Shown here piece after piece: positions 1 through 33,641 of a stretch of 33,641 nucleotides of DNA; within the stretch, counting starts at the first letter, position 1; the number at the start of each line of letters is the position of its first letter. The position numbers and the translations under genes are program-made. The notes beneath the pieces were generated by a model. It saw only the letters and a list, made by a program, of their open reading frames with translations, made no database searches and had not been told where the DNA came from. Source of the DNA: a virus; the IMG/VR virus record IMGVR_UViG_3300044833_000124, positions 1 to 33,641 of that record. One strand, given 5' to 3'.

Positions 1-85
1 TGCTGGTATTTATGCGGATGGTTTGCTAATTAATGAATTTAAATCAAAAAGGTACTTAATAATGATAAAAAAAGGTACGGATAAA

Positions 86-328
86 ATGCAGAAGAAAAAA
101 ACAGCTATAAAAGATTTAATACGAGAAATAAGACACTCTCTATGTTTAACACAAGATCAATTTTCTAAAAAAATTGGTGTAGCTGGGATTACTATATCTC
201 ATTATGAGACCGGCATGAGATTGCCTAAACTAGCTAATGTTAAAAAAATAGTTGATTTTGCAAATAAATATGCTGGGTATAATTTAAATTATAATGACAT
301 GAATAAATCTCAATTAGATATAAAATAA
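86..328 (+). CDS. XRE-family helix-turn-helix regulator, copy 1
   Basis: An 80-residue DNA-binding protein, probably a phage repressor or Cro-like regulator. The helix-turn-helix lies at about residues 17-42, with LTQDQFSKKIGVAG followed by the recognition helix around ISHYETG and the usual RLP after it. The frame is open to the left edge of the window, so a longer protein cannot be excluded. I chose ATG 86 because from there the protein aligns end to end with its neighbour (MQKKKTAIKDLIREI against MTNKKITMRDLIREI) and the same AAGG-containing ribosome site precedes both starts. The gene sits 16 bases before the second copy, presumably in one transcript. Its target is unknown; the palindrome at 1285-1305 is a candidate. 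Confidence 0.85.
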   Translation: MQKKKTAIKDLIREIRHSLCLTQDQFSKKIGVAGITISHYETGMRLPKLANVKKIVDFANKYAGYNLNYNDMNKSQLDIK

Positions 329-344
329 AAAAGGTCTAGACATA

Positions 345-575
345 ATGACGAATAAAAAAATTACGATGAGAGATTTAATAAGAGAGATAAGACATTCAGT
401 GAATTTGACACAACAACAATTTTCAAAAAAGATTGGTGTAGCTGGTAGCGCAATATCTCATTACGAGACTGGCGTGAGATTGCCTACGTTATACATTGTT
501 AAAAAGATAGTATATTTCGCAAATAAATATGCTGGATATAAATTGAACTATAATGATATGACTAAATATAAATAA
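345..575 (+). CDS. XRE-family helix-turn-helix regulator, copy 2
   Basis: A 76-residue paralogue of the gene just before it; most residues are shared, including LIREIRHS, FSKKIGVAG, ISHYETG and KYAGYKLNYNDM. It is a complete small XRE DNA-binding domain with no added dimerisation or sensor domain. An AAAAAAGG ribosome site lies about 10 bases before ATG. The differences in the recognition helix (GSAISHYETGV against GITISHYETGM) are small, so the two proteins may bind the same or overlapping operators, or form heterodimers. This is a tandem duplication; DNA identity is lower than protein identity, which suggests it is not very recent. Function as a regulator is inferred from the fold alone. 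Confidence 0.85.
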   Translation: MTNKKITMRDLIREIRHSVNLTQQQFSKKIGVAGSAISHYETGVRLPTLYIVKKIVYFANKYAGYKLNYNDMTKYK

Positions 576-591
576 CTAAGGAAGGCCAAGG

Positions 592-873
592 ATGGCGATT
601 GTAGAAAATCAGGAAGATATACTAAAATTAGCAAACGATTTCGGTGCAGATATAGCAAATTTATTATTAACAAAAATAAACGTACTCAACTCAGATGATC
701 CGGCAGATTACATTTATCTTAGCGGTCATACATTAGCTTGTGTTGTCGCTAATACAATAAAAAAGATGGAAGATTATGATGAGATATACGGTATTAATTT
801 TGATCGTGAGGTGAGGCTTAAGTGGTTACATGAGATTGTGAAGGTATATTTACGATATATGACAGAACATTAA
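592..873 (+). CDS. Hypothetical protein, 93 aa
   Basis: I do not recognise this family. The protein is acidic in its first half and mainly helical, with no signal peptide, membrane segment or metal motif. It starts 17 bases after the second XRE gene, behind an AAGGAAGG ribosome site, so it is very likely co-transcribed with the two regulators. The C-terminal end (LKWLHEIVKVYLRYMTEH) is amphipathic. The gene ends 60 bases before the end of a convergent gene. A role with the regulators (partner or antirepressor) is only a guess from position. Confidence 0.7.
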   Translation: MAIVENQEDILKLANDFGADIANLLLTKINVLNSDDPADYIYLSGHTLACVVANTIKKMEDYDEIYGINFDREVRLKWLHEIVKVYLRYMTEH

Positions 874-933
874 TTTTTATTTATCCAGCAGACGAACTCC
901 ATATCGTCATACACTGAATTATAGGCAAAACTT

Positions 934-1143
934 TTATTCTAATACTGCTTCTTGATTCTTGTTTTTTATTTTTAAATTTTTTGTGTATGTCCTTTCAAAA
1001 AATCCATCTACAACTTTTTCTAGAATATTAGCTACTACATCTGGCATTGATGATTCCATATCTACCGATAAAAATTTAACTTTCTTAAATACATCCGGAC
1101 TTACTTTTATATTATTTATACTTTTTTTTGTATCATTATTCAT
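934..1143 (-). CDS. Small ribbon-helix-helix DNA-binding protein, possible centromere-binding or autoregulatory protein
   Basis: A 69-residue protein with the layout of an Arc/ParG/CopG-type ribbon-helix-helix protein: a polar N-terminus, a short strand (INNIKVSP), then two helices (DVFKKVKFLSVDMESSMPDVVANILEKVVDGFF) and a lysine-rich tail. The frame continues upstream to 1272, but that stretch would translate the repeat array at 1153-1248; an AGAGG ribosome site 5 bases before ATG 1143 decides the start. Directly upstream are nine TTTGTA repeats at 9-10-base helical spacing and then a promoter overlapped by a palindrome. RHH proteins binding repeats in front of their own gene are known as autorepressors and as plasmid segregation proteins (ParR, ParG, StbA). 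No motor ATPase gene is seen next to it. Confidence 0.7.
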   Translation of the reverse strand: MNNDTKKSINNIKVSPDVFKKVKFLSVDMESSMPDVVANILEKVVDGFFERTYTKNLKIKNKNQEAVLE

Positions 1144-1152
1144 TAATGCCTC

Positions 1153-1248
1153 TTTGTAATTTTTTGTAGTATTTTGTAGTATTTTGTAAATACTTATAAT
1201 GTTTTGTAATCCTTTGTAAAATTTGTAATCCTTTGTAAAATTTGTAAT
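1153..1248. repeat. Nine helically phased TTTGTA repeats (centromere- or operator-like)
   Basis: TTTGTA followed by AT, GT or AA starts at 1153, 1163, 1173, 1183, 1203, 1213, 1222, 1232 and 1241. A degenerate copy (TTATAAT) fills the gap at about 1193. Spacing is 10 bases, falling to 9-10 at the right, so all copies face the same side of the helix. The array fills the 5' region of the leftward RHH gene. It looks like a binding platform for several RHH dimers. Confidence 0.8.
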
Positions 1249-1284
1249 CTGACAAAAAATTGAGAAATCCAAGTAATTACATCC

Positions 1285-1319
1285 TGTTCGTATTATAAAC
1301 GAACAAAATAATAATACAA
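1285..1319 (-). promoter_or_regulatory. Leftward promoter overlapped by a perfect palindrome
   Basis: Read on the minus strand there is a -35-like TTGTAT (1319-1314), a 16-base spacer and a consensus -10 TATAAT (1297-1292). The -10 lies inside a perfect inverted repeat with 7-base arms, TGTTCGT (1285-1291) and ACGAACA (1299-1305), and a 7-base spacer. This is the arrangement of a repressor operator that blocks RNA polymerase. It would drive the RHH gene through the TTTGTA array. The XRE proteins at the left are candidate binders; that link is inference. Confidence 0.55.
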
Positions 1320-1401
1320 AAATTAAAATAATGCTATACCTGCATGTAAAATAATATTATATTTTGTGTGAGATTATTGAATAAGAAGGCATGAAAGAGA
1401 G

Positions 1402-1479
1402 ATGAGAATTCAAACAAAGTGCAGAGGGGACGAGATGAACGCCCCGGACTGCTGGAAATACATTTCTTATACACGTTGA
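1402..1479 (+). other. GC-rich hairpin or 25-codon ORF in an AT-rich gap
   Basis: The gap 1320-1535 is AT-rich except for a short GC-rich stretch. It can fold as GCAG (1421-1424) with CTGC (1449-1452) and GGGG (1426-1429) with CCCC (1442-1445). The same bases hold a 25-codon reading frame from ATG 1402 to TGA 1477-1479 (starts MRIQTKCRGDEMNAPDCW) but without a well-placed ribosome site. I cannot tell whether it is a small RNA, a peptide, or neither. Confidence 0.25.
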
Positions 1480-1535
1480 TAATTGTATTGTAGTTTTGCA
1501 CAAATGCAATATTTTTATCAAAGGATCTGATTATT

Positions 1536-1952
1536 ATGCAACTAAAGAACAAATATAGTACAGAACATTCTAAAAAACTCCCGCCTTATGGTCAAATCAT
1601 CAATGCTTATCTGCAAGAATGTATAAAACTAAAAAGACACATCACGATCTACATTGGCAAAGGCGCTAAACAAGACGCTTATCATGACAAAATAAACGGG
1701 GGATTATGTATGTACTTACCGGCCGGTGAGAGTGTGAAAGATTATTTTTGGCCAATATATGGCCAAAGTATAATTGTTGATCATTGTGGTGACTTAACAC
1801 CGGCTATAGCTAAAAAAATATGTTTTTATTTTATTGAATTTCATCAACCAAAAATACTATGGCTGCAATATGATAACTCTACATACGACATTAATTTTTA
1901 TTTCGTTAATCCGATTCACGCAAATGATAAAAAGGAATTTATAAATGTCTGA
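1536..1952 (+). CDS. Hypothetical protein, 138 aa, upstream partner of the helicase
   Basis: I do not recognise this family. The start has a good AAGGATC site 10 bases upstream. The protein is mixed alpha/beta with hydrophobic strands such as HITIYIGKG, KILWLQYDN and DINFYFVN, and no signal peptide or membrane helix. Its last 8 bases overlap the start of the RepA-like helicase gene, so the two are translationally coupled. In plasmids and phages a gene in this place is often a replication accessory or initiator protein; here that is inference from position only. Confidence 0.7.
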   Translation: MQLKNKYSTEHSKKLPPYGQIINAYLQECIKLKRHITIYIGKGAKQDAYHDKINGGLCMYLPAGESVKDYFWPIYGQSIIVDHCGDLTPAIAKKICFYFIEFHQPKILWLQYDNSTYDINFYFVNPIHANDKKEFINV

Positions 1953-3018
1953 TATAAAAAACAAAGGCGGTAAAACTTTAGAGGATTTAAAAAAGGAGAT
2001 ACTAAAAGACGATCCCAACTATATTTTTCCAGAGAGTGAATATATTCATCAGAAGGAGAAACCGAAAGATAATGTTGTGAATTTAAAAGAACCTGTCGTG
2101 ATTCCAGCAAAATTGCGGCCACATTATCTTAGCGATTACTTAAAAATACCTATCGTCAAAAGTATTAATATATTAACTCCTGTTTTTCCAAACCAATCTA
2201 TCAATATGATTTATGCCGGAGCAGGTGTCGGTAAGACAACATTTGCATTAAATTTGGCTTATACAATTGCATTAGGATCTAACTTTGCAGTTTATCACTG
2301 TCCATTGCCGCGAAAGGTTTTGTACATGGACGCTGAAATGCAAAACGAGAAGCTCAATGAGAAAATAAATGAAGCTATAAAATTTTACGGTACCTTAGAC
2401 TATAGCAATAATTTATCAATCATTAATCGTGAATTAACTTTTCCTGAACCTTTCTACAAAATTGATCAAGAAAAATACCAAAAGATCATATTGCAACTCG
2501 TAAGGGAGGAGAAGTACGACATCATATTCTTTGACAACCTCGCTACTCTTACGACTATTGATCTAAATTCACCCACAGAATGGAATATTGTTGAAAATTT
2601 CTTCTTAACGCTAAAATTCATGGGTGTTACTGTAGTATTTTTACACCATTCAGGTAAAGGTGATGATTATCGTGGCACAACACGAATAATAGACGTACTA
2701 AACACTGCTATTAATCTCCAAACAGTAATACTCGAAGTGCCGGATGAAGCGCGAAAAAATATTCATCGGTTCAATGTTTCCTACAAAAAAACTCGAGACT
2801 TCGGCGGCCTCGATGCGGCCCCGTTCGAGGTGCAGTTAGAAAACGGCGTCTGGTCGCATAAATCTTCTCAAGACACGAAGATGGATAGAGCGGTCGAGTG
2901 TAGCCTAGCCGGAATGAAACAATTCGAAATAGCGCGTGAAATGGGCATAAGCCAGACCACAGTTAATCGCCTCTTAAAAAAGGCTGAAATGTGCGGCAGA
3001 TTAAAAAACACTCGTTAG
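1945..3018 (+). CDS. RepA-like hexameric replicative helicase (RecA-fold AAA ATPase) with C-terminal helix-turn-helix
   Basis: A 357-residue ATPase of the AAA_25/RepA type (RSF1010 RepA family), expected to form a ring and unwind DNA at the replication fork. Walker A is GAGVGKTT at residues 92-99, the second acidic motif MDAE is at 128-131, Walker B is DIIFFDNLA at 192-200, and the sensor-like HHSGKG is at 234-239, followed by RGTTRIID at 243-250. The last ~45 residues form a winged or simple helix-turn-helix (GMKQFEIAREMGISQTTVNRLLKKA), as in several phage RepA-like proteins. Start overlaps the preceding gene. Immediately downstream lies the dense repeat region proposed as origin, which supports a replication role. 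No primase or polymerase gene is in the window. Confidence 0.85.
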   Translation: MSDIKNKGGKTLEDLKKEILKDDPNYIFPESEYIHQKEKPKDNVVNLKEPVVIPAKLRPHYLSDYLKIPIVKSINILTPVFPNQSINMIYAGAGVGKTTFALNLAYTIALGSNFAVYHCPLPRKVLYMDAEMQNEKLNEKINEAIKFYGTLDYSNNLSIINRELTFPEPFYKIDQEKYQKIILQLVREEKYDIIFFDNLATLTTIDLNSPTEWNIVENFFLTLKFMGVTVVFLHHSGKGDDYRGTTRIIDVLNTAINLQTVILEVPDEARKNIHRFNVSYKKTRDFGGLDAAPFEVQLENGVWSHKSSQDTKMDRAVECSLAGMKQFEIAREMGISQTTVNRLLKKAEMCGRLKNTR

Positions 3019-3072
3019 TATTTTCGCTACCCATCCCCAAGGTTGTGTGAATAGCAGTTCATGCAACCTAAA

Positions 3073-3448
3073 ATTATTCATCCATATTGACTAATAATTG
3101 ATCAAATAATCTCTGCAACAATGTATATTAAAGGATCGCGCGCGCACGTAACCGCTGCCTCCCCTGAATAATCCTCATAAAACAGCCTCCCAAGCCCCGT
3201 AATCATTGGGTTTTTCATTATTCATACCTCATGAATAATCTATGAATAATTATTCATGTCGTAAAAATAATTATTCACCCCCTCCCAATTATTCACAAAT
3301 TATTCAGGGGGGTGAATAAAGGTAAGTATATGATATATATACATATATATATATATTATTCATTTATTTATTACCCACGCGCGAGAGCCTGAATAATCAT
3401 GAATAATGGTCAGTAAAGTATGAATAATGTTAAAAATGGGTGAATAAT
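3073..3448. repeat. Iteron-like repeat cluster, candidate replication origin
   Basis: The 487-base gap after the helicase gene holds 14 exact copies of the 8-mer TGAATAAT or its complement. They start at 3073(-), 3165(+), 3217(-), 3232(+), 3243(+), 3249(-), 3270(-), 3288(-), 3299(-), 3355(-), 3380(+), 3390(+), 3421(+) and 3441(+), with a 7/8 copy at 3313(+). Copies at 3243 and 3249 form a perfect 14-base palindrome. The one at 3288 extends into TTATTCACA, a match to the DnaA box consensus TTATNCACA. Such density next to a replicative helicase is typical of a phage or plasmid origin. Confidence 0.8.
3327..3360. other. AT-only stretch, candidate DNA unwinding element
   Basis: Between the repeat copies lies an almost pure alternating TA run (TGATATATATACATATATA and on). 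It sits inside the iteron cluster, where easily melted DNA would be expected in an origin. Its role is inferred from composition and place. Confidence 0.45.
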
Positions 3449-3505
3449 GATCTCTATGTGAGCGCAGATATTAATTAATGATCAACTATATGATATAGTC
3501 AAAAG

Positions 3506-3793
3506 ATGACGATCAAACTCTATCCTCCCTCGAAAATGGTCCATCCGACCTCAACCACAAAAATCACATTCTCGAAATCACCTGAAAAAAAGATCCTGCG
3601 CTCATGGCAGGACTACAAAGCAGATATTATTGCCATCATAACGCGAATAGAAGCTCTAGGATCAACGATCGACCATCAGTGGCTACATACCTACTGCTTA
3701 GAGTTAATAATGCAGCACAGGAAAGATTTGCCCGGTTTAAAGGCATTCATGGATAATCTCGAGATTGAGATGAGGCTATTCTTCAGCGATTGA
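3506..3793 (+). CDS. Hypothetical protein, 95 aa, after the origin-like region
   Basis: I do not recognise this protein. It is basic at the N-terminus (KLYPPSKMVHPTSTTKITFSKSPEKKILRSW) and then helical with an acidic end. No clear Shine-Dalgarno sequence precedes ATG 3506 (only a weak purine run), so expression from this start is less certain than for neighbours. The gene lies directly right of the iteron cluster and is followed by a terminator-like hairpin at 3819-3843. It could act in replication, but only position suggests that. Confidence 0.6.
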   Translation: MTIKLYPPSKMVHPTSTTKITFSKSPEKKILRSWQDYKADIIAIITRIEALGSTIDHQWLHTYCLELIMQHRKDLPGLKAFMDNLEIEMRLFFSD

Positions 3794-3818
3794 CGAAGGC
3801 ATATAGCGCAATTGCGTT

Positions 3819-3843
3819 GCAGTCTGCGTTAACTGCGTTTTTT
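3819..3843 (+). terminator. Rho-independent terminator-like hairpin
   Basis: GCAGT (3819-3823) pairs with ACTGC (3832-3836), followed by G and six T. It lies 26 bases after the stop of the preceding gene. The stem is short (5-6 pairs). The segment also holds TGCGTT three times (3813, 3825, 3834). Confidence 0.5.
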
Positions 3844-3906
3844 CTTACGATAATTTTCATTGGGGAGATGCTTTTAAAATAATCTCGTAAAAAGAAAACC
3901 CCGGCG

Positions 3907-3946
3907 CCGTGAAACAATTTGCAAATATGTTTCACGGTTATCCACA
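3907..3946. promoter_or_regulatory. Inverted parS-like half sites next to a perfect DnaA box
   Basis: CCGTGAAACA (3907-3916) and TGTTTCACGG (3928-3937) are perfect 10-base inverted arms around a spacer that contains TTTGCAAA. Each arm holds one half of the parS consensus TGTTTCACGTGAAACA, but in inside-out order. One base later TTATCCACA (3938-3946) is the strongest known DnaA box sequence. The set lies in a 295-base gap between genes and extends the origin-like region. Alternatively the arms could simply form an RNA hairpin. Confidence 0.55.
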
Positions 3947-4027
3947 ATTATATCGCGAATAAAATTTTATCTAGGGACGAGTTGGACATTTTTGGTCTAA
4001 TTCGCCCCTCGACCTGTACAAAAATAT

Positions 4028-4043
4028 TGTTCTACGTGGAACA
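4028..4043. promoter_or_regulatory. parS-like ParB binding site
   Basis: TGTTCTACGTGGAACA matches the chromosomal parS consensus TGTTTCACGTGAAACA at 13 of 16 positions. It matches the variant TGTTCCACGTGGAACA at 15 of 16, and the site is a palindrome but for one pair. It lies 45 bases before the VRR-NUC gene start. No ParB is encoded in the window, so a host ParB would be the binder. This is sequence similarity only. Confidence 0.5.
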
Positions 4044-4088
4044 GATGTGGTAAAAATTAACACAAATGATTCACATCAAGGATTGATA

Positions 4089-4475
4089 ATGGAATCGAAA
4101 TATCGCATAGACGGAATCAGCGAACAGAAACATTGTGAATATTTTTACCAGTGGGTAAAGGATCATCCTAGGATTGACAAATATTTGATCAAGAATGTAA
4201 ATGAGGGTAAGCGTTCATGGTTTGTATCAAAATTGCTCAAATCTATAGGTTTTAAACCCGGAATTCCGGACTACCAATATGCTGAGCCGAACAATAAATA
4301 TTGTAGTTTATGGATTGAGATGAAACGAACCGAGCTTGTAGGTCGCAAAAACCCGAACAAATTTCAGGATCAATGGCTAGAAAATTTACGCGATGTGGGT
4401 CACTATGCAACTTACGCTTATGGCTATCAACATGCTATAGAGATATTAAGTGCGTATATCGACGGTCGGTTATAA
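4089..4475 (+). CDS. VRR-NUC domain nuclease (PD-(D/E)XK fold)
   Basis: A 128-residue stand-alone VRR-NUC protein. The family signature is clear: GFKPGIPDYQYAEP (about residues 49-62) gives the catalytic Asp after Gly-x-Pro, and LWIEMKR (about 70-76) gives the E-x-K pair. A conserved QDQWLENLRDVGHYATYAYG helix closes the fold. Phage VRR-NUC proteins are thought to be structure-specific nucleases acting on Holliday junctions or flaps during replication or packaging. A GTG at 4047 in the same frame would lengthen the protein, but ATG 4089 has an AAGGATTG site with the same spacing as the portal gene, so I prefer it. It lies just after the proposed origin. Confidence 0.85.
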   Translation: MESKYRIDGISEQKHCEYFYQWVKDHPRIDKYLIKNVNEGKRSWFVSKLLKSIGFKPGIPDYQYAEPNNKYCSLWIEMKRTELVGRKNPNKFQDQWLENLRDVGHYATYAYGYQHAIEILSAYIDGRL

Positions 4476-4493
4476 AGAATCTAAGGATTACAT

Positions 4494-4688
4494 ATGACGG
4501 AATATTTATTTGTTGTATTTTTATTGGGGTTATTTCTAGGCTGGAGTACAGAATTATTGTTTACTTTTTTTGTAAGAAAGTATTTTAATTCAAATTATGA
4601 TCATCAAATAATTCGTGAGGACATCCAAAATTTAACTGTCAAATTTGAACAACTTAGTGATAAGATAACTACGGCTATTCGTTCATAG
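4494..4688 (+). CDS. Small single-pass membrane protein, 64 aa
   Basis: The protein has one strong N-terminal hydrophobic segment (LFVVFLLGLFLGWSTELLFTFF, residues 5-26) followed by a polar helical tail predicted to form a coil (REDIQNLTVKFEQLSDKITTAI). An AAGGAT site lies 7 bases before ATG. It sits between the nuclease gene and a strong terminator, shortly before the lysozyme, so a holin, antiholin or spanin-like role is possible. A single-span protein with a cytoplasmic or periplasmic coil does not by itself prove any of these. Confidence 0.7.
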   Translation: MTEYLFVVFLLGLFLGWSTELLFTFFVRKYFNSNYDHQIIREDIQNLTVKFEQLSDKITTAIRS

Positions 4689-4771
4689 CAGTATATTTCC
4701 AACCCTGTTTGTCTATTGTTTATTTGTTTTTTGTATAGTTAGTCCTTTCCTTATTTTTCGCTATCATAGCA

Positions 4772-4794
4772 GGGGGTAACCGCCCCCGTTTTTT
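4772..4794 (+). terminator. Strong Rho-independent terminator
   Basis: GGGGG (4772-4776), a 6-base loop, CCCCC (4783-4787), then G and six T. The GC-pure stem in AT-rich DNA, placed 83 bases after the membrane-protein gene, makes this a confident terminator. The 117-base gap before the next gene otherwise shows nothing clear. Confidence 0.85.
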
Positions 4795-4805
4795 CTCAAT
4801 CACGG

Positions 4806-4985
4806 ATGATGATTCGCGTCATGGTTATATCTCGTTGTTGCAAAAATGAAGTTCACGTCCTGCATGAGTACTACATTTGTGGACTATGCCATCGCAGTTG
4901 TGACACGATAGATAGCTCAGTTTTATTGTGCCAAACGCAAAAGGATGATCGCGATGATACAGATGGATCAAGACACGAAGATTAA
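4806..4985 (+). CDS. Zinc-ribbon mini-protein, 59 aa, overlapping the lysozyme gene
   Basis: A short frame starting at tandem ATGs (4806, 4809; another in frame at 4821). It contains CC (residues 11-12), then after twelve residues C-x2-C (25-28) and a further Cys at 32: RCCKNEVHVLHEYYICGLCH. This is the pattern of small phage zinc-ribbon proteins. The tail is acidic (QKDDRDDTDGSRHED). The last 32 bases overlap the lysozyme gene in another frame, so the two are probably translated together. The ribosome site is weak. Zinc binding is inferred from cysteine spacing; its role is unknown. Confidence 0.6.
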   Translation: MMIRVMVISRCCKNEVHVLHEYYICGLCHRSCDTIDSSVLLCQTQKDDRDDTDGSRHED

Positions 4986-5424
4986 ATTACGCGCATTGCT
5001 TCTGAAACACGAAGGTTACAGATTAATTCCCTATCCTGACCAGTTCGGTAATCTCACCGTAGGAATCGGTCATAATTTAAATCAGCCGATCACCCCTACA
5101 AAATTAGAAGAATATTATGACGAAGACACCGGAGGACACTGGAAATTTTTAAATAATTATTCTTGGTTTGCAGAGCTTAATGATGACAGACGGGTCGCGC
5201 TAATGGACTTTGCATTTATGGGTGACAAGAAATTTGCCGAGTTTGAAAAAATGATTTCAGCGCTAGAAAAACATGATTATGATACTGCTGCTGATGAGCT
5301 ATTAGATTCTGACTATCGACAACAGGTACCGTTACGCGCAATAGAATTAGCAAAAATCATAAGGACAGGAGCTATAGACTATGTTAAATACAATCTTCAA
5401 AGATATCTCACCTCTGCTCCTTAA
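4954..5424 (+). CDS. Endolysin, T4-type lysozyme (glycoside hydrolase family 24)
   Basis: A 156-residue muramidase that cleaves the bacterial wall at lysis. The catalytic triad is visible: E20 in KHEGYRLIPYPD, D29 in the same stretch, and T35 in GNLTVGIGHNL. The spacings of 9 and 6 residues equal those of T4 lysozyme E11-D20-T26. The rest is the helical lobe (DRRVALMDFAFMG, AADELLDSDYRQQVPLRAIELAKIIRTG). No signal peptide is seen, so a holin is needed for export. An upstream in-frame ATG at 4945 overlaps the ribosome site AAGGA (4940-4944), so I use ATG 4954. The 3' end overlaps the next gene by 44 bases. Confidence 0.9.
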   Translation: MIQMDQDTKIKLRALLLKHEGYRLIPYPDQFGNLTVGIGHNLNQPITPTKLEEYYDEDTGGHWKFLNNYSWFAELNDDRRVALMDFAFMGDKKFAEFEKMISALEKHDYDTAADELLDSDYRQQVPLRAIELAKIIRTGAIDYVKYNLQRYLTSAP

Positions 5425-5677
5425 AGTAGCACCAACAATTGCGACTGCTCTAGGCAGTCCTATTGCTGGCATTGCATTACAAATATTAGCCAATAAATTT
5501 GGAGGAGATGTTGTTAATCCTGCTGCACTTGTTAATACAATTAGTAATCATCCTAATGCGGGACATATATTAACTGAAGCGGAAAATGATCACGCCTCAG
5601 TTCTTAAATCATTGCTCAGCGATAATAAAATTAAATCAGTTGAGATGAATTTTAAAGTTAATATGAATGATGATTAA
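5381..5677 (+). CDS. Holin-like / phage lysis-associated protein, 98 aa
   Basis: The N-terminal half (SPLLLKVAPTIATALGSPIAGIALQILANKFGG) has the alanine/glycine-rich pattern found at the start of GTA_holin_3TM-like phage proteins, followed by the usual short helical stretch (NPAALVNTISNHPNAGHILTEAENDH). The transmembrane C-terminus of those proteins is absent; the last residues are polar. It starts inside the lysozyme gene and ends 3 bases from a convergent gene. A role in lysis is therefore inferred from family resemblance and position, and the protein may be a shortened or a regulatory form. Confidence 0.6.
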   Translation: MLNTIFKDISPLLLKVAPTIATALGSPIAGIALQILANKFGGDVVNPAALVNTISNHPNAGHILTEAENDHASVLKSLLSDNKIKSVEMNFKVNMNDD

Positions 5678-5680
5678 CAA

Positions 5681-6025
5681 TTATTTCTGTAATAAAAAGT
5701 TCTGTACAAACCCGAATACTGCTAGCATTCCAGTTTGAGCGCCAAGTAATAAGCCGACGGTTTTCCAGGAATTTTCCGATACGTATCTTGTTATTTTTAC
5801 TTCATCTTGCATTATTTGTAATGACAATTGATGGAGCGCCTCTTGAAGTTTATGTTGTGTGTCATGCAGAGATCTTTTTGTTTCAGCAGTTAGAAGATCT
5901 ACTCTGTCAGATAACATTGTTAGAAACATATTAATATTTTTTATCTCATCTTTTATCGTAGGTAATTTGTCTTTTGTTTGTGGAACTGTATTATTTATAC
6001 GACTTTCCGTGTGTATACTTTTCAT
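5681..6025 (-). CDS. Tail-anchored membrane protein, DUF883/ElaB-like
   Basis: A 114-residue protein with a long heptad-like helix (KNINMFLTMLSDRVDLLTAET and on to about residue 80), then YVSENSWKTVG and a C-terminal hydrophobic segment (LLLGAQTGMLAVFGFVQNFLL). That end resembles the DUF883/ElaB/YqjD pattern in which R/SENPWK precedes a membrane anchor. It is the last gene of the leftward five-gene operon, overlapping its upstream neighbour by 4 bases. Function in the phage is unknown; a membrane-bound sensor or exclusion protein would be a guess. Confidence 0.65.
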   Translation of the reverse strand: MKSIHTESRINNTVPQTKDKLPTIKDEIKNINMFLTMLSDRVDLLTAETKRSLHDTQHKLQEALHQLSLQIMQDEVKITRYVSENSWKTVGLLLGAQTGMLAVFGFVQNFLLQK

Positions 6026-6243
6026 TTCTGTAATCCCTTTAGTTTCTGGTTAAGTTCAATAAATCTTTGCAAGAAATTTATATCTAAATCCTCGAGAGCG
6101 ATTTTTGAAAACTCTATGAATTGTCTACGAGTTAATTCTATTATTTCTTGCTTATACTGAATCTCAACGTTGCCATTACGATTCTTGGATAGCTTGAAAA
6201 AATTAGTGTTTACCTGTAACAGTACATTTCGAGGATTAGACAT
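6022..6243 (-). CDS. Hypothetical protein, 73 aa, leftward operon
   Basis: I do not recognise this protein. It begins with a small beta-rich part (VLLQVNTNFFKLSKNRNGNVEIQY) followed by helices (ELTRRQFIEFSKIALEDLDINFLQRFIELNQKLKG). It has no signal, membrane segment or Cys motif. It lies fourth in the leftward operon, 13 bases after the AlpA-type gene and overlapping the next gene by 4 bases, so it is translationally coupled to the membrane protein. Confidence 0.6.
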   Translation of the reverse strand: MSNPRNVLLQVNTNFFKLSKNRNGNVEIQYKQEIIELTRRQFIEFSKIALEDLDINFLQRFIELNQKLKGLQK

Positions 6244-6256
6244 ATTCGTAACTATT

Positions 6257-6454
6257 TTACTTCTTATTTAAAGTTTTAATCCAAATTAATACCTCTTCAG
6301 TCAGCCAGCCTATACTGTTTTTACCTAGGTGGATTCTTTTTGGAAAATCGCCACTATTTTCCCAGCGATCGAGTGTGGCTCTTGAGATATTAAGCATTTT
6401 CTTTAAATCCGGATATCTTAATATTATTTGACGATCAGTGAATTTATTTTTCAT
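6257..6454 (-). CDS. AlpA-family / MerR-like excisionase-type regulator
   Basis: A 65-residue DNA-binding protein with the AlpA/HTH_17 pattern: ILRYPDLKKMLNISRATLDRWENSGDFPKRIHLGKNSIGWLTEEVLIWI. The first helix-turn-helix with SRATLDRWE, then P-x-R-I-x-L-G and W-x-x-E-V-x-x-W, are all typical. In bacteria AlpA activates a prophage integrase and related small proteins act as excisionases or regulators of phage operons. No integrase is found in this window, so here it more likely controls transcription. Third gene of the leftward operon. Confidence 0.85.
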   Translation of the reverse strand: MKNKFTDRQIILRYPDLKKMLNISRATLDRWENSGDFPKRIHLGKNSIGWLTEEVLIWIKTLNKK

Positions 6455-6465
6455 TTCTGTGTTGC

Positions 6466-6657
6466 CTAAGTTAGTTTAGCTGCATGTAAGACGACCGGAA
6501 TTATAATAGCTGTGAATATCATAAATATGACAGCGATAAAGTGGGTGCGTGATTCATTCTTAATTTCGCTCAATGTTTTATGGATATCGTCAGCTATCTT
6601 TTCTAGTACTTGTATTCGTACTTCGTGATTAATGTATGATTCATCGTCTTTGTTCAT
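6466..6657 (-). CDS. Small membrane protein with N-terminal coil, XhlA-like layout
   Basis: A 63-residue protein with a helical first half (EVRIQVLEKIADDIHKTLSEIKNESRTHF) and one C-terminal membrane helix (IAVIFMIFTAIIIPVVLH). The order short coil then membrane span resembles XhlA-type phage proteins, which help lysis in Bacillus phages, but the family is large and the match is by layout only. Second gene of the leftward operon, with 4 bases between it and the previous gene. Confidence 0.65.
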   Translation of the reverse strand: MNKDDESYINHEVRIQVLEKIADDIHKTLSEIKNESRTHFIAVIFMIFTAIIIPVVLHAAKLT

Positions 6658-6661
6658 TTTA

Positions 6662-6859
6662 TTATTCCTTATTGTTAAAAGTGTTAATAAACAATCCGTA
6701 CAATGCTCTTTTAATAATTTGAGTTTTATTTTCCTTTAGCTGTTCGCACATTTTATTAAGCTGTATATCTTCTTCCTTTGTCATGTATATACCGACCCTC
6801 GCCACACATGTTTTGTGCCGCTGGTATTTACCTCGAAGATCTAGTTTTGGTTCTGTCAT
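6662..6859 (-). CDS. CopG/RHH-like small DNA-binding protein
   Basis: A 65-residue protein, basic at the start (LDLRGKYQRHKTC) and then ARVGIYMTKEEDIQLNKMCEQLKENKTQIIKRALYGLF. A strand followed by two helices with N-K-T-Q-I-I-x-R-A is typical of ribbon-helix-helix proteins of mobile elements. It is the first gene of the leftward operon, right behind its promoter, which suggests an autoregulator. Tandem GTTACG/CGTTAC words around the -10 are a possible binding site. The assignment rests on pattern, not alignment. Confidence 0.6.
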   Translation of the reverse strand: MTEPKLDLRGKYQRHKTCVARVGIYMTKEEDIQLNKMCEQLKENKTQIIKRALYGLFINTFNNKE

Positions 6860-6904
6860 TGTTTATCATCCATTCTGTTAAGTTATGTCTTTGTTACGCG
6901 TTTT

Positions 6905-6933
6905 ATAATACGTTACTCATAAACAAATGTCAA
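6905..6933 (-). promoter_or_regulatory. Strong sigma70-type promoter of the leftward operon
   Basis: On the minus strand TTGACA (6933-6928), a 17-base spacer and TATTAT (6910-6905). This is a near-consensus promoter 45 bases before the first leftward gene. GTTACG (6895-6900) and CGTTAC (6911-6916) flank the -10 and may be an operator. The rest of the gap 6860-7023 holds only a lone TATAAT (6986-6991) that may serve the rightward genes. Confidence 0.75.
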
Positions 6934-7023
6934 TACCTCTCTCGCATCAATTTTACTGACAACTAACTATTTTGATTATTGTATGTATAATAATGAATCA
7001 AACATTAACTTAAGGGGAAAAAT

Positions 7024-7095
7024 ATGAAAGCATGTAAAGAGTGCGCGAAAGGTAAATGTGACAAACATATGCCGATGAAAAAGAAGAAAAAATAG
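7024..7095 (+). CDS. Tiny Cys/Lys-rich peptide, 23 aa
   Basis: A 23-codon frame behind a good AAGGGG ribosome site: MKACKECAKGKCDKHMPM and then five lysines. Three cysteines and a histidine (C4, C7, C12, H15) could bind a metal ion, and the tail could bind nucleic acid. Very short basic peptides of this kind are frequent in phages and usually unannotated. It is the first gene rightward of the divergent promoter region and is followed by a strong hairpin. I rely on the ribosome site and composition. Confidence 0.5.
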   Translation: MKACKECAKGKCDKHMPMKKKKK

Positions 7096-7120
7096 GGATC
7101 TGTGCTATTTTATGGCGATA

Positions 7121-7151
7121 AGTAGTTGTATGCTTATCACATGCAACTACT
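7121..7151 (+). other. 12-pair RNA hairpin before the DnaJ-like gene
   Basis: AGTAGTTGTATG (7121-7132) pairs with CATGCAACTACT (7140-7151) with one G-U pair, around a 7-base loop. No T run follows, so it is not a plain terminator. It ends 15 bases before the next start codon, close enough to affect translation or mRNA stability. Confidence 0.6.
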
Positions 7152-7166
7152 GGCTTAAGGATTATT

Positions 7167-7448
7167 ATGCGCAATTGTGAAGACTGCACAGGCTATGGAA
7201 AGATAATGGGAATTGGAATGATCTATCATCCATGCGATACATGTAATGGCATAGGAAAAATAGAAGAATTTGAGGATAGCCAGAAATATAAAGATGCTGT
7301 ACTTGAGTTACAAAATAAGCTAAGTGTCAGCAAAGAAGACGCGGAAAAAATCTTCAAGGAAGAATCAGATAAAATAGACGATCTGAAGGACGCAAGCGAG
7401 AAAGGAAATATAAATGTCAAAAAATCTCGAACCGCTAAAAATAGTTAA
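7167..7448 (+). CDS. DnaJ-type zinc-finger protein, 93 aa
   Basis: The N-terminus has two CxxCxGxG motifs: CEDCTGYGKI (residues 4-13) and CDTCNGIGKI (23-32). These are the repeats of the DnaJ central zinc domain, here as one pair that can bind one zinc ion. The remainder is a charged helix (KYKDAVLELQNKLSVSKEDAEKIFKEESDKIDDL). No J domain is present, so it is not an Hsp40. Stand-alone DnaJ-zinc proteins are common in phages with unknown roles. It overlaps the next gene by 35 bases and leads into the terminase genes. Confidence 0.8.
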   Translation: MRNCEDCTGYGKIMGIGMIYHPCDTCNGIGKIEEFEDSQKYKDAVLELQNKLSVSKEDAEKIFKEESDKIDDLKDASEKGNINVKKSRTAKNS

Positions 7449-7626
7449 GTTTCTAATTCTCGCTCTAATATTATTTGTGATCATCGTATTTTGCATTGAC
7501 TATATAGATAACAAAGATAATGAAGACGATGATTATTATTTAGTGAGCAGTAATAATGTTTACTACTCTTGTAAAGTCATAAACGGGGACTATAAAAATT
7601 ATGTCGATGAATACGAAAATCAATAA
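7414..7626 (+). CDS. Small membrane protein before the terminase, 70 aa
   Basis: One hydrophobic segment (IVKFLILALILFVIIVFCIDYI, residues 10-31) is followed by a very acidic stretch (DNKDNEDDDYYLV). It has an AAGGAA site and lies inside a chain of overlapping genes between the zinc protein and the terminase small subunit (26-base overlap). I do not recognise the family; location suggests late expression, possibly in lysis. Confidence 0.65.
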   Translation: MSKNLEPLKIVKFLILALILFVIIVFCIDYIDNKDNEDDDYYLVSSNNVYYSCKVINGDYKNYVDEYENQ

Positions 7627-8017
7627 TATAAAAGATAAAAAGAAGAAACCTGGACCTCCTCCGATGCAATTACCATCTCCCGAAACTTTGATGGAAATGG
7701 CAACTCTTGGGCTAAACAAGCAACAAATAGCTTATTCATTAGCAATGAGTTATGAGACTTTCAAGAAGAGATTAAAAGAATCACCGGCCCATGATATCGC
7801 ATATCGCAAAGGTAAAGTTTTGGGCATACAAAAAGTCGCTAATGCGCTATTTGATAATGCGATTGGTAATAATAACTTCAACGCTCAGGCATTTTATTTG
7901 AGATGCAAGGGTAAGTGGAATGATAGAGTGCAAGTGCAACATAATCATACTCATAGTAACGCACGTGACGAATCTAACTCTATAGCACAAGATTATGCTG
8001 ATGCAAAAGATAGATAA
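7601..8017 (+). CDS. terS: Terminase small subunit
   Basis: A 138-residue protein directly before and overlapping (23 bases) the terminase large subunit. It has a basic Pro-rich start (KDKKKKPGPPPMQLP), then a helix-turn-helix (LMEMATLGLNKQQIAYSLAMSYETFKKRLKES) of the type that binds packaging sites, then a helical region (AYRKGKVLGIQKVANALFDNAIGNNNFNAQAFYLRCKGKWND) that is characteristic of phage small terminases. It should form a ring that recognises pac or cos DNA and feeds it to the large subunit. The start could also be ATG 7607. The exact terminase type is not clear. Confidence 0.85.
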   Translation: MSMNTKINNIKDKKKKPGPPPMQLPSPETLMEMATLGLNKQQIAYSLAMSYETFKKRLKESPAHDIAYRKGKVLGIQKVANALFDNAIGNNNFNAQAFYLRCKGKWNDRVQVQHNHTHSNARDESNSIAQDYADAKDR

Positions 8018-9569
8018 TAATGATCTCGTACTTGACCCGATGCATGATGATGATCTAAGACGTAAGTTAATGTTTGATTTTCTTACCTTTGCTAGATTCT
8101 TCTTTAAACGTAAAACTGGTAGACAATTTCAATTATCGCAACCAGACAGTAACGAATCTCACTTTCTAACTATCGCGCGTGAGCTAGAAGATATATTCAG
8201 ACTTAAACATACACGTTTATCTATTAATGTACCGCCTGGTTGGGGTAAGAGTGAACTTTGTAAGGCATTCGTTTGCTGGGCAATGGCTCATTATCCTGAC
8301 AGTAAGTTTTTGTATATATCACACAGCTTCGAGCTTGCGACATTACACACTGCAAGTATCAAGCAAACGATGTGTTTACCACTGTATAAGAAACTATTCG
8401 GTATCGATATCAGGCGTGATTCATCAGCCAAAGATTTCTTTATGACTGTCGAAAGTGGTGCGGTTGCAGCATTCGGATCCCAAGGTGGCATCACAGGACA
8501 CGATGCCGGACTACCGGGACAAAGTAGATTCACTGGCGCAATAATCATAGATGATATTCATAAGCCAGAAGATATTCACTCTGATACTATTAGAGAGCGT
8601 GTTAAGCGTAATTACTTTGAGACGATTGAAAGAAGATTACGATCACCTAATGTGCCAATCATATTAATAGGCCAAAGATTACATGAGGATGATTTACCCG
8701 CTCACATACTAGCTGGAGCAGATGGGCAAGAATGGCGAACCGTGATTATCAAAGCATTAGACGATGTGGGAAATGCTAGATATCCAGAAGTTAATCCTAA
8801 GTCTCAGTTATTAACAATGCGTGAGAAACAACCGTATGTTTTCGCATCTCAATATCAACAAGATCCTATGCCATCCGGCGGTGCGTTATTCAAAGAATCA
8901 TGGTTCCCTAGATTAGATCAAACACCAAATATACTCACGACATTCATAACTTGCGATAGTGCAGAAACAGAGAAAGAATACAATGACGCAACAGTATTTA
9001 GCTTTTGGGGTGTATATAATGTTCGAGTCAATGATAATGTTGTGGATAACTTGTATGCTTTACACTGGATAGATTGTGTTGAGTTACGTATCGAGCCGAA
9101 AGATTTACAGGATGAATTTATAGACTTTTGGTCCCAATGCATGCGTTATCATGTTAAGCCAAAATTCGCTGCGATAGAAAAAAAATCTACAGGAGTTACA
9201 CTGACTTCTGTATTATCTGAGATACAGGGATTAAGGATAATCCCTATCGAACGAACAGGGACGATTAATAGTAAAACTAATCGGTTTCTTGAGATGCAAC
9301 AATTCATAGCTAGCAAATTAATTACATTCCCAGCTACCGGCAAGCACACAGCAATGTGTATCAAGCATATGTCTAAAATTACCGCAAATAATGTTCATCG
9401 ATTCGATGACATCGCAGATACTTGTTATGACGCGATTAAAATGGCCTTGATAGACAGGATCATTATCAATAAAGAGTTGCAGCATACGAATTATGATGTG
9501 CTAGCAAAGGGAATATTTAATAGTTATGACTCGCAAGATCGATTGCGTAAAAAGGCTTATCGGAAATAA
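7995..9569 (+). CDS. terL: Terminase large subunit (packaging ATPase and nuclease)
   Basis: A 524-residue packaging motor. Walker A is PPGWGKSE at residues 80-87, Walker B is IIIDDIHK at 183-190, and a coupling-type ILIGQRLHEDD follows at 223-233. The C-terminal RNase H-like nuclease starts at FITCDSAETEKEYNDA with its first Asp at 321; AAIEKKSTGV and RFDDIADTCYDAI supply the later acidic residues. Length is normal for the family. It overlaps the small subunit. Unusually the portal gene is not next; almost 6 kb of accessory genes lie between. It is followed at once by the first pentamer array. Confidence 0.95.
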   Translation: MLMQKIDNNDLVLDPMHDDDLRRKLMFDFLTFARFFFKRKTGRQFQLSQPDSNESHFLTIARELEDIFRLKHTRLSINVPPGWGKSELCKAFVCWAMAHYPDSKFLYISHSFELATLHTASIKQTMCLPLYKKLFGIDIRRDSSAKDFFMTVESGAVAAFGSQGGITGHDAGLPGQSRFTGAIIIDDIHKPEDIHSDTIRERVKRNYFETIERRLRSPNVPIILIGQRLHEDDLPAHILAGADGQEWRTVIIKALDDVGNARYPEVNPKSQLLTMREKQPYVFASQYQQDPMPSGGALFKESWFPRLDQTPNILTTFITCDSAETEKEYNDATVFSFWGVYNVRVNDNVVDNLYALHWIDCVELRIEPKDLQDEFIDFWSQCMRYHVKPKFAAIEKKSTGVTLTSVLSEIQGLRIIPIERTGTINSKTNRFLEMQQFIASKLITFPATGKHTAMCIKHMSKITANNVHRFDDIADTCYDAIKMALIDRIIINKELQHTNYDVLAKGIFNSYDSQDRLRKKAYRK

Positions 9570-9584
9570 AAAATTTTATATTTT

Positions 9585-9744
9585 GGTGTTGTGCTGAGGG
9601 GCCATCTACTATCCTGTATGATAATGTGAGGTCTGCTGGTGTGAGGTTTTGTGAGGAGCTGTTGTGTATTGCGCGATAATCTGCCGCCTTGTAATGCATT
9701 GTGAGCTGTGTTGGTGTGAAGATTTGTTTTGTAGTCGAAGGTAA
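9585..9744 (+). repeat. 5-base periodic array, upstream copy (32 units, KGYNN)
   Basis: The 205-base gap after the terminase is not coding. Read in steps of five from 9585, 32 consecutive units keep one register. Nineteen fit K-G-Y-N-N exactly (G/T, G, C/T, any, any), and 30 fit with at most one change in the first three bases. By chance about 1 in 16 would fit. Exact misfits start at 9595, 9605, 9610, 9620, 9635, 9655, 9675, 9680, 9685, 9705, 9710, 9720 and 9735. TGTGA occurs five times. Bases four and five vary freely. The register is unbroken by insertions or deletions. Confidence 0.8.
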
Positions 9745-9774
9745 TTTTTTAACTTTAAAAAGGATTTGAATTGA

Positions 9775-10329
9775 ATGATTTTGAATATTGAAATAAGCGG
9801 TGTAACTCCATTATTGATGAATCGTTTTAATATTTCAGAAGTTGATAAGACGGTAAAAAGAGATAAAAACTTATCACCAAGAGAAGAAGCGTCTCTTGTA
9901 TGTTATGAAGATGCCGAAGGAAGATTGTACTATCCAACCTGCAATATTTTCGCATGTATTATCGAAGCAGGTAAATTTCACAAGTCAGGAAAGTTAAAAA
10001 TAACTACAGCTAGAAGCTCGTTAATACCAGCAGGATTAATGATTGAAAAAGAATTTGTATATTTTAAAAGACCATCGACATGGGAAGTAGACAGTCGTGG
10101 TGTTGTCATACCAAGCACTGGTGGCAAGATTGTTAAAAACAGACCTAGATTAGATGATTGGTGTTTAGGTTTCAGTTTAATATTAGATACAAAAATGTTT
10201 ACACCAAAGGAAGTGAGAATGATATTAGATGATGCCGGGAGCAAAGTCGGCTTAGGTGATTTTAGACCGGCTAGAAAAGGTATATACGGCAGATTTGTTG
10301 TAACAGGTTGGGATGAAATTAAGGATTGA
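9775..10329 (+). CDS. RAMP/Cas7-like protein flanked by pentamer arrays, 184 aa
   Basis: This small protein starts with a RAMP-like strand and turn (LNIEISGVTPLLMNRF, residues 3-18). A central part follows with GRLYYPTCNIFACIIEAGKF (49-68), SSLIPAG (81-87) and VVIPSTGGKIVKNRPRLDDW (110-129). It ends in a glycine-rich loop, SKVGLGDFRPARKGIYGRFV (156-175), like the G-rich loop of Cas7/Csm3-type RNA-binding proteins. I know similar proteins as unnamed phage proteins; the RAMP assignment is my inference from this layout. An AAGGA site lies 10 bases before ATG. Periodic arrays with a 5-base unit lie 30 bases upstream and 4 bases downstream on the same strand, suggesting that the protein coats or processes that RNA. 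No Cas or effector nuclease gene adjoins. Confidence 0.65.
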   Translation: MILNIEISGVTPLLMNRFNISEVDKTVKRDKNLSPREEASLVCYEDAEGRLYYPTCNIFACIIEAGKFHKSGKLKITTARSSLIPAGLMIEKEFVYFKRPSTWEVDSRGVVIPSTGGKIVKNRPRLDDWCLGFSLILDTKMFTPKEVRMILDDAGSKVGLGDFRPARKGIYGRFVVTGWDEIKD

Positions 10330-10333
10330 GTCG

Positions 10334-10458
10334 GGCATTGTGGGGCCGGGTAATGCGTGGTCTTGTATGGTGATGTCTTGCGATTTGTTGTCTTTCTTTG
10401 TCAGGTTATGTTCTGCGATGGCAGGTGAAGTGGTGTTTGGTGGGGTGATGTAAGGCAA
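10334..10458 (+). repeat. 5-base periodic array, downstream copy (25 units, KGYNN)
   Basis: The array begins 4 bases after the stop codon of the RAMP-like gene. All 25 units stay in one register, and 21 match K-G-Y-N-N exactly; the four others (starting 10384, 10394, 10419, 10429) each differ at one of the three fixed bases. Examples are GGCAT, TGTGG, GGTAA and TGCGA. The period is not three, the frame is broken by stops, and bases four and five show no fixed pattern. The pattern ends sharply near 10458, leaving about 50 ordinary bases before the next gene. Confidence 0.85.
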
Positions 10459-10510
10459 GGATGAATTGTTAATGCAGATGGACTGATAGCTTTTCAAGTG
10501 AGGTGAAAAT

Positions 10511-10714
10511 ATGTTTTTAGAAACCGTTACTTTTCTTGGTGATGATGTTCTCGTTGCCATTAAAAGAATAAAATATGTAAGATTATCCGGCGGTAATGAT
10601 GGTCATACTATTAAAATAATAGGTGATGATTTTGAATTTGAAGAATATTTCAAAGAACATGAACAAATGTGTTTAAGATATAAATATATTAAATCGATTT
10701 TAAAAGTGAAATGA
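10511..10714 (+). CDS. Small beta-rich hypothetical protein, 67 aa
   Basis: The protein shows alternating short strands (FLETVTFLGDDVLVAIKRIKYVRLS, HTIKIIGDDFEFEEYF) and a basic end (RYKYIKSILKVK). The layout is reminiscent of small FlbD- or SH3-like phage proteins, but I do not recognise a family with confidence. A GAGGTG ribosome site lies 6 bases before ATG. It follows the downstream pentamer array and precedes a run of small phage genes, so it may belong to the same transcript as the RAMP-like gene. Confidence 0.65.
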   Translation: MFLETVTFLGDDVLVAIKRIKYVRLSGGNDGHTIKIIGDDFEFEEYFKEHEQMCLRYKYIKSILKVK

Positions 10715-10762
10715 TGTTCTTTACAGATAGACGATAAAATATATAAATAATAAGGATAAATA

Positions 10763-11149
10763 ATGGCACAGGAAAAAAATAATCCAGAAGATTATGAATT
10801 TTCAGAAGAAGAAGAAAGAAATGAATATGCCGAAAAAATACAGAAACTTTGTAATAATTTTAATGATCAGTACATGACTGCTTTGAGAGAATTAGATGGT
10901 GAGAATTATTTTACTATGTTGATTTCAGTGCTCACTATATCTAATTTGTCATTAAAATTCATACTATCATCTATAGCTCGCGATAGTAGTAATAGAATTG
11001 ATGACTCTATTATTATTCTACTTGAATCCTTAACTAAAGATATTGAGTTACAACTTTGCATGAACTTAACAAAGATAAAATCATTTGTGGATAATATTTG
11101 CGAAGCAGAAGATTGCGGAATGTCTGGCACTAATGAAATGAAACACTGA
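10763..11149 (+). CDS. Hypothetical helical protein, 128 aa
   Basis: I do not recognise this protein. It is acidic at the start (NPEDYEFSEEEERNEYAEKI) and helical throughout, with a moderately hydrophobic centre (YFTMLISVLTISNLSLKFIL) that is not clearly a membrane span. The C-terminus has CEAEDCG. An AAGGAT site lies upstream. It sits in a run of small rightward genes between the terminase and the secreted proteins; the region has no function that I can name. Confidence 0.6.
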   Translation: MAQEKNNPEDYEFSEEEERNEYAEKIQKLCNNFNDQYMTALRELDGENYFTMLISVLTISNLSLKFILSSIARDSSNRIDDSIIILLESLTKDIELQLCMNLTKIKSFVDNICEAEDCGMSGTNEMKH

Positions 11150-11176
11150 ATAATTTATTACATGTAGAGACTAAAT

Positions 11177-11446
11177 ATGGAAATAATAAGACCCATCTGG
11201 AAAGACAAACTTAGAAATATAGATATCTTGATTCAATATCTCTCTGGCGTAGGTATGCCAACTATTGCAAAGAATTACTCCTTGGGAACAACCACGGTAT
11301 GGCAAATAAGCAAAATTCAGATTGAATCATTATTCAACATAAAATCACCTAGTTTTAGCTGTGTTGTTTACAGGAATAATAGTAAAGCAATTGCCCTAGC
11401 TAAGAAATATAGGGAATTCTTAATATCGCAGGGAGTTACTCGATGA
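11177..11446 (+). CDS. Small protein with helix-turn-helix-like segment, 89 aa
   Basis: The segment IDILIQYLSGVGMPTIAKNYSLGTTTVWQISKIQIESLF (residues 14-52) fits a helix-turn-helix in which G-M-P-T-I-A-x-x-Y-x-L-G-x-T-T-V is the recognition part, similar to sigma-like or transposase-like DNA-binding helices. The C-terminal part is basic. It could be a late regulator. Its stop overlaps the start of the next gene (ATGA), so these are coupled. No strong ribosome site is visible. Confidence 0.6.
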   Translation: MEIIRPIWKDKLRNIDILIQYLSGVGMPTIAKNYSLGTTTVWQISKIQIESLFNIKSPSFSCVVYRNNSKAIALAKKYREFLISQGVTR

Positions 11447-11661
11447 AACCGGAATGGGAAGAAGTATGTAGCAATAGCGAGATGGAATATTCCTCTTTCT
11501 ATGAGGAGACTTCGAGACTAAGAGTATTTGGTGGATGGATTGTGAGAAATCTTATCTGCTTTGATGATGAGTCGATGGAGAACAATGGATGGCAAGAGAT
11601 GAAAAGTGCTATTACTTTTGTTCCTGATCCTGATCATAAGTGGGCGCTGGAAGATGAGTGA
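11443..11661 (+). CDS. Conserved-type phage protein, 72 aa
   Basis: Contains SRLRVFGGWIVRN (residues 24-36) and ends with AITFVPDPDHKWALEDE. I know both patterns (S-R-L-x-V-x-G-G-W and F-V-P-D-P-x-H-x-W) from small unnamed phage proteins of similar length. No function is established to my knowledge. Translation is coupled on both sides: it overlaps the preceding gene by 4 bases and the following one by 8 bases. Confidence 0.7.
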   Translation: MKPEWEEVCSNSEMEYSSFYEETSRLRVFGGWIVRNLICFDDESMENNGWQEMKSAITFVPDPDHKWALEDE

Positions 11662-11857
11662 CTGGATAAGTGTAAGAGATAGATTGCCAGAAGATGGTGA
11701 GGAAGTTTTAATTTTTATTCGTGATTTCGATTCAGTCTCTATCGGTGAATTATTTAATGGAATATTTTTAGATCATGTTAAGTTATTAGAAATTGATGAT
11801 TTTGTTACACATTGGCAACTACTACCGGAGCCGCCTAGGAATAATAATGAATCTTGA
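11654..11857 (+). CDS. DUF551-type phage protein, 67 aa
   Basis: From ATG 11654 the protein reads MSDWISVRDRLPEDGEEVLI and ends in HWQLLPEPPRNNNES. W-x-S-V-x-x-x-L-P-x-x-G-x-x-V-L-x near the N-terminus and W-x-x-L-P-x-P-P at the C-terminus define DUF551, a common small phage family of unknown function. A longer in-frame start at 11606 would add a hydrophobic leader that only translates the preceding gene in another frame, so I reject it. The gene overlaps the previous stop and the next start. Confidence 0.85.
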   Translation: MSDWISVRDRLPEDGEEVLIFIRDFDSVSIGELFNGIFLDHVKLLEIDDFVTHWQLLPEPPRNNNES

Positions 11858-12272
11858 ATCACAGGTATGTTCGTTAGATTTAGCTAAGAAACTTCATGAA
11901 CTTGGCGTTAAAAAAGACAGTACATTTGTATGGAAATCTTATGACGGTGAATATTATCAAGTTAAATTCATTAGTTTTAATTTATGCTTGGATGATGAAT
12001 TATACCCAGCTTACACAGCATCTGAACTTGGCGATATGTTACCTTCATCGCTTGAAGTAAATGATTCTTCGTCATCCTTCTTATACTGTTGTAAACACAG
12101 CGATGATAATTGGACAATTGAATATAGATACAACCGAATAATAAATGATGGTTTGGTAGACGAAGTAACTTATGTTTACTCTAATTGTCATGAAGATACA
12201 GAATCTAATGCGCGAGCTACAATGATTATATATTTAATTGAGAATGGGTTAATTTCTGTCACTAAACTATAA
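11847..12272 (+). CDS. Conserved-type phage protein, 141 aa
   Basis: The N-terminus VCSLDLAKKLHELGVKKDSTFVW (residues 6-28), the middle AYTASELGDMLP and the C-terminus NARATMIIYLIENGLI match an unnamed family that I associate with many tailed phages. No enzymatic motif is visible. I use ATG 11847 because a TAGGA site lies 6 bases upstream and the shared family motif starts here; the longer frame from 11793 lies inside the previous gene. It ends the chain of overlapping small genes. Confidence 0.75.
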   Translation: MNLESQVCSLDLAKKLHELGVKKDSTFVWKSYDGEYYQVKFISFNLCLDDELYPAYTASELGDMLPSSLEVNDSSSSFLYCCKHSDDNWTIEYRYNRIINDGLVDEVTYVYSNCHEDTESNARATMIIYLIENGLISVTKL

Positions 12273-12324
12273 AAATATTATACAATATCTTTGATGAACC
12301 ACATCTGCTACAAAATAGGTAACT

Positions 12325-12408
12325 GTTACATGTTTATGTAACTTACTGGATGATATTACCTAAATCACTGCAAGGATTGAAACCAAGGTAGAAGTATTTT
12401 ACTTCTGC
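12325..12408 (+). other. Two small hairpins in the gap before the secreted-protein genes
   Basis: In the 168-base gap, GTTACAT (12325-12331) pairs with ATGTAAC (12336-12342). Further on, the arms at 12388-12396 and 12400-12408 (cores AGAAGTA and TACTTCT) pair with a 3-base loop. Neither is followed by a T run. They could control the mRNA of the two secreted proteins, or one may be a weak terminator. No gene is seen here. Confidence 0.4.
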
Positions 12409-12440
12409 TGTGAAATTTATCGTCTAAGGAAATTATTTTA

Positions 12441-12821
12441 ATGAAGAAAATAATCTATTCATTATCGTTGTTGAGCCTACTATCATTACAAGCGCATGCG
12501 GGATTAGTTGGCTTAACGTGGCATAGTCGTGCAAATTGCGGAAACAATGAAAGTATTAGTTGGGACGCAAGATGGGAAAGAACATATATAACTCTTTCAC
12601 AGCATGTTCACCCTGAATATGGCATAGCCCATGAAATTATCACCCAATTGGAGGATACGATACGATCGGCGGCAGTACATTGGGGTGAAGCGTTTCCCGG
12701 TAATAGTTGGCAGGTATTTGGCACACATTGGATGATTGATGAAGATACCGGATTAGAGAAGCGAATTGGAGAAACATATGCAACTGATTGCAGTATTTAT
12801 GATGGCTGGTGGGATCAGTAA
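12441..12821 (+). CDS. Secreted hypothetical protein, 126 aa
   Basis: A clear Sec signal peptide (MKKIIYSLSLLSLLSLQAHA, cleavage after AHA at residue 20) precedes a ~106-residue mature part rich in Trp and His: LTWHSRANCGNNESISWDARW, HWGEAFPGNSW, FGTHWMIDED. Two cysteines (in ANCGNN and ATDCSI) could form a disulfide. No enzyme family is recognised. A TAAGGAAAT site precedes ATG. Exported proteins encoded between terminase and portal are probably lysogenic or infection-stage cargo acting in the host periplasm, for example in exclusion or envelope change. That is inference. Confidence 0.7.
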   Translation: MKKIIYSLSLLSLLSLQAHAGLVGLTWHSRANCGNNESISWDARWERTYITLSQHVHPEYGIAHEIITQLEDTIRSAAVHWGEAFPGNSWQVFGTHWMIDEDTGLEKRIGETYATDCSIYDGWWDQ

Positions 12822-12875
12822 TCTTACTATCTCTAATTAACCTAGAACTATAAACAAATAATAGGAAAGAATAAA

Positions 12876-13589
12876 ATGAATAAAATATTGATCATTACAT
12901 TGTTGTCAATACCTGCGATTGCTCTTGCAACAAACTCAGGGAGTTTTGATATTGATATAGAAAAACTGCCTAAACGTGATGGCGGTATAAGAGTAGTTCC
13001 ATCAAATAAAATGGCAATATTAGGCGCGTCATTTAGTAAAGTAGCTATAGCACAACATCAGATTAAAGAAAAAGGTTATTACGATACTTATAATTCTGAT
13101 GCTAAAGTCATAATGAACATGAGAAATATGAAGCCAATAAAAGAAGGGACAAGTGATCCTAAAGATACACATCTTAAATCGACAATAGCAGATGTAGGAC
13201 TTGCATTTACATTTAATGGCGTTCCAGTTGATCCAAAAAATGTTGTCGGTTTTGCTGCATCGGGATCATATGAGAAAGGTTGGAATGGTGTCACTGAAAT
13301 ATTTACCGACCCTGATCTAGGATCATGCCAGTATAGCCTAAATAATATAAAACTTAGTCATGGATCGGCATTTGTACCAGAGGAAGTCGCTAGGTATGAC
13401 GTAAACGGTAAAGTAACTATCTTAGACGTTCGGGGTAATACGAAGTCTGGTTATACTTACAAAATATATTGGGCAGATGCGACGTCTATGAATGATCTCA
13501 TATGCGCGGACATGACATTCGATAAAACAAAAACAGAGAAGTTAATTGATATTGCTAAAAAGATAGATAAAAGTTTAGTGATTAATTAA
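12876..13589 (+). CDS. Secreted hypothetical protein, 237 aa
   Basis: A signal peptide (MNKILIITLLSIPAIALAT, likely cleavage after ALA) is followed by about 218 residues with two cysteines (GSCQYS and LICADM) and several beta-rich stretches, for example VGLAFTFNGVPVDPKNVVGFAASGSY and KVTILDVRGNTKSGYTYKIYW. I do not recognise the family. It lies 54 bases after the other secreted gene, with its own AGGAAAG site, and ends before a two-way terminator. Both may be surface or periplasmic proteins supplied by the phage to the host. Confidence 0.7.
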   Translation: MNKILIITLLSIPAIALATNSGSFDIDIEKLPKRDGGIRVVPSNKMAILGASFSKVAIAQHQIKEKGYYDTYNSDAKVIMNMRNMKPIKEGTSDPKDTHLKSTIADVGLAFTFNGVPVDPKNVVGFAASGSYEKGWNGVTEIFTDPDLGSCQYSLNNIKLSHGSAFVPEEVARYDVNGKVTILDVRGNTKSGYTYKIYWADATSMNDLICADMTFDKTKTEKLIDIAKKIDKSLVIN

Positions 13590-13620
13590 CTAATAATACT
13601 ATTACAGTAATACGTAAAAC

Positions 13621-13648
13621 CCTCGTGACTATTTTTATAGACACGAGG
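13621..13648. terminator. Two-way terminator between convergent genes
   Basis: CCTCGTG (13621-13627) pairs with CACGAGG (13642-13648); the stem extends by four more pairs after one mismatch, leaving a TTTT loop. It lies in the middle of the 69-base gap between the rightward secreted-protein gene and the leftward collagen-like gene, where both transcripts need to end. Confidence 0.7.
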
Positions 13649-13658
13649 TACTTCATTA

Positions 13659-14414
13659 CTAAAAACCTTGTAACATATTAATTTTCAAGTAAGCAGAACT
13701 TGGTGCAGCGTTCGTGCCTAACGTTGGAGAATTAATATTAACAACTGATGAACTTGTATTAGCTAATGTTAATACATCGCCAGCCGCTAATTTCACATAC
13801 ACATCTGCGACAATCTCATTTGATTGTTGTTCAGGTGAAATGGTTTGATTAGCAAAAGTAGAACCAGGGACGAGAACACCATTTTTGAAGAGCGATAATG
13901 TCCAGACTGGTAGTGGGCTTGGGATTGGATTTAATGCACCGCAAATTCCGGTTGCAATATCATACCATCCTGCTTTGTTAACTACGATTTGACCATTAAC
14001 TGACGCATTAGATACATCAATATTAGGAGTTGCATAAATAGTATTTTCTAACAACACTAATCCACCAGCGAGATTTGTACCAGGTGATGCTGCCAATGCT
14101 TGATTTGCTTTGCTATAAACTTCTGCAAATTCAGCATTAGAGCCGAATGGAGGAGGTGGAGGTGTTGGATGTGTATCTCTGCAATTTACACAGCTTCCTG
14201 GGATACCTTGTGGACCTTGAATCCCCATTTCGCCTTGCAAACCTTGTGGACCAGACGGGCCAGCAGCACCTTGGTCACCTTTCGGTCCCATCGGGCCAAC
14301 TGCACCTGGCAAGCCTTGAATACCTTGTACACCTTGCTGACCTTGTACGCCCTGCATGGATGCTGAGCATGGGTCAGTTTTGCATTTACAATCATGATCA
14401 TAATCTTTTGACAT
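13659..14414 (-). CDS. Collagen-like phage protein with C-terminal jelly-roll-like domain, copy 1
   Basis: A 251-residue protein. The N-terminus is Cys-rich ([11 protein letters not shown]), then come 17 uninterrupted Gly-x-y triplets from about residue 22 to 73, then CVNC and a proline hinge ([10 protein letters not shown]). The C-terminal ~150 residues ([35 protein letters not shown] and so on) look like the BclA/C1q-type trimeric beta domain: [38 protein letters not shown]. It should form a rod-like homotrimer. Two such leftward genes sit together. They may be virion fibres, or exported decoys for host surfaces. Signal peptide: none. Confidence 0.85.
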
Positions 14415-14444
14415 ATTATCTTCCTTGTTTTAAGTAGTAGTGGA

Positions 14445-15155
14445 CTAGTCTGCTTTTATTAACACTATGGAGAAAGACGCTGAATTTATAGCGCAATTAA
14501 CTCCAAAGTGAGAATTATTTAAGATGAGCGGCGCATTAGTCATATTATAAAGTCCTACTTTATCGCCTGCATTCAGGTGGACCAAGAATACAAATGTAAC
14601 ATAATTATTCGCCTGCGATGATGTGATAGTCATATTCGTATCCTGAGATCCGGGGACCAAAACATCATTTACAAAAAGTGAAACACACCATGAAATTAAT
14701 GGCTGACGTAACGGGTTAATCGTGCCATTTATTGATTTTGTTAGTTGATATACACCGGCTTTATTTACAGTGATATCACCAGAAAGATTTGCTTGGGAAA
14801 CATCAATATTGGAAGTACTGAAAACTACATTTTCAAATAAAACTTGTCCGCCCTTTAAATTTAAACCAGGAGATGGTGCGAGTGTTTGTAGTTCTTGCGA
14901 ATAAAGTTGCGCGTATTCATTTTGGTTGCTATCGCAATTCACACATGCTCCAGGAATACCTTGCGGGCCAGTTTGACCCATGACTCCTTGAATACCTTGA
15001 GGTCCAACAGGTCCAGCACTACCTTGCAAACCTTGTGGACCAGCAGGCCCAACAGGTCCGGTCAATCCTTGGATACCTTGAGGTCCTCTTTGACCTTGCT
15101 CGCCTTGCATTGAAGCTGAGCATGGGTTTGGTTTACATCCGCAATCTTTGCTCAT
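14445..15155 (-). CDS. Collagen-like phage protein with C-terminal jelly-roll-like domain, copy 2
   Basis: A 236-residue paralogue of the gene downstream. It has the same order: Cys-rich start ([11 protein letters not shown]), 17 Gly-x-y triplets ending [12 protein letters not shown], and a beta-rich domain ([60 protein letters not shown]). Triplet number is equal in both copies while the triplet sequences differ, so length seems to be selected. A TTAAGGATAG site precedes ATG. It is the first gene of the leftward pair, with a 30-base gap to the other. The C-terminal domain is less similar than the collagen part. Confidence 0.85.
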
Positions 15156-15303
15156 AATGGCTATCCTTAATTTAAGACTTGACTATACTTGAAATGAGTA
15201 TATCAGATTATTTATAGTGCATAGATGATATTTTTTGGGTAAAAAATCCTGTTTAAAAACAAATTGATGATATTATAAAGACTGATTCGAGACGATAATA
15301 TGT

Positions 15304-15404
15304 TATGACAACATCGGCGTGGACAGTGACATGCATGGGTAAATGAGCTTGGATGCTATGGAAACCTCCGCTCATGGTCGGTGCAATTCCGGCATGTTGT
15401 CATA
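15304..15404 (+). ncRNA. Cloverleaf-like structured RNA before the portal gene
   Basis: The 340-base gap between the leftward collagen pair and the portal gene holds a folded element. Outer arms TATGACAACAT (15304-15314) and ATGTTGTCATA (15394-15404) pair over 11 bases; the inner seven equal a tRNA acceptor stem in place. GTCGG (15377-15381) and CCGGC (15389-15393) enclose a 7-base loop TGCAATT, like a T arm. GCGT (15317-15320) pairs with ATGC (15331-15334) as a D-like arm, and ATGAGC (15343-15348) with GCTCAT (15370-15375). The last encloses 21 bases, so it is no normal anticodon arm. Strand could be either. Nothing else is seen in the gap. Confidence 0.4.
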
Positions 15405-15495
15405 CATATAATAATTATTACGCTGATTAACAAAATGCATAAATAATGTTCTAATATTAGCTTCCGACACCATATAAAAATCAAGGATTGATAAT

Positions 15496-17628
15496 ATGGA
15501 AGTAGCTAAGCGCTATCAAGATCAACTCGATAGAATTAAAACCAATGTACGTCGAGCACATGATTATTTTAAACCTAATTATGATCAGTACAATGATTTC
15601 AGAAAATTTGTATTCGAATCATCCCTCACCAATGATGAGATCATGCTCTTGGCTGGATTATCTAGGCCGCAGATCGAGTTCAATGTCTTAGAAGCATATA
15701 TTAGTCGACTACTCGGCGAATTTAGCAAACAAGAACCAGATATTGAAGTTTCTAGCGATGATCAAGAAAAAGTAGAGGCACTGACCGTGAAGGTTGTTGA
15801 GCAACATTTACGTCATACCTTACTTGATTCAAAAAATGAGCATACCAAATACGAAGTATATAAAGATCTATTGTCAGGTGGTTTCAGTGGTTTAAAAGTG
15901 ACCACAGGATATCCTAATCCTATGTCGATGCAGCAAGTCATCAATATCGATCGCGTCTATGATCCAACACTCTGTGGCTATGATCAGCTAGCAAGATTCA
16001 GTCATAAAGGTGACGGTAGATTCTGTTTTGAGTTGTTCCCAATGTCTGAAGAAGATTTTGAAGAAGAATACCCCGAGATAAACACCGACAACGTGAGTTT
16101 TAGACGTGACTTCGCCGGATTTAATTGGTCTTATCTAAATGATAATAGCAAAATTATTGTTGTGGCGGACTATTACGAGAAGAAGAAAAAGTTAACGAAG
16201 ATCGTGCAAGTCAGAGATGGTCGTGTCATGACCATGGATAAATATAATGACATGCTGAAGTCTTGGGGAGCATTAGAAGCACCACCCGCGATCATTGGCA
16301 AACCACGTACGACTAATCTCGAGAAAGTATGTCGGTACAGAGTAATAGAAAATATGGTATTGGAATATGTAGAAACAGACTTTAGCCATTTGCCTATAAT
16401 ATTTGTGGACGGCAATAGTATCATGCTGAAGACACCAAAAAATGGCAATGTGAGGCAATTCACTAGACCGTATGTCTATCATGCTAGGGGCGCTCAGAGA
16501 TTAAAGAACTACGCCGGTATAGCTTTGGCTAACGAGATTGAGAACACTGTACAGCATAAATTTATGGTCGCGAAAGAGGCTTTACCAAAGGAAGAAGATT
16601 TCTTGCAGGCTTACAAAGATGTGCAGAAAGCGAATGTCTTGGTCTACAACTCTATATATGAAGCAAACCCTGAATTACCTATCGCAAACCCTATACGTGA
16701 AGTCGCAAAAGTTCCAGCTCCCCCTGAGATTTTACAAGCGTTCAGTAGTAGTGATTCTCTGATACAAAATATTTTAGGTAGCTACGATGCTAGTTTAGGT
16801 ATTAACAATAATCAGTTGTCAGGTATCGCATTAGTAGAAGCTGCCTCGCAATCAAACGCTGCTGCCATGCCATATATCGTTGGGTATTTGCAAGGTTATC
16901 AAAGAGCTGCGCAAGTCTATGTTGATCTCATGCCAAAATATTTTACTACACCTAGGACAATCCCTATCTTAGATGAAGAGGGTAAACGTGATTACATTAA
17001 GATTAACCAGCAAGACGGTTTAGAGATGGACTTTGATACAAATGCATTGAATGTCATTGTCAAAGCCGGTGCATCATTCCAAGTACAAAAATCTAGAACT
17101 ATCATGATGGTAAAAGAAATGATGGGCATGTCACCATTGTTCGCGCAATTCATAGCTGAGAAAGGTTTGAATTTTGTCTTGGATAATATGGAAGGCAAAG
17201 GTATTGATCAATTAAAAGAAATGGTTGATTCATGGCTGCAAGAGTTACAACAACAAAAACAAATGGCACAACAACAACAGCAACAAGAAGCGCAAAATAA
17301 TCCTGCTGTGATACGCAATCAAATAACAGCGCAGAAGATGCAGCTAGATAAAGATAAATCAGATAAGCAATTCCAAGTTGATATAGCTAAGTTACAGCAT
17401 GAACAAGAGAAAACGATGGCGACATTACAGAACACTCATGATACGAACCAAGTACAGCTTGTTAAGGCTTTGACAGAGAGATACACGAAGAATATTGATC
17501 TGGCTATCAAGAAACACGATATACATCACAGACATTTAAAAGAAGCAATTGAGACACATCATAAACATATTGATCTTCATCATCGCGTGCAAAAAGAAAA
17601 TAAAGAAAGCAAACATGCTACGGTTTAA
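15496..17628 (+). CDS. Portal protein, P22 gp1 type
   Basis: A 710-residue portal, close in length to P22 gp1 (725). It opens with RYQDQLDRIKTNVRRAHDYF and contains LSRPQIEFNVLEAYISRLLGEF, where podoviral portals carry a similar stretch, then the crown and wing region (GGFSGLKVTTGYPNPMS, ARGAQRLKNYAGIALANEIE). About residues 575-700 form a long Gln-rich coil (LQQQKQMAQQQQQQEAQN, then LQHEQEKTMATLQNTHD and a His-rich end), equal to the barrel helix of P22. It forms the 12-fold ring for DNA entry, terminase docking and tail attachment. AAGGATTG precedes ATG. It starts the main structural operon. Confidence 0.9.
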   Translation: MEVAKRYQDQLDRIKTNVRRAHDYFKPNYDQYNDFRKFVFESSLTNDEIMLLAGLSRPQIEFNVLEAYISRLLGEFSKQEPDIEVSSDDQEKVEALTVKVVEQHLRHTLLDSKNEHTKYEVYKDLLSGGFSGLKVTTGYPNPMSMQQVINIDRVYDPTLCGYDQLARFSHKGDGRFCFELFPMSEEDFEEEYPEINTDNVSFRRDFAGFNWSYLNDNSKIIVVADYYEKKKKLTKIVQVRDGRVMTMDKYNDMLKSWGALEAPPAIIGKPRTTNLEKVCRYRVIENMVLEYVETDFSHLPIIFVDGNSIMLKTPKNGNVRQFTRPYVYHARGAQRLKNYAGIALANEIENTVQHKFMVAKEALPKEEDFLQAYKDVQKANVLVYNSIYEANPELPIANPIREVAKVPAPPEILQAFSSSDSLIQNILGSYDASLGINNNQLSGIALVEAASQSNAAAMPYIVGYLQGYQRAAQVYVDLMPKYFTTPRTIPILDEEGKRDYIKINQQDGLEMDFDTNALNVIVKAGASFQVQKSRTIMMVKEMMGMSPLFAQFIAEKGLNFVLDNMEGKGIDQLKEMVDSWLQELQQQKQMAQQQQQQEAQNNPAVIRNQITAQKMQLDKDKSDKQFQVDIAKLQHEQEKTMATLQNTHDTNQVQLVKALTERYTKNIDLAIKKHDIHHRHLKEAIETHHKHIDLHHRVQKENKESKHATV

Positions 17629-17662
17629 TTATAAAGATAAAGACTAAAGATAAGGATATCTT

Positions 17663-17839
17663 ATGACAGAAAAAAAAGTAACATGGAATGATCTACACGA
17701 AGCTACATCACATGAATTGCGTAAGACTTATCGTCTAGATGAACGACAACTTGAGCAAGCAGTGCGAAAACATTGGGATGGCGCGAATCATACTGAACAA
17801 CGTGCGCTATATGAAAAAGTATATTCAAAAAGGAGATAA
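17663..17839 (+). CDS. Small helical protein, 58 aa
   Basis: A 58-codon frame behind an AAGGATATCTT ribosome region. The product MTEKKVTWNDLHEATSHELR continues as a charged helix (LDERQLEQAVRKHWDGANHTEQRALYEKVYSKRR). Good codon use and a tight fit between portal and the next small gene (2 bases apart) support it. Mixed charge and no hydrophobic segment. It is the first of five mini-proteins between portal and scaffold. I do not recognise it. Confidence 0.6.
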   Translation: MTEKKVTWNDLHEATSHELRKTYRLDERQLEQAVRKHWDGANHTEQRALYEKVYSKRR

Positions 17840-17841
17840 TA

Positions 17842-18012
17842 ATGAGATCAAATGCTAAGAATAGATCCGGAAAAGTTGTTCCTTATAACGAACATGAAGC
17901 TAAGGTTAATAAAACTGACATTGCTGCTAAGCAAAAAGGTGTTAATCCTGTTGCTAAAGATACAAATAAGACACGGCGTAAGATGGTTAAGCCGACTTCG
18001 AGAGGTAGATAA
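17842..18012 (+). CDS. Small basic protein, 56 aa
   Basis: A 56-residue lysine- and arginine-rich protein (MRSNAKNRSGKVVPYNEHEA, ending TRRKMVKPTSRGR). An AAAAGGAGATAATA ribosome site overlaps the end of the previous gene. It has no fold I can recognise and is probably disordered. Basic mini-proteins in late phage operons may bind DNA or enter the capsid; that is only a suggestion. Confidence 0.6.
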   Translation: MRSNAKNRSGKVVPYNEHEAKVNKTDIAAKQKGVNPVAKDTNKTRRKMVKPTSRGR

Positions 18013-18014
18013 TT

Positions 18015-18167
18015 ATGCCGCTGAAAAAATCTACTAGTAAGAAAGCCTTTTCAGATAATATCCGCGCTGAGATGAACGCGGGAAAACCTCAAAAGCAAAG
18101 TGTGGCCATCGCATATAGTGTTAAACGTGAAGCACAGAAAAAAGGTAAAAAAAAGGGGAATAAATAA
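18015..18167 (+). CDS. Small basic phage protein with GKPQKQSVAIA motif, 50 aa
   Basis: MPLKKSTSKKAFSDNIRAEM is followed by NAGKPQKQSVAIAYSVKREA and a lysine-rich tail. The core (S-x-N-I-x-x-E-M-x-x-G-K-P-Q-K-Q-x-V-A-I-A) is one I know from a very widespread unnamed family of phage mini-proteins. The start lies 2 bases after the previous stop and the stop overlaps the next start (TAATG). Function unknown. Confidence 0.75.
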   Translation: MPLKKSTSKKAFSDNIRAEMNAGKPQKQSVAIAYSVKREAQKKGKKKGNK

Positions 18168-18352
18168 TGGCTGAAAAAAAGAAATTTATCGCAAATGCTA
18201 TCAAGAAACCGGGCGCATTACATAAAGAAATGCATATTCCCCAGGGAGAAAAAATTCCAGCTAAGAAACTAAATGCCGCAGCTAAAAAAGGCGGAAAACT
18301 TGGCGAAAGGGCGCGTTTAGCTAAGACATTAAAATCAATGCATAAAAAATAA
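18167..18352 (+). CDS. Small basic phage protein with AIKKPGALHKE motif, 61 aa
   Basis: The product begins KKKFIANAIKKPGALHKEM and continues IPQGEKIPAKKLNAAAKKGG, then RARLAKTLKSM. K-x-F-I-x-x-A-I-K-K-P-G-A-L-x-K and G-x-I-P-x-K-x-L-x-x-A-x-K mark another widespread unnamed phage family. It is strongly basic with one or two short helices. One base overlaps the previous gene. It may bind nucleic acid in the capsid or control late genes; no evidence beyond charge and place. Confidence 0.75.
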   Translation: MAEKKKFIANAIKKPGALHKEMHIPQGEKIPAKKLNAAAKKGGKLGERARLAKTLKSMHKK

Positions 18353-18398
18353 GTGTTATACTTTTTTCTTACAACTAACTGTTAATGGAGTAACAGAA

Positions 18399-18656
18399 AT
18401 GAAACATCGCGAAAGTAGTTATGAAAGAAAACACGAAAAACGTGAAATGCATGAACGACGTGAACGCAAAGAAGAACACCACGGAAAAATGGATATTAAC
18501 GATAATCGAAAAGTTACAGATAATCATCAAGGTGGTATTGAACGAGTCTTGATGCGAAAAGGTGATTTGGTTAAAGGTAAAGGCGGCAAGATGCACAATG
18601 AAGGCGAATCTAACTTTGATCGCTCTGGCGCTAGCTTAACCCCGCGTAAAGCTTAG
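18399..18656 (+). CDS. Charged His/Lys/Glu-rich protein, 85 aa
   Basis: The first 30 residues are almost only charged (MKHRESSYERKHEKREMHER and on), expected to form a single helix; the second half is glycine-rich and basic (GDLVKGKGGKMHNEGESNFDRSGASLTPRKA). I do not recognise a family. The start has a GGAG site (AATGGAGTAACAGAA). It is the last gene before a terminator, so it ends the portal transcript. Confidence 0.65.
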   Translation: MKHRESSYERKHEKREMHERRERKEEHHGKMDINDNRKVTDNHQGGIERVLMRKGDLVKGKGGKMHNEGESNFDRSGASLTPRKA

Positions 18657-18677
18657 TTTTATTATTCCCTTAAAAAG

Positions 18678-18713
18678 TGTCGTAAGAGCTAGCTTTTGCG
18701 ACATTATTTTTTG
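18678..18713 (+). terminator. Rho-independent terminator after the mini-protein genes
   Basis: TGTCGTAAGAGCT (18678-18690) pairs with AGCTTTTGCGACA (18691-18703) over 13 positions with two wobble pairs, followed by TTATTTTTTG. It separates the portal transcript from the scaffold-coat transcript. In the following 230 bases I see one more hairpin (TTCCCG 18728-18733 with CGGGAA 18747-18752) and otherwise plain AT-rich DNA. Confidence 0.8.
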
Positions 18714-18945
18714 TTCTATTCCTACTTTTCCCGTTTTATCCCATTTCGGGAATCGCGGGGGAATAACCGATATATCATAGAGTTTTAAAAAATACTTTCT
18801 TATATCAATAATTTACAAAAACAAAAAAGGATAGATTTCCCCCTTTTGTCAATAAATATTATCGGACGATCATAAGCAATAGTGTGCAAAAATTTTACAT
18901 TATAACTATGACTATATACATGAAATAATGATCAAATAATATTCA

Positions 18946-18974
18946 TTGATATTTTTATTTAACCATCCTATAGT
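18946..18974 (+). promoter_or_regulatory. Strong promoter of the scaffold-coat transcript
   Basis: TTGATA (18946-18951), exactly 17 bases, then TATAGT (18969-18974): five of six consensus bases in both boxes. Transcription would start near 18981, at the first base of a hairpin, giving a leader of about 158 bases before the scaffold start codon. Confidence 0.75.
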
Positions 18975-18980
18975 ATATAT

Positions 18981-19118
18981 GTAGATATTTTCATCTACCG
19001 AGACTCGTGCGTTATGCGAGGTATAACCGTCACGGGGTCAATAGTGCTTGTTACCTGATCAAGTAAAAACCAGGCGAGACTCTTGCGGATTAGAGGTATC
19101 ACCGTTGCGGGGTAATAG
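18981..19118 (+). ncRNA. Structured 5' leader with two copies of a 44-46-base motif
   Basis: GTAGAT (18981-18986) and ATCTAC (18993-18998) form a hairpin at the predicted 5' end. Then come two related units, 18999-19044 and 19075-19118. Both read CGAGACTC, a loop with TGCG, GAGGTAT, ACCG, three bases, CGGGGT, AATAG. The stem CTCG/CGAG in unit one is CTCT/AGAG in unit two, a compensating change, and ACCG/CGGGGT encloses three variable bases in both. CCTG (19053-19056) and CAGG (19070-19073) can pair in between. The ribosome site AGGGAG follows 5 bases after unit two. This looks like a cis-acting RNA that controls capsid gene expression. Confidence 0.65.
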
Positions 19119-19138
19119 CTAAAGGGAGAAAGTTGAAC

Positions 19139-19924
19139 ATGGAAAGTTCAGGCGACGTAGTTGTACAAAGTCAAAGTAGTAATGTTTCAGCGCCAGTTAG
19201 CAGCAATACCGCTGACAATAATTCTTATTCTTCTCCAGCGTCACAAACTGCAGATGAAAGAATATTTAAGCAATCTGAAGTAAACGACATCGTAAAAAAA
19301 GCGAAGTATGGTGCAGTTGAAGATTTTAAAAGGATCTCTCAACAGCAGCCGGACTATGCGCAAAATAAGTATGGTAATAATGCTAATCAACCAGCACAAC
19401 AACCTGCCTATCAGCAAAATACACCGCAAAATATTTATGATGTTGATCAAGTCAGGCGTATTGCTTCGGAAGAACTTCAACGATCACGTGATGAGTGGGT
19501 AAAAGAAGTACAGCAACGTGAAGAAACAGCCCAAGCGCAGCGTGTAGTGAATAACTTCTATAGCAAGCAAGCTACCGGTAAAGAAAAATACCAAGATTTT
19601 GACACAATTACAGGTGATATTGATTACGCTCACTTCCCTCATGTTGTCCAATTATTAGCCGATCATGTCGATAACGCTCATGACTTAATGTACGAGTTCG
19701 GAAAAGATCGACTAAAAATGGATGCAATAGAGAATCTAGCAAATCGCTCACCAAACGACGCTATTAAGCAGATGCAACGGTTATCACAATCATTAAAAGA
19801 TAACGAAGCAGCAGGCAAAATACGCACGCCGAATGAACCACTGTCGCAACTACGCCCTTCGAATACCGGAACGGGTACAGGTGCTTTGTCAGTGAGAGAT
19901 TTGCGAGCTAAATATCGCGCATAG
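19139..19924 (+). CDS. Capsid scaffolding protein
   Basis: A 261-residue polar protein directly before the coat gene, where P22-type phages encode scaffold (gp8, 303 residues). The N-terminus is Ser/Asn/Gln-rich and disordered (QSQSSNVSAPVSSNTADNNS), the middle helical with many Gln (NQPAQQPAYQQNTPQNIYD), then IASEELQRSRDEWVKEVQQRE and FGKDRLKMDAIENLANRSPNDAIKQMQRLSQSLKD. The end is basic and helical (LSVRDLRAKYRA), as in the coat-binding tail of scaffolds. ATG 19139 fits the GGGAG site 10 bases before; the TTG at 19133 is too close. Sequence identity to known scaffolds is not claimed. Confidence 0.8.
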   Translation: MESSGDVVVQSQSSNVSAPVSSNTADNNSYSSPASQTADERIFKQSEVNDIVKKAKYGAVEDFKRISQQQPDYAQNKYGNNANQPAQQPAYQQNTPQNIYDVDQVRRIASEELQRSRDEWVKEVQQREETAQAQRVVNNFYSKQATGKEKYQDFDTITGDIDYAHFPHVVQLLADHVDNAHDLMYEFGKDRLKMDAIENLANRSPNDAIKQMQRLSQSLKDNEAAGKIRTPNEPLSQLRPSNTGTGTGALSVRDLRAKYRA

Positions 19925-19926
19925 CG

Positions 19927-19964
19927 GTAATAAGCGACAAGGCTACGTGTTGCCCGACTATTAC
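19927..19964 (+). other. Hairpin before the coat gene
   Basis: GTAATA (19927-19932) pairs with TATTAC (19959-19964), with an inner GGC/GCC stem (19941-19943, 19952-19954). It fills the gap between scaffold and coat and ends 11 bases before the GGGAG ribosome site. It could help to set the very different expression levels of the two genes. Confidence 0.45.
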
Positions 19965-19987
19965 TTAATATAGTGGGAGTTAATACG

Positions 19988-21301
19988 ATGTCATTCGCGA
20001 CTAATATTTTGCAACAAGTGCAAACATATCAACGTAGTTCTCTAGCGTTGTTATTAAACTTATGCTGTCATGTGTCCACAGCTAATACAAAATTTAAAGA
20101 TTTTGACAAAATTCAAGCAAATCTTGGTAGTACCGTTACATTTGATTTACCACCAAGAGCAACAACCGTTACTGGTTTAGTTGCGAGCTTCCAACCTGCT
20201 GTACAACGCGTACAACAATTAGTTGCCGATCAAGCCAATAACAGCTCATTCAGCGTTACGTCACAACAACGCATCTTCAACTTAGAAAAAGGTGAAGAAG
20301 ATTACATGCGCGTGTTCGGTAAGAGCTTTATTGCTGAATTGGCAAACTTCGTTGAAGCTAATATTGCGCACAACTGGGATAGTTCTGTATTCAGTCAATT
20401 AACGAATACACAAAATACTTTCTCGGGTCCATATAGGTTTTTCGGAGACGGAACAACTGCATTAAATTCTTACCAGCAATTAGCGCAAGCCATGATGTTC
20501 TTTAGAAATTACGGCAGTGTGTCTGAAGGTGCAAAATTTTACTTGCCAGATACAGTTATTCCAGCTATAGTGGGAAGCGGATTGAACCAATTTGTTCCTC
20601 ATCGTAACGATGAGATTGCTCAGTCCTGGGAGGTCGGGGATTTTGGCAGTCCATTAGTCAATTATTACCAATCAAACCTTATGCCGATCCACGTCTCAGG
20701 CAATTCTGGTGTAGCCGGTAATACTTTTACTGTTGTTTCCACTAATGATCCATCCGGTCAAAATGTAACGCAAATCACTGTAACCACGAACGGTACTTCG
20801 ACAGATCCGAACGCTGTATTTGCAGGAGATTTATTGCAGTTCAAAGATGGAGTAACTAACCAGCCAAATATGCGTTATTTGACTTTTATCGGTCACGCAC
20901 CTTCCGCTAACCCGGTACAAGTTCGCGTAACTGCTAATGCTGGATCCACAGGTGGAACTATTGTTCTAAATATCACTCCTGCGCTTAACTGGGCTGGTGG
21001 CCAAAACCAAAATCTCAATAATGCCATTGCTGCTGGTATGCAACTCTCGACATTACCATCACATCGTTGTGGCGGAATCTTGGGTGGAGATGCTATGTAT
21101 CTTGCGATGCCGCAATTACCTGAGCAATCACCATACGATACGGCTAATGAATATGACCCAGATACCGGTGTTTCATTACGCTTAACATATGGTTCGTTAT
21201 TCGGCCAAAACCAAACGGGTATGATTTACGATGAAGTTCACGGATCGGTTATCGTTCCTGAATATTCTATGCGTGTAATCATTCCGCTATCACAAGGTTA
21301 A
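19988..21301 (+). CDS. Major capsid (coat) protein, P22 gp5 type
   Basis: A 437-residue coat protein, near P22 gp5 in length (430). Features fit the P22-type HK97 fold: FDKIQANLGSTVTFDLPPRA and AVQRVQQLVADQANNSSFSV early, FGKSFIAELANFVEANIAHN for the spine helix region, a glycine-rich insertion (about residues 230-340, VSGNSGVAGNTFTVVSTNDP and on) as in the I-domain, and a late GGDAMYLAMPQLPEQSPYDT. GTG 19973 lies before the GGGAG site, so ATG 19988 is the start. It is the second gene of the scaffold-coat transcript and is followed by a stable hairpin. Confidence 0.9.
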   Translation: MSFATNILQQVQTYQRSSLALLLNLCCHVSTANTKFKDFDKIQANLGSTVTFDLPPRATTVTGLVASFQPAVQRVQQLVADQANNSSFSVTSQQRIFNLEKGEEDYMRVFGKSFIAELANFVEANIAHNWDSSVFSQLTNTQNTFSGPYRFFGDGTTALNSYQQLAQAMMFFRNYGSVSEGAKFYLPDTVIPAIVGSGLNQFVPHRNDEIAQSWEVGDFGSPLVNYYQSNLMPIHVSGNSGVAGNTFTVVSTNDPSGQNVTQITVTTNGTSTDPNAVFAGDLLQFKDGVTNQPNMRYLTFIGHAPSANPVQVRVTANAGSTGGTIVLNITPALNWAGGQNQNLNNAIAAGMQLSTLPSHRCGGILGGDAMYLAMPQLPEQSPYDTANEYDPDTGVSLRLTYGSLFGQNQTGMIYDEVHGSVIVPEYSMRVIIPLSQG

Positions 21302-21325
21302 GTTAGCAATTAGCAATTAAAGGAT

Positions 21326-21349
21326 GAGGGCTGCTTATTAGTGGCCCTC
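21326..21349 (+). other. 10-pair hairpin after the coat gene
   Basis: The arms 21326-21335 and 21340-21349 (outer GAGGGC with GCCCTC) pair over 10 bases around a TATT loop. No T run follows, so it is more likely an mRNA stabiliser or processing site between coat and the next gene than a full terminator. Confidence 0.6.
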
Positions 21350-21374
21350 CAGTACACGCAAAGGAGAACTCGTA

Positions 21375-22157
21375 ATGTCTCAAATTTATCCGATCATTAA
21401 TTTACCAGCTTTAAACAAAGAAGGTTTAGTCCCAACTTTTGTTTCAACGACAACATTAGAAATTCTTGCAGGCCAGTGTCGTGATAGTACTAATACTATT
21501 GATTTATTGGTTGGCTCGCCGAATATTGAAGGTCAAACCGTCGCAGCTCCATTAATTTTAGATTTCACCGTTAAGGGTGTGAATGGTGTTGATGTTCTGC
21601 CGCTTACCAATAATTCTATGTATGCTATTTATCTGATCGGCAGCAGCACATACAGAAAACCGACAACGTGTATAGCTTCTTTAGCTAACGCTACAATCGG
21701 AGTTCCTCCGCTTTTGCCGCATGATTACGATGTATATCGTTTAATTGGATTCTGGGCTGTAGATGGCTCAGGTTTATTGATTAACGGTGCTTACGCTGGT
21801 TTAAGTAATGATATGAAGTTTTACTATGATGGTCTTTTCCAAGTTCTAAACGATGGAGAAGCTACCACTTATACGAACGTTAATCTAAGCGCTTTTGTCC
21901 CTGTTAGTATTTTAAGTACTGTGACATTGCAGGCTTTATATACTCCAGCTGTTGATTCTGATAGTGCATCTTTAAAAATTGTTTCATTCACAAATGCAAA
22001 TATCATTATTAATAGTCCGGTCGCTAATGTGCCTTTTTATGCTCAGGTGCAAATGCCGGCAGTGTTCACCCAGGGCTTACAGCAAATACAATATAAAGTT
22101 ACGAGCGGAAGTGACGGCTTGTCATTATATGTATCTGCGTTTGAGGTAACCTTATAA
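21375..22157 (+). CDS. Probable capsid decoration or head-associated protein, 260 aa
   Basis: A beta-rich protein between coat and gp4-like gene. Segments like TIDLLVGSPNIEGQTVAAPL, MYAIYLIGSSTYRKPT, DYDVYRLIGFWAVDGSGLLI and FTQGLQQIQYKVTSGSDGLSLYVSAFEV resemble unnamed proteins found in the same place in other podoviruses and are consistent with a surface beta domain. It has a strong AAAGGAGAA site, expected for a protein needed in many copies. P22 itself has no gene here. The decoration role is inferred from place and composition. Confidence 0.65.
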   Translation: MSQIYPIINLPALNKEGLVPTFVSTTTLEILAGQCRDSTNTIDLLVGSPNIEGQTVAAPLILDFTVKGVNGVDVLPLTNNSMYAIYLIGSSTYRKPTTCIASLANATIGVPPLLPHDYDVYRLIGFWAVDGSGLLINGAYAGLSNDMKFYYDGLFQVLNDGEATTYTNVNLSAFVPVSILSTVTLQALYTPAVDSDSASLKIVSFTNANIIINSPVANVPFYAQVQMPAVFTQGLQQIQYKVTSGSDGLSLYVSAFEVTL

Positions 22158-22179
22158 GGTAAATGTAGAAGTCTTATTG

Positions 22180-22206
22180 TGCCTTACATACATGGGTAGT
22201 AAGGCA
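22180..22206 (+). other. Hairpin before the gp4-like gene
   Basis: TGCCTTAC (22180-22187) and GTAAGGCA (22199-22206) form a perfect 8-pair stem with an 11-base loop. It lies 22-67 bases from the flanking genes and has no T run. With 21326-21349 it brackets the 260-residue protein gene. Confidence 0.55.
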
Positions 22207-22247
22207 TGGTAAGAATATTATAGTAGTGATAACACAAGGAAAGTGTT

Positions 22248-23003
22248 ATGGCTTATACAGCGAGAACGTTGATCACGCGCGCGTTATATTTATCAGGAAT
22301 CGTATCGCGTAATTTGCAAACACCGACAGGTGATCAAATTAACGATGGCTTGTTTTTACTTAATGCATTGCTAGATTTCAAACAAGTAGAAACTGATTTA
22401 ATACCTTACTATCAATACATAACTTTTCCGTGTGTCTCAGGACAAGAGTTTTATTTTTTGCCGTACGTGGCATTGTTAGAGTCATTAACGTTTAACTTAG
22501 ACGTGATTCGATACAACATGGATTTTGTATCACGCACTAATTATTACGGATCAGCACGTGTAGACAATATTAGTACTTTGCCGTTTTCATGGAATTATAA
22601 TCGCTCGCTGGGTGGCGGAAATTTAGCGTTATATTTTAAGCCTGACAAGGCATATGCGTTGAAGGCGATGGCTAAGATATTTTTAGTCGATGTTAATCTA
22701 AATACTGATCTTACTAATATCACGGAATCCACACCTTATACGTTCATTAATAATAGTAACCAAGGTTTGGATACTGCATATATAGAATATTTACGATATT
22801 CGTTAGCTGAATATATTTGCGCGGAATATAACATCTCATTCAATCCTGAATCAGCGAAGAAACTTATTTCTATGAGAAGACAGTTAATGTACTTGTCACC
22901 GCCAGATTTGAGCATGCAGAAAGCGACTATATTGTGTGCAGATTCACAAGTGGGATGGAACTGGGGTGACGTAAATTTGGGTCGTGGATGGCGTCCGGCG
23001 TAA
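22248..23003 (+). CDS. Head-to-tail joining protein, P22 gp4 type
   Basis: A 251-residue tail accessory factor. The N-terminus TARTLITRALYLSGIVSRNLQTPTGDQINDGLFLLNALLD is the typical start of the P22 gp4/tail-accessory family, in which A-L-x-x-x-G-I-V and G-x-x-L-L-N-x-L-L are shared. P22 gp4 (166 residues) binds below the portal ring and also has muramidase activity; I see no clear catalytic pattern here, and the protein is longer. It follows the coat region and precedes the gp10-like gene, as in P22. The AAGGAAAG ribosome site is good. Confidence 0.85.
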   Translation: MAYTARTLITRALYLSGIVSRNLQTPTGDQINDGLFLLNALLDFKQVETDLIPYYQYITFPCVSGQEFYFLPYVALLESLTFNLDVIRYNMDFVSRTNYYGSARVDNISTLPFSWNYNRSLGGGNLALYFKPDKAYALKAMAKIFLVDVNLNTDLTNITESTPYTFINNSNQGLDTAYIEYLRYSLAEYICAEYNISFNPESAKKLISMRRQLMYLSPPDLSMQKATILCADSQVGWNWGDVNLGRGWRPA

Positions 23004-23043
23004 ATTTTACTACTAATTATTTTATATGTAAAGGATTATTTTT

Positions 23044-24573
23044 ATGATCTCAAGGACACCGAACAATAAGCAATACGAAGTGAATATCGTAGGCAGCTCC
23101 ACGTTTGGTCGTTATCCTAAGATTAGTAATGAACGCACAGTAAACATGTTTATTAGCGATAACTGGCTGGTCCCATACGCGGGTTATCAACGCGCAATAC
23201 CAAATAGCTATGGCACAGAAGGTCGAGGAATATACGCGAGTAGCAAGTTACAGAAAATGATCATGGTGATTAGTTCTACCGTTTACCTGGTGGACATATT
23301 CTTTGACCAAAACACTGAGCGAACATTAGATTTTACTGTGACGCCTCTGGGAACATTGTTGTCAACAACTGGTCCTGTCTATATTGCCGAGAATAATAAG
23401 CCACAGATCGCGATATCAGACGGTAAGGCTATCTATATATACGATCCATCTCCACCTGTAACTATTCCACCTACACCCGTGTTTTCACAAGCTCCAGGAT
23501 TAAACTTTATTCCGGGATATATCACATTTCATGATACTTATTTCATAGTTGCTGCTACACAAGATCAAACTTATTCTCCAGCCGCTAGTAACACATGGCG
23601 CTTGTCAGGCCAGAATAACGGATATTCATGGCCAAGTACCGCAAGTAATGTCGGCCTAATACAAACTAAACCTGACGTTACCCAAGCTGTAGTGCGTTTT
23701 CCGTCAAAAGGTTCTATGATTATCGTGATGGGCAAAACAGTAACTGAATTTTGGTTTGATACCGTCGCTCAGTTATTCCCATATCAACGCAACAACCAAG
23801 GAACCATCGATTATGGCTGCTTATCGCCGGCCACGATTGCATCCACTGATGAGATGGTTGTTTGGCTTGCTGCGAATGAAAAATCTGGGCCCATCATTAT
23901 GTTCACGACAGGTGGTATGCCTGAGAGAATCACCACAGACGGTATAGATTATTTATTCTCACAATTATCTGCTCCAGAAGATTCTAGCGCGTTTATTTAT
24001 CGACAAGATGGTCACGTTATTTATCATATAAATTTTTATACTGATAATCTGTCATTGTTTTATGACTTCAATACTAAAAGATTTTTTCACGCATGCGATG
24101 AGAAACAAAATTATTTCATTGCTGAATCTGTAGCATATTTTAATAATCAATATTATTTTATTACCAAAAATAATGGCTTCCTATATGCGTTTGACACTAT
24201 ATATACAACATACGATGGTGCAATGATTCCTAGATTCAGAATATGCAAAAGTATTCGTGATGTTGATCAGCAATATCGTGTGGCAACAGATATCAGTTTT
24301 ACGATTGAATCAGGCGAAACAGATTATTATCACCAGACATTGCAGTTCGGTGATTTTGTTAATGATCCTCCTAGAGTTGATTTGTCTATATCAACTGATG
24401 GTGGATCGTCATTCGGTAGTGATTATGCTTATGTATTACCGAGTATTGGACAGCGAAAGAATAAATTAATATGGTGGCAGTTGGGTTTATACAATGACAT
24501 TGTCCCGCAGTTTAAATTCTGGGGATTTGGTAGATTCGTCGCAACAGATGGCGTACTAAATTCAAGGACATAA
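23044..24573 (+). CDS. Packaged-DNA stabilisation protein, P22 gp10 type
   Basis: A 509-residue tail hub protein, near P22 gp10 (472). Family signs include VGSSTFGRYPKISNERTVNM near the start, TGPVYIAENNKPQIAISDG, LNFIPGYITFHDTYFIVA, TVTEFWFDTVAQLFPYQRNN and YGCLSPATIASTDEMVVWLA, and a repeated beta pattern as in a beta-propeller. It seals the portal channel below gp4 and carries the tail needle. Start ATG has AAGGAT 8 bases upstream. It ends only 3 bases before the next gene. Confidence 0.9.
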   Translation: MISRTPNNKQYEVNIVGSSTFGRYPKISNERTVNMFISDNWLVPYAGYQRAIPNSYGTEGRGIYASSKLQKMIMVISSTVYLVDIFFDQNTERTLDFTVTPLGTLLSTTGPVYIAENNKPQIAISDGKAIYIYDPSPPVTIPPTPVFSQAPGLNFIPGYITFHDTYFIVAATQDQTYSPAASNTWRLSGQNNGYSWPSTASNVGLIQTKPDVTQAVVRFPSKGSMIIVMGKTVTEFWFDTVAQLFPYQRNNQGTIDYGCLSPATIASTDEMVVWLAANEKSGPIIMFTTGGMPERITTDGIDYLFSQLSAPEDSSAFIYRQDGHVIYHINFYTDNLSLFYDFNTKRFFHACDEKQNYFIAESVAYFNNQYYFITKNNGFLYAFDTIYTTYDGAMIPRFRICKSIRDVDQQYRVATDISFTIESGETDYYHQTLQFGDFVNDPPRVDLSISTDGGSSFGSDYAYVLPSIGQRKNKLIWWQLGLYNDIVPQFKFWGFGRFVATDGVLNSRT

Positions 24574-24576
24574 CTC

Positions 24577-24966
24577 ATGGTAGCCCAAACAAAATTACCG
24601 CAGAGTATTTTCCCGGATCTTCCCAGAGAAAGTCCTGCTGTTGATAAAGACGGCAATTTCACAATGTTATGGTCGCTGGCATTATCGCAATTGTTTCAGG
24701 CGTTGCAGGCTAATTTCAAGAATGAAGGGATATTATTTCCGCCGCTAACAGCAACACAGATCGCAACGATACAGGCGATATATGCGCCTTATATTGGCCA
24801 GCCATTGCCACAAAATAGTATGCAGCAATTTATACCTGATATCAGCGGTCAGACTGTTTTTGATTCTACTAACCGAGTACCAAAAATATTCGTTATTACG
24901 TATGATGGTAGTACGCCACCAAATATTGTTACTGCGTCTTGGATGACGTTCACGTTGGTGCCATAA
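24577..24966 (+). CDS. Tail-region hypothetical protein, 129 aa (place of P22 gp26/gp14)
   Basis: Contains IFPDLPRESPAVDKDGNFTMLWSLALSQLFQALQANFKNEG (residues 11-51), a pattern I know from unnamed proteins located after gp10-like genes in many podoviruses: P-x-x-D-x-D-G, then W, L-x-x-L-F-x-A-L-Q-x-N-x-x-N-E-G. The second half is short and Pro-rich. P22 has the needle gp26 and then gp14 here, but this protein is shorter than gp26 and lacks a long coil, so I do not call it a needle. Confidence 0.7.
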   Translation: MVAQTKLPQSIFPDLPRESPAVDKDGNFTMLWSLALSQLFQALQANFKNEGILFPPLTATQIATIQAIYAPYIGQPLPQNSMQQFIPDISGQTVFDSTNRVPKIFVITYDGSTPPNIVTASWMTFTLVP

Positions 24967-24982
24967 ACAAAAAGGATTTGTT

Positions 24983-25627
24983 ATGAAGTTATTTGACATG
25001 GTAAGCGGCAAGGGATTGCTGGATATGCTATCAGGAGGAGATGCCTCCAAGGAAGGAATGAAATATCTAGGTCAAATTCCTGGCCAAATGCATGAGGCTT
25101 ATGATCCTTATATTAATGCCGGACAACGGCAGTTACCAGGTCTAGAAGAATATTATAAGGGTGCAATGGGCGATCCTAGTGAGATGATGTCTAAGATAGG
25201 ATCAGGTTACCAACAATCACCAGGATTTAAATTCGCATTAGAACAAGCATTGGGAGGCGCTAATCGATCTGCTGCTGCAGGTGGTATGGCTGGATCTCCT
25301 ATGTCCCAACAAGAGAATATGGGTATAGCAACCGGAATGGCTAACCAAGACTACGGCAATTATATGGATCGTGCTCTAGGGCTGCAACAACGTGGAGCTT
25401 CTGGATCGCAAGGACTATACGATCGTGGATTTCAAGCATCAAACTCTCTCGCTGACCAGATAGCTCAAATGTTGGGCCAAAAATCTGGATTGGCATATGG
25501 GGGAGCAGCATCAAAAAATTCCGGCATGGGATCATTAATCGGCGGTGGACTAGGTATGATGGCAGGCGGTCCTTTTGGCGCCATGGTTGGATCTAATCTA
25601 GGGTCTAATTTGGGAGGAATGAGATAA
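24983..25627 (+). CDS. DNA ejection protein, P22 gp7-like
   Basis: A 214-residue Gly/Ala/Met-rich protein, close to gp7 of P22 in length (229) and position. It contains GQIPGQMHEAYDPYINAGQRQLPGLEEYYKGAMGDPSEMM, then QQSPGFKFALEQALGGANRSAAAGGMAGSP, a pattern widely seen in small ejection proteins, and ends in a membrane-like glycine zipper (GSLIGGGLGMMAGGPFGAMVGSNLGSNLGG). Such proteins leave the virion first and help to open a channel in the host envelope. Its stop overlaps the next start. Confidence 0.8.
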   Translation: MKLFDMVSGKGLLDMLSGGDASKEGMKYLGQIPGQMHEAYDPYINAGQRQLPGLEEYYKGAMGDPSEMMSKIGSGYQQSPGFKFALEQALGGANRSAAAGGMAGSPMSQQENMGIATGMANQDYGNYMDRALGLQQRGASGSQGLYDRGFQASNSLADQIAQMLGQKSGLAYGGAASKNSGMGSLIGGGLGMMAGGPFGAMVGSNLGSNLGGMR

Positions 25628-26991
25628 TGCCTTTTAGCCCTGTAAATTATAGAAATCCTGGCAATCCTTTCATGGAAGGAATTGGACAAGGTGTAGGATT
25701 AGGTCAGAATTTAAGAACATTTCCTCATGCATTACAAAAAATCATGTTGGAGAACCAAAAAGCGCAAGCAGAACTTCCTTATGCAGGCGCTTTGAGCGCC
25801 GCTAATGTGATGTCAAAATCTTCATATGGACAATGGGCGCCAATAACACCATTAGTTAACTTATTATCAAATCCTAATATACGAGAAATGTTGCCGCCTG
25901 CTCAGTTGAATCATTTGACTGGAATTTTATCTAGACAATTAAGTTCTCCACAAGCATATGACGAATTATTAGGTCAAAATGATGAATCTAATATTCCTGG
26001 ATCTAATAATAATGGTTTGCATCAATCAATTATGAATAATCGTATGCCGGGATTGCAACAAGGATCACAACAGCCACAGCAAATGGGATATGAGCAAGAA
26101 TTCGGCGAGGGAAATAGAGCTTCACCAGAAATGATTCGAGACGTAGCAGAGCATGGCAATAATAATTATGGAGAACAGAAACAAGGTGGTTTGCCTCCTA
26201 CACGATTTAATCGTAATGCTGCACAATATAATGTTCCTGGTTCTCAAGGTGGTGCAAATCCACAAGCTTATGCTAAAGCACAAGAAGCTGGTTTAAATAC
26301 AGCCGCCACTTCAGAAGCACAAATGGATCAAGATATATATAAAAATATGCTAAACAATGCTTCAGTTACCTCAAAAGGATCACAATCAACACTTAATAAT
26401 TTAAATAAATTTCATAATAATTATTTAAAATTAAACAAATTTGAAAAAGGTTTTCCACTTGGCTATGGCCCTCGCGCAAGTGATGCTGCGCAGATAGCAG
26501 ATCAATCCTCAGGATCTTTGGTTGCTGATGTAACAAGAGCTTATCAAGAAGGACGTATTACAGATGAAAACTTAAAAACGTTCGAAAGGAATAAAATTGG
26601 TCGATTCATGAATAAAAAAGCCGAACAAGCTACCTATGAATATATGAAGGCCATGACTAAACGAGAGAAAGAATATCTACCATTTGTCGTTGCGGCAAGA
26701 AAAAAAGATCTATCCTCTGGAGAAATTGATATTCTATGGTCAAAATATATCAGTGATAGATCATTTTATGATGAGAAAAAAAATAAGGTTAATGAAAAAA
26801 ATTTAGATACGTGGCGTGAATATTTAACACCTAATAAAATTATTGATACTTTGTATTCACAGAAAAAAAATCCCGGTAATGATGAGAATAAAGTTTCAGC
26901 TGAAATTAATAAAAGAAATAAAAATGAAAATACAAAAATGATAGATAATGTTGAATACACTCGTAATGCCAATGGAGAATGGGAATATTAA
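25627..26991 (+). CDS. Probable DNA ejection protein (P22 gp20 position), 454 aa
   Basis: A 454-residue mostly helical polar protein with no match I can name. Its order and length fit P22 gp20 (471). The N-terminal part is Asn/Gln/Pro-rich and flexible (about residues 115-230, e.g. NNRMPGLQQGSQQPQQMGYE), the C-terminal third is strongly charged (NKVNEKNLDTWREYLTPN, EINKRNKNENTKMIDNVEYT). It overlaps the gp7-like gene by one base. Ejection as function is inferred from the syntenic place. Confidence 0.7.
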   Translation: MPFSPVNYRNPGNPFMEGIGQGVGLGQNLRTFPHALQKIMLENQKAQAELPYAGALSAANVMSKSSYGQWAPITPLVNLLSNPNIREMLPPAQLNHLTGILSRQLSSPQAYDELLGQNDESNIPGSNNNGLHQSIMNNRMPGLQQGSQQPQQMGYEQEFGEGNRASPEMIRDVAEHGNNNYGEQKQGGLPPTRFNRNAAQYNVPGSQGGANPQAYAKAQEAGLNTAATSEAQMDQDIYKNMLNNASVTSKGSQSTLNNLNKFHNNYLKLNKFEKGFPLGYGPRASDAAQIADQSSGSLVADVTRAYQEGRITDENLKTFERNKIGRFMNKKAEQATYEYMKAMTKREKEYLPFVVAARKKDLSSGEIDILWSKYISDRSFYDEKKNKVNEKNLDTWREYLTPNKIIDTLYSQKKNPGNDENKVSAEINKRNKNENTKMIDNVEYTRNANGEWEY

Positions 26992-26993
26992 TT

Positions 26994-28445
26994 ATGGGAA
27001 GAAAAGTAACCGATCCTAAAATATTAGCACAACTTAATTCTTCCGGAGAACAGCATAGAAGAAAAGTAACCGATCCTAATATTCTTGCACAATTAAATGG
27101 ATCTGATAATGAATCACAGATTAATAATGATTTTAATCCATCATTCTCACAAAAATTGGCGCCAAATATCGTTGCTGGTCTTGGAAAACTTGGCGAAAAT
27201 TTATTAAATGCTCCATACAACATTGCATCATTTCTGGAAAAACATGCCGATGGCCAGCCAACTCTTGCTAAACAACTTGGATTAAAAGCCTCCCAAATTC
27301 CTCATAAAGAAGAATTTGATTATGGGAACGCATTAAAAATACCACAAACTGATACTGATAAAACTATTCAGTCATTAGTTTCAGATGCACCAAGTATTTT
27401 AATGCCAGAAATAAAAGGGTTAGGTCTTGGTGCTGGTTTTTTAGAAAAGTTGTTGAGCCGAGTTTCCCCTCAAGCAGGATATGGTTTTGCAACAAATAAA
27501 GAACCATTAGAAGGTGCCAAACAATTTGGCGGCACACAGTTAGCGGTCGAAGGTTTGGGTGTGCCATTTAGAGCTGCCGCAAAATTAGCAGAAAAATATA
27601 ATCCTTTGAAATTTACTGAAGGTAAAATAAAAGCAATTAAGGATTATTTTGATGCTACATCTGCTGAACAAAAAGCTGCATATTCTCACATGGATCCATA
27701 TAAAGAAAATATAATAAGTGTAACTCCTAAAAAATTAATAAATGAAGAAGATGTGAAATTATTCACGCCAAAAGTTATGGAAAAATACGAACAATTTTTA
27801 CCAGAACCAAATATAGTAAATGCTCATAAACTACAATCTCAAATGTTCAACACAGCAAATAGAGTTACTTCATCTGATATGAATTCCGTAGCCATGAAAG
27901 AAGCTTATGAGCGTTCAAGATCATCATTACAAAATAAAATAATAGGATCTCTTGAATCATTAGATCCTGAAGCAGGTATACAATATGCTCGTGGCAGAGA
28001 TATAACTAGAGAATTGATATCTCCTTTGAAAGCTAATAAAGATTTACGACACATATCGTCAGGTAAAGTTACTAATATGCAGCCCAAGGATTTGAGAGCT
28101 GCCATTCAAAAAGGATATCAAGAAGAAAAAATAAAACCAACGCATATGCTCATGGAAATTAGCAAAGCACTTAACAAAAAAATAAAAACAGGAGAAGGAT
28201 TGCAGAAAGTAATTCCTCCTCTTGTTGGTGGTTCATTAGGTGCATTAGGATCATTAACTACAGGATTTGGCGCAGCAGGGCATGGTATGGGAACTATCGG
28301 TGGTGCTACTGCAGGGCATTATCTTAATCCTAAATTTATAGAATTAGCACAGGATCCTTGGTTTGTGAAAATGTTGCAAAAGGCAGGAATTGGTGTGCAA
28401 GGTGGGGCTCGTATTTACAATACATCGGGTGAAAATAACGAATAA
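26994..28445 (+). CDS. Probable DNA ejection protein (P22 gp16 position) with N-terminal 13-residue repeat
   Basis: A 483-residue protein. The N-terminus repeats RKVTDPKILAQLN and RKVTDPNILAQLN exactly 20 residues apart; the DNA of both copies is also nearly the same. R-K-V-T-D-P-x-I-L-A-Q-L-N starts other large podoviral ejection proteins. A glycine-rich hydrophobic stretch near the end (VGGSLGALGSLTTGFGAAGH, GTIGGATAGHYL) could insert into membranes. ATG 26994 lies 2 bases after the previous stop; the upstream in-frame start at 26979 lies inside that gene. Place fits P22 gp16 (609 residues), though shorter. Confidence 0.75.
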   Translation: MGRKVTDPKILAQLNSSGEQHRRKVTDPNILAQLNGSDNESQINNDFNPSFSQKLAPNIVAGLGKLGENLLNAPYNIASFLEKHADGQPTLAKQLGLKASQIPHKEEFDYGNALKIPQTDTDKTIQSLVSDAPSILMPEIKGLGLGAGFLEKLLSRVSPQAGYGFATNKEPLEGAKQFGGTQLAVEGLGVPFRAAAKLAEKYNPLKFTEGKIKAIKDYFDATSAEQKAAYSHMDPYKENIISVTPKKLINEEDVKLFTPKVMEKYEQFLPEPNIVNAHKLQSQMFNTANRVTSSDMNSVAMKEAYERSRSSLQNKIIGSLESLDPEAGIQYARGRDITRELISPLKANKDLRHISSGKVTNMQPKDLRAAIQKGYQEEKIKPTHMLMEISKALNKKIKTGEGLQKVIPPLVGGSLGALGSLTTGFGAAGHGMGTIGGATAGHYLNPKFIELAQDPWFVKMLQKAGIGVQGGARIYNTSGENNE

Positions 28446-28466
28446 TTATTTATAGAGGTCAACGGA

Positions 28467-30566
28467 ATGACTGTTAATACATCTCTACTCATAGCAGCAC
28501 CTATACTACAAGATTATTTTGTCGATAAATTAACAGGATTTCCGCTAGCCGGTGGTATTGTTAGCTTATACGAAGACACAGATCATACGACATATAAAAA
28601 TTGGTATTACCAAACTGGTTCTGCAGGTGGTCCATATAATTTTCAGACTTTAGAAAATCCTTTAACATTAAGTTCTGTTGGTACAATAACAGATCCTTTT
28701 GGTAATGATGTTATACCTTACTTTTATCCGTATGATGAAGATCCAAGTTCTCCTCTTAATACCATACAAAAATATTATATTGTCGTAACGGATTCAAATG
28801 GTACTGTACAATTTACCAGAGATAATTTTCCTTATAATATTAATAGCGGTTCTCCAACACCTTCTAGTAACGGTGAGCAACATAATTTAATTGTCAACAA
28901 TGAGTTCTGGAGAAATATAGGACAATTAAGTATTAATTCCAGTACACCAGATCAGTATGTACAACCTGCTTATCAAACTATTAATAACATTGATTATAAA
29001 CTTTATACATATGCATTAGCGCCATCACAACATGATAATTTTATAGTTCCTGACATTTGTTTGATTAAAAATAGCAGTTCATCAACGGATGTTGTTACAT
29101 TCGCAAATTTTGTATTAGGCAGATCATCATCACCGACATTAACGCCATATATCGATCAAATTTTGCCTAATAGTATAACGCCTGAGTTTTATATGAATTT
29201 TAATTGTAGTGCTTCTGGAACTGAATCTTTTAAATACATACAGATTCCTATTCAGTCTAATATCACAGCATTAAGTGGCGCCGGTCCATATTCAGTTAGC
29301 ATTTGTGCAATGGCATTGACTGGTATGCCACAAATAACAATTAGTATATTTCAATTTCGTGGCACAGGTGTAAATTCACTATTACCTCTTCAATTAGGAA
29401 CAATTTCATTAACTAATGATTGGCAGAAATATGAATTCTCTGGAACTAACTTGCCATCCTCACAAAATTTATCTCCAGGTACATCATTAGGTTTAGGTCA
29501 AGATGATGGATTTTATCTTATTATAAGTTTACCAAGCGGTAATGCAAGCCCTGGTAGTCAATGCAATATTAATATTGCATTACCATCATTTTATTTATCA
29601 GATAAAGTTCCGACAAATGATTGGAAAACTTACGATCAAATCAATACTGTTATAAGCTCACCAAAAACTGGCGAAGTAACTATTTCTGCTAATAAGTATT
29701 ATCAATTTGGTTGGGTGCCAATGAATGATGGCGTAATAGGCGCACCTGCATCATCAGTCATACCTATATCCACTCGTGCAATTGAGGATACATGGCCATT
29801 ATATAATCGATTATGGCAGGACAATGTTATACTTGATACTGGTGGTAACTTTAATCCTATTTGCCAAATGTTTGCTGCGAACGGCACTTTAACGCCAACA
29901 AATTATGGTTCTTCTGCTTACGATGATTTTGTTGCTGGTAAGGGTTTACAGCTTACACAAACTTTCGGTAGGGTTATAGCAGGAACTGTACCACCGTGGT
30001 ATTTACTTTCTACACAAGTACAAAGTGTTACTGCATCAGGCGCATCATCTACACCATTAATATTTACGATTAGTCCTCTAACATTCTATCTTTATAATGG
30101 ACAGCCAGTTTATTTTACCGCTACGGGCGGTACGCTACCTGGAAATATATTGCCTAATGTCATGTATTATGTAACAAACATTAATGCTGCAGGTAATATA
30201 TTTAATGTGGCTATCTCATATGATTTGGCTGTACCGCAAGCACCTAATGTAAGTCCCACTCCTGTTATGTCAACGGGTTCTCCTGGTTCCAACGTCAAGG
30301 TCTCGCCAAATTATTCAAACATATATGACGGTGAAAATGCACACTGGCAACAAACTAACGAAGTTGGTTCTCATACTCATACTGCGAGTACTACGCTAGG
30401 ACTATCTGGATCTACTGGGGGATCACCGACTACTATTGTTGGTACAAGTGGTGCCCCAATTACTACTATTACTCCAGTTACTACTGTTAATGCTTCATCC
30501 CTACCAACACAAGCTATAAATATCAGACAATTAGAGGCTTACTACAATATTTTTATGAAACTTTAA
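28467..30566 (+). CDS. Tail fibre protein, 699 aa
   Basis: The N-terminus ILQDYFVDKLTGFPLAGGIVSLYEDTDHTTYKNWYYQTG followed by TLSSVGTITDPFGNDVIPYF and YYIVVTDSNG is a small beta domain seen at the start of some phage fibres (virion attachment part). The middle is beta-rich with many Ser/Thr/Asn. The C-terminus has GSHTHTASTTLGLSGSTGG, like the GSHxHx region of tail-collar and short-fibre proteins, and ends INIRQLEAYYNIFMKL. It begins the host-recognition gene set. GAGGTC precedes ATG. Confidence 0.8.
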   Translation: MTVNTSLLIAAPILQDYFVDKLTGFPLAGGIVSLYEDTDHTTYKNWYYQTGSAGGPYNFQTLENPLTLSSVGTITDPFGNDVIPYFYPYDEDPSSPLNTIQKYYIVVTDSNGTVQFTRDNFPYNINSGSPTPSSNGEQHNLIVNNEFWRNIGQLSINSSTPDQYVQPAYQTINNIDYKLYTYALAPSQHDNFIVPDICLIKNSSSSTDVVTFANFVLGRSSSPTLTPYIDQILPNSITPEFYMNFNCSASGTESFKYIQIPIQSNITALSGAGPYSVSICAMALTGMPQITISIFQFRGTGVNSLLPLQLGTISLTNDWQKYEFSGTNLPSSQNLSPGTSLGLGQDDGFYLIISLPSGNASPGSQCNINIALPSFYLSDKVPTNDWKTYDQINTVISSPKTGEVTISANKYYQFGWVPMNDGVIGAPASSVIPISTRAIEDTWPLYNRLWQDNVILDTGGNFNPICQMFAANGTLTPTNYGSSAYDDFVAGKGLQLTQTFGRVIAGTVPPWYLLSTQVQSVTASGASSTPLIFTISPLTFYLYNGQPVYFTATGGTLPGNILPNVMYYVTNINAAGNIFNVAISYDLAVPQAPNVSPTPVMSTGSPGSNVKVSPNYSNIYDGENAHWQQTNEVGSHTHTASTTLGLSGSTGGSPTTIVGTSGAPITTITPVTTVNASSLPTQAINIRQLEAYYNIFMKL

Positions 30567-30607
30567 ATTTACTATATAATAAACACGTAAACTAAAAGGA
30601 TTTAGTT

Positions 30608-30955
30608 ATGACAACAGTACTAAATTTCGGCAGAGATAATGCAGGATATAATGCTTTTGCCCCAGCACCATCTACCAATTTATTCGGTACTTTACTTACA
30701 ATAAATACCGCAGCTGCATTTACAATACCTGACGATTATGAGAATTGGATCGTAGTATTTTCATATTCCCCCGGCGCCGCAGTCTGGGTTGATTTCACAG
30801 GCGCTACTGCTGTCATACCGAGCGTATCATCATTTGTCAATGTGACTACTGAATTATTACCGGCGTCGAGAAAATTAACAGCAGGTAGTGAAGTAAGTGT
30901 TATCAGTTCAATAGTAGGTGCTTATGTTGGAGTAATGATGTATGCAATCTCGTAA
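30608..30955 (+). CDS. Small beta-rich tail-associated protein, 115 aa
   Basis: A compact beta protein (FGRDNAGYNAFAPAPSTNLF, AFTIPDDYENWIVVFSYSPG, ASRKLTAGSEVSVISSIVGAYVGVMMY). It lies between fibre genes and overlaps the next gene by 14 bases. The AAAAGGATTTAGTT site is the same type as those before the next fibres. It could be a fibre tip, chaperone or connector. I do not recognise a family. Confidence 0.7.
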   Translation: MTTVLNFGRDNAGYNAFAPAPSTNLFGTLLTINTAAAFTIPDDYENWIVVFSYSPGAAVWVDFTGATAVIPSVSSFVNVTTELLPASRKLTAGSEVSVISSIVGAYVGVMMYAIS

Positions 30956-31130
30956 CAGTAATGAAAATTTACAATTCGGTATCAATTTTAATTTTGCTAC
31001 TGATAATTTATTTTCAGACGATGATACATCTTATTTTACGCCACCACCGCCCATAACGGGATTTTTTTTATTGCTAGATGGAACTAATTTTTTGTTACTG
31101 AATGGAGCTGATTTTTTATTACTTGGTTAG
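30942..31130 (+). CDS. Small protein with C-terminal LLLxG repeats, 62 aa
   Basis: The last third reads FFLLLDGTNFLLLNGADFLLLG: three F-x-LLL-x-G units of eight residues. Repeats of this sort (LLLE-G-D) end small unnamed proteins in many phages. The first part is Asn/Asp-rich with a PPPP hinge. The hydrophobic repeats could form a short beta-solenoid or attach to a fibre rather than a membrane. It overlaps the previous gene and has no clear own ribosome site, so translation is probably coupled. Confidence 0.65.
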   Translation: MQSRNSNENLQFGINFNFATDNLFSDDDTSYFTPPPPITGFFLLLDGTNFLLLNGADFLLLG

Positions 31131-31185
31131 TACGAATGGTTAAGAAGTAAAAAATAACAATAGCATAATATCAAAAGGATTTGAT

Positions 31186-31971
31186 ATGTCTGAGAATATA
31201 CATCAAATATTTATAGCTAATCCTGCGGTTAGTTTGCAAGATACAGATCTAATGTACTTGGGAAGATCACCGTACGGCGTCGGAAACGACATGGCGGTGC
31301 AATTTTCTGTTATTAAATCTTTATTTTTACAGACAGCAAATAATCTTAGTGATCTACCTAATAAGCCTACGGCACGCACAAACTTAGGTTTAGGAACTGC
31401 TGCTACAAAAACTGCTAGCTCAAATATTCCATCGATTTTAGCTAGTGTTTCAGGTCCAACATCTGCAGGTAATATTGCAACGTTCATAGATACTACCGGA
31501 ACACTTTTAGATGTCGGAATACCTTTCACTAATCTTGCAGCTCTTTCTGGAAGTACATTCACAGGTGCAGTGACACTTGCATCAGACCCTGTGTTGCCGT
31601 TGCAAGCAGCAACCAAACAATATGTTGACACACAGGTTTCCGCAGTTTTTAAATGGACTGACATAACAACATCCACACAAACACTCGCACCAAATAACGG
31701 CTATACAGCACATAATGGAGGCACTGTTGCATTCTCATTGCCGGTCACTTGTCCTTATGGAGCAATTATTAAAATTGTTGGTCATGACGCAAATTGGACT
31801 GTGTCGCAAAATGCCGGGCAACGAATACGCGTTGGTGATATAGCAACAACGTCAGGTGTTGGTGGTGCTTTATTATCAACAGAGAATGCCGACTACATAG
31901 AATTATTATGTACCACAGCTAACACGACATTTCAGGCTTTGGGAATGCAAGGAAATTTACAAACAGCCTAA
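31186..31971 (+). CDS. Tail fibre protein with shared C-terminal domain, 261 aa
   Basis: The first 60 residues form a baseplate-like attachment part (IHQIFIANPAVSLQDTDLMYLGRSP), then NLSDLPNKPTARTNLGLG, a tail-fibre repeat motif, and GAVTLASDPVLPLQAATKQYVD, again a known fibre motif. The C-terminal ~110 residues (WTDITTSTQTLAPNNGYTAH to ELLCTTANTTFQALGMQGNL) form a beta domain that recurs in the next gene. The AAAAGGATTTGAT site precedes ATG. Probable receptor-binding fibre. Confidence 0.8.
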   Translation: MSENIHQIFIANPAVSLQDTDLMYLGRSPYGVGNDMAVQFSVIKSLFLQTANNLSDLPNKPTARTNLGLGTAATKTASSNIPSILASVSGPTSAGNIATFIDTTGTLLDVGIPFTNLAALSGSTFTGAVTLASDPVLPLQAATKQYVDTQVSAVFKWTDITTSTQTLAPNNGYTAHNGGTVAFSLPVTCPYGAIIKIVGHDANWTVSQNAGQRIRVGDIATTSGVGGALLSTENADYIELLCTTANTTFQALGMQGNLQTA

Positions 31972-32005
31972 TTTTTACTAACAAAGTTTATAAGGATATA
32001 AACTC

Positions 32006-32593
32006 ATGCCATTCAATAACGCGATAAATGCACCATTGCCGATAAGCGGCGCTAATGGTGGTACAGGTGTTTCAAGTCCAACAGCACACGGTATTTTAAT
32101 TGCGGAAGGTGCGACCGCTATGAATACCCTCGTCTTAACAAACGGACAAGTTGTAATCGGCATTACTGGAAGTGATCCTGTAGGTGCAACGCTAACCGGC
32201 GGCACAGGTATTAGTGTTAATTCAGCAGCAGGTGCAATCACAATTAATGCGATCGGCTCTGGTGCATTCGGTTGGGTTGTTGTCAGCACTACATCACAAG
32301 CAATGACTAGTAATAACGGTTATATAGCTAGTAATTCATCACTAGTAACATTAACTCTTCCAGTAACCGCAGCAGTTGGAGACGAAATATCAATTGCAGG
32401 TAGTGGTGCGGGTGGTTGGCTTATCGCGCAAAATGCAGGCCAAACAATTCACTTCGGCACGAGTAATACAACTACAGGTGCCACAGGAAGTCTTGCTTCT
32501 ACAAACCGATATGATCAAGTTGATTTATTATGCATAGTTGCTAACACAGATTTTGTTGTGAGAGGCGTAGATGGAAATTTAACAGTAGTTTAG
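32006..32593 (+). CDS. Tail fibre protein sharing the same C-terminal domain, 195 aa
   Basis: A short fibre-like protein. It begins PFNNAINAPLPISGANGGTGVSSPT, where the N-G-G-T-G-x-S-S-P motif is common in phage fibres, then GTGISVNSAAGAITINAIGSG. The C-terminal ~105 residues match those of the preceding gene: N-N-G-Y-x-A, L-P-V-T, G-W-L-I-A-Q-N-A-G-Q-x-I-x-x-G, L-L-C-x-x-A-N-T-x-F and G-N-L. So two different stems carry the same head domain. AAGGAT lies before ATG. Confidence 0.8.
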   Translation: MPFNNAINAPLPISGANGGTGVSSPTAHGILIAEGATAMNTLVLTNGQVVIGITGSDPVGATLTGGTGISVNSAAGAITINAIGSGAFGWVVVSTTSQAMTSNNGYIASNSSLVTLTLPVTAAVGDEISIAGSGAGGWLIAQNAGQTIHFGTSNTTTGATGSLASTNRYDQVDLLCIVANTDFVVRGVDGNLTVV

Positions 32594-32624
32594 TTTTAGT
32601 TTTTAGTTTTAATTTTAGTTTTAG
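32588..32624 (+). repeat. TTTTAG simple repeat between fibre genes
   Basis: Around and after the stop codon of the preceding gene, TTTTAG or close forms occur about six times in a row. It gives stop codons in the + strand frames and is a possible slippage tract. No hairpin is visible. The rest of the 85-base gap shows only the AAAAAGGATTTTGT ribosome site of the next gene. Confidence 0.6.
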
Positions 32625-32678
32625 CCTCACCAGAAGTTGTGATTAATAAGAGAAAGACAAATACAAAAAGGATTTTGT

Positions 32679-33641
32679 ATGACAACTAATAATGCGATAA
32701 ACACTATTAATCTAGCTAGTTTTCCAGCAAATTCACTGGTGGGGAACATAACAGGTTCATTAGCCCCTGTGGCTGCGGTTCCTACAAGTAGCTTTTCTCC
32801 AGTAGCAGGATTTCAAGACATTTATGTGTCGCAAGATGGCAATGACACAACCGGTACAGGAACAGTACTAAATCCGTACGCAACTGTATCAAAAGCTATG
32901 AGCGTCATCACAACTGCTACGGCTGCAAAACCATATGCAATACAAGTTACGGGAAAGATCACTGAAGCTTCAACAGTTGTGCTTAAACCAAATGTTAGTA
33001 TTTTTGGTTATAATGCTCTTATCTCTATTACTGGTACACTTAATATTGATTCATCATTTCTCACAGTAACAAGTACGCAATATTATGAAAATATATTATC
33101 TACAGTAACCACTAACCCTACTTTCGATTTCAGCTCAGCAGGCGCCGCTAGCCATAGTACCGCGTTTAATTTTATTAACTTCGGATTTACCACTACAACT
33201 ACATTTACGATTACCGGAAGTGTGCAAGAAACAGCAGTATTTGATAATTGCTTCAATAATGGTGCTGGTCTTAATTTAGTACTTACTAATTTGATTAATG
33301 GTTATATATACGATATTGCTTTTAATAGTTTACTTATCCAAAACACAACGACTAGTTTTCTTAGATTCCAGATAGCAAGCGTCATGAATTTTGGAACTAT
33401 TACTATACGATCTACTTCTTCAGGTGCGATGTTTGTTTTAGCGAGGGCAGTTAATAATAGTACCGGCATTACTATTGATGGAGCTGCTGCTTCGCTAGAC
33501 ATAGATACAGTCGAAGCAGTTCCTAGTCTACTTAATTCCGGTACATGGAATCCGGTCACGAGATTCGAAAGCATAAAATCTACTTCAAATGGCGGCATCT
33601 TCTGGGGGAATGCCACACGCATGCAGCTATTAAGCGGGACT
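32679..33641 (+). CDS. Tailspike-like beta-helix protein (partial, cut by the window end)
   Basis: The frame is open from ATG 32679 to the edge, 321 codons. It begins TTNNAINTINLASFPANSLV, then GFQDIYVSQDGNDTTGTGTVLNPYATVSKAM (about residues 44-74), which is the typical entry of a right-handed parallel beta-helix (D-I-Y-V-S-x-x-G-N-D-x-x-x-G-T-x-x-x-P-Y-x-T). After this come repeating strands rich in Thr, Asn, Phe and Ile. Such spikes often bind or cut surface sugars; the catalytic part, if any, is outside the window. Confidence 0.8.
   Translation, partial: MTTNNAINTINLASFPANSLVGNITGSLAPVAAVPTSSFSPVAGFQDIYVSQDGNDTTGTGTVLNPYATVSKAMSVITTATAAKPYAIQVTGKITEASTVVLKPNVSIFGYNALISITGTLNIDSSFLTVTSTQYYENILSTVTTNPTFDFSSAGAASHSTAFNFINFGFTTTTTFTITGSVQETAVFDNCFNNGAGLNLVLTNLINGYIYDIAFNSLLIQNTTTSFLRFQIASVMNFGTITIRSTSSGAMFVLARAVNNSTGITIDGAAASLDIDTVEAVPSLLNSGTWNPVTRFESIKSTSNGGIFWGNATRMQLLSGT

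Follow-up and report, generated by a model that had tools for sequence, protein, structure and literature searches.

Comparison with described origins

In the IncQ plasmid RSF1010, iterons of 20 bases are bound by a separate protein, RepC. The alpha protein of phage P4 is a primase-helicase that binds its own origin and carries a winged-helix domain, and the phage has two cis regions, ori and crr. The lambdoid O protein is an initiator but not a helicase; it pairs in a type-specific manner with its iterons, which lie inside the O gene. In SaPI/PICI elements, the Rep helicase has its ori downstream (Ubeda et al. 2007, cited through PMC7581432; PMC6092414), and Cch2 of SCCmec, which has been tested biochemically, binds DNA through its C-terminal domain. 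In the PLE satellites of Vibrio cholerae, the DNA-binding domain of the RepA initiator and the iterons of ori co-vary and are swapped as a module (PMC8263062).

The locus considered here is part of a stretch of 33,641 nucleotides (the window), a linear IMG/VR virus record that carries head-closure genes, TerL (7995-9569) and a P22-like portal (15496-17628). No nucleotide-level match to the window was found among phage records. A cluster of short iterons (3073-3448) starts directly after a helicase gene, and our reading, which draws on the sequence and a structure model, is that this cluster is very likely a phage replication origin, with the helicase as its own initiator, which would read the iteron words through a C-terminal HTH.

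As in SaPI/PICI and SCCmec Cch2, short iterons lie directly 3' of the gene for a helicase; in those elements the helicase is an initiator that recognises them with its C-terminal domain, and here such recognition is predicted. The iterons begin 55 bases past the stop codon in the window and are found directly downstream in 41 of 71 relatives, and, as in SaPI/PICI, two iteron sets surround an AT-rich region. The helicases of those elements are of the DUF927 or D5/Primase_Cterm kinds, whereas the present one has an AAA_25, RSF1010 RepA-type core followed by a three-helix HTH; the carriers there are satellites or resistance islands, and here a phage with its own TerL and portal. The layout is that of SaPI/PICI origins, placed on a different helicase family, the RSF1010 RepA type, in tailed phages, and we found no description of such a helicase-HTH family in the open-access papers searched.

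The remaining systems share single features with the locus. The hexameric helicase core is common to RSF1010 RepA and the window helicase, but RepA (1g8y, 279 residues) is without the HTH that the window helicase has at its C-terminus. In addition, Pfam and PHROG show no DNA-binding protein beside the window helicase, and its small neighbor p138 is without an HTH and is swapped without a change of word. P4 alpha resembles the locus in being a helicase with its own origin-binding domain (predicted in our case) and in its short iterons in both orientations, but the window helicase has no fused primase, and there is one cluster, with no second cis region in this incomplete contig. Lambdoid O has the same kind of type-specific pairing of initiator and iterons; its iterons are intragenic, whereas the window cluster is in the non-coding stretch 3019-3505, and a cluster within the coding end of the helicase gene occurs in 0 of 71 relatives. 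PLE RepA shares the co-variation but is a RepA_N initiator rather than a helicase, with iterons of about 30 bases.

The iteron cluster and the AT run

The 8-base word TGAATAAT is present in 14 exact copies at 3073-3448. The minus-strand copies start at 3073, 3217, 3249, 3270, 3288, 3299 and 3355, and the plus-strand copies at 3165, 3232, 3243, 3390, 3400, 3421 and 3441; the first lies 55 bases beyond the end of the helicase gene (3018). An additional near-copy, TGAATAAA at 3313, matches the word in 7 of 8 bases, and we include it in the cluster, which is not assigned to a strand. In 2000 dinucleotide shuffles of the 487-base non-coding gap (3019-3505), the mean number of TGAATAAT copies is 0.15 and the maximum is 3, and the count of any 8-mer whatsoever stays at 6 or below. 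The initial annotation, which had reported fourteen exact 8-mers in both orientations, is borne out by this count and these shuffles. The whole window contains 20 copies (5.1 expected), of which the 6 beyond the cluster are scattered at background level. Alignment of the copies gives 8 invariant bases between flanks that are not conserved, which marks the unit as a stand-alone 8-base site rather than a long iteron of the plasmid type. The right border of the gap is a small plus-strand ORF, p95 (3506-3793), for which Pfam and PHROG searches gave no family match.

The TGAATAAT sites flank an AT run on both sides (about 3327-3372, no strand assigned; 93% A+T), which agrees with the AT stretch that had been placed amid the cluster. 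Based on a nearest-neighbor stability profile, we propose this run as the unwinding element; the thermodynamically weakest 40-mer of the entire 33.6 kb is at 3334-3373, and 20 of 28 related clusters include a point among the weakest tenth. The spacing between neighboring words of the same orientation, taken over the window and the related clusters for spacings up to 60, peaks at 11 bases (43 of 127), and a period near 11 persists at longer word spacings (p 0.002). Such a spacing is expected if helicase subunits line up along one face of the DNA. The window words form a rough dyad about the AT run, as those closest to it on the left are mostly minus-strand copies and those on the right plus-strand copies. 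Cluster symmetry differs among the relatives, however, so a picture with two helicase rings is not general, and bidirectional loading at the AT run is a guess. The GC-skew check proposed with the initial annotation finds no switch in this incomplete contig, and lends no support to an origin.

The helicase and its relatives

The helicase gene (1945-3018, plus strand) encodes 357 residues with a Pfam AAA_25 match (E 6e-21). The best solved match is RSF1010 RepA (profile E 1.3e-12), and a fold comparison of the helicase model (pLDDT 86.5) with this structure gives Z 24.1 over 215 residues; the profile, fold and Pfam matches together uphold the earlier call of a RepA-like helicase beside the cluster. 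The C-terminal three-helix HTH, which we propose as the iteron reader, spans residues 308-349 (2866-2991, plus strand), with helices at 308-321, 326-333 and 337-349 in the model and profile matches to the DNA-binding domains of the DeoR/SorC regulators 7bhy and 2w48. The codons of its recognition helix, SQTTVNRL (residues 336-343), are at 2950-2973 on the plus strand.

A single-sequence scan found no close relatives of the window helicase, and relatives were collected by three profile scans, which yielded a non-redundant set of 71 helicases whose 3' ends are complete. In 41 of the 71, a dense cluster that exceeds every one of 100 shuffles is present no more than 600 bases downstream of the gene, and the word varies by lineage; the conservation in relatives that had been named as a check is therefore found for the position of the cluster, and this conserved position supports the likely phage origin of the initial annotation. 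Clusters upstream of the helicase are rare (3 of 65); we noted them in two relatives, at about 4528-4840 in L150 and about 3638-3774 in L169.

The presence of an HTH is associated with that of a cluster (28 relatives have both, 8 the HTH only, 13 the cluster only and 22 neither; Fisher p 7e-4). There are exceptions in both directions: 8 HTH helicases are without a detected cluster and 13 clusters follow helicases that lack the HTH. Several of these 13 helicases seem to end in another kind of domain. In L173, L175-L177, L181 and L188, helicases without the three-helix HTH are followed by TGTCTCGC/TGTCCCG clusters, and these helicases are likely to have a reader domain of another kind at the C-terminus. 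The HTH helicases of the Omegavirus group (Baka, Courthouse, Wanda) were considered as a laboratory model from cultured phages and rejected; the gene next to the helicase encodes an HNH endonuclease and begins almost or entirely without a gap, which leaves no comparable downstream origin.

Exchange of replication genes

Phages with a TerL that is 50-75% identical carry different replication genes at the same place, and each of these is then followed by its own iteron cluster. An AAA_25-like helicase end precedes ACTTACAA x11 in L003, an HTH helicase precedes TGATTACT x12 in L036, and VapE-type helicases occur with GGTGTCAT iterons in L007, GGTGTCCC words in L010 and GGTGTAAC iterons in L073. 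This pattern indicates that helicase and iterons are exchanged together. Dense repeats in L084 (a low-complexity coding stretch) and L020 (a near-tandem array at a contig edge) were set aside. Downstream of the VapE-type helicases (L007, 47-2034; L010, 3-977; L073, 1569-3990), the three words share a GGTGT core, and a like pairing of reader and word may hold for the C-terminal domains of these helicases. As a separate observation, L103 (CP070751.1) has a 48% identical TerL within a chromosome of 5.2 Mb that bears the label of a Thermoplasmata archaeon and may be a mixed assembly.

Recognition helix and iteron word

For the 28 HTH helicases with clusters, we compared iteron profiles with protein segments by partial Mantel tests. 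Similarity of the words correlates with similarity of the recognition helix (8 residues; r 0.36), and the correlation is retained after control for the ATPase domain (partial r 0.354, reached in 0 of 5000 permutations), after control for both the ATPase domain and the remainder of the HTH (0.33, p 2e-4), and in the 23 non-redundant proteins (r 0.37, p 6e-4). Among the 28 helicases, the ATPase domain adds no prediction of the word once the recognition helix is given (p 0.25), and the rest of the HTH adds none either (p 0.18).

The individual pairings follow the same trend. The window helix SQTTVNR pairs with TGAATAAT, and the L147 helicase, which is only 34% identical to that of the window, yet has TGAATAAT x11 and the helix SQATVCR. 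Helices of the form SQ[TPS]TV[NH]R pair with TGAATCA (L141, L211, L212 and L213) or TGAATAA, SQS[KM][VI]FK helices (L036, L209) with TGATTAC, and SRPY[VI]NK helices (L143, L218) with GGTTAAC/T. Loci fetched later agree with prediction for SQPKVNR (TGAATCA), KESYVSK (AGGTTAA) and SRSAAGR (TGTCCCA). In this out-of-sample set, L370 and L372 have a helix in common. Across all 16 new loci the test does not reach significance (p 0.09); for the 11 with helix similarity of at least 0.5, a threshold set afterwards, the predicted word ranks high (p 0.006). The sequence evidence points to the helicase's own C-terminal HTH as the iteron reader.

Alternative readings of the cluster

The 138-residue protein p138 (1536-1952, plus strand), encoded by a gene that shares 8 bases with the beginning of the helicase gene, might act as a separate initiator like RepC of IncQ plasmids, binding the iterons and then recruiting the helicase, and it had been named earlier as a candidate binder. 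It is conserved in the slot before the helicase in several relatives, with homologues in L141, L209, L147, L145, L144, L036, L218, L229 and, more doubtfully, L222. The protein has no Pfam or PHROG match, and its model (pLDDT 85) is an alpha/beta structure with weak matches to common alpha/beta folds (Z at most 6.6); neither model nor profiles contain an HTH. In this slot, the p138 family alternates with a Toprim_3 primase (L142, L143, L154, L212, L213, L215), and the same words occur with both: TGAATCA with p138 in L141 and with Toprim in L212 and L213, and GGTTAA words with p138 in L218 and with Toprim in L143. Since the word persists through this swap, and a p138 homologue also precedes the VapE-type helicase of L007 with its GGTGTCAT iterons, p138 is an unlikely reader, and the tracking of the word with the helicase recognition helix likewise counts against it. 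We also considered p138 as a remnant of a Toprim primase and rejected this, as profile comparison finds no similarity; because of this, p138 may instead be an unrelated functional substitute for the Toprim_3 primase.

Short-word arrays also act as operators and centromeres, and the cluster could accordingly be a regulatory or partition site instead of an origin. The TGAATAAT sites do overlap weak promoter-like matches, but such matches are about as frequent as in shuffles (17 against 15.3). An origin would account for the location just past the helicase gene, for the weakest AT point and for the helical spacing, as well as for co-variation with the HTH of the helicase, so that we regard a regulatory or partition site as quite improbable.

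That host DnaA is recruited through the TTATTCA cores, as in DnaA-dependent iteron plasmids and as the initial annotation had suggested, is highly improbable: TTATTCA equals seven bases of a DnaA box, one copy does extend, as stated there, to a real box match (TTATTCACA, 3289-3297, plus strand, overlapping an iteron and judged coincidental), and the consensus box TTATCCACA is present at 3938, but the window has no more boxes than chance would give (4 against an expected 2.5), any TTWTNCACA box is present in only 5 of 28 related clusters, the conserved boxes of DnaA-dependent iteron origins are absent, and the relatives' words (TGTCCCA, GGTTAAC, TGTACACT) are unlike a DnaA box with the layout unchanged. 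Of the initial interpretation, the RepA-like helicase and the likely origin stand, while DnaA recruitment is not supported and p138 is an unlikely binder, and the original list of binders (RepA, the 138-residue protein, DnaA) can be narrowed to the helicase alone.

Proposed origin

The reading of the cluster as an origin is strongly supported, its recognition by the phage's own helicase is likely, and we infer that this origin is in actual use. Judging from the co-variation and the model, the C-terminal HTH of the RepA-type helicase would bind the 8-base words. With a spacing of roughly a helical turn to the left and right of the AT run, the words could bring helicase subunits together along a single DNA face. 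The AT run, which has the lowest predicted stability, would then melt, and helicase rings might load there in opposite directions and unwind the DNA for the host polymerase. In such a scheme the helicase would need no separate landing factor. The lineage-specific word would be kept by co-evolution of recognition helix and iterons, and through this co-evolution the helicase and its downstream iterons would form an exchangeable replication module.

More generally, the locus probably represents a widespread and undescribed family of phage origins. Their helicases, of the RSF1010 RepA type, would use a C-terminal HTH to read the iterons downstream of their own genes, by a residue-to-base code in the recognition helix that is simple enough for the word to be predicted from the protein sequence. 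Origin and reader would thereby be named for many uncultured phages, and the SaPI/PICI origin layout would have a second helicase family in tailed phages, on which it arose or to which it moved. The family would offer natural helicase/iteron pairs by the dozen, with DNA specificity and helicase loading swappable within a single polypeptide, as well as a sequence-only route to origins in metagenomic phages.

Other features of the window

A VRR-NUC-type nuclease, Holliday-resolvase-like, is encoded at 4047-4475 on the plus strand (phrog_824, E 1e-23; weak VRR_NUC). A single-sequence scan found no close relatives of it, and a nuclease of this type also follows the origin module in the relatives L003, L007, L010 and L036. 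Rfam and tRNA scans of the window found nothing. A second array, with about 10 copies of TTTGTAA(T) at a 10-base period, lies at 1153-1248 and immediately precedes an ORF on the minus strand (from about 1143 to 934), which is ribbon-helix-helix-like by eye and has no Pfam match; the array could be an operator of this ORF or a centromere-like site. Two adjacent paralogous genes of the Cro/C1 HTH type are at 23-328 and 345-575, and two minus-strand collagen-like tail-fibre genes are at 13659-15155, within a structural region that is otherwise on the plus strand.

Follow-up and report, generated by a model that had tools for sequence, protein, structure and literature searches.

The window examined here, a 33.6-kb virus record taken at its full length, very probably carries a phage-borne VIPR (Viral Interference Programmable Repeat) system. 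In such a system, the RAMP protein Vipr would act on transcribed arrays of KGYNN units, with the NN bases reading DNA and the genes of rivals being blocked. The system is genuine but has been described before. The original prediction took it for an undescribed one, and it corresponds to VIPR as reported in a 2026 preprint (PMC13142463 / bioRxiv 2026.04.26.720920), with the Vipr protein of SUSP1 deposited as PDB 36pp. Literature searches on vrRNA or VIPR in phages found no further description beyond PMC13142463, and a search by description of the layout found no paper. The window carries genes for terminase subunits, portal and head closure, and the locus is therefore phage-borne. It is organised as follows:

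7995-9569, + strand: terminase large subunit gene (phrog_38, E 5.6e-78), given as context and outside the system.
9585-9744, + strand: KGYNN array upstream of the gene, with 30 units scored to 9734 and then TCGAA GGTAA; candidate for one or more vrRNA guide regions.
9736-9754, + strand: 3' end of this array, CGAAGGTAATTTTTTAACT, similar to the AAGG(T/C)AAGG plus T-run ends of the window's clade, as judged against the first 60 of 86 clade array ends.
9775-10329, + strand: vipr gene, encoding a predicted RAMP (Cas7/Csm3-like) protein of 184 aa.
10329-10463, + strand: KGYNN array downstream of the gene, its 27 units all in one register; likewise a candidate for one or more vrRNA guide regions.
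10450-10465, + strand: 3' end of the downstream array, GTAAGGCAAGGATGAA, a clade-type array end.

As published, VIPR consists of a phage-borne RAMP protein, Vipr, with an RRM core and a G-loop, and of vrRNAs (PMC13142463). A vrRNA contains 9-16 YNNGG repeats, in which GGY is fixed and NN is hypervariable, and has an invariable structured 3' tail. Through its NN pairs, a vrRNA binds double-stranded DNA, one base being skipped per unit, and the skipped target base is frequently the wobble position of a codon. VIPR is directed at competing phages, prophages and satellites, and binding represses transcription. Seven types with a GGY/NN or related consensus are distinguished, some of them with staggered overlapping vrRNAs. 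Six vap accessory genes are named for the seven types; vap is typical, not universal. The SUSP1 system is experimentally programmable via NN, and VIPR is proposed to precede CRISPR (PMC13142463).

Among solved-structure sequences, 36pp is the sole significant relative of the window protein. It was matched at E 1.2e-9 with a single sequence (phmmer). A profile of eight rows matched it at E 2.2e-52, but among those rows was a wV8 protein close to that of SUSP1. No Pfam family matches Vipr, and phrog_4652, whose function is unknown, matches it at E 5.1e-21. The protein contains a conserved glycine-rich stretch, KVGLGDFRP, and the motif GxGDxRP is almost invariant in 16 sequences. According to an AlphaFold2 model built on a 16-row alignment (mean pLDDT 84.9, pTM 0.81), the window protein has a RAMP fold. 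The best structural matches of the model are type VII Cas7 and type III Csm3 subunits, both in Foldseek (best E 7.2e-6) and in VIA-align (Z up to 11.7 over 161 residues). Identity to these Cas7/Csm3 structures is 8-20% among the VIA-align matches listed, and 36pp is absent among the structural matches listed from a library reaching up to April 2026. The original prediction had named the protein RAMP/Cas7-like from its sequence and had proposed a comparison of the predicted fold with Cas7 and Csm3; the model agrees with this.

Two same-strand arrays of 5-base units flank the gene, as had been predicted. In 1000 dinucleotide-preserving shuffles of each flank, the maximum score was 17.8 against the observed 40.1 for the upstream array and 22.3 against the observed 52.3 for the downstream array. 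Whole-window shuffles (n=30) never scored above 12.8 on the + strand, and the window holds no further array at a score of at least 12 on either strand. The upstream array extends from 190 to 30-40 bases ahead of the ATG at 9775, with a few further in-register units to about position 9749; the claim that the arrays begin 30 bases before the start codon was thus wrong. The downstream array begins at the stop codon of vipr. The counts of 32 and 25 units given originally were close to the 30 and 27 that were scored. The K-G-Y-N-N register, which had been called strict, has no breaks but is not strict: G stands at position 2 in 80% of 49 units, the last four units of each window array having been dropped. 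In the same units, position 1 is T in 57% and G in 37% (K 94%), position 3 is T in 73% and C in 20% (Y 93%), and hardly any constraint is seen at positions 4 and 5 (1.84 and 1.91 bits). The low entropy at positions 1-3 arises partly by construction, because the arrays were chosen by their score on these positions. No Rfam family was found in the arrays of 14 sources, where the sole match was a tRNA in locus L008, and promoter-like sites were not more frequent than in shuffles. A 102-codon open reading frame lies antisense to the downstream array (10252-10560, - strand). It is probably not a gene, because it traverses the array.

Lag-5 periodicity beside homologues had been proposed as a check on the original prediction. 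Same-strand arrays are present beside 24 of 24 homologues in a first set (on both sides in 19 and on one side in five), and all of them score above every shuffle (20 per flank). The set spans 74% to about 20% identity and includes Felixounavirus, Mycobacterium and Gordonia phages; two of its members, L001 and L002, are near-duplicates. A wider profile scan gave 167 relatives. Among the best 80 of these, some of which repeat loci of the first set, 78 have same-strand arrays within 2 kb. The other two, L116 and L117, have no detectable array in up to 2 kb per side, L117 having little downstream DNA. Homologues of 23-31% identity still have arrays beside them. Several separate arrays occur at many loci, with a maximum of 17 at a score of at least 14 (L061), and at some loci arrays lie solely downstream of vipr within the 2 kb read. 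Outside the vicinity of vipr, arrays are nearly absent: in the 88-kb genome of phage wV8, a threshold of 12 gives four arrays, all around gene 95. The strongest array is on the opposite strand in L084, L093 and L099 (among the best 80 of 167), and arrays of the GGC type partly score on the reverse strand too, by construction. An inverted array is also seen in L008 (1844-1898, - strand), opposite the 20 same-strand arrays of that locus. Very long uninterrupted arrays occur upstream of vipr in L129 (64 units) and downstream of it in L094 and L101 (58 units each). These may be the staggered overlapping guides of PMC13142463 or single long RNAs.

The NN contents differ even between close relatives. 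Among 29 Felixounavirus-type arrays from seven records with vipr genes 95-97% identical to that of L018, the NN contents are largely different. Only two cross-record pairs share a run of at least five NN pairs, namely a whole array in L018 and L021 (16/16) and a run of six in L019 and L024. Such differences among close relatives are the expected look of guides under turnover.

Vipr, with the homology and fold described above, would polymerise along the transcribed KGYNN arrays. It would hold the K-G-Y bases that are fixed in each unit and leave the NN pairs pointing outward. Successive NN pairs would then base-pair with double-stranded DNA, one target base being skipped per unit as in the published rule; this DNA-reading step is carried over by analogy from PMC13142463 to the window's clade. 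Once bound, the complex would keep genes of a competing phage, prophage or satellite from being transcribed. The two arrays of the window would represent two guide RNAs, or more if they are staggered. The original prediction regarded the two free bases of each unit as open to pairing, which accords with the published role of NN in reading DNA (PMC13142463). Of its two proposals for the ribonucleoprotein, guide or decoy, the guide-like one fits, and nothing was found for a decoy.

Candidate targets were sought in viral contigs with 1-base-skip patterns of nine units from the window arrays. Four gapped-pattern scans matched 0, 1, 2 and 1 contigs. The site-anchored match in L028 was limited to the nine units asked for. 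In L045, ten units match in a row before the match stops, and no open frame of 80 codons covers that stretch. The remaining site is present in L043 (3152-3177, - strand) and L044 (3257-3282, + strand), two contigs that are 95.7% identical and share one site sequence. It matches ten units (20/20 bases), after which the match ends. In the upstream array, whose units are here numbered 0-32, these are units 18-27, near its 3' end, and ten units lie within the published guide length. The match is in codon phase within an 898-codon open frame. A putative tail fibre gene of Roseobacter phage CRP-6 shares 64% identity with the stretch, and the frame has a weak match to PHROG 31 (central tail fibre J, E 0.072). 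Neither the window nor the other loci examined yielded a relative of this frame. The tail-fibre-like site is a weak target candidate for the upstream array, judged from sequence. It is kept weak because the match stops at ten units and because, with about three independent hits, a one-unit extension together with the right phase is not rare enough.

A SUSP1-type guide from L023, used as a positive control against the same viral collection, gave one match that did not extend, and the scan method is therefore without a positive control here. Two guides of L012 matched 0 of 79 genomes of its genus each, at up to three mismatches. When 117 arrays were compared with 414 kb, the only full nine-unit match was L028, itself fetched by that pattern. 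A comparison of 343 arrays with 779 kb of related loci, which left out 36 loci (duplicates, overlapping stretches, pattern-hit loci and one E. coli stretch), gave no match of 19 or 20 of 20 bases. At 1-base skip, the 343 arrays gave 3129 matches of at least 16 of 20, against 2763-2942 in four unit-shuffled sets, and the window's clade did not consistently exceed five shuffled sets. Codon-like composition largely accounts for the excess at a 3-base step, since a 6-base step shows it as well and so, for the most part, do shuffled units. Targets with 5-base spacing were considered and rejected, the matches being self matches and chance-level matches only. An early local skip scan found no target, and array-derived peptides found none among phages by tblastn besides one match at E 6. 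The target tests have little power because the collection scans demanded exact matches and the control guide gave nothing convincing.

The composition of the NN pairs can also be compared with codons. In the clade, it is nearest to codon positions 1-2 in sense (KL 0.139, 843 NN), with values of 0.228-0.337 for the five other codon phases. A consistent codon orientation per guide is absent in the clade (59 guides, p 0.90), and the same test gave p 0.04 for 29 Felix-type guides. The two compositional results, codon-phase likeness and guide orientation, point different ways.

It is conceivable that the arrays are a scaffold or autoregulatory RNA, in which Vipr coats the repeats to control its own mRNA and NN is merely unconstrained. 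TRAP coats KAGNN repeats. The arrays flank vipr, the upstream one ending shortly before the start codon as described, no DNA target was established in the scans, and the codon-orientation test was negative in the window's clade, all of which would suit such a role. Against this, experiments have shown that the homologous SUSP1 system can be programmed through NN (PMC13142463), at many loci the arrays are several and separate, at some they lie only downstream within the 2 kb read, and NN contents are almost wholly different between close relatives. We therefore consider autoregulation very unlikely compared with a guide function in a VIPR system.

The structural matches to type VII and type III Cas7/Csm3 subunits could also indicate a CRISPR effector of the type III or VII kind with an unusual array. 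The RAMP fold is indeed shared with these subunits. In Class 1 CRISPR, however, base pairing is interrupted at every sixth position (PMC13142463), whereas the unit in the window has five bases. There is no direct repeat of at least 18 bases in 9500-10600. Vipr and five nearby proteins match no PADLOC-DB family, Vipr has no Pfam match, and its only significant relative among solved-structure sequences is another Vipr. A CRISPR effector is thus an extremely improbable reading. Tas proteins carry a Nop domain; the window protein matches no Pfam family. TIGR-Tas systems resemble the VIPR reading of the window in RNA-guided DNA targeting, in their presence in phages and bacteria and in tandem guide arrays, as reported in PMC12045711. 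Finally, the flanks are G/T rich, but an origin of the arrays as chance low-complexity sequence can practically be dismissed, since dinucleotide shuffles never came near the observed scores and arrays are retained in distant homologues.

Compared with the described VIPR systems (SUSP1; P. fulva, type II), the window likewise has a phage-encoded RAMP protein of about 20 kDa and long non-coding runs of 5-base units, with a fixed GGY or related triplet and hypervariable NN, on the same strand beside vipr. Its Felixounavirus relatives have about 27% protein identity to the window Vipr. Several features differ. The window units start mostly with T (TGY), whereas those of the described systems start with G, and its runs of 30 and 27 units are uninterrupted, against the published 9-16. 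No vap gene was found at loci of its clade. Furthermore, clade arrays often end in AAGG(T/C)AAGG and a T-run, whereas Felixounavirus arrays lie, by eye, between conserved hairpin-like flanks.

In a FastTree phylogeny of 72 proteins, the window and ten further loci that are at least 60% identical to it form an 11-tip group (support 0.997), which is nested in an 18-tip group (support 0.995) under midpoint rooting. The phylogeny omits 11 redundant or partial loci and one protein with an internal stop. At loci of 60-74% identity, the first base is most often T (0.39-0.65). The first base is mixed at 51-54% identity and is mainly G at 44-49%, as in SUSP1-type systems. In the clade, unit entropy is 1.90 bits for NN and 1.53 bits for the first base. 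Clade arrays mostly have 8-16 units, with exceptions of 17-26 and one fused run of 43; elsewhere in the family, long runs reach 64 units. The window arrays are longer than most in the clade and are without clear internal ends. Under a loose pattern, AAGG(T/C)AAGG or similar is found at 58 of 86 clade array ends, and a T-run at 37 of 86.

No neighbour open reading frame of at least 45 aa is common to more than 3 of 18 clade loci (E 1e-4), in flanks of up to 2.5-3 kb that some contigs cut short and with two redundant loci left out. There is therefore no sign of vap within the flanks examined. The clade may belong to a vap-less VIPR type, which is suggested because PMC13142463 names six vap genes for seven types. 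A terminase large subunit homologue upstream of vipr is also found in L006 and L009. Two paralogous proteins are encoded further along the window on the - strand (13659-14414 and 14445-15155). The first is collagen-like, with Gly-X-Y repeats, a Pfam Collagen match at E 2.5e-10 and a weak BclA C-terminal match, and both match one open reading frame near vipr in L005. Genes for proteins of 146 and 147 residues come immediately after vipr in phage wV8 (L014, 4585-5025) and in Phage DSL-LC04 (L013, 4528-4971), respectively. In SUSP1-type phages, such a gene is probably vap1 of PMC13142463.

The TGY clade could be a functional VIPR variant that works without an accessory protein and uses its long uninterrupted arrays as single guides. 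In that case, 24-30 NN pairs would read 70-90 bp of DNA, well above the published 9-16 units, and the freer first base would perhaps take part in recognition too. We hold this more specific proposal only tentatively and regard it as rather unlikely.

The locus shows that a VIPR system is recognisable from raw sequence alone. It adds to VIPR a well-supported subclade with a TGY consensus, no accessory gene found and long arrays. With these features, the subclade offers a natural test of a minimal system and of the tolerance of VIPR for another fixed base.

Follow-up and report, generated by a model that had tools for sequence, protein, structure and literature searches.

The region at positions 9585–10473 of the window, as we call the whole stretch of 33,641 nucleotides of viral DNA analysed here, is very probably a VIPR system in which the arrays serve as the template of guide RNA; we are less confident about particulars, guide length and target among them. 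Two arrays of pentamers held in register flank a gene whose product has a predicted RAMP fold and is kin to a structurally solved Vipr protein, and the assignment follows from three agreeing tests, namely a profile match to that protein (PDB chain 36pp_D), the fold of an AlphaFold model and the strict occurrence of such arrays with the vipr gene. Systems of this kind were already reported in 2026, and the window adds another member with variant features.

Briefly, VIPR, described in a 2026 preprint, pairs a phage RAMP protein, Vipr, with guide RNAs (vrRNAs) in which GGY and NN alternate; the NN pairs serve to recognise double-stranded DNA, skipping one base, transcription is blocked, and the system is aimed mostly at rival phages and satellites (PMC13142463). 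Binding and repression were studied mainly in phage SUSP1, whose VIPR is of type II, with RNA data also available for a Pseudomonas fulva prophage, and small-RNA sequencing of SUSP1 revealed four arrays, one upstream and three downstream, whose RNAs are bound by Vipr (PMC13142463). Each characterised vrRNA has 9–16 repeats, and seven VIPR types with differing arrays are named (PMC13142463). Features of VIPR also include an accessory vap gene, arrays in long intergenic stretches around vipr and an invariable 3′ tail behind the repeats. VIPR has been suggested as an ancestor of CRISPR, and experiments on its mechanism cover only two clades. The window phage and some 20 related loci form an added branch in small podovirus-like phages with a P22-type portal; the branch has scaffold letters and tails of its own as well as long arrays, and supplies natural variation on a very small programmable DNA binder.

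The locus and the Vipr protein

The features of the window that bear on this assignment, together with two genes further downstream, are as follows.

7995–9569, + strand: large terminase subunit, the gene preceding the locus (phrog_38, 5.6e-78)
9585–9734, + strand: upstream vrRNA-like array of 30 pentamers in a single register, stopping before vipr (detector score 42.9)
9735–9753, + strand: putative tail-like end of the upstream array, TCGAAGGTAATTTTTTAAC, assigned by analogy with the array ends of relatives, AAGGYAAGG and then T-rich
9775–10329, + strand: vipr, encoding a 184-aa RAMP (Cas7-like) protein with an RRM-like core and the glycine-rich loop GLGDFRPARKG
10329–10463, + strand: downstream vrRNA-like array, 27 pentamers, including 10334–10458 (detector score 60.1)
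10449–10473, + strand: tail of the downstream array, TGTAAGGCAAGGATGAATTGTTAAT, matching the typical last units across arrays
11177–11446, + strand: small gene, possibly helix-turn-helix (weak NCBIfam match, 0.01, below the cut-off)
13659–14414, − strand: product with collagen-like repeats and a C-terminal match of BclA type

The arrays were scored with a simple position model, its letter frequencies set from the window, which was run over the whole window and returned these two arrays and nothing else, mono-shuffled windows reaching scores of about 10. Both are intergenic and flank the vipr gene. Array RNA is no more structured than shuffles (z +2.15 and +0.46), as expected of an open guide. 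No Rfam hammerhead ribozyme, the element that separates vrRNAs in hammerhead-interspersed VIPR arrays, was found at gathering thresholds in the window or in 11 other loci, no other Rfam family matched within the arrays, and the promoter signal did not rise above that of shuffles.

The vipr product falls in phrog_4652 (5e-21), a family itself listed without function, and has no match in Pfam, NCBIfam or PADLOC. When a profile built from 12 relatives was compared with PDB sequences, a single meaningful chain was recovered, 36pp_D, the ‘SUSP1 Vipr protein’ (1.1e-11). The AlphaFold2 model is of fair confidence (pLDDT 79.8), and its best Foldseek matches are type III Csm (Csm3/Cas7-type) and type VII CRISPR RAMP chains (1.7e-6, probability 1.00), at TM-scores of only about 0.5 and identities of 9–15%; the glycine-rich loop (G-loop) has residues that are invariant in the Vipr alignment. 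Vipr is thus like the RAMP subunits of Class 1 CRISPR systems in its predicted fold. Such subunits form a filament on the guide and leave bases unread at periodic positions. Unlike those systems, the window has a single RAMP gene in a phage, with pentamer arrays as its guides and no CRISPR repeats. Membership of CRISPR-Cas itself was considered and rejected, as a tandem repeat scan gave no CRISPR-like direct repeats at the locus and PADLOC matched neither vipr nor the six ORFs neighbouring it.

The closest characterised comparison is the VIPR system of Escherichia phage SUSP1 (NC_028808.2), where the RAMP gene is likewise flanked on both sides by same-strand pentamer arrays with fixed G-Y and variable NN, and where Vipr is 33% identical to that of the window in the alignment (G-loop GVGDWRP in SUSP1, GLGDFRP in the window). 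The two differ in scaffold, GGY in SUSP1 but mostly TGY in the window, and in array length, 13–16 units against 27 and 30. A structured tail or hairpin of the SUSP1 type is not evident in the window, whose tail is short, and a tblastn search for vap1 found no relative in the window or its relatives.

In the mechanism that we propose, both arrays would be transcribed in the direction of vipr, and Vipr, as a minimal Cas7-like RAMP, would assemble along the guide RNA, presumably with a subunit on each pentamer; it would hold the fixed TGY/GGY bases and leave the variable pair exposed. Together, the exposed NN pairs would recognise double-stranded DNA, a base being left unread between successive pairs, and the phage would thereby silence transcription of a matching gene, most probably one carried by a rival phage or by a satellite sharing the host. 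Guide binding, the one-base skip and repression are carried over by analogy from the SUSP1 and P. fulva work (PMC13142463), and we infer expression, processing, stoichiometry and target identity for the window phage.

Arrays among relatives of Vipr

Relatives were gathered from IMG/VR, phage records and one Desulfovibrio MAG. Arrays lie no more than 1.5 kb away in 35/35 loci with a Vipr relative, a count that includes overlapping fetches of one contig (about 23 loci are distinct), and in none of 62 loci without one (655 kb), among which are about 25 relatives of the terminase in the window. Applied to SUSP1, the same detector returned exactly four arrays, one upstream and three downstream of vipr. 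The initial annotation had expected relatives to keep G at the second base and C or T at the third while the last two vary, and this is the pattern that recurs in every Vipr relative: among the 1,301 units of 134 arrays, G occupies base 2 in 95% and a pyrimidine base 3 in 96%, bases 4–5 are diverse, and base 1 is G/T in 78%. The first scaffold base is T in 66% of cases in the low-GC relatives and 57% in the window, whereas SUSP1 has G (72%). Arrays of the relatives and the downstream array of the window end in AAGGYAAGG followed by a T-rich stretch, the upstream array of the window being only tail-like at its end, and the final units of an array typically read [GAT]GYAA GGYAA GG[TGA]TT.

In six relatives (L006, L040, L042, L043, L045 and L046), the last upstream tail (CTAAGGTAAGG and similar) stands a few bases before the vipr ATG. 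From its position, this tail may double as the vipr ribosome-binding site in many relatives, which would make self-regulation possible, with the guide RNA or Vipr feeding back on Vipr translation.

Vipr proteins 60–77% like that of the window occur in L007, L040, L043, L045 and L046 and in L006, L009 and L042. The portals beside those Viprs (L007, L040, L043, L045 and L046 versus L006, L009, L042 and the window) are either 69–74% or only 22–26% like the window's, and since similar Viprs thus stand beside like and unlike portals, the VIPR module seems to be mobile between phage lineages. In a separate observation, a Desulfovibrio sp. MAG from goat rumen (L039, JAFTCE010000153.1) carries at 5702–5841 a 28-unit array with a nearly perfect GGCNN scaffold beside vipr.

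In the close relatives, several arrays stand in succession, most of them of 7–19 units, whereas the window has a single array upstream of vipr (30 units) and another downstream (27 units), and no internal tail was seen on inspection of the units. Both exceed the published 9–16 repeats per vrRNA, but that range stems from the vrRNAs characterised in SUSP1 and P. fulva, and as the paper distinguishes seven types whose arrays differ, we do not take it as decisive. Such lengths prompt the question of how many of its pentamers a single guide RNA can put to use. One tentative answer, which we consider possible but doubtful, is that guides in this branch are single and very long, each reading 24 to 30 dinucleotides across a target of some 75 to 90 bp, with TGY as the scaffold and with Vipr acting alone, unaided by an accessory gene; if true, this would be a VIPR variant of longer reach than the characterised ones.

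Alternatively, the system may be decayed or inactive, its long arrays being the now unused remnants of several fused guides. The missing internal tails fit this reading, as does the lower regularity of the units, base 2 being G in 80% of those in the window against 95% in the clade, chiefly owing to the upstream array. Against it, vipr is intact and conserved (69–77% identity to close relatives), the register of the downstream array is perfect over 135 bases, and long arrays are found at other intact loci too, with 22 and 34 units in L050, 28 in L039, 25 in L055, and 20 and 18 in L048. We therefore regard decay as unlikely.

A functional role of another kind would be that the arrays act at the DNA level and give no guide RNA, either as a pac site read by the terminase or as an operator for a flanking protein. 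The gene order offers some grounds for this, as the large terminase gene precedes the locus in the window and in the relatives L006, L009 and L042, those three having the portal gene on its other side. In L044/L014 and L032, however, the locus is elsewhere, away from the terminase, with the arrays still at vipr, and in SUSP1 it is beside a DNA ligase gene; conversely, relatives of the terminase that are without vipr carry no arrays. The arrays are on the vipr strand in nearly all cases, hypervariable NN pairs are unneeded in a binding site, and those of SUSP1 are known as small RNAs bound by Vipr (PMC13142463), all of which makes a DNA-level site highly improbable beside a guide RNA template.

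Register of the downstream array and target searches

The regularity of the downstream array was first noted from the letters alone, as a fit of 21 of 25 units to KGYNN at 10334–10458 without insertion or deletion. A recount gave exactly the same figures, and the four misfits (TTTGT, TTCTT, TGGCA and AGTGG) do carry one change apiece. The interval proved right but too narrow, the register extending over all 27 units of 10329–10463. Among 5,000 dinucleotide-preserving shuffles, the KGY count in the best register had a mean of 6.6 and a maximum of 12, against the 21 observed, and the period-5 statistic reached 90, where shuffles averaged 12 and did not exceed 40; the only other periods were its multiples, 10 and 15. 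A chance period of five arising from low-complexity GT-rich sequence or codon-like bias has next to no probability and can be taken as refuted, for although the region is G- and T-rich by local base counts, no shuffle of the same dinucleotides exceeded 12/25 and the pattern is present in every relative.

Some of the accompanying estimates needed revision. With local base counts, the chance of a fit per unit comes to about 1 in 7 (0.75 × 0.38 × 0.48) and not the 1 in 10 first given, which leaves the conclusion unaffected. Bases four and five, said to look random, are variable as stated but not uniform, base 5 being A in 11 units, T in 9, G in 4 and C in 1. That repeat finders would miss the pattern was borne out, as Tandem Repeats Finder reports neither array even at a minimum score of 30; a pattern so overlooked is recognisable from sequence alone. 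The suggestion that the register is under selection, the fixed bases forming a scaffold and the information for gapped matching lying in the variable dinucleotides, coincides with the published vrRNA logic (PMC13142463) and is supported by the keeping of the register across relatives, so that the alternative of a merely young array is not needed.

The expected gapped matches to other phages did not emerge, as 122 guides searched under skip rules 0–3 against about 1 Mb of related phage DNA (both strands counted) gave no excess over shuffled guides. Of four IMG/VR scans with window patterns of 8–9 units, one had no hits and the other three had 26, 10 and 21 hits in which the remaining units match at about chance level. 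The best group of hits shared the motif SDHEGFGD, from one protein family of other phages; its extension of 0.37–0.42 was judged to be chance, and no relative of that protein is present in the related loci. As a control, a SUSP1 guide was run on IMG/VR and gave two matches with 5–6/10 further bases; as this control too was without a clear target, probably because SUSP1 targets sit in satellites in E. coli genomes and not in IMG/VR, the negative searches carry limited weight. The L039 guide, searched in 79 genomes of the genus Desulfovibrio, gave one hit with two mismatches, against two for the reversed control, and no convincing target.

When read as codon positions 1–2, the NN pairs of the window arrays yield protein-like strings, for which comparison with PHROGs, phage records and local six-frame translations gave no significant match. 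In the low-GC clade, the pairing of bases 4–5 follows the association of codon positions 1–2 (z 4.2) and not that of the other frames. This falls to z 0.9 without TA, TT and AA, being mostly a depletion of TA and an excess of TT, and is therefore only suggestive; an RNA-level avoidance of UA would account for it equally well, and the association is absent in the higher-GC group.

Neighbouring genes and other features

The product of the small gene at 11177–11446 has a weak relative (33% over 89 aa, 6e-5) at 7165–7413 of L043, directly beside VIPR arrays. It could, speculatively, be a candidate accessory (vap-like) DNA-binding protein. Elsewhere in the window, positions 1153–1249 hold a tandem repeat of about 19 bases, TTTGTAATCCTTTGTAAAA, which is unrelated to the arrays. 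The collagen-like product of 13659–14414 is probably tail fibre related, and a collagen-like ORF is present in L014 too.

Follow-up and report, generated by a model that had tools for sequence, protein, structure and literature searches.

Tandem pseudoknot RNA units in the scaffold gene leader of uncultured phages with a P22-type portal, and their possible role in scaffold feedback

The window analysed here, the whole 33,641-nt stretch of IMG/VR virus record IMGVR_UViG_3300044833_000124, encodes the P22-type portal protein that marks a P22-like podovirus virion module (PF16510, E 4.7e-96; phrog_156), together with terminase genes, head closure protein Hc3 and a DNA-ejection protein. Relatives of the portal in annotated phages, among them phages of Vibrio, Thalassomonas and Shewanella, are at ~22-24% identity among the matches listed, and the carriers of the element described below are a large uncultured lineage of short-tailed phages with this portal type. 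Five small, mostly basic ORFs (17663-18656) lie between the portal gene and the leader under study, with homologues of each in 45-65 of the 80 loci examined. Two adjacent ORFs with collagen-like repeats (13659-15155, - strand) run opposite to the virion genes; the one tested matches PF01391 and, weakly, BclA_C. The features of the leader and the genes that follow it are listed below.

18676-18705, + strand: terminator-like hairpin with T run, 3' of the portal and small-ORF block (one found, 0.2 expected in shuffles)
18946-18974, + strand: promoter-like site TTGATA-17-TATAGT (10/12 consensus matches)
18981-18998, + strand: small 6-bp hairpin at the likely transcript 5' end, outside the repeated unit
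18999-19046, + strand: unit 1 (model match 18999-19048, 59.8 bits)
18999-19000 with 19010-19011, + strand: unit 1, 5' CG paired to the hairpin loop (CG; 2 bp)
19004-19007 with 19017-19020, + strand: unit 1, P1 (counted in the 98-unit pairing test)
19027-19028 with 19035-19036, + strand: unit 1, S1 (counted in the 98-unit test)
19031-19033 with 19044-19046, + strand: unit 1, S2 (counted in the 98-unit test)
19075-19121, + strand: unit 2 (model match 19075-19121, 52.7 bits)
19075-19076 with 19086-19087, + strand: unit 2, 5' CG paired to the hairpin loop (CG; 2 bp)
19080-19083 with 19092-19095, + strand: unit 2, P1 (counted in the 98-unit and 47-leader tests)
19102-19103 with 19110-19111, + strand: unit 2, S1 (counted in the 98-unit and 47-leader tests)
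19105, 19107 and 19108 with 19121, 19119 and 19118, + strand: unit 2, S2 (19106/19120 is a U-U mismatch)
19122-19128, + strand: Shine-Dalgarno sequence AAGGGAG, directly 3' of the unit 2 S2 strand
19139-19924, + strand: scaffolding-protein gene, 261 aa
19988-21301, + strand: putative coat (major capsid) protein gene, 437 aa, ATG 19988

The scaffold assignment comes from the gene's place before the coat gene, from its homologues and from a fold model; we use the ATG at 19139 as its start, the ORF list beginning at TTG 19133. The predicted structure is helical (mean pLDDT 78.9), and its nearest neighbours in a viral structure library come from uncultured phages and include several that are named scaffolding protein. 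Searching the PDB with the model gave no match at E<=0.001, and hence no recognisable RNA-binding fold, with two P22 scaffold entries appearing only at E 2.5 and 3.5. The coat protein has homologues in IMG/VR, and its putative identity follows from gene order and from the assignment made in the original prediction. Neither protein matches Pfam or PHROG, neither has a sequence relative in the collection of annotated phages searched, and the leader DNA shows no convincing relative there either, its three matches being short, AT-rich and at E 0.08 or worse. The original prediction had placed the RNA in the leader of the capsid gene; the leader belongs to the scaffold gene, which the coat gene follows.

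Judging from sequence, the candidate promoter at 18946-18974 would plausibly start a transcript near 18981, where the small hairpin begins. Among the relatives, the upstream sequences show no enrichment for a simple sigma-70 match (14/91 vs 11.7 in shuffles). Many of them carry a recurring TTTTTGCA block ~40-50 nt upstream of unit 1 (e.g., L005, L015, L083), and in a subgroup with an additional ANGGA hairpin a GACTAC block lies ahead of that hairpin; both blocks are possible parts of lineage-specific promoters.

Within the scaffold leader one RNA unit occurs twice, the starts lying 76 nt apart. In each copy the loop of a 4-bp hairpin (P1) is paired to the first bases of the unit itself, and an H-type pseudoknot comes after the hairpin. 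The consensus reads NN-A(G/T)A-CYYN-loop-NRRG-G-linker-A-S1-GU-NNY-G-S1'-G-(U)UAAUA-RNN, in which NN pairs with the hairpin loop, CYYN with NRRG (P1), S1 with S1', and NNY with RNN (the S2 pseudoknot); the hairpin loop and flanks hold the conserved unpaired bases AGAC, UGCG and AAUA. The spacing of 76 nt and the replacement of CTCG/CGAG in unit 1 by CTCT/AGAG in unit 2 are present as originally predicted, and the pairing across relatives described below shows that the resemblance of the units and the compensating change are not due to chance. Of the structure itself the prediction had caught P1 but missed both the H-type pseudoknot and the 2-bp pairing between 5' end and loop. It was also right that the second unit ends at the ribosome site, the S2 strand running to 19121 and the Shine-Dalgarno sequence following without a gap; the distance from the end of S2 to the start codon is 10-18 nt in 60 of the 64 leaders measured. 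A covariance model built from relatives and the window's two units recovers both and matches nothing else in the window at E<=1. Folding each unit as a single sequence was uninformative (z-scores of -1.4 and +0.4), and minimum-free-energy folding proved misleading here, since it predicts in unit 1 a long hairpin that is not common to unit 2. Five relatives (L043, L084, L097, L100, L119) have a longer linker between P1 and the pseudoknot in one unit, several of which look like an extra inserted hairpin.

Covariation carries the case for a structured RNA. We assembled 98 non-redundant units from 141 unique ones (6 long-linker units dropped, 37 within 4 edits of a kept one), with 24 further candidate cores excluded for an off-pattern 5' start. 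Of the 1066 cells in this set 96.2% are paired, and sliding the partners by 1-3 columns lowers this to 26.0-47.0%. The S1 and S2 scores are partly circular, since the pattern used to cut out the units required S1 to pair and complementarity was used to place the end of S2. Two-sided changes occur in 251 cells (13-39 in slid controls) and at 10 of the 11 pairs, the sole exception being the outermost P1 pair, where all departures are unpaired cells (12/98). One S2 pair is found as G-C, A-U, G-U, U-A and C-G, and another alternates between A-U (50 units) and G-C (48).

Because the 98-unit set had been cut requiring S1, the test was repeated on 47 leaders chosen only for preceding a scaffold homologue (from 66, near-duplicates removed), a set free of that circularity: 87.8% of cells pair, against 19.0-54.3% in slid controls, with 67 two-sided cells against 5-33. 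P1 reaches only 72.7% in this set because its register is misaligned between subgroups. A third test, likewise free of the circularity, addressed the first pseudoknot of more distant members in 60 loci with the second pseudoknot as their sole anchor (L309 left out; columns named from one row); here 345 of 399 cells pair (86.5%, controls 25-44%), with 88 two-sided cells against 9-30. A search for the first pseudoknot under looser rules gave 49/63 against 17.1, some of the picks being plainly wrong. The further compensating changes that the original prediction expected in homologues are thus present in all three sets, and the evidence for a tandem structured RNA that changes in this compensating way is strong.

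In the same three sets G-U exceeds A-C on the mRNA strand (32/13, 19/0 and 42/14), which points to the RNA of that strand. This bears on the idea that the repeat is a DNA-level element, serving packaging, replication or single-stranded DNA structure and lying in the leader by coincidence. Its single fixed place in each genome would suit such an element, but the G-U excess and the fixed spacing to the start codon both argue for RNA, and we regard the DNA-level reading as very improbable.

Relatives were gathered through the coat protein. Close patterns gave 185 IMG/VR homologues, of which the best 80 were taken; 11 of these loci begin inside or past the scaffold gene, leaving 69 with a leader, and all 69 have at least one model match. 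Two separate matches are found in 58 of the 70 sources with a match (window included); of the other 12, several show a second unit by eye, either overlapping the first match or too divergent for the model. All 128 model matches in 1.03 Mb lie in the scaffold leader. Distant alignment gave at least 359 coat homologues, and among the best 80 of these the model finds 44 matches at E<=1, in 43 loci and all on the + strand. Some of the remaining distant loci have an incomplete leader or no scaffold start that we could find, and in many a divergent form is visible on inspection. A search based on the anatomy of the pseudoknot covered 55 non-redundant distant leaders and succeeded in 44, where first-order Markov shuffles lead one to expect 4.0; the usual layout there is pseudoknot-hairpin-pseudoknot, with the first hairpin absent. 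A host search in genome bins gave four matches, all in unrelated MAGs; strong RNA matches are confined to phage contigs of three (G001, G002, G004), the fourth (G003) having weak ones only.

Three further scans of IMG/VR used the RNA pattern and no protein. Combined, they place the unit before the scaffold/coat pair in 139 of 145 loci, and 5 of the other 6 end at a contig edge, although these sets are not fully independent of the protein-based set because contigs are shared. The first two scans found scaffold or coat downstream in 87 of 89 loci, the other 2 ending within 82 nt of the unit; the third did so in 52 of 56 new loci, 3 of the rest ending within 111 nt, while L309, with 736 nt present downstream, resembles a chance match. 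Across the loci of these scans the unit serves one virion gene only and never a metabolic gene.

This restriction weighs on the analogy to glycine riboswitches raised in the original prediction, by which the two units would be paired aptamers for a small molecule. Tandem aptamer-like units with conserved loops do have that appearance, and a pseudoknot adjoining the Shine-Dalgarno sequence recalls translational riboswitches. However, an element found before a single virion gene does not support the analogy, nor does Rfam 15 offer a riboswitch match: the whole window gives 0 matches at gathering score, and the surroundings of the leader give 3 at E<=10, weak and unrelated. We consider a metabolite-sensing role quite unlikely.

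A role free of any ligand deserves more attention. The pseudoknots might shield the 5' end of the mRNA against decay or keep the ribosome site open, giving constitutively high yields of scaffold and coat. The element sits at the likely transcript 5' end and beside the Shine-Dalgarno sequence, tandem copies would add protection, and virion genes need high expression. The conserved unpaired AGAC, UGCG and AAUA suggest specific recognition instead, although some of these bases could be structural within an H-type pseudoknot. On balance such an element is doubtful, if a serious alternative.

The ANGGA loop invites comparison with a host regulator. CsrA/RsmE sites are short hairpins whose loops show the consensus ANGGA. 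In 39 of 94 leaders (0.7 expected), those of L011, L023, L030, L046 and L079 among them, a hairpin with an ANGGAN hexaloop and a covarying closing stem sits immediately 5' of unit 1, its closing pair varying among A-U, C-G, U-A and U-G; we take it to be a putative CsrA/RsmE-like site, a likeness confined to this subgroup. Since the scaffold Shine-Dalgarno sequence also reads ANGGA in some of these leaders, bridging by CsrA is a side idea. More generally, a host RNA-binding protein, whether a ribosomal protein or, in the subgroup, CsrA, might tie scaffold synthesis to the state of the host. Yet the ANGGAN hairpin is a separate element that the window and over half of the leaders lack, and the twin units themselves are without an ANGGA loop, so that we think a host protein rather unlikely as the ligand of the units.

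The best explanation, which we infer with about as much confidence as doubt, is feedback on the initiation of scaffold translation by a phage protein of the same operon that grips both units. The leader folds into two compact units, with the last strand of unit 2 adjoining the scaffold Shine-Dalgarno sequence. The ligand would most likely be free, unassembled scaffold as a dimer or tetramer, or possibly coat; once bound, it would stabilise the second pseudoknot and block loading of the 30S subunit. Scaffold synthesis would then fall as scaffold accumulates and rise as scaffold is drawn into procapsids, coat synthesis following that of scaffold by coupling or through a shared message. As to the ligand, we favour scaffold and then coat, with confidence standing near the midpoint; the grounds are the contact between S2 and the Shine-Dalgarno sequence, the start-codon spacing, the restriction to one gene, and the precedents of T4 gene 32 and P22. 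The case for autoregulation by one of these two proteins, the best-supported functional reading, is thus one of position, exclusivity and precedent.

Three points stand against it. The scaffold model shows no recognisable RNA-binding fold in the PDB search; the RNA core is still recognisable where scaffold identity drops to about 26-30%, as would equally be expected if the ligand were a constant host molecule; and a pair of strong pseudoknots might need no ligand to act. The scaffolds of the distant loci (e.g., L182, L180, L220), at about 25-30% identity to the window's, keep a C-terminal block around PNEPLSQxRPSNxGT, with N222 and P234 invariant in 58 sequences. The broader proposal, a lineage-wide RNA assembly sensor in which free scaffold oligomers read paired pseudoknot operators and procapsid assembly sets the translation of scaffold and coat, is one we hold tentatively and think somewhat likelier to fail than to stand. 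If true, scaffold autoregulation in phages with a P22-type portal would have an RNA operator of defined structure, one retained while the scaffold itself diverged to less than 30% identity.

The RNA family is well supported, has no counterpart in Rfam 15 and singles out one operon of a large uncultured phage lineage; its covariance model is a possible marker for that lineage and its late operon in metagenomes. A literature search, whose coverage mostly excluded subscription papers and preprints, found no description of the element, which we regard as a new RNA family within a known kind, the cis-acting phage leader RNAs. The nearest described RNA found is the STAXI motif, a pseudoknot unit in two or more tandem copies, near ssb, topoisomerase, integrase and antirestriction genes and frequently with UUCG loops (PMC2864571, Weinberg et al. 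2010). The window's element shares the tandem pseudoknot but not the DNA-binding or DNA-manipulating neighbours, its loci leading instead into scaffold and coat. Glycine and other tandem riboswitches are likewise tandem copies of one structured leader unit, before metabolic genes. The likeness to the glycine riboswitch ends with the tandem copies, the consensus being another, the context that of a virion gene and Rfam silent; neither the aptamer consensus nor the metabolic context of a known metabolite riboswitch (glycine, SAM-II type) is found here.

Phage systems offer further parallels. T4 gp32, a single-strand-binding protein, represses its own mRNA through a leader operator in which a single 5' pseudoknot precedes a stretch of unstructured UUAAA repeats, so that a leader pseudoknot can nucleate autogenous repression (PMC535899). 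The present element resembles it in being a pseudoknot upstream of the ribosome site in a phage mRNA leader, and differs in having two units, no UUAAA/UAAA repeats and its last strand against the Shine-Dalgarno sequence, so that it does not have the layout of a gene 32-type operator. Autoregulation has been reported for the scaffold of P22 (Wyckoff and Casjens 1985, cited in PMC5744158). The gene here is also a scaffold gene, in a phage with a related portal, and scaffold feedback would follow the same logic. We know of no RNA target for the autoregulation by P22 scaffold. Since the P22 work of the 1980s it has been asked how unassembled scaffold senses and restrains its own production, and if scaffold is the ligand of the twin units, they would offer a compact RNA-protein pair in which to see how that limit is set.
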